A stretch of DNA of 64,000 bases. Source: Roseivirga misakiensis (lineage in GTDB: Bacteria > Bacteroidota > Bacteroidia > Cytophagales > Cyclobacteriaceae). The position numbers and the translations under genes were made by a program. The stretch spans positions 1,054,001 to 1,118,000 of the forward strand of contig NZ_MDGQ01000005.1 in the NCBI RefSeq assembly GCF_001747105.1, read 5' to 3'. The notes beneath the pieces are model-generated. The model searched no databases. It was given only the letters and a program-made list of their open reading frames with translations, and had not been told where the DNA came from. Shown here piece by piece: positions 1 to 64,000 of this stretch. Position 1 is the stretch's first letter. The number at the start of each line of letters is the position of its first letter.

Positions 1-512
1 GCATCGTGGGCATCGGCAAAAGGAACTCCGAAAAGTTTAGTGTGAAGTTCGGTAAGCGTAGGCCATTTAAACTGACCACCTCTACCACCAGGAATAGCAC
101 AAAAATTAGTAGAGACGAGCTTAGTATCGAGCGGCTCAAGTGGCTCGAGTTCATTGGTAAGTTCTGCCCTTAAATATTCAGAACCAACTATGTTGTAGTC
201 AAACTCAATGTTGTGACCAATTCCTTTGGTCGCCTGATCAATATCTTTCTTGAAAATGGCTAGAACTTCCTTTATATCAAGGCCTTCGGCTTGGGCGCGT
301 TCAGTAGTAATTCCGTGAATTTGAACTGCGTTATAAGGAATGGTAAAACCATCAGGCTTAACGATTAGGTTCTGGGCAGAGACCAAATCTCCGTTGGTAT
401 CATGGAGTTGCCAAGCGATCTGAACTAGGCGGGGCCAGTTCTCAAAGTCGGTGAGGGGTGCATTATAATTCTGCGGTAAACCGGTGGTTTCCGTGTCAAA
501 TATAAGATACAT
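1..512 (-). CDS. dnaE: DNA polymerase III subunit alpha, N-terminal exonuclease domain (partial, runs off left edge)
   Basis: The first 170 residues of a larger protein are visible; the 3' part lies outside the window. The visible part is a DEDD-type 3'-5' exonuclease (DnaQ/epsilon-like). Its ExoI motif is FDTETTG (D6, E8), an ExoII segment GHNIEFDYN follows in the middle, and an ExoIII segment beginning AHDA stands at the cut edge. The opening residues MYLIFDTETTGLP and the GGRGG..K.PTLTELH block match the extended N-terminus of Bacteroidota DNA polymerase III alpha, in which the proofreading exonuclease is fused in front of the PHP and polymerase domains. That assignment is from memory of the family, because the polymerase part is not in view. 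A free epsilon-like exonuclease is the alternative. The ATG at 512 opens the first in-frame exonuclease motif directly. Confidence 0.75.
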   Translation of the reverse strand, partial: MYLIFDTETTGLPQNYNAPLTDFENWPRLVQIAWQLHDTNGDLVSAQNLIVKPDGFTIPYNAVQIHGITTERAQAEGLDIKEVLAIFKKDIDQATKGIGHNIEFDYNIVGSEYLRAELTNELEPLEPLDTKLVSTNFCAIPGGRGGQFKWPTLTELHTKLFGVPFADAHD

Positions 513-779
513 AAATACTTAGCTCGAAAAGTTGATAGATTGCCTCAAAGCAATCATCTAAAATAAGCAAAAGGTGCTTCTTGGAGAAGCAGATGAGCAC
601 TAATTAATCAAGGAATTTTATCGGTCTATCAACACTCGTTTTTGCTAGCCGTCTAACCGAATTGTAACCCGTCAATGGATTGAAAAACTTCCTATAAATC
701 GCTATTCTTTCATTCATCCGAAAAGGAGGTATTTGCTTGTGCTTTATGTTTATATTCAAGACAACCTTTAAAAGCACAA

Positions 780-3317
780 ATGAAAAAATCTATTCTAACA
801 CTCACCTGTTTTTTTGCTTTAATCGCTACACAGGTATTCGCTCAAACCCCTCATCCGAGAGAGACTTTTGGATTTGAAGTAGGGGCTGATTATAAATTGG
901 CCGACTATGATCAAATGCTCACTTACTACGATAAGTTAGCGGCAGCCACGGATCGAGTTCAAATGATTGAAATTGGTAAATCTGTCATGGGCCGACCGAT
1001 CAAATTGCTCTTTATCTCTAGTGAAGAGAATATGAAGCAGCTGGAAAGGTGGAGAGAGATAAGTGAGAAACTATCTAGGGCAGAAATTTCTGAGGAAGAG
1101 GCAAGGCGCCTGTCCAAGGAAGGCAAGGCGATAGTTTGGATAGATGGAGGAATGCATGCAACAGAACGTGCCCATGCTCAAATGACTTCGGAACTGATGT
1201 GGAAAATCGCTTCTGAAGAGTCTGACGAAATGAAGGCTATTCGTGATAATGTAATCACGCTAATGGTGCCTGTAACTAACCCCGATGGTGTCGATATCGT
1301 AGTGGATTGGTACCGCCAAAATGTGGGTACAACTTTTGAAACTACTGGCCCACCGATCTTGTATCAAAAATATGTTGGGCACGATAATAACCGTGACTGG
1401 TTTATGAATAACATGCCTGAAACTAGGGCGTTAACCACCATTTTACATAAAAAGTGGTATCCTCAAATTGTGCACAATCATCACCAAACGGCACCACGTT
1501 GGGCAATGATTTTCTTGCCACCTTTTAGAAGCCCAGTTAACCCAAGGATTCACCCAGGCGTTACCACGGGCGTCAACCTTGTCGGTACGGCTATGGCCAA
1601 TCGTTTTGCTATGAAAAAGATGCCGGGTGTTATATCTGGCACATCATTTAGTATGTTTTGGAACGGTGGAATGCGTACTGCGCCTTATTACCACAACCAG
1701 ATCGGTATTCTGACAGAAGTCGCTCAGCCAAGTCCTAAGCCCACTTTCTACGACCCTGCTAAAAAGCCAGCGACAGTAGGTGGAACAGCTTCCAATGGCA
1801 CTGAAATTTTCTATCCATACCCTTTTGAGGGCGGCGAGGTTAAATTTAGAGATGCAGTGGATTATATGATTACTGCATCAATGGCCATACTAGATTTGGC
1901 ATCGGATAAGCGCGATGAATTCCTCTATAATATCTACAGCATGGGTAAGGATGCTATTGAAGATGAGGATGGTGCTTTTGCTTACGTGATTCCGAAAGAT
2001 CAATGGAACCCAAGCGAGGCGGTTAATTTGACGAATGTTTTAATTCAAGGTGGACTAAAAGCGCACAAAGCTACAGCGGCCTTTACGGCCAATGGAAAGT
2101 CTTATGAGGCTGGTTCGATAGTCTTTTATGGGGCACAGCCTTACCGACCTTTCCTTGAGGATCTTATGGAAAAACAAGATTACCCTGATCAATTCCTTTA
2201 CCCTGGCGGGCCACCTCAGCCACCATATGATTTAGCAGGTTGGACACTTCCAATGCAAATGGGTGTTTCTGTAGATAGAATTGAATCCGATTTTAGCGCA
2301 CAAACAGATGAGATTACGGAAGATCTTTCTTTTGAGGAAGGTACTATTTCTGGAAATGGTCGATATGGTTATGTGTTTTCCAATAAAGACAACCAGAGTG
2401 CTACTGCCGTAAATAGGCTACAAAGAATGGGATATGCCGTTAGTCTAATGACAACTGACCAAGGTGACCTTCATGCTGGTTCTTTTATGGTGAGAAATAA
2501 AAGAGGTTTACAGACACAAGTTGAGTCTTTAGCCAAAACATTAGGCCTTGATTTTGTCGGTATAAATAAGAAACCTAGTGCTACCCTTAAGGCATTAAAG
2601 AAAATTAAGCTTGGTATATATAAATCTTGGCAAGCCAATATGGATGAGGGCTGGAGTAGATGGATGCTCGAGCAATTCGAGTTTGACCTAGATACACTTC
2701 ATAATGAAGATATCAAGACAGGAGATTTGTCTCAATATACCGCGATCATTATGCCTTCTCAGAGCCCTAATGGCATATTAAATGGCCATAGAAAAGGAAG
2801 AATGCCAGAGAAGTTTGTTGGTGGAATAGGTAAAGAAGGAGTTTCTGCCCTAGATGACTATGCCAAAGCTGGCGGAGCCTTAATCTTCTATGATAATGCC
2901 AGTGATTTTGCTATTCAGCAATTTAAACTTCCAGTAAAAAATGTAACCAGTGGTTTACGACCAAACGACTTCTTTATTCCAGGTTCATTGATTAGAACGA
3001 ATGTAGATGTAAATCATAGATTGGGTTTTGGTATGATGGAAGAAGTAGCCGCATCCTTCAATAGAAGCCGTGGATTTAAAATGGAAGATGGAGCCACGGG
3101 TGTGACCGAAATTGCTCAATACGCATCTGATGACTTGTTGATGAGTGGTTGGGCTTTAGGAGAAGAAAATCATTTAGCCAATACTTCTGCAATGATGCAT
3201 GTGGCACATGGCGAAGGAGATCTCGTGTTATTTGCTTTTAGACCACAGTTTAGAGGTCAACCTAGAGGAACCTATAAGCTGATATTTAACGCGATTTATC
3301 TAGGTGCCGAACGATAG
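780..3317 (+). CDS. Secreted M14-family zinc carboxypeptidase with C-terminal amidotransferase-like domain
   Basis: This 845-residue exported protein begins with a signal peptide ending near AQ22. It is probably a periplasmic or outer-membrane exopeptidase acting on peptides. The M14 zinc site is complete: the HATE motif gives H126 and E129, the third ligand lies in HNHH (about 232-235), and the catalytic glutamate is E313 in ILTEVAQ. Beyond about residue 600 there is a region resembling the class I glutamine-amidotransferase fold (SWQANMDEGW, then IIMPSQSP, then GGALIFYDNAS). It has no nucleophilic cysteine at the elbow, so it is probably a binding or structural domain. Large M14 proteins with this layout are common in Bacteroidota. 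The gene stands alone and converges on the gene at 3333, only 15 bp away. Function is confident at family level; the substrate is unknown. Confidence 0.88.
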   Translation: MKKSILTLTCFFALIATQVFAQTPHPRETFGFEVGADYKLADYDQMLTYYDKLAAATDRVQMIEIGKSVMGRPIKLLFISSEENMKQLERWREISEKLSRAEISEEEARRLSKEGKAIVWIDGGMHATERAHAQMTSELMWKIASEESDEMKAIRDNVITLMVPVTNPDGVDIVVDWYRQNVGTTFETTGPPILYQKYVGHDNNRDWFMNNMPETRALTTILHKKWYPQIVHNHHQTAPRWAMIFLPPFRSPVNPRIHPGVTTGVNLVGTAMANRFAMKKMPGVISGTSFSMFWNGGMRTAPYYHNQIGILTEVAQPSPKPTFYDPAKKPATVGGTASNGTEIFYPYPFEGGEVKFRDAVDYMITASMAILDLASDKRDEFLYNIYSMGKDAIEDEDGAFAYVIPKDQWNPSEAVNLTNVLIQGGLKAHKATAAFTANGKSYEAGSIVFYGAQPYRPFLEDLMEKQDYPDQFLYPGGPPQPPYDLAGWTLPMQMGVSVDRIESDFSAQTDEITEDLSFEEGTISGNGRYGYVFSNKDNQSATAVNRLQRMGYAVSLMTTDQGDLHAGSFMVRNKRGLQTQVESLAKTLGLDFVGINKKPSATLKALKKIKLGIYKSWQANMDEGWSRWMLEQFEFDLDTLHNEDIKTGDLSQYTAIIMPSQSPNGILNGHRKGRMPEKFVGGIGKEGVSALDDYAKAGGALIFYDNASDFAIQQFKLPVKNVTSGLRPNDFFIPGSLIRTNVDVNHRLGFGMMEEVAASFNRSRGFKMEDGATGVTEIAQYASDDLLMSGWALGEENHLANTSAMMHVAHGEGDLVLFAFRPQFRGQPRGTYKLIFNAIYLGAER

Positions 3318-3332
3318 CATTCTGGAAGTGAG

Positions 3333-4583
3333 TTATTCGAAATCCTCACGATAAACGATTTCTTTATTGTTGGAAAGCCGGAGATAATCAATTTCTCCGG
3401 CACCTTCAAACCTTACTTTGAACCCTACAATCGGGCCAATATCAGCCACATTTTCTTTCGTTAGTACAAGCTCACTATTTAAGTAATATTCGGCCTTACC
3501 ATTGCTTACCTGAAGCTTCAACTCTTGCCAATCCGATCCTTCAATTCCAAATACTGAGTGATCGTTTTCCTTTCCTGAAAAGGTTTTACCACCAGTTATT
3601 AAGCTCAAGTTGCTCGAGCAGCCAGGAATAGAGAGAGGCGTTAAGAAAACGCTTTCGCTGCCATGTACAAGGAGTTGCACGTTTTTACAAACTCCATTAC
3701 TCTTGTTGTAGGTGTTTTTAAATCTGATTTCGTATGTAAAATTCTGACTACTAACCTCGGGGAGTTCGTCGAAATAGTGATAAGTCAATATGCGACCAGA
3801 AGCTCGTTTTTCCTGATGAAGTTCTTCCACTAATTCTGGTAGAATGTTCAACTTTCCATCTGTCAGGACTTCACCATAGTATAGGTAGCGTGGTTGTTTA
3901 CCGTCACCTTGTATTGTTGCCATCCAACCCTCGGTGCCAACTTTCAGGGCTTTCTCTTTGACGATAGATCCGTTAGCGATCAGTTTAGCTTGAAAAAAGC
4001 CTGGATAATAGTAAATGCCAGTCGCCTCAGTACCATCTGGTTTAATTTCAAAGGTCAGGTCGTCGTTCCAGGATTGCTGGATTGCCGCGCTGTCTATATT
4101 GCTTTCACCAAAACTATAATTGAAAACCACGGAATTGGGTAGGCCAATGGCCACGGGACTTACATCAAATTGGATATTATCTATATCAATAAAGTCCGAC
4201 TTAAATGTGGTTCTCGAAATTGCTAGTAATCCACTGGTTAAAACCACCAGGATAGCGATAAGGACTATCTGCTTCTTCCTACTCGAACTAGCTTTTATCG
4301 TAGTTGCTTGCTTGCTGGGTTTCTGATCATTTTTTAATTCACTCCAATTTTCATATCCAATGAATTTAGATAGTGCATTGAGGGTAGAAATACTTGGTTC
4401 ACTAGCATAACTCACTTTGCCCCAAACTCGCTTCAGGGTGGTTACGCTTAGTTGTATGTTCGTCTCCTCAAAAATCCGCTGACTTAAAAGGGCAAAATCT
4501 TGGTTTTGCCATAAGTCGCTCGAAGCCCAGCCGAGCTTTTGTTCGATTCTGAGTAAGCAATATGATAAGAGTTCGTGATTCAT
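3333..4583 (-). CDS. Membrane-tethered HTH-like protein with extracytoplasmic jelly-roll domain
   Basis: The protein has 416 residues in three parts. Residues 1-85 form a cytoplasmic helical domain with TTLKRVWG and a following PSISTLNALSKFIGYENW block, a pattern often seen at the start of Bacteroidota membrane proteins and resembling a helix-turn-helix. A single transmembrane helix lies near residues 105-123, preceded by a basic SSSRKKQ stretch. The remainder is an extracytoplasmic beta-rich region, and its last 150 residues look like a concanavalin/LamG-type jelly roll. The frame is open to a TTG at 4595, but the ATG at 4583 is the better start. It is divergent from the secreted jelly-roll gene at 4712, with 128 bp between. 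A one-component transmembrane sensor is my inference; no function is proven. Confidence 0.6.
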   Translation of the reverse strand: MNHELLSYCLLRIEQKLGWASSDLWQNQDFALLSQRIFEETNIQLSVTTLKRVWGKVSYASEPSISTLNALSKFIGYENWSELKNDQKPSKQATTIKASSSRKKQIVLIAILVVLTSGLLAISRTTFKSDFIDIDNIQFDVSPVAIGLPNSVVFNYSFGESNIDSAAIQQSWNDDLTFEIKPDGTEATGIYYYPGFFQAKLIANGSIVKEKALKVGTEGWMATIQGDGKQPRYLYYGEVLTDGKLNILPELVEELHQEKRASGRILTYHYFDELPEVSSQNFTYEIRFKNTYNKSNGVCKNVQLLVHGSESVFLTPLSIPGCSSNLSLITGGKTFSGKENDHSVFGIEGSDWQELKLQVSNGKAEYYLNSELVLTKENVADIGPIVGFKVRFEGAGEIDYLRLSNNKEIVYREDFE

Positions 4584-4711
4584 GATTAGATACAAATGTA
4601 ATTACTCCTTTCACTTGAATTGGGTTGCACGGCTTTGAACAGACTTGAATAGGCTCTAGGTCAACTTGTATCATGAATTAGTCGTGTCTTGCCAAGAAAA
4701 CTGAGAATATC

Positions 4712-5821
4712 ATGAAGAATAGAAACTTACTTATTTGTCTTTTAATAGCCTTCCAGACTTTGGCCTTAAGTGCTCAAGAATTGCTCCTGACAGCTGAAAA
4801 CTGGGACGTGAAAGGTGCAGGTCATGTCTTTGAAATGTTTGAAGGTAAACAGAGCCTTTATTTGTTTAATGGTGTTGCAGAACTGAAAGATAAAGTCTCT
4901 TTTAAGACGGGAATCATCGAATATGAAATTTTTGTTACAGAACGTCGTGGGTTTCCTGGTATACACTTTCGGATAGCCGATGATCAGAATTATGAGGAGT
5001 TTTATATTAGACCTCATCAATCAGGGAATCCTGATGCCAACCAGTATACACCAGTGTTTAATGGCTTGAGCGGTTGGCAACTCTATTATGGCGCTGGTCA
5101 CGCGGCAAGTATTTCTTACCAAATGAATGCTTGGAACCGAATAAAAATTGTGATAGCCGAACAGGAAGCAGAAGTTTTCATCAATGATATGGAAACGCCT
5201 CTTTTATACATTCCAGAATTGAAACGAACTCCACGGGCAGGTTCAATTAGGCTGTCTGGTGGAGGCCCCTCACCATTCCATTTTGCTAACGTGAAACTGA
5301 AAGCCATAGCGAATCCTCAACTGAAAAGTAAGTCCAATACGGCAACCGAGGCACCAGCTGGTATTATAGAGTCATGGCTAGTATCTAATAGTTTCCCAGA
5401 AGAATCGCTTGATTCTAAGTTTAGCCTAGATAAAAGAGATTTTAAGAAGTTAGAATGGACTAAGCAGGCTTCTGAAAAGAGGGGGCTTTTAAATTTAGCT
5501 AGGTCAGCAGTTAACGAGAATGGTAATAATACCGTGTTTGCGAAAGTAACCGTGAAATCTGATAAAGAACAGGTAAAAGCTTTGCATTACGGGTTTAGTG
5601 ATCGCGTGAAAATCTTTCTGAATGGAAAGCTGCTCGTTAGCGGCAATGATGGATTTAGAACTAGAGATTATAGATTTCTTGGAACAATGGGTATGTATGC
5701 TACGGTGTATTTACCATTGAAAAAAGGGGAGAACGAATTGTGGATTGCGGTATCTGAAGACTTTGGCGGTTGGGGTTTAATGGCCGCCTTTAAAGATAAA
5801 TTAGGAGTGATAGTAGATTAG
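4712..5821 (+). CDS. Secreted protein with LamG/DUF1080-like and galactose-binding-like domains
   Basis: This 369-residue protein opens with a signal peptide ending near SAQE22. Residues about 25-195 resemble a concanavalin-like (LamG or DUF1080-type) jelly roll, with the typical IEYEIFV, FPGIHFRI, WNRIKI and EVFIND strands. Residues 215-369 look like a galactose-binding-like beta-sandwich (KIFLNGK, then LPLKKGENELWIAVSEDFGGWG). No catalytic residues can be recognised, so carbohydrate or glycan binding is the likeliest role. A strong terminator follows at 5835. The gene is divergently paired with the membrane-tethered HTH-like protein at 3333, which carries a similar fold on its outer side. 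Confidence 0.6.
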   Translation: MKNRNLLICLLIAFQTLALSAQELLLTAENWDVKGAGHVFEMFEGKQSLYLFNGVAELKDKVSFKTGIIEYEIFVTERRGFPGIHFRIADDQNYEEFYIRPHQSGNPDANQYTPVFNGLSGWQLYYGAGHAASISYQMNAWNRIKIVIAEQEAEVFINDMETPLLYIPELKRTPRAGSIRLSGGGPSPFHFANVKLKAIANPQLKSKSNTATEAPAGIIESWLVSNSFPEESLDSKFSLDKRDFKKLEWTKQASEKRGLLNLARSAVNENGNNTVFAKVTVKSDKEQVKALHYGFSDRVKIFLNGKLLVSGNDGFRTRDYRFLGTMGMYATVYLPLKKGENELWIAVSEDFGGWGLMAAFKDKLGVIVD

Positions 5822-5834
5822 ATTCCTTATTCAA

Positions 5835-5866
5835 AAAAACGGGAGACAGTAATGTCTCCCGTTTTT
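5835..5866. terminator. Intrinsic terminator between convergent genes
   Basis: A 14-bp perfect stem (AAAAACGGGAGACA and its complement) closes on a GTAA tetraloop, with U-runs on both sides. It can stop the plus gene ending at 5821 and the minus gene ending at 5894. Confidence 0.9.
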
Positions 5867-5893
5867 AGTTTAATCAAGTGTGTTTATTGTGTT

Positions 5894-6169
5894 CTAGGCA
5901 ATTAGCAGTAATATCACTTTGGCTGCTAAAAATGAAACCACTAAGGTTAAAAGGCTTATTTTTCTTTCCATGGCATTATCTTTTTTGAGCCATGCCTTGA
6001 ATTGTTTTCGCTTACTTTTTGAAGGCTCCTGAATCGCTAGTTCTATGTCAGAATTCTGAAATCTGCGAACTGCACTACCTTGTAGAAAAGGCCTGCCTTT
6101 TCTTGAGTTTAGAAGGGACTGATTGGCGTTGTGGGTACCGAATGCTCCTGTTGAATTGACTCCTATCAT
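5894..6169 (-). CDS. Small tail-anchored membrane protein
   Basis: The protein has 91 residues and no enzymatic motif. The N-terminal half is polar and rich in Gly, Asn and Arg (TGAFGTHNAN, then SRKGRPF). A basic linker SKSKRKQFKAWLKK follows, and residues about 71-90 form one hydrophobic helix ending the protein (LLTLVVSFLAAKVILLLIA). This is the layout of a tail-anchored inner-membrane protein facing the cytoplasm. It resembles in length and layout the 92-residue protein encoded at 7651, on the other side of the TlpA-like gene. The ATG at 6169 is the only reasonable start. Function unknown. Confidence 0.6.
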   Translation of the reverse strand: MIGVNSTGAFGTHNANQSLLNSRKGRPFLQGSAVRRFQNSDIELAIQEPSKSKRKQFKAWLKKDNAMERKISLLTLVVSFLAAKVILLLIA

Positions 6170-6395
6170 AACTTTATATTTTAGTTTGCGATTACTATCA
6201 AATTATACGTGAAATGATATGAGAAGTTTCGTTTTTGAAAGTAATTATTAATAATACAATAGTAATACTATTAATATGTTTTCAAGTGTCTGATATTGAA
6301 TTGATTAATTCAAATTCCAAATGTGTGTTTTTAGCAAGTTTCGCGACTAAAACCTAGATTTATGTACCTCTTTGCTTCAAATTTGCTCTAACAGT

Positions 6396-7577
6396 TTACA
6401 GTATATCTTTTATTGCCTTTTCAATCTCCGCTTCCGTTTCTCCTTCTTTAAAACCATGGATGATTTTACGGATTTTTCTGTCACTGTCAAGAATCATAAA
6501 TGTTGGGAATAGTTCGGCTCGATATTCCTTGAAAACCGCTCTTTTGGTTAAGAAAACATGGTAAGAGGCAGCGTTCCTTTTGAGGTAACTACTTAGGCTT
6601 TTCTTTTCCGAGTTTTGATATAAACTCACGAAGTCAAAATTGTTCTTATCGAAGCGATTACCAAGGTCATTTAAAAATGGAATCGACAGCTTACAAGGGC
6701 CGCAATACATACTCGTGAAGTTGAGCATGTAGACTTTGCTACTGGCCTCCGTAGAGCTCCTAGGTTGACCTTTTAAATCGACGGCATCCCAAGGCTGAGC
6801 AATGGAATTAATCAAATTGTCTGAGGAGAACTTATTGGCGCTCCCTCGTTTGGGCATGTCTTGCGGAATATAGTTTGATATGCTGAAGTTATCGATGTTC
6901 AAATTGTTAGTTTGGATTTGCTCGATTGACTCTGCCATTGCATTATCGCCTAGCGTTCTCTGAAACTGGAAGGGGAGTCCAGATTTCTTATTTATCCAAA
7001 GGATGTATTCGGAGACAAAGCCTTCATTTGAGCCAAGTTGAGTGATATGAATTGGAAGCATACCTACAAATTCTATTCTTTCGTTGTAAATAGAAATCTT
7101 CAACTTGGTAGCGTCTTTTAAATCAGTTTTTTGAATAACGAGGCTGTCACTAGTATTCAGTACGTAATTAATGATCGCCTTGGCTCTAGCAAAAAAAGGA
7201 GGTACTACCACGCGGTATGGCCATCTGCTTTTGGTAAAATCACTCGTTTCATAATGATACTCCTCCCAATCGACTCTAGCCTTTATGGTGCCATCATAGG
7301 CGTTATCCATCCTAGTAGTATCATCTAGGTGAAGTTTGGCAAAAGCTGCCCCAACAGAGGTGTCAGATGGAAGGTTGTATTCTTTTGTAAGCCTCTTGTA
7401 TTCTCTTTGTCGTACGGTGTCATCAGGATAAACCGTGTAGTGCGACTGAACATATGACGCTGATTCTATCGCTTCTAATCGTTCAAGAACCTTGGATAGA
7501 AGTCCTTTTTCTTGCGACACATTACTGATGTCAGTAAACACAAGGAAAAGCAAACTGGTAAGGAGCAACTTTTTCAT
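6396..7577 (-). CDS. Secreted TlpA-like thioredoxin-fold protein with long N-terminal domain
   Basis: This 393-residue protein has an export signal at residues 1-20. The C-terminal 130 residues are a TlpA/ResA-type thioredoxin domain with the redox motif YCGPC (C292 and C295) and a cis-proline region in ELFPTFMILD. TlpA proteins reduce or exchange disulfides in the periplasm. Residues 25-250 form an uncharacterised domain rich in beta strands, in the position where related Bacteroidota proteins have a DUF-type or LolA-like module. It is flanked on the same strand by the two small tail-anchored proteins. The redox role is well supported; the substrate is not known. Confidence 0.75.
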   Translation of the reverse strand: MKKLLLTSLLFLVFTDISNVSQEKGLLSKVLERLEAIESASYVQSHYTVYPDDTVRQREYKRLTKEYNLPSDTSVGAAFAKLHLDDTTRMDNAYDGTIKARVDWEEYHYETSDFTKSRWPYRVVVPPFFARAKAIINYVLNTSDSLVIQKTDLKDATKLKISIYNERIEFVGMLPIHITQLGSNEGFVSEYILWINKKSGLPFQFQRTLGDNAMAESIEQIQTNNLNIDNFSISNYIPQDMPKRGSANKFSSDNLINSIAQPWDAVDLKGQPRSSTEASSKVYMLNFTSMYCGPCKLSIPFLNDLGNRFDKNNFDFVSLYQNSEKKSLSSYLKRNAASYHVFLTKRAVFKEYRAELFPTFMILDSDRKIRKIIHGFKEGETEAEIEKAIKDIL

Positions 7578-7650
7578 AGGTTGAAGTATCGATACTTGAG
7601 TTTCCTCTCCTTTTCCGATGGGAGGAATCTCGTTCTTGAGTTTCTAAAGA

Positions 7651-7929
7651 CTACATCAATAACATATAGAGTGTGCAAGAAACTATAATTGTCAATGCAA
7701 CGACCAAGACTGTTTGCTGCTGTTCAGTTTTACGATATAGCTGTATAGATTCCTTTATTTCATTTCTTTGGTTCCGATCAAGTTTTTCAGTCGAGATGAT
7801 TGGCTGGCGCGGTCCTCTTAGCAATCGAGTCTGAACTGTTTCAAAGGCATAGGTTCTTTGCGTTGTGCCGTTGCCGAAAGACATCATCATATTTGGTACT
7901 CTTAATCCACCTTTTCTCATGGTTTTCAT
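7651..7929 (-). CDS. Small tail-anchored membrane protein
   Basis: The protein has 92 residues when started at the ATG at 7929; the frame extends upstream only to a TTG. The N-terminal half is basic and Gly/Arg-rich (MSFGNGTTQ, then LLRGPRQP). A charged helix follows (EKLDRNQRNEIKESIQ), and the protein ends in a hydrophobic segment at about 72-92 (VLVVALTIIVSCTLYMLLM). Its last 40 residues align without gaps to those of the 91-residue protein at 5894, with R, K and E in register, though identity is low. Function unknown. Confidence 0.6.
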   Translation of the reverse strand: MKTMRKGGLRVPNMMMSFGNGTTQRTYAFETVQTRLLRGPRQPIISTEKLDRNQRNEIKESIQLYRKTEQQQTVLVVALTIIVSCTLYMLLM

Positions 7930-8007
7930 CTTTGGTTGACTTAATATAATAAAAATCAACTAAAAAAATAGTTCAATCTCGAAAAAAGTTGATAATTGGG
8001 TAGGAGG

Positions 8008-9330
8008 CTATTCGTGTGTTTCGAAAACTGGAGATGGTTCTTCTACAGAAACGGTACCATTCTCATTAATGTCTGCTAATGTTAAAGTTTTCAGTTCGTT
8101 GACCAGCATTGGGTCATATTTAGCAGATACGCGGACATAATTCTCGGTAAAACCGTGCATCATTCCATTATCTACATCATCTTCAAAAAGCACCGTTTTT
8201 GTCTTACCGAGTTGCGACGCATAAAACTGCCTTCTTTTTTTCTCTGATAAGATCCTGAGCATCTTAGACCGTTCCTGTCTTGTTTTCAATGGTACCGCGT
8301 TATCCATTTCAGCGGCGGTGGTATTGGCCCTTTCAGAATAAGTGAAAACGTGGAGGTAAGAGATATTTAACTCATTTAGGAAATTGTAAGTGTCTAAAAA
8401 GTCATCTTGAGTTTCACCAGGAAATCCCACAATTACATCAACACCTATGCAACAATTCGGCATTAATTGCTTGATTTTATTCACTCGGTCCTCGTATAGT
8501 TCTCGAAGATATCTCCTGCGCATGGCGCGAAGGATCTTGTTGTTACCTGATTGTAGTGGGATATGAAAATGAGGAACAAACCTTTCTGATTCGCTCACAT
8601 ATTCAATTACCTCATTCGTTAGAAGATTTGGTTCTATCGAAGAAATACGAATGCGGTCGATCCTTTTCACTTTATCTATGGCTTTGACCAGGTCGATAAA
8701 TCGCTCCTCACGCTTTCCATCAACAATTCCAAAATCACCGATGTTAACACCCGTCAAAACAACTTCCTTTACATCCGTTTTGGAAATCTCCTCAGCTGAA
8801 TTAATAATATTTTCAATGGTGTCGCTACGGCTTTTTCCCCTAGCTAAAGGAATAGTACAGAAAGCACAATGATAATTGCACCCGTCTTGAACCTTTAAGA
8901 AAGTCCTTGTCCGATCGTTTATAGAGTAAGCATTGTTAAAAGACTTAGCTTCTTTGATTTCGGAAGCCAAAACCTGAGTGCTTTCGGGTTTGACAAAACC
9001 ATCCAATAGCTCCAGAAGTCTAAATTTTTCTGCGGCACCTAGCACAGCATCGACACCCGGTATTTCAGAAATCTCTTTCGGTTTTAACTGAGCATAGCAC
9101 CCAATGATGGTTACATATCCATTCGGGTTAATCTTCTGTGCTTCCTTTACGATCTTTTTACACTTCTTATCCGCGTTTTCGGTAACACTACAGGTGTTAA
9201 TTATGAATATGTCTGGAGTTTCTGAAAACCCGACCTTTTGATAGCCCTTTTCCTCAAAACCTCGTGCAATTGTAGAAGTTTCGGAGAAGTTGAGCTTGCA
9301 GCCTAATGTGTAAAAAGCAACTTTTTTCAT
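8008..9330 (-). CDS. mtaB: tRNA (N6-threonylcarbamoyladenosine(37)-C2)-methylthiotransferase MtaB
   Basis: This is a radical-SAM methylthiotransferase that converts t6A37 to ms2t6A in tRNAs reading ANN codons. The protein has 440 residues. The N-terminal UPF0004 domain supplies three Fe-S cysteines in LGCKLN, NTCSVT and IGCYAQ. The radical-SAM cluster motif is CNYHCAFC with C151, C155 and C158. A C-terminal TRAM-like region follows. The LGCKLN signature separates MtaB from MiaB and RimO. The frame is open back to a TTG at 9351, but the ATG at 9330 gives the usual MKKVAFYTLGC start. A TACCTTTG box on the minus strand (9356-9349) overlaps that TTG, which also favours 9330. Confidence 0.93.
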   Translation of the reverse strand: MKKVAFYTLGCKLNFSETSTIARGFEEKGYQKVGFSETPDIFIINTCSVTENADKKCKKIVKEAQKINPNGYVTIIGCYAQLKPKEISEIPGVDAVLGAAEKFRLLELLDGFVKPESTQVLASEIKEAKSFNNAYSINDRTRTFLKVQDGCNYHCAFCTIPLARGKSRSDTIENIINSAEEISKTDVKEVVLTGVNIGDFGIVDGKREERFIDLVKAIDKVKRIDRIRISSIEPNLLTNEVIEYVSESERFVPHFHIPLQSGNNKILRAMRRRYLRELYEDRVNKIKQLMPNCCIGVDVIVGFPGETQDDFLDTYNFLNELNISYLHVFTYSERANTTAAEMDNAVPLKTRQERSKMLRILSEKKRRQFYASQLGKTKTVLFEDDVDNGMMHGFTENYVRVSAKYDPMLVNELKTLTLADINENGTVSVEEPSPVFETHE

Positions 9331-9440
9331 CTCGCTAATTAGAGGGTGCAAAGGTAGGTATTTTTACCCCTTTTTGTATGTGAACTCTATTCTTTGACAA
9401 GAAATCGAAAAAATTAGGCAGGAACATCTGTTTTGAGGGT

Positions 9441-9476
9441 CATTTTGAGTCGAAAAACGTAAAAGTGATTTTTTTG
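9441..9476 (+). repeat. Upstream copy of a duplicated promoter unit
   Basis: This is the first copy of a direct repeat; the second is at 9493-9528, exactly 52 bp downstream. The first 27 bases of the two copies agree at 24 positions (CATTTTGA, a four-base variable part, then AAAAACGTAAAAGTG). Each copy is followed at the same distance by a T-rich box ending TTTG. In this copy the box reads TTTTTTTG, which lacks the TA of a good -7 element. Confidence 0.8.
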
Positions 9477-9495
9477 ACAATAAAAATGAGGTCAT

Positions 9496-9528
9496 TTTGA
9501 TTATAAAAACGTAAAAGTGTTAGTTTTG
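9496..9528 (+). promoter_or_regulatory. Bacteroidota-type promoter of glutamine synthetase III inside the downstream repeat copy
   Basis: The TTTG at 9496-9499 serves as -33 element and TAGTTTTG at 9521-9528 as -7 element, with 21 bases between. This fits the TTG/TAnnTTTG promoters described for Bacteroides and Flavobacterium. Both boxes lie in the second copy (9493-9528) of the 52-bp-spaced repeat. The predicted transcript would begin near 9533, about 28 bases before the start codon of the gene at 9561. Confidence 0.7.
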
Positions 9529-9560
9529 CCTTTGAAAATAAATCGAAAAACCAACAAGTT

Positions 9561-11723
9561 ATGTCCAATCAACGCCAGCGCGCACTAGACGTAGTTCAAA
9601 AAAGAACCACGGATAGGGTAAATGCTCCATCAGATAAGATTTCTGATTTCTTTGCGGCCGATGTTTTTGATATGAACAAGATGCGTTCTGCTCTTGCTCC
9701 TGAAACATTCAGCAAGGTTCAAAGTGCCATTAATAAAGGAAAGAAAATTGACGTAGAGACTGCTAACCAAATAGCCTCTGCTGTTAAAACTTGGGCCTTA
9801 TCAAAAGGTATCACGCACTATACTCACTGGTTTCAACCGCTCACTGGTTCTACAGCAGAAAAGCACGACTCGTTTTTTAATGCACAGAAAGGTGTTGAGA
9901 TTCTAAAAGGTTCCGCATTAATTCAGCAAGAACCAGATGCATCATCATTTCCAAATGGTGGAATAAGATCTACTTTCGAAGCAAGAGGTTATACAGCTTG
10001 GGATCCAAGTTCTCCGATTTTCATCTGGGGACGTACTCTTTGTATTCCAACAGTATTCGTTTCTTACACGGGAGAGGCGTTAGATTATAAAACTCCTTTA
10101 CTTAAAGCTTCAGACGCTATTAATAAAACAGCGACTAAGGTTTGCCAAATGTTCGACAGAAATGTCAATGGTATGAGCATATCCTTAGGTTGTGAGCAAG
10201 AGTATTTCGTGATTGACAGAGCTTTATATAATGCGCGTCCTGACTTGGTCATGGCTGGAAGAACTGTTTTCGGTCACCACCCTGCAAGAGGGCAGCAGTT
10301 AGACGATCACTACTTCGGTTCTATCCCAAGTCGTGTCTATAATTACATGAAAGACTTCGAGATCGAGTGTCTTAAACTTGGTATTCCAGTATCGACTCGT
10401 CACAATGAAGTGGCTCCTTCTCAGTTCGAAGTGGCTCCTTTGTTCGAAGATATTAATGTAGCGACAGATCATAATTCATTAATGATGGATGTGATGGATC
10501 GCGTGGCAGAACGTCACTCACTAAAAGTACTTTTCCATGAAAAACCGTTCGCAGGTTTAAATGGAAGTGGAAAGCATAACAATTGGTCTTTGATCACGTC
10601 AACTGGTGTTAATGTATTTCAACCAAGCTCAAGTGCAAAAGAGAACCTTCAGTTCTTGACTTTCTTGGTTAATACGATCAAAGCTATCCATGACAATGCA
10701 GGTTTATTAAGAGCAAGTATAGCTTCTGCGGGTAACGATCACAGATTAGGCGCTAACGAAGCACCACCAGCAATCATGTCTGTTTTCCTTGGTTCTCAGT
10801 TAACAGCTGTGCTTGATGCACTTGAAAATAACGGCGATCTACAGGTGGACAAAGGTGATAACATGTATATGAAATTAGGTATCGATAAGATTCCTGAAAT
10901 CATACTGGACAATACGGATCGAAATAGAACTTCGCCTTTCGCCTTTACTGGAAATAAATTTGAGTTTAGAGCTGTAGGTTCTGACCAAAATGTTGCTGAG
11001 CCTATGACGGTACTTAACCTGATTGTTGCAAAACAACTTAAAGAATTCCACGAAAATGTGACACAACGCATTGAGAAGGGAGAAGATAAGAAAATCGCTA
11101 TTGTCAATGAATTAAGAGGTTATATCAAGGCTTCTAAAGCAATACGTTTTGAAGGCGATGGTTATTCTCAGGATTGGGAAACTGAAGCGGAGAAAAGAGG
11201 TTTGCCGAATGTTAAGCAATCTGCTCGTGCTTTGGATGCCTACGTAACGGATGATGCAAAAGCTCTTTTCGAAGATTTCAATGTAATGAGTGCTCTTGAG
11301 CTTGAAGCTAGAAACGAGATTCAGCATGAGAACTACATCATGAAGCTGCAAATCGAGGCTCGATTGATCAGTGAATTGGGTATGACTCAAGTGGTTCCTG
11401 CGGCTATCAGGTATCAAAGTAAATTGATGGCAAATGGAAGTGCCTTGAAGGATTTTGGTCTTGATAATAGTCACGTGAAAACTATATTAGAAAAAGTGAA
11501 TGGCCACATCAATACTATTCAAACTCAGGTGGTAGAAATGAATAAGGAGAGAGGTGAGGTGAATAAAATCGAGAATACTCGAGATAGAGCTATTGCTTAC
11601 AGTGATAGAATCAAAGGCAAATATTTCGATGCTATCAGAGTAGCGGTTGATAAACTTGAGTTGCTCTTAGATGATGAAGATTGGCCTTTATTGAAATATA
11701 GAGAAATGCTCTTCTTGAGATAA
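9561..11723 (+). CDS. glnN: Glutamine synthetase type III
   Basis: The enzyme makes glutamine from glutamate, ammonia and ATP. At 720 residues it has the size of the GSIII class (about 700-730), far longer than GSI, and it works as a dodecamer in other Bacteroidota. Typical GSIII segments are visible: the N-terminal HYTHWFQPLTG block, HNEVAPSQFEVAP near residue 281, and the nucleotide/glutamate-binding LNGSGKHNNWS. The C-terminal GSIII extension is complete. The gene is monocistronic, with a promoter inside a duplicated unit at 9441-9528 and a terminator at 11748. No glnB, amtB or glutamate synthase gene is nearby. Confidence 0.96.
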   Translation: MSNQRQRALDVVQKRTTDRVNAPSDKISDFFAADVFDMNKMRSALAPETFSKVQSAINKGKKIDVETANQIASAVKTWALSKGITHYTHWFQPLTGSTAEKHDSFFNAQKGVEILKGSALIQQEPDASSFPNGGIRSTFEARGYTAWDPSSPIFIWGRTLCIPTVFVSYTGEALDYKTPLLKASDAINKTATKVCQMFDRNVNGMSISLGCEQEYFVIDRALYNARPDLVMAGRTVFGHHPARGQQLDDHYFGSIPSRVYNYMKDFEIECLKLGIPVSTRHNEVAPSQFEVAPLFEDINVATDHNSLMMDVMDRVAERHSLKVLFHEKPFAGLNGSGKHNNWSLITSTGVNVFQPSSSAKENLQFLTFLVNTIKAIHDNAGLLRASIASAGNDHRLGANEAPPAIMSVFLGSQLTAVLDALENNGDLQVDKGDNMYMKLGIDKIPEIILDNTDRNRTSPFAFTGNKFEFRAVGSDQNVAEPMTVLNLIVAKQLKEFHENVTQRIEKGEDKKIAIVNELRGYIKASKAIRFEGDGYSQDWETEAEKRGLPNVKQSARALDAYVTDDAKALFEDFNVMSALELEARNEIQHENYIMKLQIEARLISELGMTQVVPAAIRYQSKLMANGSALKDFGLDNSHVKTILEKVNGHINTIQTQVVEMNKERGEVNKIENTRDRAIAYSDRIKGKYFDAIRVAVDKLELLLDDEDWPLLKYREMLFLR

Positions 11724-11747
11724 ATCTTAAGAAAGACGATAGATTTG

Positions 11748-11777
11748 AAACCACGCTAGTAATAGCGTGGTTTTTTT
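11748..11777 (+). terminator. Intrinsic terminator of glnN
   Basis: A 10-bp stem (AAACCACGCT and its complement) with a six-base loop runs into a T-tract, 24 bp after the glnN stop codon. Confidence 0.9.
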
Positions 11778-11806
11778 ATTTAGTTGTAAGGTAAATTCGG
11801 TTTTAT

Positions 11807-12688
11807 ATGGGGAAATGGCGCAAAAGAGTAAGGATTGGTTGTTTGTCAACCTTTGTACTGTTTATCATTTTATCACAAATTGTCAGTGGTTGTGTCAGTT
11901 TTTCTATGTCGGATAAGAAGGTTGCTAAGTACTATGCTGATGCTGCATATGTTCCAGAAAGCCAATTCTATGAGGTAGATGGCTATGAAATGCATTACAA
12001 ATATTTGGACCTTCAGAATGATGCCAGTTTAGTGTTTATTCATGGCACACCTGGCTCTTGGGATGCATTCGCCTCATACTTTAAGGATAGTACACTTTAT
12101 AATAAAGCTAATTTAGCTTCACCCGATCGACCAGGTTTTGGAAAGTCGAGTTATGGAAAACCAATTCGTTCTTTAGAGGAACAGTCAAGATTACTTAAAC
12201 CTATGTTAGAGGCCATACCAGCGCCAAGAATTTTGGTAGGTCATTCACTTGGTGGCCCAATGGTAGCTCGTATGGCGATGGACTATCCAGAACTTGTGGA
12301 TGGTATTATTATGCTGGCCCCTGCACTAGACCCAGCATTGGAACCTGATGAAGACTGGTTTAGAGTACCAATGCGTTGGCCAGTGATTGGCGCGATTGCT
12401 CCTAAAATTTTTAGAATATCAAATGAAGAATTGATCTTTTTGGACGAAGAGCTAGAGCTGATGCTTCCGCTTTGGGAAGAAGTCAAGATTCCGAGTGTGG
12501 TCATTCAGGGTGGTAAGGATAAGTTGGTGCACCCTGGAAATGCTGCATTTGCAGATAGTATGCTTGTAAATGCTCCAAAGGATATTGTATTTCTAGAAGA
12601 ACAGAATCATTTTCTGCCTTGGAACGAATACAGTCTGATAAAAAAGAAAATTTTTGAGCTCTTGGATGAACTAAAAAAGGAGAAATAA
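11807..12688 (+). CDS. Alpha/beta hydrolase, predicted lipoprotein
   Basis: This 293-residue alpha/beta hydrolase-fold protein starts with a basic and hydrophobic leader ending in a lipobox-like IVSGC, so C29 may be lipid-anchored. Catalytic features are complete: the oxyanion-hole motif HGTPGSW near residue 79, the nucleophile S147 in GHSLGG, an acid in GGKDKLVHP, and H268 in QNHFLPW. The family includes esterases, C-C hydrolases and proline iminopeptidases, and the substrate cannot be read from sequence. The gene converges on the 53-residue gene at 12694. Confidence 0.85.
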   Translation: MGKWRKRVRIGCLSTFVLFIILSQIVSGCVSFSMSDKKVAKYYADAAYVPESQFYEVDGYEMHYKYLDLQNDASLVFIHGTPGSWDAFASYFKDSTLYNKANLASPDRPGFGKSSYGKPIRSLEEQSRLLKPMLEAIPAPRILVGHSLGGPMVARMAMDYPELVDGIIMLAPALDPALEPDEDWFRVPMRWPVIGAIAPKIFRISNEELIFLDEELELMLPLWEEVKIPSVVIQGGKDKLVHPGNAAFADSMLVNAPKDIVFLEEQNHFLPWNEYSLIKKKIFELLDELKKEK

Positions 12689-12693
12689 CCTCC

Positions 12694-12855
12694 TTAATCC
12701 ATCGCTTCGATTTTTTTGATCAAGGCATCAGCCTCAGCTGTTTTTAAGTCACTGGCTTTCCGATCAGTATGCGATAATTTGTAAGCTTCATCTACTAATT
12801 TTTTATACTTCTCTTGAAGCTTTTCCTTTTCTGATTTTCTGCTGAACCAACCCAT
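12694..12855 (-). CDS. Lacal_2735-like small conserved protein
   Basis: This 53-residue protein starts MGWFSRKSEKEKLQ and ends KKIEAMD. It is highly charged and helical. I recognise it as like the small Bacteroidota family annotated as Lacal_2735: an aromatic/basic N-terminus, the EKEKLQ.KY.KL..EA..LS pattern, then an R.ASD..TAEAD..LK.IE pattern. Function is unknown in the family. The ATG at 12855 and the stop at 12694 are clear. The gene lies tail to tail with the hydrolase gene at 11807, separated by 5 bp. Confidence 0.8.
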   Translation of the reverse strand: MGWFSRKSEKEKLQEKYKKLVDEAYKLSHTDRKASDLKTAEADALIKKIEAMD

Positions 12856-12898
12856 AATTGTCGTTTTGCAGTCTAACAGATGTTATAAACTGATTGTT

Positions 12899-14425
12899 TT
12901 AATTATCGTCTATGACTTCTCCGTTTGCATAGGTTTTTTTGCTTAGCACACGGCCATTTCGGGCAAAAACTTCCCATTCACCTTCACGAATTCCCTCTAC
13001 CAGTTGACCTTCCGTAAGCTTGCGTCCACGTTCGTCGTAAAAAGTCCAAAGGCCATTAGGGTAGCCATTTTTATATGGACCTTCTGAGAATTTGGTGCCA
13101 TTTGCATAGTAGTTTATGACTCTTCCATTGCCACCAGATAGGGTTCCAGTTTCTAAAACTTTACCATTGTCATCGGTGAAAGAAGAGATACTCATGAGCT
13201 TACCTTTCGCCCATGTTTCTTCTTTCATTTGTTTCGAATCTCTATGAAAATATCCCCAAAGCCCGTCTTTTTCCCCCTTTAAGTAACTGCCAATAGACTC
13301 CAATTTTCCACTAGCGTAATAGACAAACCATTGTCCGCTGGGTTCATCCAAAAGAAAATCGCCCTCGCTAATCAGTTGACCAGTTTCATTAAAGAATTTC
13401 CAGTTACCAGCTTTTTTATCTAATTCGTAGGCTCCGAATTCTGCAATCATACCATTAACGTGGAAATATTTCCATGGCCCTGCTTTTAACCCAAGTTTGT
13501 ATTCGCCTTCAGCCTTTTTCGCTCCATTTCGGAAATATTCGACGGAGGCACTATCTAGAAGCCCTAATCGGTAATAGGCTTGAGCTTTTAATTGTCTATT
13601 ATCGTACCAGCTCTGTGCTAGTCCAACTGGTTTATCATTTACATAAGTAATGATGGACGCCTCTCTACGGTTGGGGTGGAAGGTTTTCCAAGTGCCTGTT
13701 CTTTCACCAGTTTGCTCATTGTAATATTCATATGCCGCCACCAACAATGGAAAATGATAGTAAGTCCATTTACCAACCTGCTTTCCAGCCTTGAATTGCC
13801 CTTTTTCAATGACCTCTCCATCAAGGTTATATTTCTCCCAATCTCCATCTAAAAGCCCACGCTTATAACTAGTCTGAGTTACTTTGTACCCGTATTCATC
13901 AAATACCATGTAGGGTCCATCTAATTGCCCCTCTTTATACTCAGAAGCTATTTCTATCTCTCCTGATTTATGATAAGATGCCCATTTCCCTGTTTTTTGC
14001 CCGTCTTTAAAGTAGCCTAGATCGAAAACGTCCTTTTCTCGTGTGTACGATCTCCATTCGCCATGAAGTTTGTCATTTTTGAAATTAGTCCTTACCGCAA
14101 TCGAACCGTCTTCATAAAATAAGCGATAGGCTCCCAGAAGTTTACCAGACTCGAAGACCATTCTAGCGCGCTCCAATTTATCAATGTAAATAAACCAAGC
14201 ACCTGTTTTTTGTCCGTTCAGGTATTGTCCAGTTTGGTAGTAAACGCTGTCGTTGGAATAGGAAGTCCAAACACCAGTTTTTTTACCATCAATAGTTTCC
14301 CCTTCTGCCGTCAAGGTAGACTCGTCTACCGGATATGTTAGTTCAAAGGATTGGATTTGGGCATCGATGAGATGAGTTGAAAACAGTAGGAGTAATACGA
14401 GTGGGAATAACCTGTGTTTGTTCAT
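12899..14425 (-). CDS. Exported MORN-repeat (YwqK-like) protein
   Basis: The protein has 508 residues and a signal peptide (hydrophobic LVLLLLFS, cleavage near DAQ). Almost all of the rest is a run of roughly twenty short beta-hairpin repeats of MORN/YwqK type, each like G.W..Y...G.......Y..G...G, for example GKTGAWFIY, GEWRSY, GKWASY, GPWKYF, GLWTFY and GEWEVF. Databases often label such proteins YwqK-family antitoxin, but nothing here points to a toxin pair. An extended surface scaffold is more likely. The frame opens at a GTG (14431); the ATG at 14425 is preferred. A second MORN protein, fused to TonB, lies at 41775. Confidence 0.8.
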   Translation of the reverse strand: MNKHRLFPLVLLLLFSTHLIDAQIQSFELTYPVDESTLTAEGETIDGKKTGVWTSYSNDSVYYQTGQYLNGQKTGAWFIYIDKLERARMVFESGKLLGAYRLFYEDGSIAVRTNFKNDKLHGEWRSYTREKDVFDLGYFKDGQKTGKWASYHKSGEIEIASEYKEGQLDGPYMVFDEYGYKVTQTSYKRGLLDGDWEKYNLDGEVIEKGQFKAGKQVGKWTYYHFPLLVAAYEYYNEQTGERTGTWKTFHPNRREASIITYVNDKPVGLAQSWYDNRQLKAQAYYRLGLLDSASVEYFRNGAKKAEGEYKLGLKAGPWKYFHVNGMIAEFGAYELDKKAGNWKFFNETGQLISEGDFLLDEPSGQWFVYYASGKLESIGSYLKGEKDGLWGYFHRDSKQMKEETWAKGKLMSISSFTDDNGKVLETGTLSGGNGRVINYYANGTKFSEGPYKNGYPNGLWTFYDERGRKLTEGQLVEGIREGEWEVFARNGRVLSKKTYANGEVIDDN

Positions 14426-14478
14426 ATGCACTTAACTGTCTGGTTGAGACGCCACCTAGAAAACAAATATTAAGCCAA

Positions 14479-15054
14479 TTAGTTCGTGGCGAATAAATCT
14501 TTAAAACAGTCAATTCCTAAACGGTTAAAACTGTGAATTTGATTCATTTCGAAAACACGAAAGATTTTCAAATGGGAAGATTTTTTAATTTGACTGATGT
14601 TGTCTTCTAGCGTTTGTAATGTGAGTAGACTTGCTGAAGACGCGTCAAAATGAGTGTCCCACACAGTTTCATTTAGGGAGAAATAGTGCTCTCCTTGCTG
14701 TAGATTTGGTTTTTGAATGTCGAACTCATTTTTAGGTATACCACTTACGATTAAGGCAAATGAGAAGAAGTTGCCATACCATATAGTAGATCGAAAGGTG
14801 AAAATATTTTCTTGAGAAAAGTTAGCTGGAAAGTCACTTACTTGGAAAGGATAGCCTTTGTGATTGTTCCCCTTGCTTATCTTACCTGGTAGCTTACTCA
14901 CTTTAGTGGGCAACTGTATAGCATTACTTTCGAGTAGTTCTGTTAGTTTATGTTGAAAATCATATAATAGTTGACCAACAATTTCGTCGACTTCGTTTTT
15001 TATCTGAAAATTCCGCTTGGAAGAAATAAAGCTAAGCTGCTCGCTGGTCAACAT
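14479..15054 (-). CDS. Hypothetical protein downstream of fabH
   Basis: This 191-residue soluble protein has no signal peptide, membrane helix or catalytic motif that I recognise. A central block reads KGYPFQVSDFP, then FTFRSTIWYGNFFS. It starts three bases after the fabH stop codon, so the two are almost certainly co-transcribed. Similar-sized unknown proteins occur in Cytophagales, but I cannot name a family. It is probably real because of its tight coupling to fabH and its normal codon usage. Confidence 0.55.
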   Translation of the reverse strand: MLTSEQLSFISSKRNFQIKNEVDEIVGQLLYDFQHKLTELLESNAIQLPTKVSKLPGKISKGNNHKGYPFQVSDFPANFSQENIFTFRSTIWYGNFFSFALIVSGIPKNEFDIQKPNLQQGEHYFSLNETVWDTHFDASSASLLTLQTLEDNISQIKKSSHLKIFRVFEMNQIHSFNRLGIDCFKDLFATN

Positions 15055-15057
15055 ATT

Positions 15058-16050
15058 TTACCAACGAATCAAGGCTGATGCCCAAGTAAACCCGCTGCCA
15101 AATGCCGCAAGACATAATAGATCGCCTTCCTTGATCTTACCTTTTTCCCATGCTTCACTCATTGCGATTGGGATAGATGCAGCAGTAGTGTTTCCATAAT
15201 GCATAATGTTATTATACACTTTTTCATCTGGCATCTTGAACTGTTTTTGGACAAAATTGCTAATGCGAAGATTGGCTTGGTGAGGGACGAGCAGGTCAAT
15301 GTCCTCTGGATTATAACCGTTTTGTTTCAACGCTTCTACAATAACCTCACTGAAACGGACTACGGCATGTTTGAAAACTGCACTGCCATTCATAGTTAGG
15401 TTAAATGTCTTGCCATCAATCATTTCTTTTGAAAGCCTTGTTTTTCGGCTCGATCCAGGATCTTGCACATAAAGCTCCTCTGCATAATCACCATCGGCAT
15501 GTAAGTGCGTCGAAAGAATTCCTTCGTCATCGGTTGCTTGTAAAATGGCTGCTCCAGCACCATCCGCGAAAATTACTGAACTCGAGCGACCTTCATCCGA
15601 TTTATCTAAGGCCGAAGATTGGATTTCAGCCCCAACGACAAGAACAGTTTTGTACATGCCCGTTTTAATGAATTGATCGGCAATCGATAGGGCATAGATG
15701 AACCCCGAACAGGCATTTCTAATATCTAAAGCACCAATTCCCTGCAGGCCTAATTCTCGTTGCAATAACACGCCTGATCCAGGAAAGAAATAATCAGGAG
15801 TAATGGTCGCAAAAACTATGAAATCGATATCTTTTGCCTCCAAACCTGCTCTTTCAAGTGCAATTTTTGTCGCTCTGGTTCCCATATTGGAAACAGTGTC
15901 TTTGCCCGGTGTAAACCACCTTCTTTCTTCAATACCTGTTCTCTCAACGATCCATTCGTTGGTAGTATTCATGATTTTTTCGAGGTCCGCATTGGTGACC
16001 ACTTGCTCAGGAACATAATGTCCGAGCCCGATTATCTTAGAGTTCTTCAC
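15058..16050 (-). CDS. fabH: Beta-ketoacyl-ACP synthase III (FabH)
   Basis: The enzyme condenses an acyl-CoA primer with malonyl-ACP to start fatty acid synthesis. The 330-residue protein has the full triad: C114 in NACSGF, H257 in PHQANLR, and N287 in YGNTTAAS. The N-terminal VVTNADLEK and ERRW blocks are also typical. In Bacteroidota this type usually prefers branched primers, though that is not visible here. It forms a two-gene unit with the hypothetical gene 14479. A more divergent KAS III paralogue is at 56014. Confidence 0.92.
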   Translation of the reverse strand: MKNSKIIGLGHYVPEQVVTNADLEKIMNTTNEWIVERTGIEERRWFTPGKDTVSNMGTRATKIALERAGLEAKDIDFIVFATITPDYFFPGSGVLLQRELGLQGIGALDIRNACSGFIYALSIADQFIKTGMYKTVLVVGAEIQSSALDKSDEGRSSSVIFADGAGAAILQATDDEGILSTHLHADGDYAEELYVQDPGSSRKTRLSKEMIDGKTFNLTMNGSAVFKHAVVRFSEVIVEALKQNGYNPEDIDLLVPHQANLRISNFVQKQFKMPDEKVYNNIMHYGNTTAASIPIAMSEAWEKGKIKEGDLLCLAAFGSGFTWASALIRW

Positions 16051-16206
16051 AGTGATTATTTTAAAGTAGGCAGGCCATAGGTAGTGCGTTAATTCTCGGC
16101 GGTCTGCGTCAACTCAAGTTTCCAAATTTGAAGCGAAAGTTAAATAAAATTCTTTCAACTGGGTAGTTTAGGTATCCCTACCGTTTCAGTTTTTCGGCTT
16201 AGCTAT

Positions 16207-16235
16207 TTGACGGTTCTTTGATTCAATTAATTTTG
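16207..16235 (+). promoter_or_regulatory. Predicted promoter of the DUF6503-like lipoprotein gene
   Basis: TTG at 16207-16209 and TAATTTTG at 16228-16235 are 18 bases apart, in the range reported for Bacteroidota promoters. The transcript would start near 16241 and leave an 80-base leader before the gene at 16323. Confidence 0.5.
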
Positions 16236-16322
16236 TCCCCCGCGCTTTTTGATAAAAGTGAAAATCTTTCACAACCTGTTTGAGTTCTTTCCGTAACAAT
16301 TCGGATAGGGTTTTTTCAATAG

Positions 16323-17075
16323 ATGAAGAATTACAATCTTTTCTGTGTGTTACTAGTGAGTCTTATCGCTTTAGAGAGCTGTGGAGATTCTACGAAGACA
16401 CTCACGGTAGATGATATAATCCAAAAAGCCGTGGCACGGCATGGCGGAGAGAATTATGATAATATGGAAGTCGAATTTGACTTTCGTAGCCGACACTTCA
16501 GAGCAAAAATCAGCGACGGTCAATATGTTTATGAGCGTACCTTCAGAAGTAAAGATGGTATGGTTAAGGATGTGTGGTCCAATAAAAAGTTCAAACGGAT
16601 GATTGATCAAGAAGAGATTCAACTCAACAGGGAGAACATGCGGAGTTACAAAACAGCAACAAACTCCGTTATTTATTTTGCGCTATTGCCCTTTAATTTA
16701 GATGACCCTGTCGTTAACCGCCAGCTAATGCGCTCTGTGAAAATCAAAGACAAAGAATACTACAAAGTGGAAGTAACCTATGGTGAAAATGGTGGAGGCG
16801 AAGATTTTGAAGATGTTTACATCTACTGGATCAATAAAGATGAATTCACGATCGATTATCTAGCCTACAGTTTCAATATCAATGGTGGAGGCGTTCGTTT
16901 TAGAGAGGCTTATAATGCCAGAGAAATAGAGGGTATTAGGTTTCAGGATTATATGAACTACTCAATTGACAAAGACTTTCCTGCACAAGAACTTGATTAT
17001 GCTTTTGAAACGGAGCAATTGAAACTGTTATCTAAAATCGAATTAGAGAACGTAAAAGTCAGATTACAACGCTAA
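16323..17075 (+). CDS. DUF6503-like lipoprotein
   Basis: The protein has 250 residues. The signal peptide ends in a lipobox LESC (C20), so it is lipid-anchored. The mature part starts with an IIQKAVARHGGENYDNMEVEFDFR segment and includes a NSVIYFALLPFNLDD-like segment, which I associate with the Bacteroidota DUF6503 family of LolA-like folds. Function is unknown; a role in carrying lipids or in envelope maintenance would fit the fold. It converges on the SRAP-like gene, and the two stop codons share four bases (17072-17075). Confidence 0.7.
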   Translation: MKNYNLFCVLLVSLIALESCGDSTKTLTVDDIIQKAVARHGGENYDNMEVEFDFRSRHFRAKISDGQYVYERTFRSKDGMVKDVWSNKKFKRMIDQEEIQLNRENMRSYKTATNSVIYFALLPFNLDDPVVNRQLMRSVKIKDKEYYKVEVTYGENGGGEDFEDVYIYWINKDEFTIDYLAYSFNINGGGVRFREAYNAREIEGIRFQDYMNYSIDKDFPAQELDYAFETEQLKLLSKIELENVKVRLQR

Positions 17076-17770
17076 TTGAACAGCGTTAAATTTCCGAATT
17101 GATTAGCTGGTGGCACCTTTTTCCATAAATCTGGATTGTTGAATGCTGGGTCGGAAAGTTTCGGGTTAACAGGGTGCTGAAATATATGTTCTTCTTCGAA
17201 CGGTTTGATGATCGAAATAATACTCTCCGCAGTGTGGGAGTCATTTAACCACTCTACCATAAAGTCCTCATTTAAGATAGCGGGCATTCTTTCAGATACC
17301 TTCTTCACTTCGTGCGAAGCTGGTGTGGTAATCATCATGAAAGTGTGAATCGTCTCATCGTTATCCGATTCGAACGTATGCCATAGTCCCGCAATACCAA
17401 AAGGTTTATTGTCAGCAAGGTGGAACCGATAGGGCACTCTTTCTTTCTTAGCAATTTCTTTCCAATCGTAAAAACTATCGGCTAAGATAACACAGCGCTG
17501 TAACTGGAGTGATTTTTTTAAACTGGGTTTTGTCAAAATATCCTCGACAGGGGCATAAAGTAGTTTAGTGGCAACCCCTTTCTTCTTTGTGAACGACGGA
17601 TTGATTCCCCAATAAAAGTAGGATAACCCCTCGGGGTTTTCGCTGGTAATTACGGGTAGCAGATCACTCGGTTGTGCATTGTAGGTTGGTTGATATAACT
17701 CAGAAGATTCAACAGAGAAATTTTCACTAATCGTTTGAACTTTTGCAGCTATTGAGAAGTTGATCGGCAT
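17072..17770 (-). CDS. SRAP/YedK-family protein lacking the catalytic residues
   Basis: This 232-residue protein has the overall SRAP (YedK/HMCES) pattern: a YNAQPSDLLPVI segment near 30, YWGINP, VILADSFYDWK near 95-103, GIAGLWHTF, and ERMPAIL near 160. Active SRAP proteins trap abasic sites in single-stranded DNA through an N-terminal Cys2, with Asn75, Glu105 and His160 (E. coli YedK numbering). Here the matching positions are Pro2, Tyr72, Asp102 and Ser159. No upstream in-frame start exists, because a TGA lies seven codons before the ATG. The reading frame itself is intact, so it looks like a maintained but chemically altered paralogue rather than a pseudogene. Confidence 0.8.
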   Translation of the reverse strand: MPINFSIAAKVQTISENFSVESSELYQPTYNAQPSDLLPVITSENPEGLSYFYWGINPSFTKKKGVATKLLYAPVEDILTKPSLKKSLQLQRCVILADSFYDWKEIAKKERVPYRFHLADNKPFGIAGLWHTFESDNDETIHTFMMITTPASHEVKKVSERMPAILNEDFMVEWLNDSHTAESIISIIKPFEEEHIFQHPVNPKLSDPAFNNPDLWKKVPPANQFGNLTLFN

Positions 17771-17904
17771 GAAATGGTTTTGAAAAATTCATTTCAAGAT
17801 ATAAAAAAATACTGATCTAAACCTACTGGTGGATGTCGCAGGTTGAGTCCGCAATCGATTGCAAATTCGCCGAAAAAAAAGCAATCAGAATAGCCACATA
17901 TATA

Positions 17905-17936
17905 TTTGAATATAGAGTGATTAACAGCTATTTTTG
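17905..17936 (+). promoter_or_regulatory. Predicted promoter of the pyruvate dehydrogenase E2 gene
   Basis: TTTG at 17905-17908 and TATTTTTG at 17929-17936 are separated by 20 bases. Transcription would start near 17942, giving an 18-base leader to the ATG at 17960. Confidence 0.65.
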
Positions 17937-17959
17937 GTGCTCAAATTTTGCAGAGTTAT

Positions 17960-19597
17960 ATGGCTGAAATTGTAAAAATGCCCAAAATGAGCGACACCAT
18001 GGAAGAAGGTGTAATCGCTGTTTGGCATAAGAAAGTTGGAGATAAAGTAGAGTCTGGCGAATTAATGGCCGAAATAGAGACTGACAAAGCCACAATGGAC
18101 TATGAGTCTTACCACGATGGCACGGTACTTTATTTAGGCGCTACCGAAGGCGAAGCTGTCCAAGTAGATGGCGTTTTGGCCATAGTTGGAGACGATGGCG
18201 AGGATTACGAAGCATTGCTCAATGGTTCAGCCTCTAGTGATGAGTCTGCCGCTCCTGCAACTGAAGCTTCAAGTCCTGCTCCAGCTTCTTCAGAAGAAAA
18301 AATAGATACGAGCAGCATTAATGCTACAATCGTAAGAATGCCCAAAATGAGCGATACCATGGAAGAAGGTGTGATCGCAGCATGGCATAAAAACGTTGGA
18401 GACTCAGTGGAGTCAGGTGAGTTGGTCGCAGAAGTGGAAACTGATAAGGCCACCATGGAATATGAGTCTTATGACGAGGGTACTGTCCTCTACCTAGGGG
18501 CTTCGGAAGGGGAGTCGGTAAAGGTTGATGGTATTCTAGCCATTGTTGGCGAGCCAGGTGCTGACTATGAAGCATTGATAAAAGCTGATGGTGAAAATGA
18601 AGCTCCTGCCGAAGATACACCGGCAACTGAGGCACCTGCCGAAGTAGCTCCTGCTGCATCAACTCCTGCTGCCGCACCAGCGCCAACGGAGGCCCCAGTA
18701 CAAGCTACTGGTAGAGTGAAAGCTTCCCCGCTTGCTAAACGTTTAGCGTCCGAAAAAGGTATTGATATTAGTCTTGTTCAGGGAACTGGCGAGGCTGGTC
18801 GAATTGTCAAAAGAGATGTTGAATCTTATGTTCCAGCAGCTCAGGCACCTGCGTCAAGCGCTAGTGCCAGCACACCAGACGCACCAGCAATTCAACTGCC
18901 GAAAGTAGTTGGAGAGGAGAGCTTTGAAGAGGTGAAACTCAGTCAAATGCGTAAGGTAATCGCTAGAAGATTGGGTGAAAGTAAATTTGCTGCCCCACAC
19001 TTCTACTTAACCATGGAGATAAACATGGATAAGGCAATTGAGGCAAGGAAAAGTATGAACGAGGTTTCTCCTGTAAAGATTTCTTTCAACGATATGGTGA
19101 TTAAAGCCGTAGCTGTTGCTTTGAGGAAGCACCCTGGAGTTAACTCTTCTTGGTTAGATGATAGAATCAGAATCAACCATCATGTACACATTGGTGTGGC
19201 CGTAGCTGTTGACGAAGGGCTACTTGTACCAGTAGTTAAGTTTGCCGATAACAAACCACTTTCACACATTTCTGCTGAAGTGAAAGAATTGGGTGGTAAA
19301 GCGAGAGATAAGAAGCTACAACCAAACGAAATGGAGGGTAATACATTCACTATTTCTAACCTTGGTATGTTCGGAATAGAAGAATTCACCGCGATTATTA
19401 ATCCACCAGATGCCTGTATTATGGCTGTTGGGGGCATTAAGCAAACTGCTATTGTTAAAGATGGAGCGCTTGCCGTTGGTAATATGATGAAGGTAACGAT
19501 GTCTTGTGACCATAGGGTAGTGGATGGAGCTGTAGGTTCTGCTTTCTTGAAGGACTTTAAGGCCTTACTTGAAGATCCCGTAAGACTACTCGTTTAA
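17960..19597 (+). CDS. pdhC: Pyruvate dehydrogenase E2, dihydrolipoamide acetyltransferase
   Basis: This is the core of the pyruvate dehydrogenase complex; it moves acetyl groups from lipoyl arms to CoA. The 545-residue protein has two lipoyl domains with lipoylated lysines K43 and K163 (both ETDKAT), Ala/Pro-rich linkers, a peripheral-subunit-binding domain (ASPLAKRLASEKGI), and a catalytic domain ending with the HRVVDG motif (H518, D522). The frame is open from a TTG at 17948, but the ATG at 17960 gives the family's MAEIVKMPKMSDTMEEG start. The two lipoyl domains are nearly identical in DNA over their first third. The E1 and E3 genes are not in the window. A promoter precedes it and a terminator follows at 19610. 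Confidence 0.95.
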   Translation: MAEIVKMPKMSDTMEEGVIAVWHKKVGDKVESGELMAEIETDKATMDYESYHDGTVLYLGATEGEAVQVDGVLAIVGDDGEDYEALLNGSASSDESAAPATEASSPAPASSEEKIDTSSINATIVRMPKMSDTMEEGVIAAWHKNVGDSVESGELVAEVETDKATMEYESYDEGTVLYLGASEGESVKVDGILAIVGEPGADYEALIKADGENEAPAEDTPATEAPAEVAPAASTPAAAPAPTEAPVQATGRVKASPLAKRLASEKGIDISLVQGTGEAGRIVKRDVESYVPAAQAPASSASASTPDAPAIQLPKVVGEESFEEVKLSQMRKVIARRLGESKFAAPHFYLTMEINMDKAIEARKSMNEVSPVKISFNDMVIKAVAVALRKHPGVNSSWLDDRIRINHHVHIGVAVAVDEGLLVPVVKFADNKPLSHISAEVKELGGKARDKKLQPNEMEGNTFTISNLGMFGIEEFTAIINPPDACIMAVGGIKQTAIVKDGALAVGNMMKVTMSCDHRVVDGAVGSAFLKDFKALLEDPVRLLV

Positions 19598-19609
19598 AAC
19601 ATTGTGATC

Positions 19610-19642
19610 AAAGTCCCGTAGTCATACGGGACTTTCTTTTTT
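19610..19642 (+). terminator. Intrinsic terminator of the E2 gene
   Basis: An 11-bp stem (AAAGTCCCGTA and its complement) with a GTCA loop is followed by CTTTTTT, 13 bp after the stop codon. Confidence 0.9.
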
Positions 19643-19656
19643 AATAGAATAAAATC

Positions 19657-20196
19657 ATGACGAAAATAAGATCGACTACCGTGCTAGCGGTTAGACATAA
19701 TGGTTCAGTTTCAATTGGAGCCGACGGACAAGCAACGATGGGAAACACTGTGGCTAAAAGCAATGTGAAGAAAATCAGAAAGTTACAAGATGGAAAGATT
19801 GTTACTGGATTTGCAGGTTCTACTGCCGATGCTTTCACTTTACTGGAAAGATTCGATGAGAAGCTCAAGGCTTATGGCGGGAATATGAAACGAGCTGCGA
19901 TCGAATTGGCGAAAGATTGGCGTATGGACCGATACTTAAGAAAGTTAGAGTCCATGTTGATCGTGGCTGACAAAGAAGATATTCTAATCCTTTCAGGCAC
20001 TGGCGATGTGTTGGAACCTGACAATGGCATAGCGGCAATTGGCTCGGGGAGTATGTATGCGCAAGCGGCAGCTCAGGCACTAACAAAGCATGCCGGACAT
20101 CTTGAAAGTCAAAAAATTGTCGAAGACAGCTTAAATATTGCTGCTGACATCTGTATTTACACCAATCATAATTTGATAGTCGAGAGAATTTCGTAA
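19657..20196 (+). CDS. hslV: HslV, peptidase subunit of the HslUV protease
   Basis: This is the threonine peptidase partner of the HslU ATPase. The 179-residue protein has the conserved [21 protein letters not shown] block, [26 protein letters not shown] and [11 protein letters not shown]. The TTV at residues 7-9 matches the mature active N-terminus, so a short propeptide MTKIRS would have to be removed to free the catalytic Thr7. This length is common in Bacteroidota, in contrast to the two-residue start in E. coli. hslU is not adjacent. Confidence 0.93.
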
Positions 20197-20265
20197 TTTC
20201 GTATTTAGAATGATACCAGTAACCAGCGTATTCGTTTTACGTTAAGTGTACTAAGGATCATTTAG

Positions 20266-20287
20266 AAACAGTGATTAATCACTGTTT
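20266..20287. promoter_or_regulatory. Perfect 22-bp palindrome, candidate operator
   Basis: The arm AAACAGTGATT (20266-20276) is followed directly by its exact reverse complement (20277-20287) with no spacer. It ends 13 bp before the ATG of the lipoprotein gene at 20301. A spacerless symmetric site is more like a homodimeric regulator site than a terminator, and it has no T-tract long enough to terminate. Confidence 0.6.
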
Positions 20288-20300
20288 TGGAAACTGAACC

Positions 20301-20828
20301 ATGAAGTTATTTAGAAATTTTGCCATAGTAGTATTGGCCATTGTTGGCTTTTCTTGCGCGGAATCTCCGCTTTCGTCTTCTTATCAGGAGATGACGGAAG
20401 GAAGATTGTTGTTAGGAGCTACTGTCCATCTTGGTAATGGTGAATTTGTTGAAAACGCCGCACTCGGGGTGAAAGATGGTTTTGTTACACTTCTTGCAGA
20501 TGATGCTTTATCTAAGATCGATCTAGATAAGTTTCAAGTCGATAAACTTGGCCCAGAGTATCATATTTATCCATTTAAAAAGGCGATTCAAGGTAATTCA
20601 GGTATTGTTCTAGCGCGTGCTAATGCAGAACCTATCAATATTGCCATTAGAGATCAAGAGGTAGAAAAATGTATTACCATAGGATGTGAAGCACAGTTGC
20701 TCATTTGCTACGGTAGCATTAAAGACATGAATAAATTTAGAGTTGATTACGTGGTAATGGGGTCGGATAAGGTGAGAATCCTTAGACAAAGTGACTATTC
20801 CGGTACTATCATGTCAGGTTCTAATTAA
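20301..20828 (+). CDS. Hypothetical lipoprotein
   Basis: This 175-residue protein has a signal peptide ending in the lipobox GFSC (C19). The mature part shows alternating beta and helix segments with no recognisable motif. The cysteine pair C136/C141 (CITIGC) plus the Cys in LLICYGS might form a disulfide. It sits behind a perfect palindrome and before a terminator, so it is probably a regulated single-gene transcript. I do not recognise the family. Confidence 0.6.
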   Translation: MKLFRNFAIVVLAIVGFSCAESPLSSSYQEMTEGRLLLGATVHLGNGEFVENAALGVKDGFVTLLADDALSKIDLDKFQVDKLGPEYHIYPFKKAIQGNSGIVLARANAEPINIAIRDQEVEKCITIGCEAQLLICYGSIKDMNKFRVDYVVMGSDKVRILRQSDYSGTIMSGSN

Positions 20829-20855
20829 AGATTATAAGTTTCGACACTAGAGAAG

Positions 20856-20884
20856 CCATCACGATTTTTCGTGGTGGTTTTTTG
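20856..20884. terminator. Intrinsic terminator between convergent genes
   Basis: An eight-pair stem CCATCACG/CGTGGTGG (one G-T pair) with a six-base loop precedes TTTTTTG. It lies between the lipoprotein gene and the minus-strand aminotransferase gene ending at 20886. Confidence 0.8.
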
Positions 20885-20885
20885 T

Positions 20886-22070
20886 TTAACAACAAGTTGA
20901 AATCGCTTCATGAATAATTCTGGCTCCTTCACGAATATCTTCATCCGATATATTAATTGGAGGCGCTAACCTGAAACTTTCAGGACAAGATAGAAACCAA
21001 AAAGCGATCACACCATTTTCGATACAGCGCTTTACAATTTTCTGGACTAAATCCGCTGTTTCAAACTCTATCGCGAACATTAACCCTTTTCTGCGAATCT
21101 CTTTAATACCCGGGTGAGCGATAAGCTCTTCTAGGAGTTTTCCCTTTGACTCGACTCGATCGATGAGTCTGTCGTTTTGAATGACCTCGATGTTTGCAAG
21201 AGCCGCGGCACAGTTTACAGGGTGTCCACCGAAAGTAGTAATATGGCCTAACATCGGATTGTGTGTCAAAGAATTCATCTTGGGTTTGCTACTAATAAAA
21301 GCACCAATAGGCATTCCACCACCAAAGGCCTTCGCTATTGTGAGAATATCGGGAGTGACACCGTAATGCTCAAATGCGAAGAGTTTTCCAGTTCTTCCGA
21401 AGCCTGTCTGAATCTCATCGAAAATTAATTGGGCACCGACTTCAGTACACCTGTTACGAAGTGAATTGAGATAATTTTGATCGGCAATTCTAACACCAGC
21501 ATCTCCTTGTATGGGTTCAATGATCACTGCAGCGGTTCTTTCAGTAATTCCTACTAGATCGTCTGGGTTATTAAATTCAAGAAACTTGACATCAGGTAAA
21601 AGAGGACGAAAAGCGTTCTTCTTTACTTCGTTTCCAGAAACACTAAGCGCTCCGTGTGTGCTGCCATGATAAGATTTTTTGAAGGCAACTATTTCAGTTC
21701 TTCCAGTAATACGTTTCGCTAATTTCAATGCACCCTCATTGGCTTCAGCACCACTATTTACGAAATAGGAACTGTCCAAAACTTCGGGAAGTAAGTCCGC
21801 CAATTTTTTTGCAAGCTTGTTTTGTGGCGCCTGAATAAATTCTCCATAGGCCATTACATGCATATATTTTTCTGCTTGTTCCTTTACTGCTTTGATAATA
21901 GCGGGGTGGGAATGGCCGATGTTAGAAACCGCTATTCCAGAAATGAGGTCAAGGTATTTTTTACCCGATTGATCGTAAATATATGAGCCACTTGCATAAT
22001 CTACCGCTATAGCCAATGGGTGAGGAGAAGTTTGGGCCAGATGGTTTAGGAAGATACTTTTAGCGTCCAT
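20886..22070 (-). CDS. Class III PLP-dependent aminotransferase (ornithine/acetylornithine type)
   Basis: This 394-residue fold-type I aminotransferase moves an amino group between an omega-amino acid such as ornithine or acetylornithine and a keto acid. PLP-site residues are visible: the SGAEANEGALKLA phosphate-binding block near 106, D218 in FDEIQTG, and the Schiff-base lysine K247 in IAKAFGGGMPIGA. No other arginine-biosynthesis gene is adjacent, so argD, rocD or another omega-transaminase role cannot be decided. Upstream, the ATG at 22070 faces the glycosyltransferase gene 57 bp away. Confidence 0.85.
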   Translation of the reverse strand: MDAKSIFLNHLAQTSPHPLAIAVDYASGSYIYDQSGKKYLDLISGIAVSNIGHSHPAIIKAVKEQAEKYMHVMAYGEFIQAPQNKLAKKLADLLPEVLDSSYFVNSGAEANEGALKLAKRITGRTEIVAFKKSYHGSTHGALSVSGNEVKKNAFRPLLPDVKFLEFNNPDDLVGITERTAAVIIEPIQGDAGVRIADQNYLNSLRNRCTEVGAQLIFDEIQTGFGRTGKLFAFEHYGVTPDILTIAKAFGGGMPIGAFISSKPKMNSLTHNPMLGHITTFGGHPVNCAAALANIEVIQNDRLIDRVESKGKLLEELIAHPGIKEIRRKGLMFAIEFETADLVQKIVKRCIENGVIAFWFLSCPESFRLAPPINISDEDIREGARIIHEAISTCC

Positions 22071-22127
22071 ATGCGAAATTAATCAAGATATGCTAATCGA
22101 TCTCTTTTGTTCTATTAGTTTTGAGCG

Positions 22128-23699
22128 ATGATTGATCAACGCCCTTTCTCCAAGTCAGAAAAACAACTGCTTTTCGGCGGTTTGGTGCTGTTGATATTCT
22201 CTTTCTTTTACCAATTAGGTATTTACCCATTATACTTAGAGGAACCACGACGGGGGATTATTGCTTTAGAAATGATTTTCCAAGACAATTTCTGGGTACC
22301 AACACAAACCGGCGATTTGTATTTCAGGAAACCACCTGTATATAATTGGGTACTTATTGCTAGCTATAAGTTATTTGGTCAGTACTCGGAGTTTGCTACT
22401 CGGTTCTTTTCGGTCCTCAGCCATTTAATCTTATCTCTTTTAACTTTTGCCTTCGTAAAGCGCTATTTAGGTCAATTTAGAGCAGCTTTAGTCTCCATAA
22501 GTTTGCTAGTATCAGCAGATATACTCGTTTATTTCAGTACAATAGGAGAGATTGATCTCTTCTACGCCTTGATTACGACTACCGCTATGTTTGCAGTTTT
22601 TCACTTTGGTGAGCAGCGCAAATATTGGCAGCTTTTTTTAATCGTATATGCGCTCACGGCCATTGGCTTTCTTACCAAAGGATTGACCTCTTTGCCATTT
22701 ACGGCAATTACTCTTTTGGTCTATTTTATACAGAAAAAGGAATTCAAAACACTATTGAGGTTACCACATATTTCTGGAATCCTAGTTTTTTCTGGGCTCG
22801 TTGGTGGGTACTTTTTTATGTACAGTCAATACCAAGATGTTTCGGGTTGGTGGTCCACCTTGCTTTCGGAATCCGCTGATAAAGCGACAAAAGGTGGCTT
22901 TCTGAAGTTTTTAAACCATTTAGTGGCCTTTCCATTAGAAACGATAAAGAATATCCTTCCTGCGGGGCTCTTATTGCCAGTTCTGTTTAAAAAAGGGACG
23001 ATAGCTAAACTCAAATCAAACCCATTAGTCTGGTATAGCGTACTGGTTTTCTCTTTTAACTTTTTGATTTATTGGTTTTCGATTGAGGCCAAATCGAGGT
23101 ACATCTACCCATTGTTGCCATTTTTGATCATCCCGATTATTTACATCGCAACAAATGCTAAAGAAATACGCTGGGCTAAGGTTTACAAAGTTGCGATAAC
23201 TGTCTTTCTTATTCTGTTTTCTCTGATAGCACCCATAGGCTTTTTTGTGGACGGTTTAGAGAACGTAGATAACCTCTATGTTTATGTAGTAGTGCTGTTG
23301 ATTATAGCCGCGATTCTGTGGTATATGTTTCTGGCAAAAGGCGTCAGACCTTATATAATTATGATCTGCCTAATGGTAGCTGTAAAATTCACTTTTTCTA
23401 GCATAGTTCCACAAACACGCCAGAAAGAAACAGGCGCTGCTGAAGATAAAACTTTGGGTTTAGAGATCGCTGAGATTACCAAAGGCCAACCTCTTCATCG
23501 GCTAGGTGATGTCAGAATGTCCTTGACGATCGTATACTACATAGAAAGAGAAAGAGAAGAACCACTGTACCAATCACAAACACTCAAAGAGGGCTATTAC
23601 ATTTGCTATAGCGATGATTTGCCAAAGGATAGGCCATATTCTATTCTAAGAGAATTCGCTTATTGGGGTGAGCCGATCTACTTTATCTCTTTGGATTAG
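22128..23699 (+). CDS. GT39/ArnT-like membrane glycosyltransferase
   Basis: This 523-residue integral membrane protein has about eleven or twelve hydrophobic helices. An early acidic loop LYLEEPRRGIIALEMI (about residue 35) matches the conserved E/D-E-x-R catalytic loop of the PMT_2/GT39 family, which uses polyprenyl-phosphate sugars to modify lipids or proteins on the outer side of the inner membrane. A short C-terminal soluble part of about 90 residues follows. The acceptor is unknown. Its stop overlaps that of the minus-strand response regulator by four bases. Confidence 0.8.
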   Translation: MIDQRPFSKSEKQLLFGGLVLLIFSFFYQLGIYPLYLEEPRRGIIALEMIFQDNFWVPTQTGDLYFRKPPVYNWVLIASYKLFGQYSEFATRFFSVLSHLILSLLTFAFVKRYLGQFRAALVSISLLVSADILVYFSTIGEIDLFYALITTTAMFAVFHFGEQRKYWQLFLIVYALTAIGFLTKGLTSLPFTAITLLVYFIQKKEFKTLLRLPHISGILVFSGLVGGYFFMYSQYQDVSGWWSTLLSESADKATKGGFLKFLNHLVAFPLETIKNILPAGLLLPVLFKKGTIAKLKSNPLVWYSVLVFSFNFLIYWFSIEAKSRYIYPLLPFLIIPIIYIATNAKEIRWAKVYKVAITVFLILFSLIAPIGFFVDGLENVDNLYVYVVVLLIIAAILWYMFLAKGVRPYIIMICLMVAVKFTFSSIVPQTRQKETGAAEDKTLGLEIAEITKGQPLHRLGDVRMSLTIVYYIEREREEPLYQSQTLKEGYYICYSDDLPKDRPYSILREFAYWGEPIYFISLD

Positions 23700-24091
23700 G
23701 CTAGCATTTTAATATTCGTCTTTTCGAAATTAAACTCTATCAACTCTTTCATTTCAGCGGGGTAATAAGGCTTTTGGAGGAAAAAAGCCTCTCTTTTGAT
23801 TTTTGATCTGAATTCCTCTTTTGAGATGCCGCTCTGAAATATCACATTCATTTGTGGCCGATAAACACTAAGTTCTTCAAAGACTTGAAAGCCAGAAATG
23901 TCTGGAAGTAAAATGTCTAAAATGATCAAGCTGTAATCGTGGTTATATGCTTTTTCGATGGCCGATTTTCCGCTTAGAGCGACATCTGCTATAAATCCCC
24001 ATTTGGCACACCAAGAGGATAGTATTCTTGCGTTTAGACTGCTGTCATCAACAATAAGTATAGTCGGATTAGAAATTCTTTTGGCTTCCAT
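23696..24091 (-). CDS. Single-domain response regulator (CheY-like)
   Basis: This 131-residue receiver domain has no output domain. The acidic pair D15/D16, the phospho-acceptor D59 (ILDILLPD), the switch Ser87 and K107 (QKPY) are all present, so phosphorylation should work. The frame is open to a TTG at 24112; the ATG at 24091 is preferred. No histidine kinase gene is in the window, so its partner is elsewhere. Confidence 0.85.
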   Translation of the reverse strand: MEAKRISNPTILIVDDSSLNARILSSWCAKWGFIADVALSGKSAIEKAYNHDYSLIILDILLPDISGFQVFEELSVYRPQMNVIFQSGISKEEFRSKIKREAFFLQKPYYPAEMKELIEFNFEKTNIKMLA

Positions 24092-24176
24092 TGTGCTATA
24101 GTGTTTAGTCAAAGATGGAAGTTTATCAGGTCCTAATTTCGAGATTAAGCTGAGTGGATAAATTTTACCGTTAGGT

Positions 24177-24206
24177 AAACAAAAAGCCCCGACAAGTCGA
24201 GGCTTT
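24177..24206 (-). terminator. Intrinsic terminator of the transketolase operon
   Basis: On the minus strand AAAGCCTCGAC pairs with GTCGGGGCTTT (one G-T pair), followed by TTTTGTTT. It lies 23 bp after the stop codon of the gene at 24229. Confidence 0.85.
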
Positions 24207-24228
24207 ATATTTTAGGAGTTGAATAAGC

Positions 24229-25182
24229 TTACTTCCGAGCGATCACTCTTCTGACAGCTTTCACAATGTTATCAGCGTCTATTCCATACTTAGTCATGAG
24301 TTCAGCTGGCTTTCCACTTTCGCCGAAAGAATCGTTGACAGCAACCATTTCCAATGGTGCAGGATGATTTAGCGCAAGTGTTTGTGCTACACTATCTCCA
24401 AGGCCACCGTTCATTTGGTGTTCTTCTGCGGTGACCACACAACCAGTTTTAGCAACTGAGGCTAAAATTGCTTCTGTATCAAGAGGTTTAATTGTATGAA
24501 TATTGATGACTTCTACGCTTATACCTTCTTGAGCCAATACCGCTTCTGCTTCAATAGCCTCCCATACCAAGTGACCCGTAGCGAAAACTGTTACATCTGA
24601 ACCTTCAATTAGATGTAGTGCTTTACCAATTTCGAACTTCTGATCAGCTGGAGTAAATATTGGAACGGCAGGCCTTCCGAATCTTAAATAAACTGGCCCA
24701 TGATGATCAGCAATAGCGATGGTTGCTGCTTTAGTTTGATTGAAATCACAAGGGTTGATCACGGTCATATTGGGCAACATTTTCATCATTCCAATGTCTT
24801 CAAGAATTTGATGCGTTGCGCCATCTTCACCGAGTGTTAAACCAGCATGAGATGCACAGATTTTCACATTTTTATCAGAATATGCGATAGATTGCCTGAT
24901 TTGATCATAAACTCTTCCTGTGGAAAAGTTGGCGAAAGTTCCTGTAAAAGGAATTTTACCTCCGATAGTCATACCCGCAGCTAAGCCCATCATATTGGCT
25001 TCAGCGATTCCAACTTGGAAAAATCGATCTGGATTCTCTTTGATAAACTCTTGCATCTTCAAAGAACCGACTAAATCAGCGCACAGCGCTACAACATCGG
25101 GGTTTGTTCTGCCGAGTTCGGCCAAACCAGCACCAAAACCAGAACGCGTATCCTTTTTATCTGTATAAGTAAATTTTGTCAT
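24229..25182 (-). CDS. Transketolase, C-terminal subunit
   Basis: This 317-residue protein carries the pyrimidine-binding and C-terminal domains of transketolase. Typical features are the [24 protein letters not shown] start, the [17 protein letters not shown] block with the conserved glutamate for thiamine diphosphate, and [11 protein letters not shown]. Together with the N-terminal subunit encoded 10 bp upstream it forms a complete enzyme of the pentose phosphate pathway. It is the last gene of the operon. Confidence 0.93.
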
Positions 25183-25192
25183 CGTTTCTAGT

Positions 25193-26041
25193 TTAGTAAT
25201 CTCCCAAAGTTTCTTCCAATTGGCTCAAAGCGTCAGCGAGTTGCTCGTCATTTGGTGCAATTCCATGCCATTTGTGCGTGCCCACCATAAAGTCAATGCC
25301 AAAGCCCATTTCGGTGGTCATCAAGTTTAAGATCGGCTTACCTTGACCTGTCAATTCCTTGGCCTCGTCTAAACTCTTGACAATTGAAGCCATATCGTTT
25401 CCTTGACTTTCAATGACAGTCCAACCGAAGGCTTCCCACTTAGCTTTTAAGTCTCCAAGGGACATTACCTCATCAGTAGGGCCATCAATCTGCTGGCCGT
25501 TGTAGTCTACCGTGGCTATAATGTTGTCTATTTTGTGATGTGCCGCATACATGGCAGCTTCCCAAACTTGCCCTTCCTCAAGTTCACCGTCGCCCATAAG
25601 CGCATAAACTAAAGTGCTTTCGCCATTTAGTTTTTTTACTTGAGCAGCACCGCAGGCCACGGATAAACCCTGGCCTAGCGAACCTGATGCAATTCTAATT
25701 CCTGGTAAACCTTCTTCAGTAGCAGGGTGTCCTTGAACTCTAGAATCAATTTGTCTGAACGTAGCTAACTCCGAAGTTTCGAAGTAACCCGACCTTGCCA
25801 AAACACTGTACCAAACTGGTGAAATATGTCCGTTAGATAAGAAGAAAAGGTCTTCGTCGATCCCATTTGGGTCGAAACCTTCTTTTCTTTTCATGGCATA
25901 AAAATACAGTGCTACTAAAAAGTCTGTGCATCCTAATGATCCGCCGGGGTGACCCGAACTAGCACCATGGACCATACGAACAATATCTCTTCTCACTTGC
26001 GAAGCGATACGTTCTAGTTCTGCTGTTGTTGGTTTACTCAC
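25193..26041 (-). CDS. Transketolase, N-terminal subunit
   Basis: This 282-residue protein holds the thiamine-diphosphate-binding half. It shows [15 protein letters not shown], the [12 protein letters not shown] block, and the ThDP motif [15 protein letters not shown], which continues to [10 protein letters not shown]. The start codon is GTG at 26041; no better ATG exists. Split transketolases of about 280 plus 310 residues occur in many bacteria and archaea, so this is not a frameshift. Confidence 0.93.
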
Positions 26042-26069
26042 TATAGATTTGGTTAAATTAAGGTTATGG

Positions 26070-26522
26070 CTATTCAGCCATTATTTGTGCTGTATGATCT
26101 TTGGTCTTCACTTTTGAAATGATTTCCGATATCACACCGTTTTCGTCAATTACAAATGTAGTTCTTGCCGTGCCCATATACTGCCTTCCGTACATAGATT
26201 TTTCTACCCAAGTGCCAAATTGCTCGTGGATACTCTTGTCTTCGTCTGCAATAAGTGGAAATGGAAGTTCAAATTTCTTAATGAAATTCTGGTGTTTTTT
26301 AGGCGAGTCGGAACTGATGCCTACTATTGCATACCCAGCTTTCAAAAGTGCGTCGTAGTTGTCTCTTAAGTTACACGCTTGTGCTGTACAGCCAGGAGTA
26401 TTGTCTTTTGGGTAAAAGTAAAGTACTAGTTTTTTACCGCTGAAATCTGAAAGTTTAATTGGGTTATTATCTTGATCAATTCCTTCGAAATTTGGCGCTT
26501 GATCGCCTACACTTAAAGCCAT
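26070..26522 (-). CDS. bcp: Thioredoxin-dependent thiol peroxidase (PrxQ/Bcp)
   Basis: The enzyme reduces hydroperoxides using a cysteine pair recharged by thioredoxin. The 150-residue protein has the atypical 2-Cys arrangement of the PrxQ group: peroxidatic C45 in NTPGCT and resolving C50 five residues later. The YPKDNTPGCT motif is complete. It starts three bases after the stop codon of the M23 peptidase gene. Confidence 0.95.
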   Translation of the reverse strand: MALSVGDQAPNFEGIDQDNNPIKLSDFSGKKLVLYFYPKDNTPGCTAQACNLRDNYDALLKAGYAIVGISSDSPKKHQNFIKKFELPFPLIADEDKSIHEQFGTWVEKSMYGRQYMGTARTTFVIDENGVISEIISKVKTKDHTAQIMAE

Positions 26523-26525
26523 TTT

Positions 26526-28445
26526 TTATTCAATTTTTTGTTTGAAAATAGATTCGTTGCCAGCGTTATCTGACACTCTCAATTCAAACTCACCAAATAA
26601 CGGTTTGTTTTTATCTAATCGCTCTGACCAAATCAAACTTCTCTTAGGTTCGTATTTCATTAAAATCCATTGACCATTGATTTTGGCTTCTATACTGCTG
26701 ATTCCCGAGAGACTGTCTTTAATGGTAAAGCTAATTCTTCCATTTTTCAGACTTCTTTTCTTGATCGTAGGAGGGACTTCATCTTTTAAGACTGTATATG
26801 TACCAAAACTTCTAAATGAGAACACAAACCGATTTTCTTTGTATTTGCCACCGATAAAACTAGGTCGCCTAGGATTAGAAATATTGTAGACGTGGTATTT
26901 ATCTAATTCATCGTACTGACCAAGTGGCTGAAACTCGGCATTTATAGCTCCCCTCAGTGGATGTATATCTTCGTCGACTTCGAAAACTTCTTTATTCTCT
27001 TTGTCCAAATAGTGTCGTGCTCGGATATATACCGTATCAAAAAGCGATGTTTTAGAAAAAGAGAGCGAGTATGTGTCGCCCAAGAAAGCGTATTCGTTTG
27101 CAGCAGGAATTCTATCGGCAAAGTGGAGAGGCGTTGTATTATTCTTAAATGTCACACTTTGAGGAAGGAATTTCCTGAGGTCAATCAAGTATACATTCGT
27201 TTCAGTGTTATAATAAGTTGGTTCTAATAAAAGTGAGCCTTCTTGGTTGGAGAGTGTAATCTTATTGAGTAAAGAGTCTCGTTCCGAGTAGAAAATCAGC
27301 GTGTTGTCCTGAATATAAGTATCTCCTTTCTTTAAAATTTCAACGTCAACTTGTTCAGGTCTAGATTTACCTTTAAGCGTGAATTGAACTGTACTTTCGT
27401 TGCCATAGGCATCTTTCAATTCTCCTCGAATTGATAAAACTTCACCGGCTTCAACATTTAAAATGCCATCATTTACTACTTCATCATAGAATTTCAAAGA
27501 GTTGCCATCATCTATGTAAAGCTTATTAAACCTACGCCTTGATTCTTTTTGCGCTTGGTAATTGGTATGGATGAGAATGTTCTTTTGTTGTGAGAAGTTT
27601 ATCGAATCAATATTCTGCTCGAAATAAAGTTCATCATTAACATACAGATCAATTAAAGGAACTCCATTTTTATTGGCAGCACCATCGAGCTGATCGAAGG
27701 TGTATAATTCCAGACCAATTCTTCCGAGTACTTCAATGGTGTCTTTTATGCTGAAGTTATTGCCGTTTCTGGCCAAATTAAATTCAAATCTACCGAACTG
27801 ATCGCTGACTCTGGATTGAATATCCATGGCCTTCAATGCCACTTTTTGAACCGCCGGAGCGATGTTATCCGATATTTCCGAGAAACCAATTCTAAGAGGA
27901 TCCAGTACTTCTTGGTTGGCTCCTCTGATTTCAAAATGTAGGTGTGGACCGGTTGATGATCCAGAATTACCCGAGAACCCCAGTACTTCACCTTGTTTCA
28001 GTGTTAATGCACCACGCTTTGGAAAAAGGTTCACGGCAAAAGATTTCCGTCTATACTGCTCTTTTAAGGCATAGGCCGCTATTATAGGGTTAAAACTTTG
28101 TAGGTGAGCATAAACAGTTGTCGTACCATTAGGGTGCTGCACATAAATACAGTTGCCATAGCCTCCCGTGCCTATCCTGATGCGACTAACATAGCCGGCA
28201 GCTGAAGTGTACACTTTCAAGCCTTCTTTCCCGGCAGTTTTAATATCAAGTCCCGCATGAAAATGACTAGATCTCAATTCACCCATTGTACCACTTAGGT
28301 AATTGATTTGATCAGGTTTTATAGGGAAATCGAAGTAGTCTTTTTCAATGCCTTGATATTGGGCATGAAGACCATTTGTGAGTAATAGAAATAAGAAAAG
28401 GAATAGTTTATCTGATTTCAACTTCGAGTAGTTTTTCTTCTTCAA
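26526..28445 (-). CDS. M23-family zinc metallopeptidase, exported
   Basis: This 639-residue exported protein has its signal peptide at about residues 12-28, ending HAQ. The LytM/M23 domain (about 45-180) has zinc ligands H63 and D67 (HFHAGLD) and H170 (GPHLHFE), with H114 and H168 as the remaining active-site histidines. Such enzymes cut peptidoglycan cross-bridges or regulate amidases. The following 450 residues are beta-rich, perhaps Ig-like, and are common in Bacteroidota M23 proteins. There is no ATG near the start. TTG codons at 28445 and 28421 are the candidates, and both lie inside the upstream FAH-family gene, with overlaps of 38 or 14 bp. Confidence 0.85.
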   Translation of the reverse strand: MKKKNYSKLKSDKLFLFLFLLLTNGLHAQYQGIEKDYFDFPIKPDQINYLSGTMGELRSSHFHAGLDIKTAGKEGLKVYTSAAGYVSRIRIGTGGYGNCIYVQHPNGTTTVYAHLQSFNPIIAAYALKEQYRRKSFAVNLFPKRGALTLKQGEVLGFSGNSGSSTGPHLHFEIRGANQEVLDPLRIGFSEISDNIAPAVQKVALKAMDIQSRVSDQFGRFEFNLARNGNNFSIKDTIEVLGRIGLELYTFDQLDGAANKNGVPLIDLYVNDELYFEQNIDSINFSQQKNILIHTNYQAQKESRRRFNKLYIDDGNSLKFYDEVVNDGILNVEAGEVLSIRGELKDAYGNESTVQFTLKGKSRPEQVDVEILKKGDTYIQDNTLIFYSERDSLLNKITLSNQEGSLLLEPTYYNTETNVYLIDLRKFLPQSVTFKNNTTPLHFADRIPAANEYAFLGDTYSLSFSKTSLFDTVYIRARHYLDKENKEVFEVDEDIHPLRGAINAEFQPLGQYDELDKYHVYNISNPRRPSFIGGKYKENRFVFSFRSFGTYTVLKDEVPPTIKKRSLKNGRISFTIKDSLSGISSIEAKINGQWILMKYEPKRSLIWSERLDKNKPLFGEFELRVSDNAGNESIFKQKIE

Positions 28446-29016
28446 TATAAGCTTCTAGCTTATCTCCAACAACTATAGGGCCAACGCCCGCAGGGGTACC
28501 AGTAAAAATAATATCCCCTGTTTTTAACGTGAAAAACTTCGATATATATGCAATGATTTGATCGAAATTGTAAAGCATCAGACTTGTATTGCCTTTTTGG
28601 ACAGGTTCTCCATTCTTTGAAAGAGAGAAATTGAGGTCCTCCAGGTTAAAGTTTTCTTTGGGAAGAAAGTTTGAAATAGGAGCTGAGCCATTAAAACCCT
28701 TCGCTATTTCCCATGGTAAACCTTTTTCTTTGCACTTGCTTTGAAGATCCCGAGCTGTAAAGTCCACACCTATCCCAACTTCTTGGTAATACTTATGCGC
28801 AAATTGTTCTTCTATGTATTTGCCCTCTTTACAAATTTTGATCAACACCTCTACCTCATAATGAATGTCTTTTGAGAAATCTGGGTAGTAAAAGGGAGCA
28901 TCGTTACGCAACAAAGCCGTATCTGGCTTCATAAATATGACAGGTTCAGAAGGACGCTCATTTTTTAATTCTTCTATGTGTGCAGTATAATTTCTGCCAA
29001 TAGCAATGATCTTCAT
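28408..29016 (-). CDS. Fumarylacetoacetate hydrolase family protein
   Basis: This 202-residue member of the FAH/YcgM-type family includes acylpyruvate hydrolases and oxaloacetate decarboxylases. The core is complete: IGRNYTAHIEEL at the N-terminus, metal-binding HYEVEVLI, GVDFTARDLQ, and the C-terminal FTGTPAGVGP motif. It is the first gene of the five-gene minus-strand operon. The substrate cannot be set from sequence; acylpyruvase is the closest guess. Confidence 0.88.
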   Translation of the reverse strand: MKIIAIGRNYTAHIEELKNERPSEPVIFMKPDTALLRNDAPFYYPDFSKDIHYEVEVLIKICKEGKYIEEQFAHKYYQEVGIGVDFTARDLQSKCKEKGLPWEIAKGFNGSAPISNFLPKENFNLEDLNFSLSKNGEPVQKGNTSLMLYNFDQIIAYISKFFTLKTGDIIFTGTPAGVGPIVVGDKLEAYIEEEKLLEVEIR

Positions 29017-29173
29017 AGTGCTTACTATTTCTTGAGTATAGACTCAGAGGAACTGAAAATAATATTTAAATGAAGTCACATTTGGTAATCCAAAAACCGG
29101 CTCAAATGTGATGACTTAAATATAGTGTAATCAGGACGAATTCTAGCTCTAGAATGCTTTGAAAAAGACAAGT

Positions 29174-31018
29174 TTAAATGCTTGCCACGAAATCTGAAAA
29201 CACCTTCTTATGGAGCTCTAAATCCATATTTGGAGAAAGTGCCACACGAGCAATGTAGTCCTTATCACCTTCTTTGGTAGTGCCTTGCGTAGATGTAGCT
29301 GGAATGGTCCAATAACAGCCTTTCAATTGGCCATAACTCACACAGTACTTACTTTCGTGTGGAATTTCACTGATCATTAAATCGATCAGTTTCAGGTTAA
29401 GTGCTCTTTTGTAGGCCTCTCTTTCTTCATCTGTATTTCCTTTTGTTGGTAAGTCCAATGAAAATACCGAAGGTGTAAATCCCTGTTCGGCCAAGGTCTC
29501 TGAAACGAAGTTTATTTTTGCTTCGGGTAATACTTCTTCAATGAAATTAACAAACTCTCGTGTATTGTCATATGCATCTTTTACCCTTTGTGTCATTGAA
29601 GGCAATTGCTTAGCCAAAATCTCCATTTGCAGACTTGTGGCTTCATTATCGCATAGTTTCAAATGCAGATCTATATTACTCATCAGTACCGCTGCTTTCT
29701 GATTTGCCACAGCAAAGCCTGCTGTACACTTGCCGCCGCTTGGGAATTTAGACCCACTAACGTAGGCGATGGTCTGAACCGATGCCAATATATCCTGTTC
29801 ACCTAAAAAATGAACATTAGGGCAAAATGTCTGGTCTAGAATGAAAACTGGGGCAACAGCATGCGCTCCATTGGCCGTTTTACGCACCCTGCTCAATGCC
29901 TCTTCTAACTTGACTAAGTCCGGCACTTCAACTCTTGGGTTGGTCGGTATTTCAGCAATTATGTAAGGCACAGCGTCCTCTTGAGCGATTTGGTCCAAGA
30001 CGGTCTCTACACTTTGAACCATGTCGTTATCTCCATCAACAGGCAAGTCAACAATGTCTACGTTGTCGATACAAGCGGCCACACGCCTTGCCTGATCATT
30101 GGTTCCACCATAACAATTGGGAGGAACAACAATTTTGATGGCTTTGCTTGGATAAGCCTCCATAGCATGATGTACCAGTCCCATCACTATTGCATATTGG
30201 ATGGAAAGCCCGCTTGAGGCCACTAATGCGCCAGTATTAGTTCCCGTAATTTCGGCTATAGACTCAAGCACTTGGTTTTTGTCAGATGCCTGATTCCTGA
30301 CAGTAGAATTCGAGTCAGTTATGCGAATCAGTTCTTGCAGGACAGTTAGCGAATTGGCGGGCGTCATGGCAATAGTCTCTCTTCTTCTTACGTGCTGAAT
30401 TTCAGAGATGTATTCTTTATTGTCCTCACCATTTACCAATATGATGCTACCTAAGTTATGGTAGGTGTTGATGAGGAAGTCAATGCTGTTAGATAGGTTT
30501 AAACCTTCTGATAAGTCTTCTTCTGATATAAAAATCGTACTACCCTCAAAGTCCGTAATTTCATTCAGGCTTTCAACTCGCTTTAGTTGAAATTGATAGC
30601 CATAGACTTTTCTGACTATTTCAGGATCAAAAAAAGTTGGCAAGTCATCCCTGTAGACTATTTGTGTATCCTTATTATCTAAGAGATTCTTTCTTAAAAC
30701 AGCCAATATAGGCGCAGTCCTTGAAGAAAAGCTGATTACGCTTGCGGCATCTAGCCCGTTTAACTTGGCTATGGTCCATTCTAAAACAGAAGATAATGGG
30801 TGACCCAACCGAATGTAGTCGTAGGCCGTACTCAGCTCATTTAGTGCAGTCTTGTTGGTGTTATACGCATTGAATAGCGTTTCGAACTGATCTAAAAACT
30901 CAGTTTTAGCTAGTTTTTCATTGTATATATCTAGTCGGTGAGTTGTTAGGTTAAGCCAATCCGAAGGCATATTTTCTAACACTTCTTTGATGTAATCGAG
31001 CACTTTACTGTTCGCCAT
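29174..31018 (-). CDS. Two-part PLP-dependent transferase, cystathionine-synthase-like
   Basis: The protein has 614 residues, against about 390 for ordinary Cys/Met-metabolism PLP enzymes. The C-terminal 390 residues carry the working site: VLESIAEITGTNTGALVASSG, a YGGTNDQ block, FILDQTF with the cofactor aspartate, and K424 in VSGSKFPSGG as the Schiff-base lysine. The N-terminal 220 residues repeat the opening of the same fold (YIRLGHPLSSVLEWTIAKLNG, then VISFSSRTAPILAVL) but hold no lysine site, so it appears to be a degenerate partial copy. Related two-part proteins exist in Bacteroidota. Reaction and substrate are unknown. The gene stands alone on the minus strand. Confidence 0.75.
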   Translation of the reverse strand: MANSKVLDYIKEVLENMPSDWLNLTTHRLDIYNEKLAKTEFLDQFETLFNAYNTNKTALNELSTAYDYIRLGHPLSSVLEWTIAKLNGLDAASVISFSSRTAPILAVLRKNLLDNKDTQIVYRDDLPTFFDPEIVRKVYGYQFQLKRVESLNEITDFEGSTIFISEEDLSEGLNLSNSIDFLINTYHNLGSIILVNGEDNKEYISEIQHVRRRETIAMTPANSLTVLQELIRITDSNSTVRNQASDKNQVLESIAEITGTNTGALVASSGLSIQYAIVMGLVHHAMEAYPSKAIKIVVPPNCYGGTNDQARRVAACIDNVDIVDLPVDGDNDMVQSVETVLDQIAQEDAVPYIIAEIPTNPRVEVPDLVKLEEALSRVRKTANGAHAVAPVFILDQTFCPNVHFLGEQDILASVQTIAYVSGSKFPSGGKCTAGFAVANQKAAVLMSNIDLHLKLCDNEATSLQMEILAKQLPSMTQRVKDAYDNTREFVNFIEEVLPEAKINFVSETLAEQGFTPSVFSLDLPTKGNTDEEREAYKRALNLKLIDLMISEIPHESKYCVSYGQLKGCYWTIPATSTQGTTKEGDKDYIARVALSPNMDLELHKKVFSDFVASI

Positions 31019-31200
31019 TTCTTTTACCTTTTTATCGGTCTATTATCCACATTTTTGTGGTACAAATATGAACAGTAATTTGATTCAAAAAATTCGACTT
31101 TGATGAATTGTTTTTAATAATGTCTTAGCGGTTCGAATCAGCGGCTAATAAGTCTATCTAGGTAACTCATTGCGGCATCAGACACGATAAGGAAACCGCA

Positions 31201-31695
31201 TTAGTGGGCGTCAACCTGTTGGATGAATTGAATGAGTTCTTCCTCATTTAACTCGCCACTGATGGTATGCAAGTCTTTTAAATAAGTCATACCGAGGTAT
31301 TCTGAGGAAGCCTGAAATGGTAGCCAAAATGATTTGCCTAGGTTGTTTCCATTCGAAGTACTTATAACAGCCATCTGTTTTCCTCTCAACCTTCTTCCCA
31401 AAGGTTTTTCTATGGTGAGTAGGTCAGAAATTCTATCAAAAAAGACCTTCATAACGCCACTCATCGCATACCAATAAACTGGCGTGGCAAATATGAAGGT
31501 ATCGTATTGGTCTATTAAACCTTTAATCAGCGGAAGGAAGTCATCTTGCTGATTTTCGTGTTTATAATCGTAATGATCGATTTTGTAATCCATTAAATTG
31601 ATGACATCCCAATTCGAATGCTTTACGAGCATTTTGACTAAGGCAGAAGTATCGCCGTCATTTCTAGAACTACCAGAGATTATTACCTTTTTCAT
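31201..31695 (-). CDS. Flavodoxin-like NAD(P)H-dependent FMN reductase
   Basis: This 164-residue flavodoxin-fold protein has the FMN phosphate-binding loop ISGSSRNDGDTS at the N-terminus and the isoalloxazine loop TPVYWYAMSGVMK. That fits the NADPH-dependent FMN reductase/WrbA-like group. The frame is open to a GTG at 31734, but the ATG at 31695 begins exactly at MKKVIISGSS and avoids overlap with the exonuclease gene, which ends at 31715. Confidence 0.85.
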   Translation of the reverse strand: MKKVIISGSSRNDGDTSALVKMLVKHSNWDVINLMDYKIDHYDYKHENQQDDFLPLIKGLIDQYDTFIFATPVYWYAMSGVMKVFFDRISDLLTIEKPLGRRLRGKQMAVISTSNGNNLGKSFWLPFQASSEYLGMTYLKDLHTISGELNEEELIQFIQQVDAH

Positions 31696-31714
31696 GAGTC
31701 CTAATTCGTATGGG

Positions 31715-32521
31715 TTACCCCATTTTAAAGCCACTCAATTTAATTTTTGTCAGCTTCCTTTTAGTGTCTAATGAAAAATCTCCACGCATCATCCAATCGT
31801 AATAGCCTGGTTCTTTGGCAAAAACTTCGGATACAGGCTTACCCTTGTGCTTTCCAAAATTGAAAACTTCTTGGTTTTTGTCATTATAAACAATCCTTCC
31901 AGCCAAGTCTACCATTCTAGAAGCCACAAGCTGATGTATGGCCCCCATGTCATTTTCAATTTTGCCAACCGCTCTTCCCGAAGCATCTGTTACATTCATG
32001 CCATTATAGCGTTCTATTTGGGCTTTAAATACCTCGAATGTCGCGTCGTTATCTGCTTCAGCTCCATGCGCACCAACTAATTCTTTTCCACAGTAAAATT
32101 TATAAGCCGCCGAAAGTGTTCGTTGCTCCATCAAGAAAAATATCTTTTGGGCATCGATTAGTTTTCTGTTAGCGACATCAAAATCAACATCAACCCTTAA
32201 AAACTCTTCAACCAAAAGAGGCACATCGAACCTTACTATATTATAACCCCCCAAATCACAGCCTTCTAAAAACTTAGCCAAGTTTTTGGCCAGTTCCTTG
32301 AAAGTTGGTTTGTCTTTCACATCCTCATCCCTGATACCGTGGATCATAGCAGATTCTTCAGGTATCGGAATGGTGGGGTTTACCAGCTGTACTTTCTTTT
32401 CCGTATCACCATTAGGCATTACTTTCAGCATGGCCAGTTCAACAATTCTGTCTTGGGAGATATTAATGCCTGTAGTTTCTAAGTCAAAAAAGACGAGCGG
32501 GTTTTTTAGGTTGAGTTGCAT
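31715..32521 (-). CDS. DnaQ-family 3'-5' exonuclease
   Basis: This 268-residue DEDDh exonuclease has ExoI FFDLETTG (D13, E15), ExoII GGYNIVRFDVPLL and ExoIII HGAEADNDA. The C-terminal 70 residues form a second module (FGKHKGKPVSEVF, then YYDWMMRGDF) like DUF3820, often seen attached to such exonucleases. It probably trims single-stranded DNA or RNA ends in repair; it lacks the polymerase-binding context of a true epsilon subunit. It is tightly spaced with mpl (9 bp) and is separate from the exonuclease domain at 1-512. Confidence 0.88.
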   Translation of the reverse strand: MQLNLKNPLVFFDLETTGINISQDRIVELAMLKVMPNGDTEKKVQLVNPTIPIPEESAMIHGIRDEDVKDKPTFKELAKNLAKFLEGCDLGGYNIVRFDVPLLVEEFLRVDVDFDVANRKLIDAQKIFFLMEQRTLSAAYKFYCGKELVGAHGAEADNDATFEVFKAQIERYNGMNVTDASGRAVGKIENDMGAIHQLVASRMVDLAGRIVYNDKNQEVFNFGKHKGKPVSEVFAKEPGYYDWMMRGDFSLDTKRKLTKIKLSGFKMG

Positions 32522-32530
32522 GAGATATTG

Positions 32531-33898
32531 TTAATTGAGTATTGAGTTTTTGATCATTTCTAAGTCTAGGCCGCCATAATTGCCCGAGCTCATTAAAAGT
32601 AGGTTTTTGGCCTCCCATTTCTGAGATAAAAGATGTTTTTCAAGTACCCCGGCTTGGGTGAATAATTTAATATCTGTTCTATTGAACGCTTTTTTTAACT
32701 CGTCTTCACTAATCATTTCTAGCCCTTTGGCAGCAACAGTTTTCGGATTTATAAAAACTAAGGCTTCATCAGGTGCGTCGAAAGTGCTCTCATATTGATT
32801 AATAAAGGCCTTATTCAGGCTGCTAAACGTGTGTAGTTCTATACATGCTACCAGCGATCGATTGGCAAACTGATCCTTTACCGCTGTCGAAGTAGCTTTT
32901 AGTTTCGACGGTGCATGAGCAAAATCCTTAAATACTGTACTCTGCTCATTTTCGCCCAACTTTTCCATTCTTTTAGAAGCGCCCGCAAAAGACTGTATAT
33001 GGTGATAGAACTCGGCATCGGTCACCTCTAAACTGTTCAAAATATACTTAGCCACCTGAAGGTTCTGCATGTTATGTTGCCCAAATACTTGGACAGGAGT
33101 TTCTCCATTTTCATGTAGAAGGAAAGTCTCCTGGTCCTTGATAACCGATTCATGTGGACCGTAAGGTATTAAGTTGGAAGGGCTTCCCATGTCCTTCACC
33201 AAGTCACAAAGCGCCTTATCGCTCTGGGCATAAAATACTTTGCCATTTGCAGGCGTCAAATCGATGAATTTTCGAAACTGATCTATATAGTTATCTATTG
33301 TTGGGTAAACATTAAAGTGGTCCCATGCTATCCCTGAAATCAAGGCTAAGTCATGTTTATAATGTAGGAATTTAGGAGTAAGGTCTAGGGGAGAGGTAGT
33401 ATATTCATCGCCCTCGATTATAATGTAAGGTGCATCGGTTAGTTGCACCATTTGGTCGAAACCTTCCAACTGGGCACCTACGAGATAGTCAAATTCTTTA
33501 TCCATCGATTTCAGCACGTGCATAATCATGGACGTAATGGTGGTTTTACCGTGACTTCCTGCAACAACAACCCTTTTCTTATCCTTAGAAGCTTCGAAAA
33601 TGAATTCGGGGAAAGATAAAATTTTAAGTCCCAGTCCTTGTGCTTTTAAAAGCTCGGGATTATCCGCTTTAGCATGCATACCTAGAATGATCAAATCCAA
33701 ATCAGAATTGATTCGGTTTTCATGCCATCCATCTTCTTCAGGTAAAAGTCCGTGATCCTTTAGGTTGGTCTTTGATGGATCGAAGAAGGCATCGTCAGAC
33801 CCAGAAACATTATTGCCTAAATTCTTAAGACAAATGGCTAAATTATGCATAACAGCCCCGCCGATGGCGATAAAGTGAATGCGTTGATTTGTGATCAT
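32531..33898 (-). CDS. mpl: UDP-N-acetylmuramate:L-alanyl-gamma-D-glutamyl-meso-diaminopimelate ligase (Mpl)
   Basis: This peptidoglycan-recycling ligase joins recovered murein tripeptide to UDP-MurNAc. The 455-residue Mur-ligase protein has the N-terminal Rossmann part IHFIAIGGAVMHNLA, the ATP loop GSHGKTT, and IIEGDEYTT, which is typical of Mpl rather than MurC. The C-terminal FKDFAHAPSKLKATSTAVK segment is also Mpl-like. It is first in an operon with the exonuclease and flavodoxin genes and is divergent from dnaB. Confidence 0.9.
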   Translation of the reverse strand: MITNQRIHFIAIGGAVMHNLAICLKNLGNNVSGSDDAFFDPSKTNLKDHGLLPEEDGWHENRINSDLDLIILGMHAKADNPELLKAQGLGLKILSFPEFIFEASKDKKRVVVAGSHGKTTITSMIMHVLKSMDKEFDYLVGAQLEGFDQMVQLTDAPYIIIEGDEYTTSPLDLTPKFLHYKHDLALISGIAWDHFNVYPTIDNYIDQFRKFIDLTPANGKVFYAQSDKALCDLVKDMGSPSNLIPYGPHESVIKDQETFLLHENGETPVQVFGQHNMQNLQVAKYILNSLEVTDAEFYHHIQSFAGASKRMEKLGENEQSTVFKDFAHAPSKLKATSTAVKDQFANRSLVACIELHTFSSLNKAFINQYESTFDAPDEALVFINPKTVAAKGLEMISEDELKKAFNRTDIKLFTQAGVLEKHLLSQKWEAKNLLLMSSGNYGGLDLEMIKNSILN

Positions 33899-34040
33899 GA
33901 AAAAGTGGCTAAGTCTTCGTCAAAAATAAGAGAAAAGAAACGCCCTCCCAATTTCGTTATGTTCTAAAAAGGGGGCTTAAAATGTCAAAAAAAGACTGTG
34001 CAAAACTTCGTGGATAAGTTGATTAAAAGAAAAGAAAGTA

Positions 34041-34075
34041 ATCGTTGTTCGACGAACGATTAGGCTATAAGTTTG
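34041..34075 (+). promoter_or_regulatory. Predicted dnaB promoter with overlapping inverted repeat
   Basis: TTG at 34045-34047 and TAAGTTTG at 34068-34075 are 20 bases apart. The -7 box ends only four bases before the ATG at 34080, so the mRNA would have almost no leader. An inverted repeat, ATCGTT at 34041-34046 and AACGAT at 34055-34060, covers the -33 box. Its centre holds a smaller perfect repeat, GTTCG-A-CGAAC. Confidence 0.6.
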
Positions 34076-34079
34076 AATA

Positions 34080-35648
34080 ATGGAAAAAGATAAATCGGCC
34101 ATATCAAGAGCAGGTTATAAGCCTAGAGCAGGACTCGCCGAAGCAGCCCAATTAGGTAAGTTGCCACCTCAGGCAGTAGACCTAGAAGAAGCGGTATTGG
34201 GAGCGCTCATGCTAGAGAAGGATGCACTAACCAATGTTATTGATATTCTTCGGCCAGATTCTTTTTACAAAGAAGCGCACAAAGAGATTTATCAAGCTAT
34301 TTACGAGCTTTTCCAAGAGTCAGAACCAATTGATATTCTGACAGTTACTAGCCATTTACGAAAGTCGGGTAAAATCGAAATCGTTGGTGGTCCTTATTAC
34401 ATTACGCAGTTAACAAACCGTGTAAGTTCGGCAGCCAATATTGAGTATCATGCAAGAATCGTAGTTGAGCAATCGATTAAAAGAGAGCTGATTCGAATAT
34501 CTTCTGAAATTCAAAAAGATGCGTTTGAAGACACTACGGATGTGTTCCAGCTTCTAGACAAAATGGAGCAGTCACTTTTTGAAGTGTCGGAGAAAAACGT
34601 GAAGAAGGAATACGATAGCATGCGTAATATCATGGCGACTGCTTTAGAAGAAATTCAAGCCAGAAAAGACCATCAAGATGGACTCACAGGAGTGCCTTCT
34701 GGATTTACTGCATTAGATCGTGTTACTTCAGGTTGGCAAAGATCAGATTTGATCATTATTGCGGCTAGACCTGCTATGGGTAAAACTGCTTTTGTGGTAT
34801 CTGCCCTCAGAAATGCGGCTGTAGATCACGGTCAGGCCTGTGCAATTTTCTCTTTGGAGATGTCATCAGTTCAATTAGTGAATCGACTGATTTCAGGAGA
34901 AGCAGAATTGGAAGGTGAAAAGATCAAGAAAGGTACTTTAGCCGAACACGAATGGGCACAACTTGTCCATAAAACAGCAAATTTAACCAAAGCCCCCATA
35001 TTTATAGATGATACCGCCGCGCTTTCGATCCTCGAATTGAGGGCGAAATGTAGGCGGTTGAAACAACAGCATGACATTCAGTTAATAGTAATTGATTACT
35101 TGCAGCTAATGTCAGGCGACTCCTCAAAGAGTGGAGGTGGAAGTGGTAACCGTGAACAGGAAATCGCCTCTATCTCTCGTTCTTTGAAGAACTTAGCTAA
35201 GGAGCTTAATGTGCCAGTAATTGCGCTGTCACAATTAAGTAGAGCCGTTGAGACCCGAGGCGGAGATAAGCGTCCCCAGCTTTCCGACCTCAGGGAATCA
35301 GGGTCAATTGAGCAAGATGCCGATATGGTAATGTTCCTTTATCGTCCTGAATACTATGGTATTACACAAGACGAGAATGGTATGCCAACCACCGGTATGG
35401 GTGAAGTCATTATATCTAAGCATAGAAATGGTTCACTGGAAAATGTACAACTCAAATTTGTGGGTAAGTACACCAAGTTTGCCGATCTAGATATGAATGC
35501 TGGCGGTACTTATGGCTCTTCATTCCCGACCGATGGAACTTCTAGTTTCGAATCAGGTGCTGGTGGCGGTGCCATGACCTTCCAAAGTAAGGCCAATGGA
35601 GGTGATACCCCGAATTTGCCAACGGGAGGAGAGGAAGCACCGTTTTAA
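34080..35648 (+). CDS. dnaB: Replicative DNA helicase DnaB
   Basis: This hexameric helicase unwinds DNA at the replication fork. The 522-residue protein has an N-terminal DnaB domain (PPQAVDLEEAVLGALMLE), a linker, and a RecA-like domain with Walker A ARPAMGKTAF, Walker B LIVIDYLQLMS, and the QLSRAVE.R..KRPQLSDLRESGSIEQDAD signature. No intein is present. The last 50 residues are Gly/Ser-rich and probably disordered. Transcription may begin almost at the start codon. Confidence 0.97.
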   Translation: MEKDKSAISRAGYKPRAGLAEAAQLGKLPPQAVDLEEAVLGALMLEKDALTNVIDILRPDSFYKEAHKEIYQAIYELFQESEPIDILTVTSHLRKSGKIEIVGGPYYITQLTNRVSSAANIEYHARIVVEQSIKRELIRISSEIQKDAFEDTTDVFQLLDKMEQSLFEVSEKNVKKEYDSMRNIMATALEEIQARKDHQDGLTGVPSGFTALDRVTSGWQRSDLIIIAARPAMGKTAFVVSALRNAAVDHGQACAIFSLEMSSVQLVNRLISGEAELEGEKIKKGTLAEHEWAQLVHKTANLTKAPIFIDDTAALSILELRAKCRRLKQQHDIQLIVIDYLQLMSGDSSKSGGGSGNREQEIASISRSLKNLAKELNVPVIALSQLSRAVETRGGDKRPQLSDLRESGSIEQDADMVMFLYRPEYYGITQDENGMPTTGMGEVIISKHRNGSLENVQLKFVGKYTKFADLDMNAGGTYGSSFPTDGTSSFESGAGGGAMTFQSKANGGDTPNLPTGGEEAPF

Positions 35649-35658
35649 ATCCTAACAA

Positions 35659-36654
35659 ATGAAGGCCTTATTAATCACCGATCAGACCGAGCCACTTTTA
35701 ATTTCTGATGTCACTTTACCCGAAGTGGGCGAACATGAAGTGCTAGTGCGGCTAAAAGCTGTGGCACTGAATAGACGCGATCAATGGATTAGGCAAGGAA
35801 TGTATCCGAATATAAAGTTTGGAAGCGTTTTGGGTTCAGATGGCGCTGGAATTGTGGAAAAAGTAGGACCAGATGTCAGTGATAGTCTTATTGGTCATGA
35901 AGTTATCATTAATCCAAATGTGAAATGGGGAAGTGATGATATGGCACAGTCCAAAGAATATTCAGTGTTGGGAATGCCGAAGAATGGGACTTTTGCGGAG
36001 TATATAGTTGTTCATGAAAATCGTTTGGCCGATAAGCCAGAACACCTTTCTTGGGAGGAAGCAGCAGCGTTACCTTTGGGAGGCTTAACAGCCTTTAGAG
36101 CGATATTTCATCACGGCCATTTAAAACCGGGTGATAACGTATTAATTTCTGGTGCAGGAGGTGGTGTGGCACAATTCGCATTTCTCTTTGCCACAGCCAT
36201 AGGAGCTAATGTATACGTGACCTCAGGATCTAGTGATAAAATCGAAAAGTGTCTAAATGCAGGCGCAAAAGCAGGTTATAATTATAAAGACGATCAGTGG
36301 TTTAAAGAAGCACATAAAATCTCCGGAGGATTCGACGTAGTGATAGATAGTGCGGGAGGGAATCAAATCAACGATTTTATTAAGATAATGAAACCCGCTG
36401 GTCGAATCGTTTTTTATGGCGCAACAAACGGCACACCCGAAAAACTAGATATGTTCAGAATGTTCTGGAACCAGATCACCCTACAAGGATCTACCATGGG
36501 AAATGATCACGAGTTTGAAGATATGGTTTCGTTTGTCAAAAAACACGAAGTTCACCCAATAATAGACTCCGTAAGGCCTTTTGAAGATATTATTTCTGCT
36601 TTCGATGATATGAAAGCCGGAAAACAATTCGGGAAGTTAGTGGTCACGCTTTAG
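35659..36654 (+). CDS. Zinc-type or quinone-type alcohol dehydrogenase (MDR family)
   Basis: This 331-residue medium-chain dehydrogenase/reductase has an N-terminal GroES-like domain (VALNRRDQWIRQGMYP, then GSDGAGIVEKVG) and a Rossmann domain with GAGGGVAQFA as the NAD(P)-binding glycine motif. The structural-zinc cysteine cluster is absent, so it is closer to the quinone oxidoreductase and crotonyl-reductase branch. It begins 10 bp after dnaB and may be read through from it, though a functional link is not evident. Confidence 0.85.
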   Translation: MKALLITDQTEPLLISDVTLPEVGEHEVLVRLKAVALNRRDQWIRQGMYPNIKFGSVLGSDGAGIVEKVGPDVSDSLIGHEVIINPNVKWGSDDMAQSKEYSVLGMPKNGTFAEYIVVHENRLADKPEHLSWEEAAALPLGGLTAFRAIFHHGHLKPGDNVLISGAGGGVAQFAFLFATAIGANVYVTSGSSDKIEKCLNAGAKAGYNYKDDQWFKEAHKISGGFDVVIDSAGGNQINDFIKIMKPAGRIVFYGATNGTPEKLDMFRMFWNQITLQGSTMGNDHEFEDMVSFVKKHEVHPIIDSVRPFEDIISAFDDMKAGKQFGKLVVTL

Positions 36655-36764
36655 CCCACCCAAATGGCCTCATTGCCATTCACATCCACTAAGCTTTTAC
36701 ATTTAAGTCCTTGAAGTTTAATTAGACAGAATTTTTAAACTCAAAAATCATTAATTAAAACTAT

Positions 36765-38387
36765 ATGAGATTCAATCGGAACAAGTTTGGACTGGTTGCA
36801 GCATTGATGTTCTTGACCCAGATGATGTGGGCACAAGACTACAATAATGCAAGTCAACTGGCCCAACGACTTCGTGGATTGGCAAACTCCTCAAATGCCG
36901 CCACGCTAAAGTCCATTACAAAAACATTAGGAGGTAAAGATGTCTGGATGCTCACTTTGGGTACCGGAGATATGGAAAATAAACCAGCCATGGCTGTGGT
37001 AGGTGGAGTTGAAGGACAACATCTGTTAGGCGTAGAAATGGCTGTGCGTTTTGCCGAAGATATTGTTAAAAACAACCTCGGCGCGTTGGACAATACAACA
37101 TATTATGTATTTCCTAACATGAGCCCTGACGCTACAGAACAGTATTTTGCCAATCTTAAATACGGTAGAAGTGCTAACGCAAAGAAGACGGACGACGATC
37201 GTGATGGCCGAATGAATGAAGATCCATTTGAAGATTTGAATGGTGATGGTATGATCACAATGATGAGAGTTGAAGATGCTACGGGTGATTGGATTACACA
37301 CCCAGCGGACGATAGAGTAATGATCAAGGCCAATAAATCTAAAGGCGAAAAAGGTAAATACCACTTGTTTACCGAAGGAGCCGATAATGATAAGGATGGC
37401 GCTTTTAATGAAGATGGTGATGGCGGAATTTACTTCAACAAGAGTTTAACTTTTTCCTACGACTACTTTACACCAGGTGCTGGTGAGCATCCTGTGTCTG
37501 AATTGGAGAATAGAGCACTATTGGACATCCTGTATACGAAGTGGAACGTTTACGCCATTATGACCTTTGGGCCTGGAAACAACTTATCTAGTGCTTGGAG
37601 GTACAACAGAGCAGGCGCGTCCAAAAGAGTAGTAACTAGTGTCCTCAGAAACGATGAAACTATAAACAAATTGGTTTCAGGTAAATACAATAAAACTGTA
37701 GGAACAAAAGACGCTCCGCCATCAGTGGAGCCTGGAGGTAGCTTTAATCAATGGGCATATTTCCACTTTGGAAGACTTAGTTTCAGTACACCAGGATGGT
37801 GGGCACCGATGGTAAAAGGTGACTCTACCATGAAGAAAAATACCGATAAGAATAGAGAGGTCAATTATCTAAGATGGGCTGAGAAAGAAGGCCTTTCGAA
37901 TTATTTCGCACAATGGACCGAGATGGATCACCCAGATTTTCCAGGTAAAAAAGTAGAAGTGGGTGGTATTGCACCATTCAACATGCTAAACCCGCCAATT
38001 TCAATGATTGACGATTTGGCGAGTAAGCATAACAAATTTATCATGGAACTGGCCGAAATGCAGGCAAGTGTTGAATTGATCAACCTGAGGGCTGAGTCTG
38101 TCGGAAAAGGCATGACCCGAATTACGGTAGACCTGTACAATGGTGGCACTTTACCAACCCACTCACAAATGGGATCAAGATCGCGTTGGTTAAGACGCGT
38201 TAAGATGGAATTGAAATTAGGAAAAGGACAAGAGATCGTTTCTGGTCGAAAAGTTAATTTGATCCCTTCTATTAACGGTGACGATTCGGTATCATTTACT
38301 TGGCTCGTTAAAGGAAAAGGCACAGTTTCTCTTGAAGCTGGTGCACCCCACATTGGATTCACTTCAACAAACGTAAATCTTAAATAA
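36765..38387 (+). CDS. M14-like pseudopeptidase with calcium-binding-like loops
   Basis: This 540-residue secreted protein (signal peptide ending WAQ24) is homologous to its downstream neighbour but lacks the M14 active site. Aligned without gaps, the neighbour's zinc ligands H109 and E112 fall on E83 and H86 (VEGQH). The third ligand H309 corresponds to about G269, and the catalytic E382 to about P343. Two Asp-rich loops resemble EF-hand or dockerin calcium sites (DDDRDGRMNEDPFEDLNGDG near 143-162, DNDKDGAFNEDGDG near 207-220). It lies 6 bp before the active gene, so the pair is probably one transcript. Likely a partner or binding subunit (inference). Confidence 0.8.
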   Translation: MRFNRNKFGLVAALMFLTQMMWAQDYNNASQLAQRLRGLANSSNAATLKSITKTLGGKDVWMLTLGTGDMENKPAMAVVGGVEGQHLLGVEMAVRFAEDIVKNNLGALDNTTYYVFPNMSPDATEQYFANLKYGRSANAKKTDDDRDGRMNEDPFEDLNGDGMITMMRVEDATGDWITHPADDRVMIKANKSKGEKGKYHLFTEGADNDKDGAFNEDGDGGIYFNKSLTFSYDYFTPGAGEHPVSELENRALLDILYTKWNVYAIMTFGPGNNLSSAWRYNRAGASKRVVTSVLRNDETINKLVSGKYNKTVGTKDAPPSVEPGGSFNQWAYFHFGRLSFSTPGWWAPMVKGDSTMKKNTDKNREVNYLRWAEKEGLSNYFAQWTEMDHPDFPGKKVEVGGIAPFNMLNPPISMIDDLASKHNKFIMELAEMQASVELINLRAESVGKGMTRITVDLYNGGTLPTHSQMGSRSRWLRRVKMELKLGKGQEIVSGRKVNLIPSINGDDSVSFTWLVKGKGTVSLEAGAPHIGFTSTNVNLK

Positions 38388-38393
38388 GCCGAC

Positions 38394-40133
38394 ATGAAAA
38401 ACTTTATAAACAAACTCGTTTTATCGATTTGCTTACTTGGGTTTACTGCTGCAGCTTATGCCCAAAGTGCGGATGAAATATTTAGAGCCGTTGGTTCACC
38501 TCACAATCCGAAAGTACAAATTAGCTTTAACCGATACTACACTGCGGAAGGACACGCTGTACTCACCAAGAAGATAGCCGATGCGCACCCTAACCTAGTA
38601 AGAAGAGTATCTATTGGAAAGTCCTATGAAGGACGCGACATGTGGATGCTACAGATTACAAACTTCGAAAAGGGAGAGCCACATAGAAAACCAGGTTTCT
38701 ACATCGATGGTAATATTCACTCAAATGAAATTCAAGGAGCTGAAATTTCGATCTATACCGCTTGGTACTTAACTGAGAACTATGGCGATGTTGATTATAT
38801 CACCAAAATGCTCGATGACCGCATCTTTTATATCGTACCGACCATCAATCCTGATGCGAGGAATAACTATATGAAGGAGCCGAATACAGGTAGTTCTCCA
38901 AGATCGGGGATGATTCCTTTGGACGATGATAGAGATGGTCTTTTTGACGAAGATGCACCAGACGATCTGGATGGTAACGGTTCTATCACTCAAATGAGGA
39001 GAAAAAGTAATACTGGGAACTTTATTTTAGACCCGAAAGATCCAAGAAAAATGATCTTGGTCGGTGTGGACGATAACGTGCCTGCTAGTGTACAGCGATA
39101 CGAAATGCTAGGTCAAGAAGGAATTGACAATGATGGCGATGGTAGAGTTAACGAAGATAGAGTAGGGTATTACGATCCAAATAGAGACTGGGCGTGGAAA
39201 TGGCAACCTGATTACATTCAAGGTGGCGCGTACAAGTATCCGTTTAGTGTGCCTGAAAATAGAAACGTTGCAGATTTTGTTTTGGCACATCCGAACATTG
39301 CTGGTGGACAAAGTTACCACAACTCTGGGGGAATGATCCTTCGTGGTCCTGGTGCTCAAGAAGATCTTTCGACATATAACAGAGCAGATCTTAGAATCTA
39401 TGATGCCATAGGTCAAAAAGGAGAGAAGATAATGCCTGGTTATAGATACCTAGTGGTTTACAAAGACCTTTATTCAGTATTTGGCGGAGAGCTGGACTGG
39501 ATGTACGGTAGTCGAGGTATTTACACCTTCACCAACGAGATTTTCACCCGATTTGCCTATTACAAGAATAATCAGGGAGGGCAAAACCTTAACTACGACA
39601 TCGATACCGAGTTGTTAATGGGAGATGCTTTCGAACCATGGAAGCCTTACAATCACCCAACTTATGGAGAAATAGAGATTGGTGGGTTCAAAAAGAACTT
39701 CGGTAGAGCAACTCCTGGTTTTATGTTAGAGGAAGAGTTGCATAGAAATATGGCTTTCACACTTTATCATGCTTTTCATATGCCGAAACTGAGCATAGGA
39801 GAGGTTAAAGAGAAAGATTTGGGAGGAGGCTTGAGAGAAATCACCGCCACCATCAAGAATGAAAGACTAATGCCAACGCATGCTTCTCAGGATTTGAAGT
39901 ATAAAATTGAAAGACCTGATTATATCAGCATATCAGGCGTTAATGTTCAAGCAGGTATGACGGTTCAGAATGAAGATTTTGGATTTACTACTGAGCAAAA
40001 ACATAATCCTCAAAAGTTAGAGTTGGCCAACATTCCAGGAAATAGTACAGTAACTGTACGCTGGATTGTTAGTGGCAAAGGCAAGTATACCATCACGGTA
40101 GACAGCGCCAAAGGAGGCTTAGTAAGCAAATAA
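38394..40133 (+). CDS. Secreted M14-family zinc carboxypeptidase with calcium-binding-like loops
   Basis: This 579-residue protein has a signal peptide ending AYAQ24. The zinc site is complete: H109 and E112 (IHSNE) and H309 (QSYHN), with catalytic E382 (TFTNEIF). Two Asp-rich loops between the active-site segments resemble EF-hand calcium sites (about 177-197 and 245-255) and are shared with the upstream pseudopeptidase. The last 110 residues look like a beta-sandwich domain. It should release C-terminal residues from peptides outside the cytoplasm. A strong terminator follows at 40150. Confidence 0.9.
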   Translation: MKNFINKLVLSICLLGFTAAAYAQSADEIFRAVGSPHNPKVQISFNRYYTAEGHAVLTKKIADAHPNLVRRVSIGKSYEGRDMWMLQITNFEKGEPHRKPGFYIDGNIHSNEIQGAEISIYTAWYLTENYGDVDYITKMLDDRIFYIVPTINPDARNNYMKEPNTGSSPRSGMIPLDDDRDGLFDEDAPDDLDGNGSITQMRRKSNTGNFILDPKDPRKMILVGVDDNVPASVQRYEMLGQEGIDNDGDGRVNEDRVGYYDPNRDWAWKWQPDYIQGGAYKYPFSVPENRNVADFVLAHPNIAGGQSYHNSGGMILRGPGAQEDLSTYNRADLRIYDAIGQKGEKIMPGYRYLVVYKDLYSVFGGELDWMYGSRGIYTFTNEIFTRFAYYKNNQGGQNLNYDIDTELLMGDAFEPWKPYNHPTYGEIEIGGFKKNFGRATPGFMLEEELHRNMAFTLYHAFHMPKLSIGEVKEKDLGGGLREITATIKNERLMPTHASQDLKYKIERPDYISISGVNVQAGMTVQNEDFGFTTEQKHNPQKLELANIPGNSTVTVRWIVSGKGKYTITVDSAKGGLVSK

Positions 40134-40149
40134 GCCATCAAAAAATCTG

Positions 40150-40185
40150 AAAAAAGCCACTCCGAAATTCGGAGTGGCTTTTTTG
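40150..40185. terminator. Intrinsic terminator after the M14 pair
   Basis: A stem of about 15 bp (AAAAAAGCCACTCCG and its complement) with a short AT-rich loop has T-runs on both sides. It can serve the M14 transcript and the convergent hydrolase gene ending at 40203. Confidence 0.92.
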
Positions 40186-40202
40186 TAACAGTCAAAGAGG
40201 GC

Positions 40203-41144
40203 TTAAGGGTTTTCTTCTAGCCACTTGATAGCCACCTTCGACATATTTCGGTAATCATGGCCAACATTTTTAACAGTGTCAATTTCCCAGTTAAACGTCC
40301 AGTTATTTGAGCTACTCAACTGAGCATTGGCTTCATAAAAATTGGAACCCCGTTCTAACCTATGACCACCTTGTTGCATTGCCAAATCCGTAGTTCTGAA
40401 AGTCCCTAGACTGGGGTCATTGTCCAATTCTCCCAAGAGGATGATCAGCCTCTTTTGATAGGCGATTTGTAAATCAGTATTACTGTTCGTATGCGAAATC
40501 CCATAAGGATACCTGATGGTATTGTTTGGGAAAGTATAGAATCCAGCATTGGCGGCTATGGCAGTTTCAATGCGAGCATCCGGCATGAGCATTATCATCC
40601 GATGAACAAATTGTCCACCCGCAGAATGTCCGAAGATATCATAAGTACTATTGGTTATGTCATTAACCGATTTGACGTGGTCGAATATGTTTTCTATGAC
40701 GGTAAAAGCCCATTCCTGTTTGGGGTTTTTGGTACCAAAAAAGGTGAAAAGATTACCTTCCTGATAATCGTTAGTAGTGTATTTGGCAAACTTGCTTTCA
40801 AATGCTGGAGCCACAATGAGTAGATTATTGTCCTCAGCTGCTTTTACCCAAGCTTCAAGGTAATCATCCGCATTTCTGCCACCACCATGCATTACAAAGA
40901 CAATTTTATCTCCGCTTTTCCAGTTTTCAGGTTTGTAGGTCCAAACACGTATGGACTTTCTTTTACTTTCATGATAGGCGTACATCACAAAGTTGTCTTT
41001 CCCAACAAGTATGGGAGTCGGGGTAGTGACTTCTGGCCCTTTTGGCAATTTGTATAAATAGACATAGCCAGTAATACCCAAGAGTAAGAGCAATACAAAA
41101 CCAAAGACTAGGGTCTTCCGGATAATGCGTAGGAGTTTATTCAT
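40203..41144 (-). CDS. Polyhydroxybutyrate-depolymerase-like alpha/beta hydrolase
   Basis: The protein has 313 residues from the ATG at 41144; the frame is open to a TTG at 41174. One N-terminal membrane helix (LVFGFVLLLLLGITGYVYLY) anchors it, leaving the hydrolase outside. The oxyanion region is VMHGGGRNADDYLEAW, the nucleophile is the Ser in FGHSAGGQFVHRM, and a late histidine lies in KNVGHDYR. It resembles the LpqC/PHB-depolymerase esterase group. Natural substrates may be polyesters or acylated sugars. Confidence 0.75.
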   Translation of the reverse strand: MNKLLRIIRKTLVFGFVLLLLLGITGYVYLYKLPKGPEVTTPTPILVGKDNFVMYAYHESKRKSIRVWTYKPENWKSGDKIVFVMHGGGRNADDYLEAWVKAAEDNNLLIVAPAFESKFAKYTTNDYQEGNLFTFFGTKNPKQEWAFTVIENIFDHVKSVNDITNSTYDIFGHSAGGQFVHRMIMLMPDARIETAIAANAGFYTFPNNTIRYPYGISHTNSNTDLQIAYQKRLIILLGELDNDPSLGTFRTTDLAMQQGGHRLERGSNFYEANAQLSSSNNWTFNWEIDTVKNVGHDYRNMSKVAIKWLEENP

Positions 41145-41234
41145 TGACTGAGCTTTTTGGTTGAAACAAAGCAATTGTGCTATGTTTTTTCCATGCTAAG
41201 GTCATGCCAAACTGTAAGCCTTTTGGAGTTGAGA

Positions 41235-41609
41235 TTAAATTGGTGAAGAAACATCCACTAAGGTGCCGTTAGGGTCTTGTAGAAGCATTCTTCGTTGCCC
41301 ATAGAAAGTGTCGTGAGGTTCGCTTAGTATTTTATATCCATTGGAATTAGCGACCTTAAAAACGTCATCAACATTTTCAACGACAAAGGTAATGTAGAAG
41401 CCTTGGGGTGACTTTTGAAACCCCTCTGGAATGAGGTCACTCGATTTCAAAATAATACCAAGCTCTAAAGATTTGTCTTTTGAAATAAGATGTACGAACC
41501 AGTCGCTATCGTAGTCTACGTTAAAATCAAAAAGGCTCACATAGAAATCTTTACTCTCTGATAAGCTTTCAGAGCATATATTGGTCATTAAGCGGTTAAT
41601 CCTTTCCAT
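41235..41609 (-). CDS. VOC-family (glyoxalase/bleomycin-resistance-like) protein
   Basis: This 124-residue single vicinal-oxygen-chelate module has the pattern ICSESLSESKDFYVSLFDFNVDYDSDWFVHL at the start and an FYGQRRMLLQDPNGTLVDVSSP ending. Metal-ligand positions are partly degenerate, so catalysis is uncertain. VOC proteins include dioxygenases, glyoxalases and drug-binding proteins. It is a solitary gene. Confidence 0.8.
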   Translation of the reverse strand: MERINRLMTNICSESLSESKDFYVSLFDFNVDYDSDWFVHLISKDKSLELGIILKSSDLIPEGFQKSPQGFYITFVVENVDDVFKVANSNGYKILSEPHDTFYGQRRMLLQDPNGTLVDVSSPI

Positions 41610-41774
41610 TTTCTAATTGATATTCGAGTGGGTCGAAGCAGTACTATAGATTAGTTTTTAATTAAAGTCATCTACGAAAATTTTAACCCAGATAGTTTAA
41701 AAAAGTTTGGCCTAGGTCTACTCGAGTTTGGTAGTGTTTTTCAAGCACAATGTTTTGGGTAATTACTTCCTTGA

Positions 41775-42740
41775 CTATCTCATCCTAAAATCTAATCTTA
41801 ACATCATGCTGCTTTTGACTTTCCGTCCTCTCTGAATAGCTGGTAACCATTTCTTGGAAAGTTTGAGAACACGCATAGCTTCTTCATCACATCCACTTCC
41901 AATACCAGACATGACTTGAATATCTAATATTTGACCAGTTTGGTCGACGACAAAACTGAGAACAACACTGCCTTCTATTTTATTTCGTCTGGCTATCTTG
42001 GGGTACTTCAAGTTCTTTTGCAAAAATCTGGCCCATTTCTTTTCGCCATCGGGATAGGCCGCAGGTGTTTCTAGCGTATTGTATGTGAAAACGGCGCCAC
42101 CGTTGTCATAACTTTTTCCTGATACCAGTTCACCATTTCGGTTATAGTTTTCTTCATAGTCAAGTTTGTTGACCTTTATGCCCGTCCAGAGCCCAACTTT
42201 TTTTCCATCAACGTATTCACCTCTTTCCAAATAATTAGAGTTTTTGAAAATAGTGGCGTTAAAGATTCCTGAACCATCTTTTACTTGCTGATTGCCCAAT
42301 GAATCCCAAGAATTAATAAGTAAATCAACGAACGAACCACCGCTCGTTGTACGCCTTGTGATTCTTTCACCTTCTTGATAAGTGTATATATTCTCTGATC
42401 TCTTCTGACCATTTTGATACCACCTGGTGATTAAGCTTTCGTTTTCCCCTTCACCAAGCCCTCTTTGTTCTTTGATCTGCCCATTTTTATAATATTTCTT
42501 ATGCGTTCCATTCGAACGGTTGTTAAAGTAATAAACCTCTCCATAGAGTGAATGATCTGGGTAATACTGTTTAATTAACCCATTTCTATCGAAGCCAGCA
42601 TTAAGTTCATAATAAGCCACTTTAGCTGTGCTATTTGGTCCAATCTTACCACCTGAACTTGAATAGAAGGTCGTGTCTGATTGGGCGAGCGTTGCGAATG
42701 GGTACAGAAGAAGAAGAATTGTGATTTGATGTTTTAACAT
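41775..42740 (-). CDS. TonB C-terminal domain fused to MORN-type repeats
   Basis: The protein has 321 residues from the ATG at 42740. A signal-like helix (ITILLLLYPFATLAQ) is followed by about seven YwqK/MORN-type hairpins (for example GQIKEQRG, NGQKRSENIY, GKKVGLWTG) and then a TonB C-terminal domain (YPKIARRNKIEGSVVLSFVVDQTG, then WLPAIQRGRKVKS). An ordinary TonB spans the periplasm with a Pro-rich linker; here repeats replace it and the helix looks cleavable. Such fusions occur in Bacteroidota. The TPR gene lies 46 bp upstream. Confidence 0.8.
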   Translation of the reverse strand: MLKHQITILLLLYPFATLAQSDTTFYSSSGGKIGPNSTAKVAYYELNAGFDRNGLIKQYYPDHSLYGEVYYFNNRSNGTHKKYYKNGQIKEQRGLGEGENESLITRWYQNGQKRSENIYTYQEGERITRRTTSGGSFVDLLINSWDSLGNQQVKDGSGIFNATIFKNSNYLERGEYVDGKKVGLWTGIKVNKLDYEENYNRNGELVSGKSYDNGGAVFTYNTLETPAAYPDGEKKWARFLQKNLKYPKIARRNKIEGSVVLSFVVDQTGQILDIQVMSGIGSGCDEEAMRVLKLSKKWLPAIQRGRKVKSSMMLRLDFRMR

Positions 42741-42786
42741 GTCTCTTAATGCCTTTTCAAATATCAATTTAGAATTTTATCCCATC

Positions 42787-43110
42787 CTACTCCATCTCAA
42801 AAAGTAAATTCTGATGGACTGAATTGAGTTCCTGAAAGGTTTTGTTATTTCCTTGAGTTTTGGCCAGTATCATACCTTGTGCATAAACTTCAAGTGCTTC
42901 ATCTTCTAATTCATATGCTTCAAGCAGCTGCCCAGTTTGATAATAAGTAGGAAGGTATTCAGCGTAATCCTTCAAAAGAGTTTTGAAAATTCTTAGCGCT
43001 TCTTCGGGTTTAGTTTGAACATATTCGCAAGCCAAACCATAGTAATTAAACGGATCAGTTGGATCTTCTTCAATGTACTTTTTTAGTAAGTCAATTCGGG
43101 CTTCATTCAT
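42787..43110 (-). CDS. Small tetratricopeptide-repeat protein
   Basis: This 107-residue all-helical protein has about two and a half TPR motifs (DPFNYYGLACEYVQTKPEEALRIF, then YLPTYYQTGQLLEAYELEDEALEVYAQG). It has no signal peptide and is probably a cytoplasmic adaptor. It is on the same strand as the TonB/MORN gene and may be co-transcribed. Confidence 0.75.
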   Translation of the reverse strand: MNEARIDLLKKYIEEDPTDPFNYYGLACEYVQTKPEEALRIFKTLLKDYAEYLPTYYQTGQLLEAYELEDEALEVYAQGMILAKTQGNNKTFQELNSVHQNLLFEME

Positions 43111-43277
43111 TCGGCCGAGTTCGTTTTTATTTACTTGATTATTGGCTATCTTCGGGCAAATTTAGGCATCACCGCTGTTAGATTTAAGTCAATTTCGGGT
43201 TTTATATTGTCAAATCTAAACCTGATCGACTTGCAAATAGTTAAAGAGGAAATAATTATCAAAACCAATAAGTAAGC

Positions 43278-44015
43278 ATGAACATATTAGTTTGTATCAC
43301 ACATGTTCCTGACACTACTTCACGAATAGCATTTACCAACGATAACACCGAATTCGATAAGAATGGTGTTCAATTTATCATAGGTCCTTATGATGATTAT
43401 GCTTTGGCAAGAGCTGTAGAGTTGAAAGAGCAGAACGGAGGAAAAATTACAGTTTTAAATGTAGGCGAAGCAGATAGTGATCCGACTATCAGAAAGGCAT
43501 TAGCTATCGGAGCAGACGAAGCTATCAGAGTGAATGCCTTCCCATCTGATTCTTATTTTGTGGCAAACCAAATTGCCGCAATTGCAAAGGATGGTGGATA
43601 CGATTTGATTTTGATGGGTAGAGAATCTATCGATTTCAATGGTGGTATGGTACACGGTATGGTTGGCGAATTGCTAGGTTTACCATCATTCTCACCAGTT
43701 ATGCAATTAGAAGTTGAAGGTAATTCAGCTAAGATTACTAGAGAAATAGAAGGGGGTAAAGAGAAATTAGAAGTTTCACTTCCTTTTGTTGCAGGCTGTC
43801 AAGAGCCGATCGCTGAGTGGAAAATCCCGAACATGAGGGGAATTATGTCTGCTAGGACAAAGCCACTTAACGTTGTAGAACCAACAGATAATGCTACCCA
43901 CAGTGAAATGGCAGCCTATGAGCTACCTGCTGAAAAAGGTGCTGTCAAAATGATTGACGCCGATAATGTTGGTGAACTTGTAGATTTATTAAAGAACGAA
44001 GCGAAAGTAATCTAA
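43278..44015 (+). CDS. etfB: Electron transfer flavoprotein subunit beta
   Basis: This 245-residue AMP-binding subunit of ETF passes electrons from acyl-CoA dehydrogenases to the respiratory chain. The NILVCITHVPDT start, GPYDDYALARAVELKE and the C-terminal IPNMRGIMSARTKPL block with the ETF-beta signature are present. It is first gene of the etfB-etfA-DUF151 operon, 5 bp before etfA. Confidence 0.95.
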   Translation: MNILVCITHVPDTTSRIAFTNDNTEFDKNGVQFIIGPYDDYALARAVELKEQNGGKITVLNVGEADSDPTIRKALAIGADEAIRVNAFPSDSYFVANQIAAIAKDGGYDLILMGRESIDFNGGMVHGMVGELLGLPSFSPVMQLEVEGNSAKITREIEGGKEKLEVSLPFVAGCQEPIAEWKIPNMRGIMSARTKPLNVVEPTDNATHSEMAAYELPAEKGAVKMIDADNVGELVDLLKNEAKVI

Positions 44016-44020
44016 GAAAT

Positions 44021-44974
44021 ATGTCTGTTTTAGTATTTATAGAAACCGAAGAAGGTAAAATAAAAAAGTCGGCTAGAGAGGCTATTTCATATGGTGCGGC
44101 TTTAGGTGATGTAACAGCTTTAGCACTTGGTACTGTTAGCCAAGACGAATTAGCAACAGCAGGGGAGAACGGTGCGTCAAAAGTACTGCATGTATCAGAT
44201 GAGCGTTTAAACGCCAGTTTGATTCAGCCTTATGCTGAAGCTATCGCTGCTGCAGCAAATGCTACTGGTTCGGAAATCATTGTTACCGCTAAGTCATCGC
44301 TTGCTGATGCAGTTGTCGGTAGAGTAGCCATTAAATTAGGCGCTTCATTAGTTTCAAATGTTGTTGCTTTGCCAGATACAAGCAATGGTTTTCAAGTAAA
44401 AAGAAGTATTTATACAGGTAAGGCATTCGCCAACGTGAACCTTACTACAGATAAGAAAGTCTTAGCGATCAAAAAGAACGCTATCGAAGTTAAAACTGAC
44501 GGAGCTGCGGCAAGTGTAGAAGCTCTTAGCGTGACACTAGATGATTCACTCTTTGGTGCTACCATTACCTCAACTGAAAAAGCAGAAGGTGATGTGTTAT
44601 TGCCAGAAGCTGATATAGTAGTTTCAGGTGGTAGAGGGCTTAAAGGGCCTGAAAACTGGGGCGTGATCGAAGATTTAGCTAAAACATTAGGAGCAGCAAC
44701 AGGATGCTCTAAGCCAGTTTCTGATATGGATTGGAGACCTCACCACGAGCACGTTGGGCAAACAGGTGTTAAGGTAAGTCCTACACTATATGTGGCCGTT
44801 GGTATCTCAGGTGCCATCCAGCACTTGGCGGGTGTCAATTCTTCTAAGTATATTGTGGTAATTAATAAAGATGAAGAAGCTCCATTCTTTAAAGCCGCTG
44901 ATTATGGCATAGTTGGAGATGCTTTTGAAGTATTACCAAAATTAAATGAGGCGCTCAAAGCAGCATTAGCTTAG
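44021..44974 (+). CDS. etfA: Electron transfer flavoprotein subunit alpha
   Basis: This 317-residue FAD-binding subunit has the C-terminal FAD signature: VVSGGRGLKGPENW, the GATGCSKPVSDMDWRPHHEHVGQTG block, and YVAVGISGAIQHLAG followed by VVINKDEEAPFFKAADYGIVGD. The N-terminal VLVFIETEEGKIKKSAREA is typical. It forms the heterodimer with EtfB. Confidence 0.96.
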   Translation: MSVLVFIETEEGKIKKSAREAISYGAALGDVTALALGTVSQDELATAGENGASKVLHVSDERLNASLIQPYAEAIAAAANATGSEIIVTAKSSLADAVVGRVAIKLGASLVSNVVALPDTSNGFQVKRSIYTGKAFANVNLTTDKKVLAIKKNAIEVKTDGAAASVEALSVTLDDSLFGATITSTEKAEGDVLLPEADIVVSGGRGLKGPENWGVIEDLAKTLGAATGCSKPVSDMDWRPHHEHVGQTGVKVSPTLYVAVGISGAIQHLAGVNSSKYIVVINKDEEAPFFKAADYGIVGDAFEVLPKLNEALKAALA

Positions 44975-44985
44975 ATTTTTTAGCA

Positions 44986-45573
44986 TTGAATAAGGTAAAG
45001 ATTGAAATCCTTGGGCTTTCTTCGAGCCAATCTCAAACGACTGGCTCTTTTGCGTTGGTGCTGGGAGAAGAAGAGGGGGAAAGAAGATTACCGATTATTA
45101 TCGGAATGTTCGAGGCCCAGGCGATAGCCTTGGAAATTGAAAAGATTACCCCTAATCGTCCGATGACTCATGACTTGTTTAAGTCATTTGCTCACGGTTT
45201 CAATTTTAATGTAACGGAGATTATCATTTCCGACCTCAAAGAAGGTGTTTTCTTTGCTAAAGTAGTTTGCACTGATGGCGTTAAAACCATTGAAATAGAT
45301 GCCAGACCGTCGGATGCGATAGCGATCGGTATACGCTTTGACGTTCCTTTCTACACATACGAACAAGTGCTTTCAGAGGCTGGGATTATTCTCACCGATG
45401 AAGAAGAACTGTTGGAAGAAGAGGCAGAGGAACCGTTGGCAGTTTCAAAATCAGGCGATCGACTACAGGATTTCTCATTGGATAAACTCAACGAAATGCT
45501 GGATGCAGCACTTAGTGGAGAAGATTATGAGAAGGCTGCTAAAATTAGAGACGAGATAAATAAAAGAAGTTGA
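44986..45573 (+). CDS. Bifunctional nuclease-family protein (DUF151) with UVR motif
   Basis: The protein has 195 residues. Residues 1-135 form the DUF151/BFN domain (EILGLSSSQSQTTGSFALVL, RLPIIIGMFEAQAIALE, IDARPSDAIAIG). The last 35 residues form a UvrB/UvrC-type UVR helix pair (LNEMLDAALSGEDYEKAAKIRDEINKR). BFN proteins in plants and bacteria are reported to act as nucleases. The start is TTG at 44986, giving the usual MNKVKIEILGL start; there is no nearby ATG. It begins 11 bp after etfA and ends before a terminator, so it belongs to the etf operon. Confidence 0.9.
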   Translation: MNKVKIEILGLSSSQSQTTGSFALVLGEEEGERRLPIIIGMFEAQAIALEIEKITPNRPMTHDLFKSFAHGFNFNVTEIIISDLKEGVFFAKVVCTDGVKTIEIDARPSDAIAIGIRFDVPFYTYEQVLSEAGIILTDEEELLEEEAEEPLAVSKSGDRLQDFSLDKLNEMLDAALSGEDYEKAAKIRDEINKRS

Positions 45574-45583
45574 TAATATAAAC

Positions 45584-45615
45584 GCCTTTGTTCTACTAAG
45601 GACAAAGGCTTTTTT
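45584..45615 (+). terminator. Intrinsic terminator of the etf operon
   Basis: An 11-bp stem GCCTTTGTTCT/AGGACAAAGGC (one G-T pair) with an ACTA loop is followed by six T. Confidence 0.85.
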
Positions 45616-45629
45616 ATGCCCAAAAGAAA

Positions 45630-46937
45630 ATGGATATCATAAGAGCAATTATTGGTCTATTAGTGCTTGTGGGTATAGCCTATCTGCTTTCTGGAAATAA
45701 GAAAGCTATAAGCTGGCGGCTCGTTGGAGTAGGTATTTTACTTCAGTTAATAATTGCTGTCTTAATCGCTTACGTTCCCTTTGTACAGACCATGTTCAGG
45801 GGTATGAGCGAAGGATTTGTTCAGTTTCTGGGGTTTGCCTTGAATGGTGCTGAGTTTTTATATGGTGACCTTGCCTATAATAGTGATGCACAGTCTGGGG
45901 TAAAGCATAGCTTAGGCTTTTTATTCGTTTTTCAAGCCTTACCAACCGTTATTTTCTTTTCGGCTGTTACGGCAGGACTCTACTATTTAGGAATACTACA
46001 GAAGATCGTTTATGTGTTTGCCTGGATTATGGCCAAGACCATGCGCTTATCTGGAGCGGAATCAATGTCCGCAGCTGGCAATGTGTTTCTGGGACAAACA
46101 GAAGCACCACTCCTGGTCAAACCTTTTATCAAAGGGATGACAAAGTCAGAACTGCTTTGCTTAATGACTGGTGGAATGGCCACTATTGCAGGATCCGTTT
46201 TAGGGGCTTATGTAGCGTTTTTAGGTGGTGGAGACCCTGAGCAGCAAGCACAATTTGCTACCTATTTATTAAGTGCCTCTATAATGAATGCACCTGCAGC
46301 TATTTTAATGGCTAAAATTTTTCTTCCAGAGCAAGAAGAGGTCCTCAAAGAATTAAAAGTCACCAAAGATCAAATTGGTACGAACGTTATCGATGCGCTG
46401 GCTGGTGGAGCAAGTGATGGTATTAAGTTAGCCGCCAATATTGGTGCTATGCTTTTGGCTTTTATTGCCGTTATCTATGCCTTAAACTGGATGTTGGTGG
46501 ATGGGATAGGAGAGTGGACAGGATTAAATACATATGTAGTGCAGAGTACCGATGGCGTATTTGATGGCTTTAGCCTACAGTACATATTGGGCCAAGTATT
46601 CAGGCTTTTTGCCTTTGCTATGGGCGTTGAGTGGTCGGAAACACTTCAAGTTGGAAGTTTAATCGGTCAGAAAACGGTGATTAATGAATTTGTAGCTTAT
46701 TTGAGCTTGGCGGAAATGAAAGAAGCAGGTGTTCTAAGTCAAAAAGCTATTGTTATTTCGACTTATGCCCTTTGTGGTTTCGCCAATTTCTCATCAATCG
46801 CTATTCAAATAGGTGGTATCGGAGGAATGGCTCCGAGCAGACAGGGAGACCTCTCCAAACTAGGCGTCAAGGCATTAATGGCAGCCACATTAGCCACCAT
46901 GATGACCGCAACCATCGCGGGAGCACTATTTGGATAA
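45630..46937 (+). CDS. NupC/CNT-family concentrative nucleoside transporter
   Basis: This 435-residue membrane protein has about ten helices. The CNT core signatures are visible: GNVFLGQTEAPLLVKPFI, then GGMATIAGSVLGAYV, and the C-terminal NEFVAYLSLAEM, then YALCGFANFSSIAIQIGGIG. It imports nucleosides with H+ or Na+. It follows the etf terminator and is probably its own unit, perhaps with the phosphodiesterase gene 32 bp downstream, which could supply nucleosides. Confidence 0.92.
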   Translation: MDIIRAIIGLLVLVGIAYLLSGNKKAISWRLVGVGILLQLIIAVLIAYVPFVQTMFRGMSEGFVQFLGFALNGAEFLYGDLAYNSDAQSGVKHSLGFLFVFQALPTVIFFSAVTAGLYYLGILQKIVYVFAWIMAKTMRLSGAESMSAAGNVFLGQTEAPLLVKPFIKGMTKSELLCLMTGGMATIAGSVLGAYVAFLGGGDPEQQAQFATYLLSASIMNAPAAILMAKIFLPEQEEVLKELKVTKDQIGTNVIDALAGGASDGIKLAANIGAMLLAFIAVIYALNWMLVDGIGEWTGLNTYVVQSTDGVFDGFSLQYILGQVFRLFAFAMGVEWSETLQVGSLIGQKTVINEFVAYLSLAEMKEAGVLSQKAIVISTYALCGFANFSSIAIQIGGIGGMAPSRQGDLSKLGVKALMAATLATMMTATIAGALFG

Positions 46938-46969
46938 ACACGTAACTTTGGTAGGCAAATTCATTTGAA

Positions 46970-48190
46970 ATGAAGAAACCTCTGTTCATCCTATTAGCCT
47001 TTTCATTCATTTTTCAAGTAGCTCAAGCGCAAGAAAAAAAGGTTATGCTCATCCTTTTAGATGGTATACCAGCCGATGTTATCGAAAGCGTTGAAACACC
47101 TTCATTAGATGCTATAGCCACTCTAGGCGGTTATACAAGAGCTTATGTTGGAGGAAAAAAAGGTGCATATTCTCAAACACCCACTATTTCAGCACCAGGT
47201 TATATGAATATGATTACAGGTGTTTGGGCCAATAAACATAATGTCTGGGGAAACGGAGTTAAAGCACCGAATTATAATTACTGGAACGTCTTTAGAATTG
47301 TAAAACAAGCTAATCCTAAAAAGAAAGTAGCGATATTTTCGACTTGGTTGGATAATAGAACCAAGCTCGTCGGAGAGTCACTACCAGCTACTGATGGATT
47401 CAAATTTGATTATTCTTTTGATGGTTTTGAATTAGATACGATTGCCTTTCCACATAAAACCGATCGTAAGTTTATCTACAATATCGATGAGCATGTTTCG
47501 AAAGAGGCAGCTCGTTATATTAAATCAGAGGCACCGGATTTGTCTTGGGTGTATTTGGAGTTCCCCGATGACATCGGCCATAAATTTGGAGACGGCCCTG
47601 AAATGACCGACGCTGTTAAAAAAGCTGATGTCCAAGTAGGACGGATTTGGCAAGCCATAAAGTATCGAGAAAGCCAACATCAGGAAGATTGGATGATTAT
47701 AATCACAACAGATCATGGTAGAACAGCGAAAGATGGAATGGGGCATGGCGGTCAATCCGCAAGAGAAAGAACCACTTGGATTACCACTAACCAAAAAAAT
47801 ATTAATCCTAAATTCCAAAATAATCCTGCCATCGTAGATATTATGCCAAGCATACTTGCTCATATGGATATCGCACCATCAGAAGAACTTAGAATGGAAA
47901 TTGATGGTGTTTCACTTTTAAATAGAGTAGCCATATCGGATTTAAAGGCAACATATTCCGACGGACGTTTAGACCTTGGCTGGATTAATTATGGCGCTAA
48001 AGAATTAGAAATTCTCATTACCGATACAAATAACTTTGCCAAAGGTGGCACGGACACTTATAGGTCAATTGGAAATGTAAAATCTTCTTTAATGAGCTTT
48101 TCTAAAAAGATGAGCTTACCACCTGGAACCTACAAGATTGTTCTTAAGAGTTCGGCAAATTGGATAAACACTTGGTTGGTTATCGATTAG
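46970..48190 (+). CDS. Exported alkaline-phosphatase-superfamily phosphodiesterase (NPP-like)
   Basis: This 406-residue protein has a signal peptide ending QAQ. The nucleotide pyrophosphatase/phosphodiesterase fold is recognised from LILLDGIPADV (metal Asp), a probable Thr nucleophile in TPTISAPGYMNMITG, the DDIGHKFGDGPE metal site and TTDHGR. NPPs split nucleotides or phosphodiesters in the periplasm. The nucleoside transporter gene just upstream makes nucleotide scavenging a reasonable shared role (inference). It converges with the DinB-like gene, with only 3 bp between. Confidence 0.85.
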   Translation: MKKPLFILLAFSFIFQVAQAQEKKVMLILLDGIPADVIESVETPSLDAIATLGGYTRAYVGGKKGAYSQTPTISAPGYMNMITGVWANKHNVWGNGVKAPNYNYWNVFRIVKQANPKKKVAIFSTWLDNRTKLVGESLPATDGFKFDYSFDGFELDTIAFPHKTDRKFIYNIDEHVSKEAARYIKSEAPDLSWVYLEFPDDIGHKFGDGPEMTDAVKKADVQVGRIWQAIKYRESQHQEDWMIIITTDHGRTAKDGMGHGGQSARERTTWITTNQKNINPKFQNNPAIVDIMPSILAHMDIAPSEELRMEIDGVSLLNRVAISDLKATYSDGRLDLGWINYGAKELEILITDTNNFAKGGTDTYRSIGNVKSSLMSFSKKMSLPPGTYKIVLKSSANWINTWLVID

Positions 48191-48193
48191 TCC

Positions 48194-48748
48194 TTATTTA
48201 ATGTCATCGGTAAAGTGGCCACCGTGTTTGCCCTTTGAGAATTTTGTTTGATTGAAACCGGCTGATCCCCCTTTGGGTATACTCAGGCTACTCCAGTCTT
48301 CCGTTAACATTCTCCCGACATAAACAATCTGGCCAATGTGATATGCATAATGCGCCAATTGTCTTAAAGCGGCATCCATAATACTATGGGCCTGGTTTCT
48401 AATGTAAACAGTGGTGTCGTAATTGGCCTCGTTTACGCTATCTAAAGCAGTAAAAACACAATCCCACCCTTTATTCCATGCCTCTAATAGCTGTTCTCTA
48501 TCCTTTATTATGGATTCAAACTCTCGATCTCTATTTCTCCACTCTTTTTCACCGTCAGTGGTGAGGAAATTGGTCCACCGCGATAACATATTCCCTGATA
48601 AGTGATTGACGGTCACGGCAATTGAATTGCTATGTTCATTATGCTCGTAGAATAGATCTTCATCTTTTAATTGGGCAAATGTTTTCTCTCCAAGTGATTT
48701 ATAGTATTCGAATTGTTTTTTTACGGTTTCTAGATCTGATACAGGCAT
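48194..48748 (-). CDS. DUF1572 / DinB-like protein
   Basis: The protein has 184 residues from the ATG at 48748; the frame extends to a TTG at 48775. It is a four-helix DinB/YfiT-like fold with histidines placed for a metal site: VNHLSGNM near the start, and RQLAHYAYHIGQIVY in the C-terminal third. DUF1572 is in the DinB superfamily, whose characterised members are thiol transferases. The function here is unknown. Confidence 0.82.
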   Translation of the reverse strand: MPVSDLETVKKQFEYYKSLGEKTFAQLKDEDLFYEHNEHSNSIAVTVNHLSGNMLSRWTNFLTTDGEKEWRNRDREFESIIKDREQLLEAWNKGWDCVFTALDSVNEANYDTTVYIRNQAHSIMDAALRQLAHYAYHIGQIVYVGRMLTEDWSSLSIPKGGSAGFNQTKFSKGKHGGHFTDDIK

Positions 48749-48859
48749 AGACGATCGGATTTTTCTTGGCTTCAATTTACCGATTCTTTTACTATTTCGC
48801 CCAAAGAGATATTCGTCAGGATGCGGCTGAAATTTAGGAGTTAATTGCGCTAGAGGTAA

Positions 48860-48888
48860 TAAAAAAGGGAGCTGATAAAAGCTCCCTT
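48860..48888 (-). terminator. Intrinsic terminator of the molybdenum hydroxylase operon
   Basis: On the minus strand AAGGGAGCT, a six-base loop and AGCTCCCTT are followed by six T. It lies 22 bp after the stop codon of the large subunit. Confidence 0.88.
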
Positions 48889-48909
48889 AGTGTCATATTA
48901 AATCATGGT

Positions 48910-51072
48910 CTAACCCATGGCTATATCCTGTTTCGTAAATGGAATTTTGTATACCCTTCTGCCGGTTGCTGCAGCAATAGCATTGGCCAAAGCCCCACCA
49001 GCCGGAGGCAGCGACGGCTCACCTAAACCAGTCGGGTCGTTCAGACTTTCTACAAAATGCACATCAACAGTTGGCGCTTCTGAGGTTCTAATCAATCGGA
49101 ATTTATCGAAGTTACTCGCCTGTGGAGCACCATCTACAAAAGCGAAATCCCCATACATAGCATGTCCAATACCATCGACTACTCCACCTTGAATTTGGTT
49201 TATGGCCGCCTCAGGATTTATAATGATCCCACAGTCGACAGCTACAGTCATGTTTGTGATCTTAGGTTGCCCATTCACAGTCTTAACATCTGCAACTTCC
49301 GCAACATAAGTGTTGTGCGAGTAATAGCAGCTGAACCCCTTACTTACACCAGCCTCTGGATTGCTCCAATTGCCTTTTTCTGCCGCTAGCTTGATGACAC
49401 CGATCATTTTTTCAGGCTCATAGTCTACTTTACCGACTGGGTTATTTTTTGCTCTTTCCAAAATGTCCAGTCTGACTTGAACAGCATCAACATTCATCTC
49501 TTTGGCTAATTCATCGAAGAAACTCTGTTCTGCAATGGCTAAAAAGTTAGTGATCGGAGCACGCCATGCTCCCGTGGTAATATTACTAGTAACGTTATGT
49601 GATTCTACTTTGTAGTTCTCAATTCCACCAGCAGGGAACCAGTTCTCTCTCGTAGATTTCCCCATTTGTATGCCAGCACCAGTTAAATGATAGCCAGTTA
49701 CTTTGCCATTCTTATAGGCTGCTCGAAATTTATACTTTGAAGCAGGTCTATAGATTCCAGCAGTCATATCATCTTCTCTTGAAAACTGAACTTTCACTGG
49801 TTTTCTGATTTTATCAGAGATAGCAGCGGCTTCCAAAGCAAAATCACCATAAAGTCGCCTACCGAAGCCACCACCCATACGGGTCATTTCAACGCTTACA
49901 GTGGCAGGTTCCCTTTTCAATAAACCTGCAACACGATTATGTGTCCAGTCTGGGGTTTGAACAGGGCCAGCCAATTCTACCTTGTCGTCACTTACATTGG
50001 CGAAGAAATTCATCGGTTCCAATGTGTTGTGAGGAAGGAATGGGGCTTCATAAGTTCTTTCTAGTGTTCCATCGGCCTCGGTAAAAGCTTTTTTCGCGTT
50101 TCCATCCGAACGCATCACTGATTTGTCATTGCTCACATCAAGAAGACGGTTTAATTCCTTGTCATGGCCACTGGTATTTTCTAGCGGTGCCGATTTTTCC
50201 CAATTCGCTTTTAGTGCTTTTTTACCTTTAAAAGCTGCCCAAGTATTGGTGGCAATGATAGCTATTTTTTCACCTCTTATTTTACGCTGATCATCACGCT
50301 CATTGTCGTCAAAGGTGATAACATCAAGCACACCGTTTACTTTTCTAGCTTCTGTGTCATCAAAAGACTTCAATTTTGTACCAAAGGCTGGTGGTCTCAT
50401 GACGGCAGCATAGACCATACCGTCGGCCATATAGTCAACACCAAAAAGAGGCTTACCCTGCACAATTCCATCTAAATCTACATTGGTCTTACTTTGTCCA
50501 ATGATTTTGAAGTCTTGAGGTTTCTTCAATTCAACTTCAGTCGGAATTTCCTCAAGTACCGCCTTAGACGCTAGTTCCCCATAGGATAACTTTTTTCTAC
50601 CATTCAGTACAAAACCAGCTTCCGTCGTTAGGGTAGAGGCATCAACATCCCATTCTTTGGCTGCTGTATTAATCATCAATTGTCTAGCAGTGGCGCCTGT
50701 CATTCTCAAACTAGCCCACCCAGCGCGTATGGATTGGCTACCACCGGCAATTTGTCTGGTGAAACTATTAACGTTGAGGCCAGCCTGTTTTACTATGACA
50801 TCTTCCCAAGCGATATCGAGCTCTTCCGCTACAATCATCGGCATAGAAGTCTTTACATTTTGGCCGATCTCTGGATTTGGCGACATAATAGTTACTTGGC
50901 CATTGTCTGCGATTGATAAAAACGCATTGACATCAAACCACTCTTTTGGTGGCAATTTTTCTGTATTAGAAGGGTTACAGCCCCACGCAAAGCCGATCAT
51001 TAGTCCACCGCCAGCTAGTGCGGAGGTTTTTAAAAATGATCTTCTATCGATTTTTGTTTTTATTACCGTCAT
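48910..51072 (-). CDS. Molybdenum hydroxylase large subunit (isoquinoline 1-oxidoreductase beta-like)
   Basis: This 720-residue xanthine-oxidase-family molybdopterin protein resembles IorB and membrane aldehyde dehydrogenases. It begins with a twin-arginine signal (DRRSFLK, R10/R11) followed by a hydrophobic stretch ending in Cys32, so it is exported folded through Tat and may stay membrane-attached. Cofactor-binding GGFGRRLYGD, ITTGAWRAP and the late GLGEPSLPPAGGALANA block with the catalytic-Glu motif are present. It probably oxidises an aldehyde or N-heterocycle in the periplasm using the small Fe-S subunit. Maturation genes are not adjacent. Confidence 0.88.
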   Translation of the reverse strand: MTVIKTKIDRRSFLKTSALAGGGLMIGFAWGCNPSNTEKLPPKEWFDVNAFLSIADNGQVTIMSPNPEIGQNVKTSMPMIVAEELDIAWEDVIVKQAGLNVNSFTRQIAGGSQSIRAGWASLRMTGATARQLMINTAAKEWDVDASTLTTEAGFVLNGRKKLSYGELASKAVLEEIPTEVELKKPQDFKIIGQSKTNVDLDGIVQGKPLFGVDYMADGMVYAAVMRPPAFGTKLKSFDDTEARKVNGVLDVITFDDNERDDQRKIRGEKIAIIATNTWAAFKGKKALKANWEKSAPLENTSGHDKELNRLLDVSNDKSVMRSDGNAKKAFTEADGTLERTYEAPFLPHNTLEPMNFFANVSDDKVELAGPVQTPDWTHNRVAGLLKREPATVSVEMTRMGGGFGRRLYGDFALEAAAISDKIRKPVKVQFSREDDMTAGIYRPASKYKFRAAYKNGKVTGYHLTGAGIQMGKSTRENWFPAGGIENYKVESHNVTSNITTGAWRAPITNFLAIAEQSFFDELAKEMNVDAVQVRLDILERAKNNPVGKVDYEPEKMIGVIKLAAEKGNWSNPEAGVSKGFSCYYSHNTYVAEVADVKTVNGQPKITNMTVAVDCGIIINPEAAINQIQGGVVDGIGHAMYGDFAFVDGAPQASNFDKFRLIRTSEAPTVDVHFVESLNDPTGLGEPSLPPAGGALANAIAAATGRRVYKIPFTKQDIAMG

Positions 51073-51091
51073 CGTATTAAATCATTTAAGG

Positions 51092-51550
51092 TTAGAGTTG
51101 CTCAGCCGCTGTAGCGATGGCTGCTTTAATTTTATTATAAGTGCCACATCGGCATAAATTACCATTTGTAGCGTCTTGAATTTCTTGATAGGTAGGATTC
51201 GTGTTTTTACTGAGGAAGGCAGCAGCATTCATGATTTGTCCCGCCTGACAGTAGCCACATTGTGGAACATCATGCTTTTTCCAAGCTTCTTGTAATGGAT
51301 GATCTCCTTTTTCTGAAAGCCCTTCAATCGTAGTAATCGAATTTCCTCCAACTGCCGATACAGGTATTTGACATGACCTAACGGCATTTCCGTCGAGGTG
51401 CACAGTACAAGCCCCACACTGACCGATGCCACAGCCAAACTTTGTACCTTTCATATCTAATTTATCTCTCAGTACCCATAGCATAGGAGTATCTGGATCT
51501 GCGTCAACCGTTTTTTGTTGACCATTGATTTTTATGTTGTATGATGCCAT
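51092..51550 (-). CDS. Molybdenum hydroxylase small subunit with two [2Fe-2S] clusters
   Basis: The protein has 152 residues. A plant-ferredoxin-type cluster uses C40, C45, C48 and C60 (GCGIGQCGAC), and a second, helical cluster uses C98, C101, C133 and C135 (QCGYCQAG, then CRCGTY). It has no export signal of its own, so it should be carried through Tat with the large subunit encoded 19 bp downstream. It passes electrons from the molybdenum centre. Confidence 0.93.
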   Translation of the reverse strand: MASYNIKINGQQKTVDADPDTPMLWVLRDKLDMKGTKFGCGIGQCGACTVHLDGNAVRSCQIPVSAVGGNSITTIEGLSEKGDHPLQEAWKKHDVPQCGYCQAGQIMNAAAFLSKNTNPTYQEIQDATNGNLCRCGTYNKIKAAIATAAEQL

Positions 51551-51868
51551 AATGGAATTGATGATTTCAATTTAAGATAGGCGTAAATACGTCAAATTCA
51601 TAGTGTGATTTTTCGAATGGTCTTGAGGTCAGGCTTTCTTAGACGAACTGCTTGATTTAGCAGACAAGTGCACGCATGGATGAATGCGAGATTCAGACTA
51701 GTAGAATATCTAAAGTAAAACTTGAAATCGTCAATTTTTAGTGGGGGCAAGAATTTTTCAATTCAATTTTTTGAGCGACGCTATCAGAAAAATGCTATGT
51801 ACACCAGAATGCGTCTGAACCGAAATTCATTGTTTAAATTGAAAATGATTTCACCTAAATCAGACATT
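51551..51868. other. Intergenic stretch without a gene
   Basis: These 318 bp separate the Fe-S subunit gene and the coiled-coil gene. The frame of the latter stays open upstream to a TTG at 51722, but those residues do not look like a protein N-terminus. I see no consensus promoter, hairpin or RNA here. It presumably holds the divergent promoters. Confidence 0.5.
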
Positions 51869-52477
51869 ATGAAACAACCTAAACTCCGCACAGGACTCTG
51901 GGTATACATACTCTTACTTAGTACAAGCTTATCTATTAGCGCTCAGGAAATTAACGAGCCATCACTAAGATTTACTTTAACGGAAATTATGAATGATGCT
52001 GAAAGCTATCAGGAGTATAAGGTCATCAAAACTTCTAAACTTCAGCAGTTCAAACTGGCGATGATTGATAGTATAAATGCTTACCAAAGACAGATTAAAA
52101 ACCTAGCATTGGCATCAGTCGAGACCCAAGCCGAACTTAAAATTCTGAAAAATGAGCTTGAATTAATCAAATCAAGTTTGGAATCCAGTGAAGCTCAAAA
52201 TGCACAGATTGGCTTTTTAGGGCTTACGTTCAATAAACGATTTTATAATGCCTTGGTGTGGTCATTAATCGCCTTGCTTTCCACAATCGTCGTGGTGATT
52301 TATACACGCATTAAACATGTGTGTAACGTGGTAAAGCGTGTGAAATCAGCTTATTCAAAAATCGTAGATGAATATAGGAATCAACGTTTTCAGGCAACAG
52401 AAAAGCAAATGTTGTTGAAAAGAGAATTACAAACTGCTCTTAATCGCTTAGAGTCTTTGGAAGCGGTAGAGAAATAA
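51869..52477 (+). CDS. Coiled-coil membrane protein with signal peptide
   Basis: The protein has 202 residues from the ATG at 51869. A signal peptide (LWVYILLLSTSLSISAQE) leads into an extracytoplasmic heptad-rich region (about 75-115). One membrane helix follows (ALVWSLIALLSTIVVVIYT), and then a second, basic coiled coil of about 60 residues, presumably in the cytoplasm. I do not recognise a family. The shape, coiled coils on both sides of one membrane helix, suggests a scaffold or a link between envelope and cytoplasm. Confidence 0.6.
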   Translation: MKQPKLRTGLWVYILLLSTSLSISAQEINEPSLRFTLTEIMNDAESYQEYKVIKTSKLQQFKLAMIDSINAYQRQIKNLALASVETQAELKILKNELELIKSSLESSEAQNAQIGFLGLTFNKRFYNALVWSLIALLSTIVVVIYTRIKHVCNVVKRVKSAYSKIVDEYRNQRFQATEKQMLLKRELQTALNRLESLEAVEK

Positions 52478-52521
52478 AGATAATCATTAGTAGTGTCGAA
52501 AGATACAATTGGCGTTGTATC

Positions 52522-52557
52522 AAAAAAGCCTATTCAGACGGAATAGGCTTTTTTTTA
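52522..52557. terminator. Intrinsic bidirectional terminator
   Basis: A 14-bp stem AAAAAAGCCTATTC with its complement and a five-base loop has T-runs on both strands. It lies between the coiled-coil gene and the convergent pckA. Confidence 0.92.
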
Positions 52558-52577
52558 TGTCATATAGAAAGTGTGAT

Positions 52578-54182
52578 CTATTGAGGTGTGGGTCTACCGG
52601 CAAGAATTTCTTCGTTGGCATAGTCCTCAAACTTCACGAAGTTTTCATTGAATTTAACCGCTAGTTTGTTGGCCTCCTTATCATAAGCCGATTTGTCTTC
52701 CCAAGTGTTTTTTGGGCTTAACAATTCGGTAGGTACATCAGGACACTCGTTCGGCATGGCTAAGCCAAAGACTTCGTGTGTGGTGTATGATACATCATCC
52801 AATTGTCCTTCTAGTGCAGCTGTGATCATGGCTCTTGTGTACTTCAGCTTCATTCTGCTTCCAGTACCATAAGCACCGCCAGACCATCCTGTATTCACTA
52901 ACCATACATTTACACCGGCTGCTTGCATTTTTTCACCAAGCATTTCGGCATACTTTGTAGGGTGTAATGGCATAAATGGTGCGCCAAAGCAGGCAGAAAA
53001 AGCTGCCACAGGTTCTGTAATACCAGCTTCAGTTCCAGCTACTTTTGCAGTATAACCAGAAATAAAGTGGAACATAGCCTGACCTGGAGTAAGTTTTGAA
53101 ATCGGAGGTAGGACACCTGAAGCATCACATGTTAAGAAGAAAATGTTTTTCGGATTTTCACCTACAGATGGTACCTGAATATTATCGATGTGATAAATAG
53201 GGTAGGATACGCGTGTATTTTCCGTGATCTCGCCGCTTTCGTAATCAGGTTCGTTGGAATCTCCTTTGAACGTAATGTTCTCTAATAAAGCACCTGGCTT
53301 GATGGCATTCCAGATGTCTGGTTCTTTTTCTTCCGTCAGGTCAATAACCTTTGCGTAGCAGCCACCTTCGAAATTGAATACTGTGTTTTCACTCGTCCAA
53401 CCGTGCTCGTCATCACCAATCAATTTTCTGTTCGGATCAGCCGATAATGTTGTTTTTCCAGTTCCCGAAAGACCGAAAAATATAGCAGTATCACCTTTTT
53501 CGCCCACATTGGCAGAACAATGCATCGCTAAAGTGTCTTTCTGATGCGGTAGAATAAAGTTCAAGGCAGAGAAAATACCTTTTTTCATTTCTCCAGTGTA
53601 ACCTGTACCTCCAACTAAGGCTATTTTTCTGCCAAAGTTTAAGATAGCGAAGTTGTGCTGACGAGTTCCATCACGATCCGGAACAGCCATAAAGCTAGGT
53701 GCACAAACTACAGTCCATTCTGGGTCGAAATTCTCGATTTCTTCCTCTGTTGGTCTAAGGAACATATTGTAGCAGAACATGTTGGACCAAGGGAATTCGG
53801 TAACTACACGTACGTTAGTTCTGTATTTTGGGTCTGCACAGACATAAGAATCACGTGCATAAATCTCTTTTCCTGAAAGGTATTCAGTTACTCTTTCGTA
53901 GAGGGCGTCAAACTTGGCAGGCTCAAATGGGATGTTAATATTTCCCCACCATACTGCATCTTTGGTAATATCATCTTTTACTATGAATCTATCTTGAGGC
54001 GATCGGCCAGTGAACTCACCAGTATTTACTGTCACTGCTCCCGTACTAGTTTCTTGAACCATTCCCTTTTCAAGAGATATTGTGGTCAATTCATCAGGAG
54101 TCAAATTCCAGTGTACTTTAGCATCTTTGATGCCTATTTCGCTTAGGTTAGATTTCTTGGATTCTATTCCAGTTTCTAGCAT
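52578..54182 (-). CDS. pckA: Phosphoenolpyruvate carboxykinase (ATP)
   Basis: The enzyme converts oxaloacetate and ATP to PEP, the first step of gluconeogenesis. The protein has 534 residues from the ATG at 54182. The frame is open for 37 more codons, but that part lacks family similarity and carries a TACTTTTG -7-like box (54226-54219). The P-loop GLSGTGKTTLS, the TGRSPQDRF N-terminal block, GDDEHGW and the GWSGGAYGTGSRM region match the ATP-dependent class. Confidence 0.95.
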   Translation of the reverse strand: MLETGIESKKSNLSEIGIKDAKVHWNLTPDELTTISLEKGMVQETSTGAVTVNTGEFTGRSPQDRFIVKDDITKDAVWWGNINIPFEPAKFDALYERVTEYLSGKEIYARDSYVCADPKYRTNVRVVTEFPWSNMFCYNMFLRPTEEEIENFDPEWTVVCAPSFMAVPDRDGTRQHNFAILNFGRKIALVGGTGYTGEMKKGIFSALNFILPHQKDTLAMHCSANVGEKGDTAIFFGLSGTGKTTLSADPNRKLIGDDEHGWTSENTVFNFEGGCYAKVIDLTEEKEPDIWNAIKPGALLENITFKGDSNEPDYESGEITENTRVSYPIYHIDNIQVPSVGENPKNIFFLTCDASGVLPPISKLTPGQAMFHFISGYTAKVAGTEAGITEPVAAFSACFGAPFMPLHPTKYAEMLGEKMQAAGVNVWLVNTGWSGGAYGTGSRMKLKYTRAMITAALEGQLDDVSYTTHEVFGLAMPNECPDVPTELLSPKNTWEDKSAYDKEANKLAVKFNENFVKFEDYANEEILAGRPTPQ

Positions 54183-54309
54183 AATTGTAATTCTTTTTGC
54201 TCTTTGTGAAAACGATTGCAAAAGTACAGAGAGGGAATTAAAAAACCGACATAAACCTATTGAAAAAGCATTATTTTGACACTTTTTTGACAAGTGGGCT
54301 TATTGTTCC

Positions 54310-54325
54310 GCAAAACACTTTTTGC
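54310..54325. promoter_or_regulatory. Hyphenated palindrome between pckA and the POT gene
   Basis: GCAAAA (54310-54315), four bases, and TTTTGC (54320-54325) form a symmetric site in the divergent promoter region. There is no adjacent long T-tract, so it is more likely a protein site than a terminator. It is short enough that chance is possible. Confidence 0.35.
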
Positions 54326-54405
54326 AGGCATTTAACCCAATGCATTTGTAAAATGTTTTGACGCATGTTAGATTCAAAGGTTATTCTAAAACGAAAAAAC
54401 TAAAT

Positions 54406-55947
54406 ATGTCAGATCAGAAGATGATTTGGGGGCATCCCCGAGGGCTAGCAACCCTGTTTTTCACAGAAATGTGGGAGCGCTTTAGCTACTATGGTATGCG
54501 TGCTCTGCTAATATTATTCATGGCTACAGCTGTTTCAGACGGTGGTTTGGGCTTTGATGATAAAACGTCAGGAGCAATTTATGGACTTTACACCATGGGA
54601 GTATACCTTTTGGCATTGCCTGGTGGCTGGCTAGCTGATAGACTTTTTGGTTTAAAGAAATCTGTTTGGTACGGAGGTCTTATTATTGCCTTGGGACACT
54701 TTACCATGGGAATTCCTGGTATTCTCCAACTTTTCTCAGATGCTGCAGAGAAAACTGAAATCACTGCACTTGATACCAACGCCTTTTTTCTTGGTTTAAT
54801 TCTGATCGTAATAGGTACTGGTTTATTGAAACCAAATATTAGCTCCATTGTAGGGCAATTGTATGCCCCAGGGGATAGTAAGAGAGATGCAGGTTTCTCA
54901 ATATTCTACATGGGAATCAACATCGGAGCATTAGTTGCACCAATTTTAACAAGTTCAGTCGCTGAGTATAACTGGCATTTAGGATTTGGTCTTGCTGGTT
55001 TTGGAATGGTTTTAGGCCTTATCCAGTATAAGTTAACGGCTACTTCAACTTTAGCTGATGTAGGAAATGCGCCAGTAATTACCACACCTGAGGAGCAAGA
55101 CTCCCAAAGCACGCTCAAGAAGGTAACGACGGCTGTAGTGGGTGTTGTTGGCCTGTTATTAGTTTTTATGTTTACGGGTGTTATTAACGTAAATGCAAGC
55201 GCTATTGCAAATGCTTCGGGTGTCGTTATTGCTATCGTAGCCTTCTCTTATTTAGGTTATATCATATTCTTAGGTGGTTTAGATCAAGCTGATAAAAAGA
55301 AGGTGATGGCGATGGGTATTGTCTTTATTTTCGGTGCCGTTTTCTGGTCAGGCTTTGAACAAGCAGGTTCTACACTCAATCTTTTTGCAGAACGATTTAC
55401 TGATCGATCAATTTTTGGTTGGGAAATGCCTGCTGGATGGTTCCAGTCTGTCAATTCTACTTTTATAATTTTGTTTGCTCCTTTCTTTGGCGCCATGTGG
55501 ATTTGGTTGGCAAGAAAGAATATGGAACCTAGCTCACCTCTTAAGTTCTTTTTTGGCCTGTTTGGTGTGGCTGCAGGATTCTTTGTAATGTATTTCGCAG
55601 CGAAAATTGCAGCATCGGGAGATATGGCTGCACCGACCTGGTTAATTTTCACCTACCTGTTCCATACTTGGGGTGAATTAAGTTTAAGCCCTGTAGGTTT
55701 GAGTTTAACTACTAAGCTTGCGCCTAAAGGTTATGGTGGCCAAATGATGGGGATATGGTTCCTGTCTGTGGCATTAGGTAACCTTTTAGCTGGTTTAATT
55801 GCTGGTGAAGCTAGTGGTGGAGACGCAGAAGCATTGGCCAATATGCCTTCGCAATACTTAACGATTGTATTAACAACGTTTGGGGCCGCGTTATTACTAC
55901 TTGCCCTAAATAAACCTCTTAGAAAATTAATGGGTGACGTCCACTAA
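54406..55947 (+). CDS. POT-family proton-dependent oligopeptide transporter
   Basis: This 513-residue peptide importer of the PTR2/POT branch of MFS has about fourteen helices. The proton-coupling ExxER motif is in FTEMWERFSYYGMRALL, and the second POT signature is GDSKRDAGFSIFYMGINIGA. The ATG at 54406 is chosen over a TTG at 54358. It is divergent from pckA, which fits growth on peptides and amino acids. A terminator follows. Confidence 0.94.
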   Translation: MSDQKMIWGHPRGLATLFFTEMWERFSYYGMRALLILFMATAVSDGGLGFDDKTSGAIYGLYTMGVYLLALPGGWLADRLFGLKKSVWYGGLIIALGHFTMGIPGILQLFSDAAEKTEITALDTNAFFLGLILIVIGTGLLKPNISSIVGQLYAPGDSKRDAGFSIFYMGINIGALVAPILTSSVAEYNWHLGFGLAGFGMVLGLIQYKLTATSTLADVGNAPVITTPEEQDSQSTLKKVTTAVVGVVGLLLVFMFTGVINVNASAIANASGVVIAIVAFSYLGYIIFLGGLDQADKKKVMAMGIVFIFGAVFWSGFEQAGSTLNLFAERFTDRSIFGWEMPAGWFQSVNSTFIILFAPFFGAMWIWLARKNMEPSSPLKFFFGLFGVAAGFFVMYFAAKIAASGDMAAPTWLIFTYLFHTWGELSLSPVGLSLTTKLAPKGYGGQMMGIWFLSVALGNLLAGLIAGEASGGDAEALANMPSQYLTIVLTTFGAALLLLALNKPLRKLMGDVH

Positions 55948-55960
55948 CCTGTAAAAATCG

Positions 55961-55996
55961 AAAAAAGCCCATCCGATTTTCGGATGGGCTTTTTTT
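55961..55996. terminator. Intrinsic bidirectional terminator
   Basis: A 15-bp stem (AAAAAAGCCCATCCG and its complement) with an ATTTT loop has T-runs on both strands. It serves the POT gene and the convergent KAS III gene ending at 56014. Confidence 0.93.
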
Positions 55997-56013
55997 GTGG
56001 CTAGGAGGAAAGT

Positions 56014-56958
56014 TTAGGCTTTCACTAACATAGCCCCACTGGAATAGCCACCGCCGAAAACAGTGATGACAGCAGTTTCATCCTTTTTCATCTCTTTAAA
56101 AATCTGAGAGTAGCCAATAGACGAACTAGCGGCACCTGTATTGCCCAGTTCTACCATATTAATCACGACCTTTTCCATCGGGAATTTCAGTGTTTCGGCA
56201 ATCACATTAATGATCCTGATATTGGCTTGGTGAGGGATCAAATAGTCCAGCTGATCAACTTTATAGCCGTTTTCCTCTAAAATATTTTGTGTCTTTTCTG
56301 ACATGAACGTGATAGCGTTGTAGAAAACATCACGGCCATCTGGCATTTCAATTCCACCATGTAAAGGTTTTAGACAAACACCACCTGGTCCTCTGCCAAT
56401 ATGGGCATGACCTTCGGTATTGATAGATAATACCTCGTGGTCGGTAGGTGAAACTCGTTCTTTCGAAACGAAAACTGCCGATGCGCCATCACCCCAAAGA
56501 TGTGCTGAAACGGGATCGTTTTCATTGACAAATGCCCAATTATGTTCGGCATTCACCACCAAAGCCCTACTGGCTTTTCCAGTCGCAAAATACCCCTCAA
56601 TAATCTCCATGGCATTTAAAAATGAACTACAAGCTGAAGAGATTGAAAAGACGATCGCCTTATCGATGTCATATTTTTGTTGCACTACATGCGCTAGCGT
56701 GCCTACGGTATCATACGGGGAATAAGTGGCGCCAATAATCAGGTCTACTTCCTTTATATCATAAGGAAGGTCTTTTAAACCCGCCTCAACGGCATCTAAG
56801 GCCATTGTATTGGTGTTTTCATCCGGGCCAGCCTTAACTCTAGTTTTAATGCCTGACTTACGAATGATGGTGGCATCATCCATACCATTCTTATCCATGA
56901 AGTAACTATTGTCAATAATTTCCGATGGGAGATAATTAGATGCTTTGTTGATGTACAT
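56014..56958 (-). CDS. KAS III family ketoacyl-ACP synthase (FabH paralogue)
   Basis: This 314-residue thiolase-fold enzyme has the triad C110 (SSACSSF), H243 (PHQANIR) and N273 (LGNTGAAS). It differs from the FabH at 15058 throughout and lacks its VVTNADLEK start, beginning MYINKASNYLPSEIIDN. Paralogues of this sort may use other acyl primers or make specialised lipids. No lipid or polyketide genes adjoin it, so the role stays open. Confidence 0.85.
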   Translation of the reverse strand: MYINKASNYLPSEIIDNSYFMDKNGMDDATIIRKSGIKTRVKAGPDENTNTMALDAVEAGLKDLPYDIKEVDLIIGATYSPYDTVGTLAHVVQQKYDIDKAIVFSISSACSSFLNAMEIIEGYFATGKASRALVVNAEHNWAFVNENDPVSAHLWGDGASAVFVSKERVSPTDHEVLSINTEGHAHIGRGPGGVCLKPLHGGIEMPDGRDVFYNAITFMSEKTQNILEENGYKVDQLDYLIPHQANIRIINVIAETLKFPMEKVVINMVELGNTGAASSSIGYSQIFKEMKKDETAVITVFGGGYSSGAMLVKA

Positions 56959-57168
56959 GTAATACGTCTAAGTTCTAAATGATCCTTATAAGAGTGGACA
57001 AAACTAGTTTGATTTGATTAATTCTCGGTCTCCGAACTAGAAATATCTTTGTTTCGGTGCCAAAAACCTTCCATACTGAGAATTTTAGAGCCTTTTTGAT
57101 TAGCTTCACCTTGAAGAACAATGCATTTCACCTACACAGGTGGACGCGATTAACCCAAAATATTGAAC

Positions 57169-60018
57169 ATGAATTATACATTTAAACGAGGTGTTCTGCT
57201 GATTGCCGCACTATTTTTTGTGCTATCGGCATGCGAGCAAAAGTCAGAGGATGCTGGTAGTGAGTTTTCGATCGACTTTGAGAAGTATACTCTTGACAAC
57301 GGTCTAGAAGTTGTTTTGCATAAAGATAATTCCGACCCCATGGTGGCGGTTAGTGTCCTTTATCATGTAGGCTCGAACAGAGAGAAACCAGGTAAAACTG
57401 GCTTTGCGCATTTCTTTGAGCATATGCTTTTCCAGAATTCAGAGAACGTTGGTGCTGGGAATTTTATTAAGACGATGAACGATCTTGGTGGAAGCTTCAA
57501 TGGTGGTACCTGGACGGATGGTACAGTTTATTTCGAAACTGTACCAAGCGATGCCTTAGAGAAAGTGCTTTGGATGGAGTCTGATAGGATGGGCTTTTTC
57601 ATCAATACAGTTTCCGAATGGGGACTTGAAAATGAAAAACAGGTAGTAAAGAACGAGAAAAGACAAGGTGTTGATAATAGACCTTACGGTCATAAGCAAT
57701 ACGTTCAGCTTGTAAACCTATATCCAGAAGGGCACCCTTACAGCTGGGACGTTATTGGTAGTTTGGAAGATTTACAAAATGCTACCATCGAAGATGTTAA
57801 GGAGTTCTATGAGAAATGGTATGGCGTAAACAATGCCACGCTAGTAATAGCTGGTGATATTGATGAAGAAGAAGCTAAAGCCTACGTCGAAAAGTATTTT
57901 GGCGAGTTAGAGCCGCGTGCTGAAGTAGAAGCGATCAAACCATGGCCAGCGACTTTGGAGACTAGCAAACTACTTTACCATGAAGATAAGTTCGCCAACG
58001 TACCTGATTTACATATGCTCTGGCCAACTGTTGAAAAGTATCACCCTGATATGTGGGCATTAGATTTACTAGGGCAGGTGCTTACAGATGGTAAAAATTC
58101 ACCACTTTATAAAGTGGTAGTAGAAGAAAAGAAATTGGCCCCAAGAGTTTCTACTTATAACAGCTCAAATGAAATTGCTGGTACTTTTAATATCACTGCC
58201 CGTGCTTTTGATGGGGTCAATTTAAATGACTTGAAAGCCGCATTTATGGAAGGCTTCGCCAAGTTTGAGGCAGATGGTGTTTCTGAATCTGATTTAGACA
58301 GGATTAAGATCGGTTTGGAAACAAGTCTTTACAATGCTGCCTCAAGTGTATTCAATAAAGCCTACCAAATGGCTGATTATAACACTTTTACTGGCGACCC
58401 TGGCTACTTCAAAAAGGATTTAGAGAACTCTATGAAGTTGACTAGCGAAGATATCATGCGTGTTTATAACAAATACATTAAGGGTAAGAACTTCTTAGCC
58501 ACGAGTTTTGTGCCGGCGGGTCAAAAAGAGTTGGTGCTTGAAGGTTCAGAGAAAGCTTCAGTGGTGGAAGAAGCTATTGTCCAAGGAGCAGAAGGAAACT
58601 TAGATCAGTACGATAAAGATGTAAAGTTTGAAAAGACGGCTTCAAAAATTGATCGCAGCCAGGCGCCACCTTTAAATGGTGAGTTGAGCTTTACGCCTCC
58701 ATCTATTGCCAAAGAATCCTTGAGTAACGGCATGCAGGTATATCATATTTACCAAGATGAACTTCCTATGGCCCAGTTCAGCATTCGTATTAAGGGTGGG
58801 ATGTTCTTAGACGATCCAAATAAAATCGGCACAGCTGCTCTTTTAGACAATATGCTCATGGAAGGCACAGCCAATAAGACGCCTAGCGAGTTAGAAGAAG
58901 CGATCGGTCAATTAGGAGCCAATGTGTTTGTTTCTACTTCCAGAGAGTATATTACCATTTCTGGAAATTGCTTGGCCAAGAATTACGAAAAGGTGCTGGC
59001 TTTGGTAGAAGAGATTGTGACCGAACCTCGATGGGATGAAGCTGAATTTGAAAGAATCAAAAGTTCTGCGCTGAACTCAATTCAACAAAGCGGTGCTAAC
59101 CCGAACGCTATCGCTTCCAGAATTTTCAATGAAGTGCTTTATGGTGAAGATCATATTTTTGCTAATCCGGTGTCAGGTACAATGAACTCCGTGTCAGGGA
59201 TTACACTAGATGATCTAAAAGCGTATTACGAGAAGAATTTCTCTCCTTCTTTGGCTTCCTTTCACTTTGTAGGTGCTTTGAATAAAGAGGATGTGGTAAA
59301 CTCATTGTCCATTTTCTCTGATTGGGAGGCTAAAGATGTAGATTTCCCTTCTTATGAAATAAAGACAAAAGATGATGGCTCTAGAATCTATTTTGTTGAT
59401 TATCCAGACGCAAAACAGTCTGTTTTGAATATTGGTAGAGTGAGTATGGCTGGTGATAATAAAGATTATGCAGCGGCTACTATGGCTAATTATCGCTTAG
59501 GCGCAGGCTCTGGTTCTATTCTGTTTAGAAAACTAAGATTGGAAAAAGGCTATACATATGGCGCTTACTCTAACTACGGTAGACAATTGAATGGAACTAC
59601 ATTTACCGCGGCATCTAGTGTGAGAAGTAATGTGACTAAAGAGTCTGTTCAACTTTTTAAAGAGATTCTGGATAACTACGGAGATGAGTTTTCTGAAGAA
59701 GATATGGAAGCGACTAAAACTTCTATCCTGAGAAGCAATACTCAATCTTATGAAACGCTCGGCAGCTTGGTAGGTATCCTTCAGAATATCTCTACATATG
59801 ACTTGCCTTTGGATTATGTGCAGAAGGATGAAACGACGCTCAAATCAATGGACGTTAACGAAGCCAAGCGATTAATTTCTGAGTATATGAACCCTGATGA
59901 CTTAATTTATGTGGTGGTTGGCGATGGTAAGACACAACTGAATCGATTAAATAATTTAGGTTTAGGTAAGCCGATCGTTGTGAATAAAGACAAGGATAAA
60001 CTGACAATTGATAAATAG
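57169..60018 (+). CDS. M16-family (insulinase-like) zinc protease, lipoprotein
   Basis: The protein has 949 residues from the ATG at 57169; a TTG lies two codons upstream. The lipobox LSAC makes C22 the lipid anchor. The first M16 half has the inverted zinc motif HFFEH (H81, E84, H85) and a distal Glu near E163 (VVKNEKRQ). The second half (from about residue 500) is homologous but has DNMLMEG in place of HxxEH, so it is the usual inactive partner domain. It degrades peptides at the envelope. A terminator follows at 60044. Confidence 0.92.
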   Translation: MNYTFKRGVLLIAALFFVLSACEQKSEDAGSEFSIDFEKYTLDNGLEVVLHKDNSDPMVAVSVLYHVGSNREKPGKTGFAHFFEHMLFQNSENVGAGNFIKTMNDLGGSFNGGTWTDGTVYFETVPSDALEKVLWMESDRMGFFINTVSEWGLENEKQVVKNEKRQGVDNRPYGHKQYVQLVNLYPEGHPYSWDVIGSLEDLQNATIEDVKEFYEKWYGVNNATLVIAGDIDEEEAKAYVEKYFGELEPRAEVEAIKPWPATLETSKLLYHEDKFANVPDLHMLWPTVEKYHPDMWALDLLGQVLTDGKNSPLYKVVVEEKKLAPRVSTYNSSNEIAGTFNITARAFDGVNLNDLKAAFMEGFAKFEADGVSESDLDRIKIGLETSLYNAASSVFNKAYQMADYNTFTGDPGYFKKDLENSMKLTSEDIMRVYNKYIKGKNFLATSFVPAGQKELVLEGSEKASVVEEAIVQGAEGNLDQYDKDVKFEKTASKIDRSQAPPLNGELSFTPPSIAKESLSNGMQVYHIYQDELPMAQFSIRIKGGMFLDDPNKIGTAALLDNMLMEGTANKTPSELEEAIGQLGANVFVSTSREYITISGNCLAKNYEKVLALVEEIVTEPRWDEAEFERIKSSALNSIQQSGANPNAIASRIFNEVLYGEDHIFANPVSGTMNSVSGITLDDLKAYYEKNFSPSLASFHFVGALNKEDVVNSLSIFSDWEAKDVDFPSYEIKTKDDGSRIYFVDYPDAKQSVLNIGRVSMAGDNKDYAAATMANYRLGAGSGSILFRKLRLEKGYTYGAYSNYGRQLNGTTFTAASSVRSNVTKESVQLFKEILDNYGDEFSEEDMEATKTSILRSNTQSYETLGSLVGILQNISTYDLPLDYVQKDETTLKSMDVNEAKRLISEYMNPDDLIYVVVGDGKTQLNRLNNLGLGKPIVVNKDKDKLTIDK

Positions 60019-60043
60019 TCAATTGGCAAATAAAGGATCCGTA

Positions 60044-60079
60044 AAAAGACCTTCACTATTGATAGTGGAGGCTTTTTTC
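60044..60079 (+). terminator. Intrinsic terminator of the M16 gene
   Basis: A stem CCTTCACTA/TAGTGGAGG (one G-T pair) with a TTGA loop sits inside an AAAAG/CTTTTTT extension. Confidence 0.85.
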
Positions 60080-60100
60080 TTTTCTAGAGCGCAATTCTAT

Positions 60101-60691
60101 TTATTTAGAAGCTATGGTTTGGTGCACAATATTTTGCAGTGCAGGTACGATCTCAGCCGTAAACCATGGGTTTTTTCTCATCCAAATACCATTTCTTGGT
60201 GATGGATGAACCAATGGCATATACTTGGGTAGGTATGCCTTGTAGTTCTCTACGGTTTCTGTTAAAGTTTTCTTCCTCTTATCTCCTAAATAATACTGTT
60301 GTGCATACAGACCAATGAGCAAGATAAGCTTGACACTTTTCAAATGATCAAAAAGCTGATGATGCCATAAAGGGGCACACTCTGGTCTAGGTGGAAGATC
60401 ACCGGATTTGCCTTTTCCGGGATAACAGAAGCCCATTGGTACTATACCAAAAATTTGCGGGTCGTAGAATTGTTCATCTGTAACGCCAAGCCACTTTCTT
60501 AGATTTTTTCCAGACGCGTCATCCCATGGAATACCACTATGATGCACTTTGGTACCGGGAGCTTGGCCTATGATCAGGATTTGAGATTGTTCGCTAACCG
60601 ATACAACTGGATTAGGGCCATGCGATAGTTGATCAGCACATACCTGACACGATTTGATATCACTTAGTATAGTCTCGAATGATTTAGTCAT
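60101..60691 (-). CDS. Fe-S uracil-DNA glycosylase superfamily protein
   Basis: The protein has 196 residues. Four cysteines, C15, C18, C89 and C105, have the spacing of the [4Fe-4S] cluster of family 4 uracil-DNA glycosylases. Motif 1 is GQAPGTKVHHSGIPW, with Gln where family 4 usually has Glu, and motif 2 is HPSPRN rather than the family 4 HPA type. It probably removes uracil or another deaminated base from DNA, but the changed motifs mean a different substrate range is possible. It is followed, in its own direction, only by the M16 terminator region. Confidence 0.82.
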   Translation of the reverse strand: MTKSFETILSDIKSCQVCADQLSHGPNPVVSVSEQSQILIIGQAPGTKVHHSGIPWDDASGKNLRKWLGVTDEQFYDPQIFGIVPMGFCYPGKGKSGDLPPRPECAPLWHHQLFDHLKSVKLILLIGLYAQQYYLGDKRKKTLTETVENYKAYLPKYMPLVHPSPRNGIWMRKNPWFTAEIVPALQNIVHQTIASK

Positions 60692-60733
60692 AGGTGTCTA
60701 TTAAAGGGGCTTTTTCCTTAAATAGTTCGTTCA

Positions 60734-62038
60734 TCATGTCTTTACCACTGCTTTTTTTAGCTTGAACAACCGAAACGACAGGACGAAAATGACCAACAAC
60801 AAGATGGCTGCTATATAAAAGGTGACATTCCCGACCGCACCAAACAACCATCCGCCAAGAACAAGCCCCACTATACTTGCCAGGCTACCGGCACTGTTTG
60901 CAACACCTTGTACTGCTCCTTGCTGCTCTTTCCCAGCATATTTAGCCACCAATGACAGGAAGGATGGCCACATAAGGCCGTTGCCCAAAGCAAAAAATAC
61001 AAGAGAGGTGTAAGTGATAAGAATATTGGTTGATCCGATGAGTAAAAAATTGATCACGAGTAAGAAACTACCAATTGTGATTAGGGTTTCTTCGGAGGTT
61101 TTTTTAGATACTGCACTGAGAATTGGTCCTTGCACTAAAATCATCAGGCCACTCATAATGGAGAAAAATATCCCTAATTCAAATGCAGTCCATTCTAAGG
61201 TGCCCAGGGCATGCATAGGGAATGAGACGTAGAAAAAGCTAAAACCTAAGAATGTAAGGAAATAGATTACGAGCATGAAGGGGATGTTTTTAACCTTCAA
61301 AACAGACTTTAACCCCTTATCTGGGCAGTCTTCTACTTCGTAACAGTCTTTTTGTTCTGACGCAAAAAGTTTTCTGATTTTGAATTGTTTGAGCGTGGGT
61401 TTTACAAGGTTCGCCTTTGTTTCCGGAAGCTTAAACCATATCACATATAGTGCGACCATTGAAATGAGAATGGCGGCACCTACAGGCAAAACCTCTTCGT
61501 ATTTGGTGGCGCCTAATACACCAGCTATTGATGGCCCTAAGATGAAGCCTAAACTGGACGACATGGCCATTTTACCAAAATTAGTTTTACGATTCTCTTC
61601 AGTAGAAACATCCGATAAGTAGGCATTAGCAACTGACACATTCCCGCCAGTAATTCCGTCCATAGCTCGGGCAAAAACAAGAATCAGGAGGGGGATCGTC
61701 AAAGAAAAACTACCGATCGCGGAGGCGTCAAAATTTATAAGGACAGTCTTCGGCGCAAATAGGGCAACCATAAAGATGAACCATGCGATCAAGGTGCCTA
61801 GTTGACTTAAAAAGAGGATTTTCCTTCTACCATAAGTGTCAGACCATCTCCCCATTAAAGGGGCGCCAAAGAATTGAAATGCTGGGTAGACGGCACCAAC
61901 TAGGCCATAGATGAACTCATTTCCTCCGAAGTCAGTCACCAAGAATACTAAAAAAGGTAGAATAATGCTATAACCCAATGTCCCGATGAAATTGACCATC
62001 AGGACTGGGGTTAGTGGAGCCTGTTTCGTTGAATTCAT
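60734..62038 (-). CDS. MFS transporter, TetA-like drug/proton antiporter group
   Basis: This 434-residue protein has twelve membrane helices. The MFS loop 2-3 signature GRWSDTYGRRK and the N-terminal TLGYSIILPFLVFLVTDFG segment place it near the Tet/multidrug exporter group. The central cytoplasmic loop is enlarged and contains CYEVEDCPDKG. It could export drugs or metabolites; resistance should not be assumed from family alone. Confidence 0.85.
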   Translation of the reverse strand: MNSTKQAPLTPVLMVNFIGTLGYSIILPFLVFLVTDFGGNEFIYGLVGAVYPAFQFFGAPLMGRWSDTYGRRKILFLSQLGTLIAWFIFMVALFAPKTVLINFDASAIGSFSLTIPLLILVFARAMDGITGGNVSVANAYLSDVSTEENRKTNFGKMAMSSSLGFILGPSIAGVLGATKYEEVLPVGAAILISMVALYVIWFKLPETKANLVKPTLKQFKIRKLFASEQKDCYEVEDCPDKGLKSVLKVKNIPFMLVIYFLTFLGFSFFYVSFPMHALGTLEWTAFELGIFFSIMSGLMILVQGPILSAVSKKTSEETLITIGSFLLVINFLLIGSTNILITYTSLVFFALGNGLMWPSFLSLVAKYAGKEQQGAVQGVANSAGSLASIVGLVLGGWLFGAVGNVTFYIAAILLLVIFVLSFRLFKLKKAVVKT

Positions 62039-62080
62039 ATGGTTTAATAAGCCGACTCGATAAGTGTATGCCCTATCAAG

Positions 62081-62704
62081 TTAAGACTTTATAAATGGTA
62101 TGGATGGGTAAAACACCCTTTTCCTTTTGTTGATTCTGATTGAATTGAACAGAATCATAATAATGTTGATGACATTGAGTGATAACAGCGCCATAAGAAA
62201 AAACCTAAGGCCATTCTTTATGCTGCCTGATACTAAGTTTGGGCTAACTGTATCGCTCTCCTGAATACTGTCAAAGGCATATGTCATGATGATCACTTGG
62301 GCGATAAAGCAAAGAAAGAGTAGGAGGGTTAAGGTAAATTGGAAGTTGAGTACGCGCCTGCCAAGTTCTCTTACCCCTTGTACTTTATCCTTTTTCTGTA
62401 GCCAAAATATTAGTGGCAACAGAATGCCTAAAACGGGAAAAAATAGGCCTGCAAGAGCAGATATATTTAGACTGGCTAAATAGCCATTGTTTTCTTCATA
62501 GGTCCAGTCAGAAAACTCTTCAGGCGATACATCAAAAGCACTAGCCAATTTCCTGAGGGTATCGCCTCGGGGGATAGTTTCTCCCTTCTCAATACGTTGA
62601 ATTGTTCTTAAGTTTAGCCCAGAATTTTCGGCTAGTAGTTCTTGTGAAAAACCTTTACGTTTTCTTAGCTCAATGATCTTGTGCATTAATACTTCGTTGC
62701 TCAT
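62081..62704 (-). CDS. XRE-family HTH protein with membrane-embedded C-terminus (DUF4870-like)
   Basis: This 207-residue protein has an N-terminal XRE/Cro HTH (about 8-64, GFSQELLAENSGLNLRTIQRIEKGE) followed by three hydrophobic helices (about 72-98, 117-137 and 158-180) resembling DUF4870. The DNA-binding domain would be tied to the inner face of the membrane. It lies 42 bp upstream of the MFS exporter gene on the same strand and may regulate it. Confidence 0.82.
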   Translation of the reverse strand: MSNEVLMHKIIELRKRKGFSQELLAENSGLNLRTIQRIEKGETIPRGDTLRKLASAFDVSPEEFSDWTYEENNGYLASLNISALAGLFFPVLGILLPLIFWLQKKDKVQGVRELGRRVLNFQFTLTLLLFLCFIAQVIIMTYAFDSIQESDTVSPNLVSGSIKNGLRFFLMALLSLNVINIIMILFNSIRINKRKRVFYPSIPFIKS

Positions 62705-62929
62705 GTCTTAATAGTTTAATCTAATTATTGAAATAAAGTTCAGTAAGACCGGGTCGAATGGTTGCGGCACTAGCACGACTTTGTTACGGCATTCTTGTCA
62801 ATGGCCTAAAACAGCCGATAATTGATGTTTTTTCAGTCACCTTTTGTTGATTTTTTTTATCTGTCTCAAAATGTCGATTAATGAAAGAGTCTTATTCGAT
62901 TCAAGACAAAAGGCTAACTTCGCGATTCC

Positions 62930-63541
62930 ATGCATGAACTAAACCTGATTTATGGAGTCGATCTAATCGGAACATTCGTGTTTTCGGTAAGTGGTTGGCT
63001 ATTGGCCTCTAAAAAGAAGCTCGATTTTTTCGGCGCTTCAGTAATTGCATTTATTACTGCTGTGGGCGGTGGAACATTAAGGGACTTGCTTATTGGAAGT
63101 CAGCCTGTGGGGTGGATGAGAGACGAAAACTATCTGGTCGCGATCCTAGTAGGAATTTTTTCTGGTATGTTGTTCAAGAAGGTTTTTGAACGCCTCCGGA
63201 AAACCATGTTTCTCTTTGATTCTATTGGTATAGGCCTTTTTACCATTTTAGGGATTCAAAAGGCCTTAGCCTTTGAGTTATCACCTATTATCGCGTTGAT
63301 TATGGGGACAATTTCGGCAGTTTTTGGTGGCGTATTGAGAGATACGCTGGTCAATGAAATACCATTGGTTTTTAGAAAAGAAATCTACGCCACAGTCTGT
63401 TTAGTAGGAGGTGGTCTGTATCTCTTATTAGGACTAACAACCCTATCTCCTGCGTTTCAAATGATTATTACTATTGTATTTATTATAGCCGTCAGAATTT
63501 TTGTGGTCGTTAAAAACCTGTCTTTACCCTCAATTAAATAG
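62930..63541 (+). CDS. TRIC/UPF0126-family membrane protein
   Basis: This 203-residue protein has seven hydrophobic helices in two repeats of three plus one. The paired glycine motifs VGGGTLRDLLIG and FGGVLRDTLVNE are the mark of the family, whose members form trimeric monovalent-cation channels. The gene stops 4 bp before the end of the convergent acyl-CoA ligase gene. Confidence 0.92.
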   Translation: MHELNLIYGVDLIGTFVFSVSGWLLASKKKLDFFGASVIAFITAVGGGTLRDLLIGSQPVGWMRDENYLVAILVGIFSGMLFKKVFERLRKTMFLFDSIGIGLFTILGIQKALAFELSPIIALIMGTISAVFGGVLRDTLVNEIPLVFRKEIYATVCLVGGGLYLLLGLTTLSPAFQMIITIVFIIAVRIFVVVKNLSLPSIK

Positions 63542-63545
63542 GAGG

Positions 63546-64000
63546 CTATTCTCTAAACACGTCTTCTTTCGCATCGAACCACTCAGCATACATGCCCATA
63601 TGAATGGCTTCTACTCTATTTCTTTTTACTTTCAAAGTAGGTGTAAGTAAGCCATTGTCAACCGTCCAGTCTTCTTTCATAATAACGCTTTTGGCGATTC
63701 TCTCATATTTCTCTAAAGAAGGATTTAGCTTTTTCACGGTTTCAGAAATAGATTGCTTTAGCTCATCTTCAGACAATTGCTTTCCTAATTCTGAGAGTAC
63801 CACAAGCGCTATCGGCTGAGGGATGCCCGTACCCACGACACAAATTTGATCAATGTTTAAGTTTTTTAAGAGTTCTAATTCAATTGGTGCAGGGCTGATG
63901 TATTTCCCTTTATCTGTTTTGAACTGGTCCTTGATTCTGCCGGTGATCGATAAGAATCCGTCATGGTCGAACTCCCCGATATCACCAGTTTTTAGAAAAC
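63546..64000 (-). CDS. AMP-dependent acyl-CoA ligase, C-terminal end (partial, runs off right edge)
   Basis: The last 151 residues of an adenylate-forming enzyme of the long-chain acyl-CoA synthetase type are visible. The FLKTGDIGEFDHDGFLSITGRIKDQFKTDKGKYISP segment near the right edge is the hinge and C-terminal-domain signature, and the IELELLKNLNIDQICVVG block follows. It activates fatty acids with ATP and CoA. The start of the gene lies outside the window. Confidence 0.9.
   Translation of the reverse strand, partial: FLKTGDIGEFDHDGFLSITGRIKDQFKTDKGKYISPAPIELELLKNLNIDQICVVGTGIPQPIALVVLSELGKQLSEDELKQSISETVKKLNPSLEKYERIAKSVIMKEDWTVDNGLLTPTLKVKRNRVEAIHMGMYAEWFDAKEDVFRE

Follow-up and report, generated by a model that had tools for sequence, protein, structure and literature searches.

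Within the 64,000-nucleotide stretch of Roseivirga misakiensis DNA analysed here (the window), two genes, which we call p1 and p2, encode secreted proteins of the M14 metallopeptidase family (Table 1). The two genes are spaced by 6 bp. Given that a gap of approximately 110 bp lies upstream of p1 and that an intrinsic terminator stands 3' of p2, the pair looks like one complete transcription unit. Both proteins begin with a Sec-type signal peptide, as judged by inspection. They align end to end in BLASTP (25% identity over 532 columns, E=2e-35), which bears out the homology over most of their length proposed in an initial interpretation made from the letters alone (the sequence-only reading). 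Both match Pfam PF00246 (Peptidase_M14), with 51 bits for p1 and 134 bits for p2 against a cut-off of 21.6, while a search of NCBIfam with p1 and p2 found a model for neither. Past the terminator, a convergent gene (window 40203-41174, minus strand) shows weak similarity to PHB depolymerase/esterase models. The genome holds five further M14 genes of other subfamilies, at window positions 780-3317 and in four other places, and all five (L002-L006) keep the HxxE motif.

Table 1. Features of the p1-p2 locus, in window coordinates
Feature	Position	Strand	Evidence
p1, secreted M14 pseudopeptidase, 540 aa, signal peptide	36765..38387	+	Translation, alignment, Pfam
p2, secreted M14 metallopeptidase, 579 aa, catalytic residues all present	38394..40133	+	Translation, alignment, Pfam
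p1 acidic loops 1 and 2 (residues D143-D153 and D157-I164)	37191..37256	+	Asp/Glu positions nearly invariant across 128 relatives
p1 acidic loop 3 (residues D207-D217, DNDKDGAFNED)	37383..37415	+	Conserved across 128 relatives
Bidirectional intrinsic terminator, 16-bp stem	40150..40184	.	3' of p2, closes the two-gene unit

The M14 residues of p2 are all in place (H109, E112, R170, N263-R264, H309, Y360 and E382). We compared both proteins with their relatives in 146 gene pairs, assembled from the best 80 relatives of the genome scan described below and 80 further fetched regions; 128 pairs are non-redundant at 95%. Each of these p2 residues recurs in at least 124 of the 128. In p1, the positions aligned with H109, E112, H309 and E382 of p2 are occupied by E83, H86, G269 and P343. 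Translation and alignment showed these assignments, together with the gene coordinates and the spacing, to have been exact in the sequence-only reading. The third zinc ligand position of p1 is Gly in 100 of the 128 relatives, Ser in 27 and Thr in one, and never His; at the catalytic position 120 have Pro and none has Glu. Approximately at Pro318, where p1 aligns with the catalytic Tyr (Y360 of p2), Pro is found in 95 of 128. An intact active site was found in 0 of the 80 p1 relatives read in the genome-contig scan and in 0 of the 128 non-redundant pairs, so that no lone homologue with an intact HxxE/H/E site came to light in either set. The zinc and catalytic residues are gone, and p1 is indeed the pseudopeptidase it had been taken for.

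The same interpretation had remarked on an inversion of HxxE to ExxH in p1. This arrangement is present in the window and is the commonest state, but it is not a conserved motif: position 83 is Glu in 85, Asp in 23, Gln in 6, Ser in 5 and Lys in 4 relatives, and position 86 is His in 99, Gln in 10, Tyr in 6 and Leu in 5. Since both positions vary among the 128 relatives, we reject ExxH as a functional motif.

Other parts of the p1 fold are held more strictly. Position 226, matched in the alignment to the N-R pair Arg of carboxypeptidase T, is basic in 126 of 128 relatives (Lys in 98, Arg in 28); Arg135, by alignment the putative counterpart of carboxypeptidase Arg127, is kept in 116 and Asn138 in 127. 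These residues match, or adjoin, those that hold the C-terminal carboxylate of the substrate in carboxypeptidases, and p1 may therefore retain the ability to bind peptide ends. Acidic, calcium-type loops are likewise conserved. Two Asp-rich loops had been described in each protein; loops of this kind are present in p1 and p2, but their number is three, and the same three occur in both. In p1, loop 1 follows the pattern DxDxDGxxxED and loop 2 the pattern DxNxDGxI, and in loop 3 D207, D209, D211, E216 and D217 are each found in at least 127 of 128 relatives. All three loops are near-invariant in both families, and from their sequence patterns calcium binding by p1 and p2 is plausible.

AlphaFold2 predicts a confident M14 fold for p1 (62 sequences, pLDDT 89.8, pTM 0.88). 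The closest solved fold for both proteins is that of carboxypeptidase T, an M14 enzyme of Thermoactinomyces, to which the p1 model aligns with Z 29 (284 aligned, 17% identity) and the p2 half of a fused model with Z 36 (301 aligned, 27% identity). Carboxypeptidase T differs from the pair in being a single active enzyme of approximately 325 residues that has neither the C-terminal domain nor the long insertion with the acidic loops. Foldseek-based searches gave, among the matches listed, M14 entries only, and a profile search of solved structures gave carboxypeptidases of the M14 family only; with the p1 sequence alone, no solved structure was found. By homology and fold (Pfam 51 bits; carboxypeptidase T Z 29), p1 is thus a member of M14, but it lacks the zinc ligands and catalytic Glu of an active peptidase, which p2 has. 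The two genes lie in the same frame, and by reading the single TAA between them as Gln we obtained an artificial fusion; the same read-through was possible for 26 relatives, which yielded a paired alignment. The fused p1-p2 model reached pLDDT 82.2 and pTM 0.66, on a scale where we estimate approximately 0.5 for independent halves and approximately 0.85 for a confident complex, and is no more than suggestive of binding between p1 and p2.

A profile scan of approximately 85,000 species genomes returned at least 517 relatives of p1, of which the best 80 were read. The active site is missing from every one of them. A p2 gene lies downstream on the same strand in 79 of the 79 loci with sequence there; 78 of these read full HEHE, and in the remaining one the residue at the third ligand position is undetermined. 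Gaps between the genes are mostly -4 to 60 bp, and the order is fixed, with p1 first. Among the matches listed, the pair occurs in Cyclobacteriaceae, Flavobacteriaceae, Chitinophagaceae, Sphingobacteriaceae, Spirosomataceae, Bacteroidales, Saprospiraceae and Balneolaceae. The p1 protein of the window shares 91% identity with its counterpart in Roseivirga sp. E12. The dead-plus-live M14 pair is kept together throughout Bacteroidota (sensu GTDB). Recurrence of the pair in other members of the phylum, p1 always without the ligands and always accompanied by p2, had been put forward as a check and is what we observe.

Co-occurrence was assessed in 390 order-level and 395 phylum-level genomes, each searched with p1 and p2; true p2 scores exceed 300 bits and are cleanly apart from a third M14 paralogue at approximately 210 bits. 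Both genes are present in 109 distinct genomes and a single one in three. In G133 p1 stands at a contig end, in G536 p2 runs from base 29 of its contig, and G135 is 92% complete in 350 contigs; all three can be explained by incomplete assembly. In three genomes (G049, G107 and G589) p1 and p2 are unlinked and both are still in the genome, which indicates that linkage alone is not what keeps the pair together. A comparison of 41 diverse loci showed no shared genes other than p1 and p2, the next commonest neighbour family occurring in four, and a conserved third partner gene sought in these loci was not found.

Some loci depart from the two-gene layout. A three-gene version, p1-p2a-p2b, occurs at L120 (G517) and L145 (G719); in G719 p2a is without the third zinc ligand and p1 is a fragment at the contig start. 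At L245 two copies of p2 follow p1. In G004 (Roseivirga, L157:5091-6688) and G517 (C74:6251-7863) the p1 gene falls into two open frames beside an intact p2; p1 may be dispensable there, or the split may reflect a sequencing or assembly error or a frameshift.

The p1 and p2 distance matrices correlate with r=0.84 (best of 2000 shuffles, 0.27), a value owed in large part to shared ancestry, which we count as support for a partnership and do not claim as proof. With tree row L251 disregarded as a wrong frame, both Roseivirga genes have Flavobacteriaceae pairs as their nearest relatives outside the genus, above pairs of their own family. This suggests that the two-gene unit moved as a whole, likely by horizontal transfer.

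We consider it probable that p1 and p2 form a two-subunit secreted M14 complex, with p2 as the catalytic and p1 as an obligate non-catalytic binding or structural subunit. The two-gene unit would yield an exported complex, periplasmic or extracellular, in which p2 would act as a zinc carboxypeptidase-type enzyme. The role of p1 would draw on what it has kept, namely the M14 fold, the acidic loops and the carboxylate-holding basic residues (Arg135, Lys/Arg226; Asn138): its probable tasks are to bind either the substrate or a target on the cell surface and to shape or stabilize the complex. In short, p1 is probably a necessary partner of p2 rather than junk. As in known dead/live heterodimers, homologous dead and live chains are co-encoded. 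The observations beneath this reading are the homology, the loss of catalytic residues, linkage, co-occurrence, purifying selection and the predicted fold of p1; from them we infer the physical heterodimer, the retained peptide binding, the calcium binding and the substrate. Counted against it are four genomes with p1 and p2 unlinked or p1 alone, as well as G004 and G517 with their split p1 and intact p2.

Alternatively, p1 could be exported to bind peptides or a surface and serve the same pathway as p2 without contacting it, the genes being held together by co-expression and shared transfer. The retained basic residues at the carboxylate-binding positions would suit such a protein, both genes persist unlinked in family f22 and in G589, so that linkage is inessential, and the fused model is only half-confident (pTM 0.66). 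The near-perfect co-occurrence together with the lack of a third partner, however, goes beyond what most pathway partners show, and we regard this arrangement as rather unlikely.

The sequence-only reading had offered subunit, inhibitor and substrate presenter as roles for p1. Subunit is the best of the three, and the inhibitor role is weakened by genus g116 (family f13), in which p2 is intact in three species and dead in four. The dead site reads RSNQ in L099, where H and E are retained, A, D, C, E in L103, L, P, Y, H in L104 and L, T, Y, H in L105, amounting to the loss of 2 to 4 catalytic residues in graded steps, and the four dead p2 cluster together inside p2 in the tree. In these species both frames are intact and p1 is still adjacent; a second p2 orthologue was sought in them and not found, and other M14 genes exist there. 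A dedicated inhibitor or prodomain-like keeper, blocking the p2 site until export or calcium binding, would fit the fixed p1-first order and tight linkage, which suit an inhibitor made ahead of its target. Yet an inhibitor whose target enzyme is dead would be expected to decay, and p1 matches the enzyme in size and carries a whole M14 fold, whereas known M14 inhibitors and prodomains are small. We judge such a role unlikely. Because p1 persists beside a dead p2, where a mere inhibitor or feeder would escape selection, a joint non-catalytic role is favoured. It is conceivable, and we put it forward tentatively, that the conserved task of the p1-p2 complex is binding rather than proteolysis, in which case an all-dead M14 pair would be an extracellular binding module.

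It is very improbable that p1 is instead a different enzyme, with a new active or metal site built from E83, H86 and p1-specific residues such as H334 and W345. Its near-invariant, p1-specific residues (H334 in 125, W345 in 126 and N273 in 120 of 128 relatives) would be in keeping with a rebuilt site, but many relatives have S, K, A, Q, L or Y in place of E83 and H86, the third ligand and catalytic positions are Gly/Ser and Pro, and H334 aligns near carboxypeptidase A residue 261, which we take not to lie beside the zinc. That p1 is the decaying copy of an ordinary tandem duplication, a pseudogene on its way, has the split genes of G004 and G517 in its favour but is hardly credible and is ruled out by dN/dS: strong purifying selection acts on p1, whose dN/dS among close species is 0.007-0.07 and resembles that of p2, open frames are intact in nearly all of the 146 pairs, and the dead state is common to all p1 in the phylum.

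Partners of the kind we propose for p1 and p2 are known from other families. Mitochondrial processing peptidase (MPP) and the bacterial M16B pairs TTHA1264/TTHA1265 and SPH2681/SPH2682 consist of homologous chains, one without the zinc motif; the bacterial M16B chains are encoded by neighbouring genes, and the dead chain is needed in M16 pairs (PMC12731061, PMC11266112). p1 and p2 are likewise homologous dead and live chains from neighbouring genes, although the fold and family differ (M16, HxxEH) and the heterodimer, proven there, is one that we infer here. Similarly, Csd1 and Csd2 of Helicobacter pylori (M23) are cell-envelope metallopeptidase homologues from adjacent genes (HP1543/HP1544), and Csd2, without a full zinc site, binds Csd1 1:1 (PMC5053510). 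They share with our pair the adjacent genes and the one member with an incomplete zinc site, and differ in their LytM fold, peptidoglycan substrate and dimerization through helical domains. By analogy, the p1-p2 pair is best read as working like MPP or Csd1/Csd2, yet as a member of M14.

Pseudopeptidases of M14 are themselves known: CPD domain III, AEBP1/ACLP, CPXM1/2 and yeast Ecm14. Like p1 they have the M14 fold and have lost catalytic residues; unlike p1 they are eukaryotic, with fewer key residues changed. The M14 cases in a review of metallopeptidase pseudoenzymes come from animals and yeast only, with none from bacteria, and it describes none that is encoded alongside a separate active partner (PMC11266112). 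In CPD dead and live domains lie within one chain, whereas p1 and p2 are separate. We found no description of a bacterial dead/live M14 pair in the open-access literature. Overall, the interpretation offered by the sequence-only reading is partly supported.

To the dead/live metallopeptidase partners known for M16 and M23 these results add a phylum-wide M14 pair in a self-contained two-gene unit. Since Pfam labels the dead p1 a peptidase, the annotation of hundreds of genes is affected (at least 517 relatives). The pair is a clean system in which to ask how a pseudopeptidase serves its active homologue, and genus g116 provides a natural series, with p2 also dying, in which catalytic and non-catalytic roles are separable.
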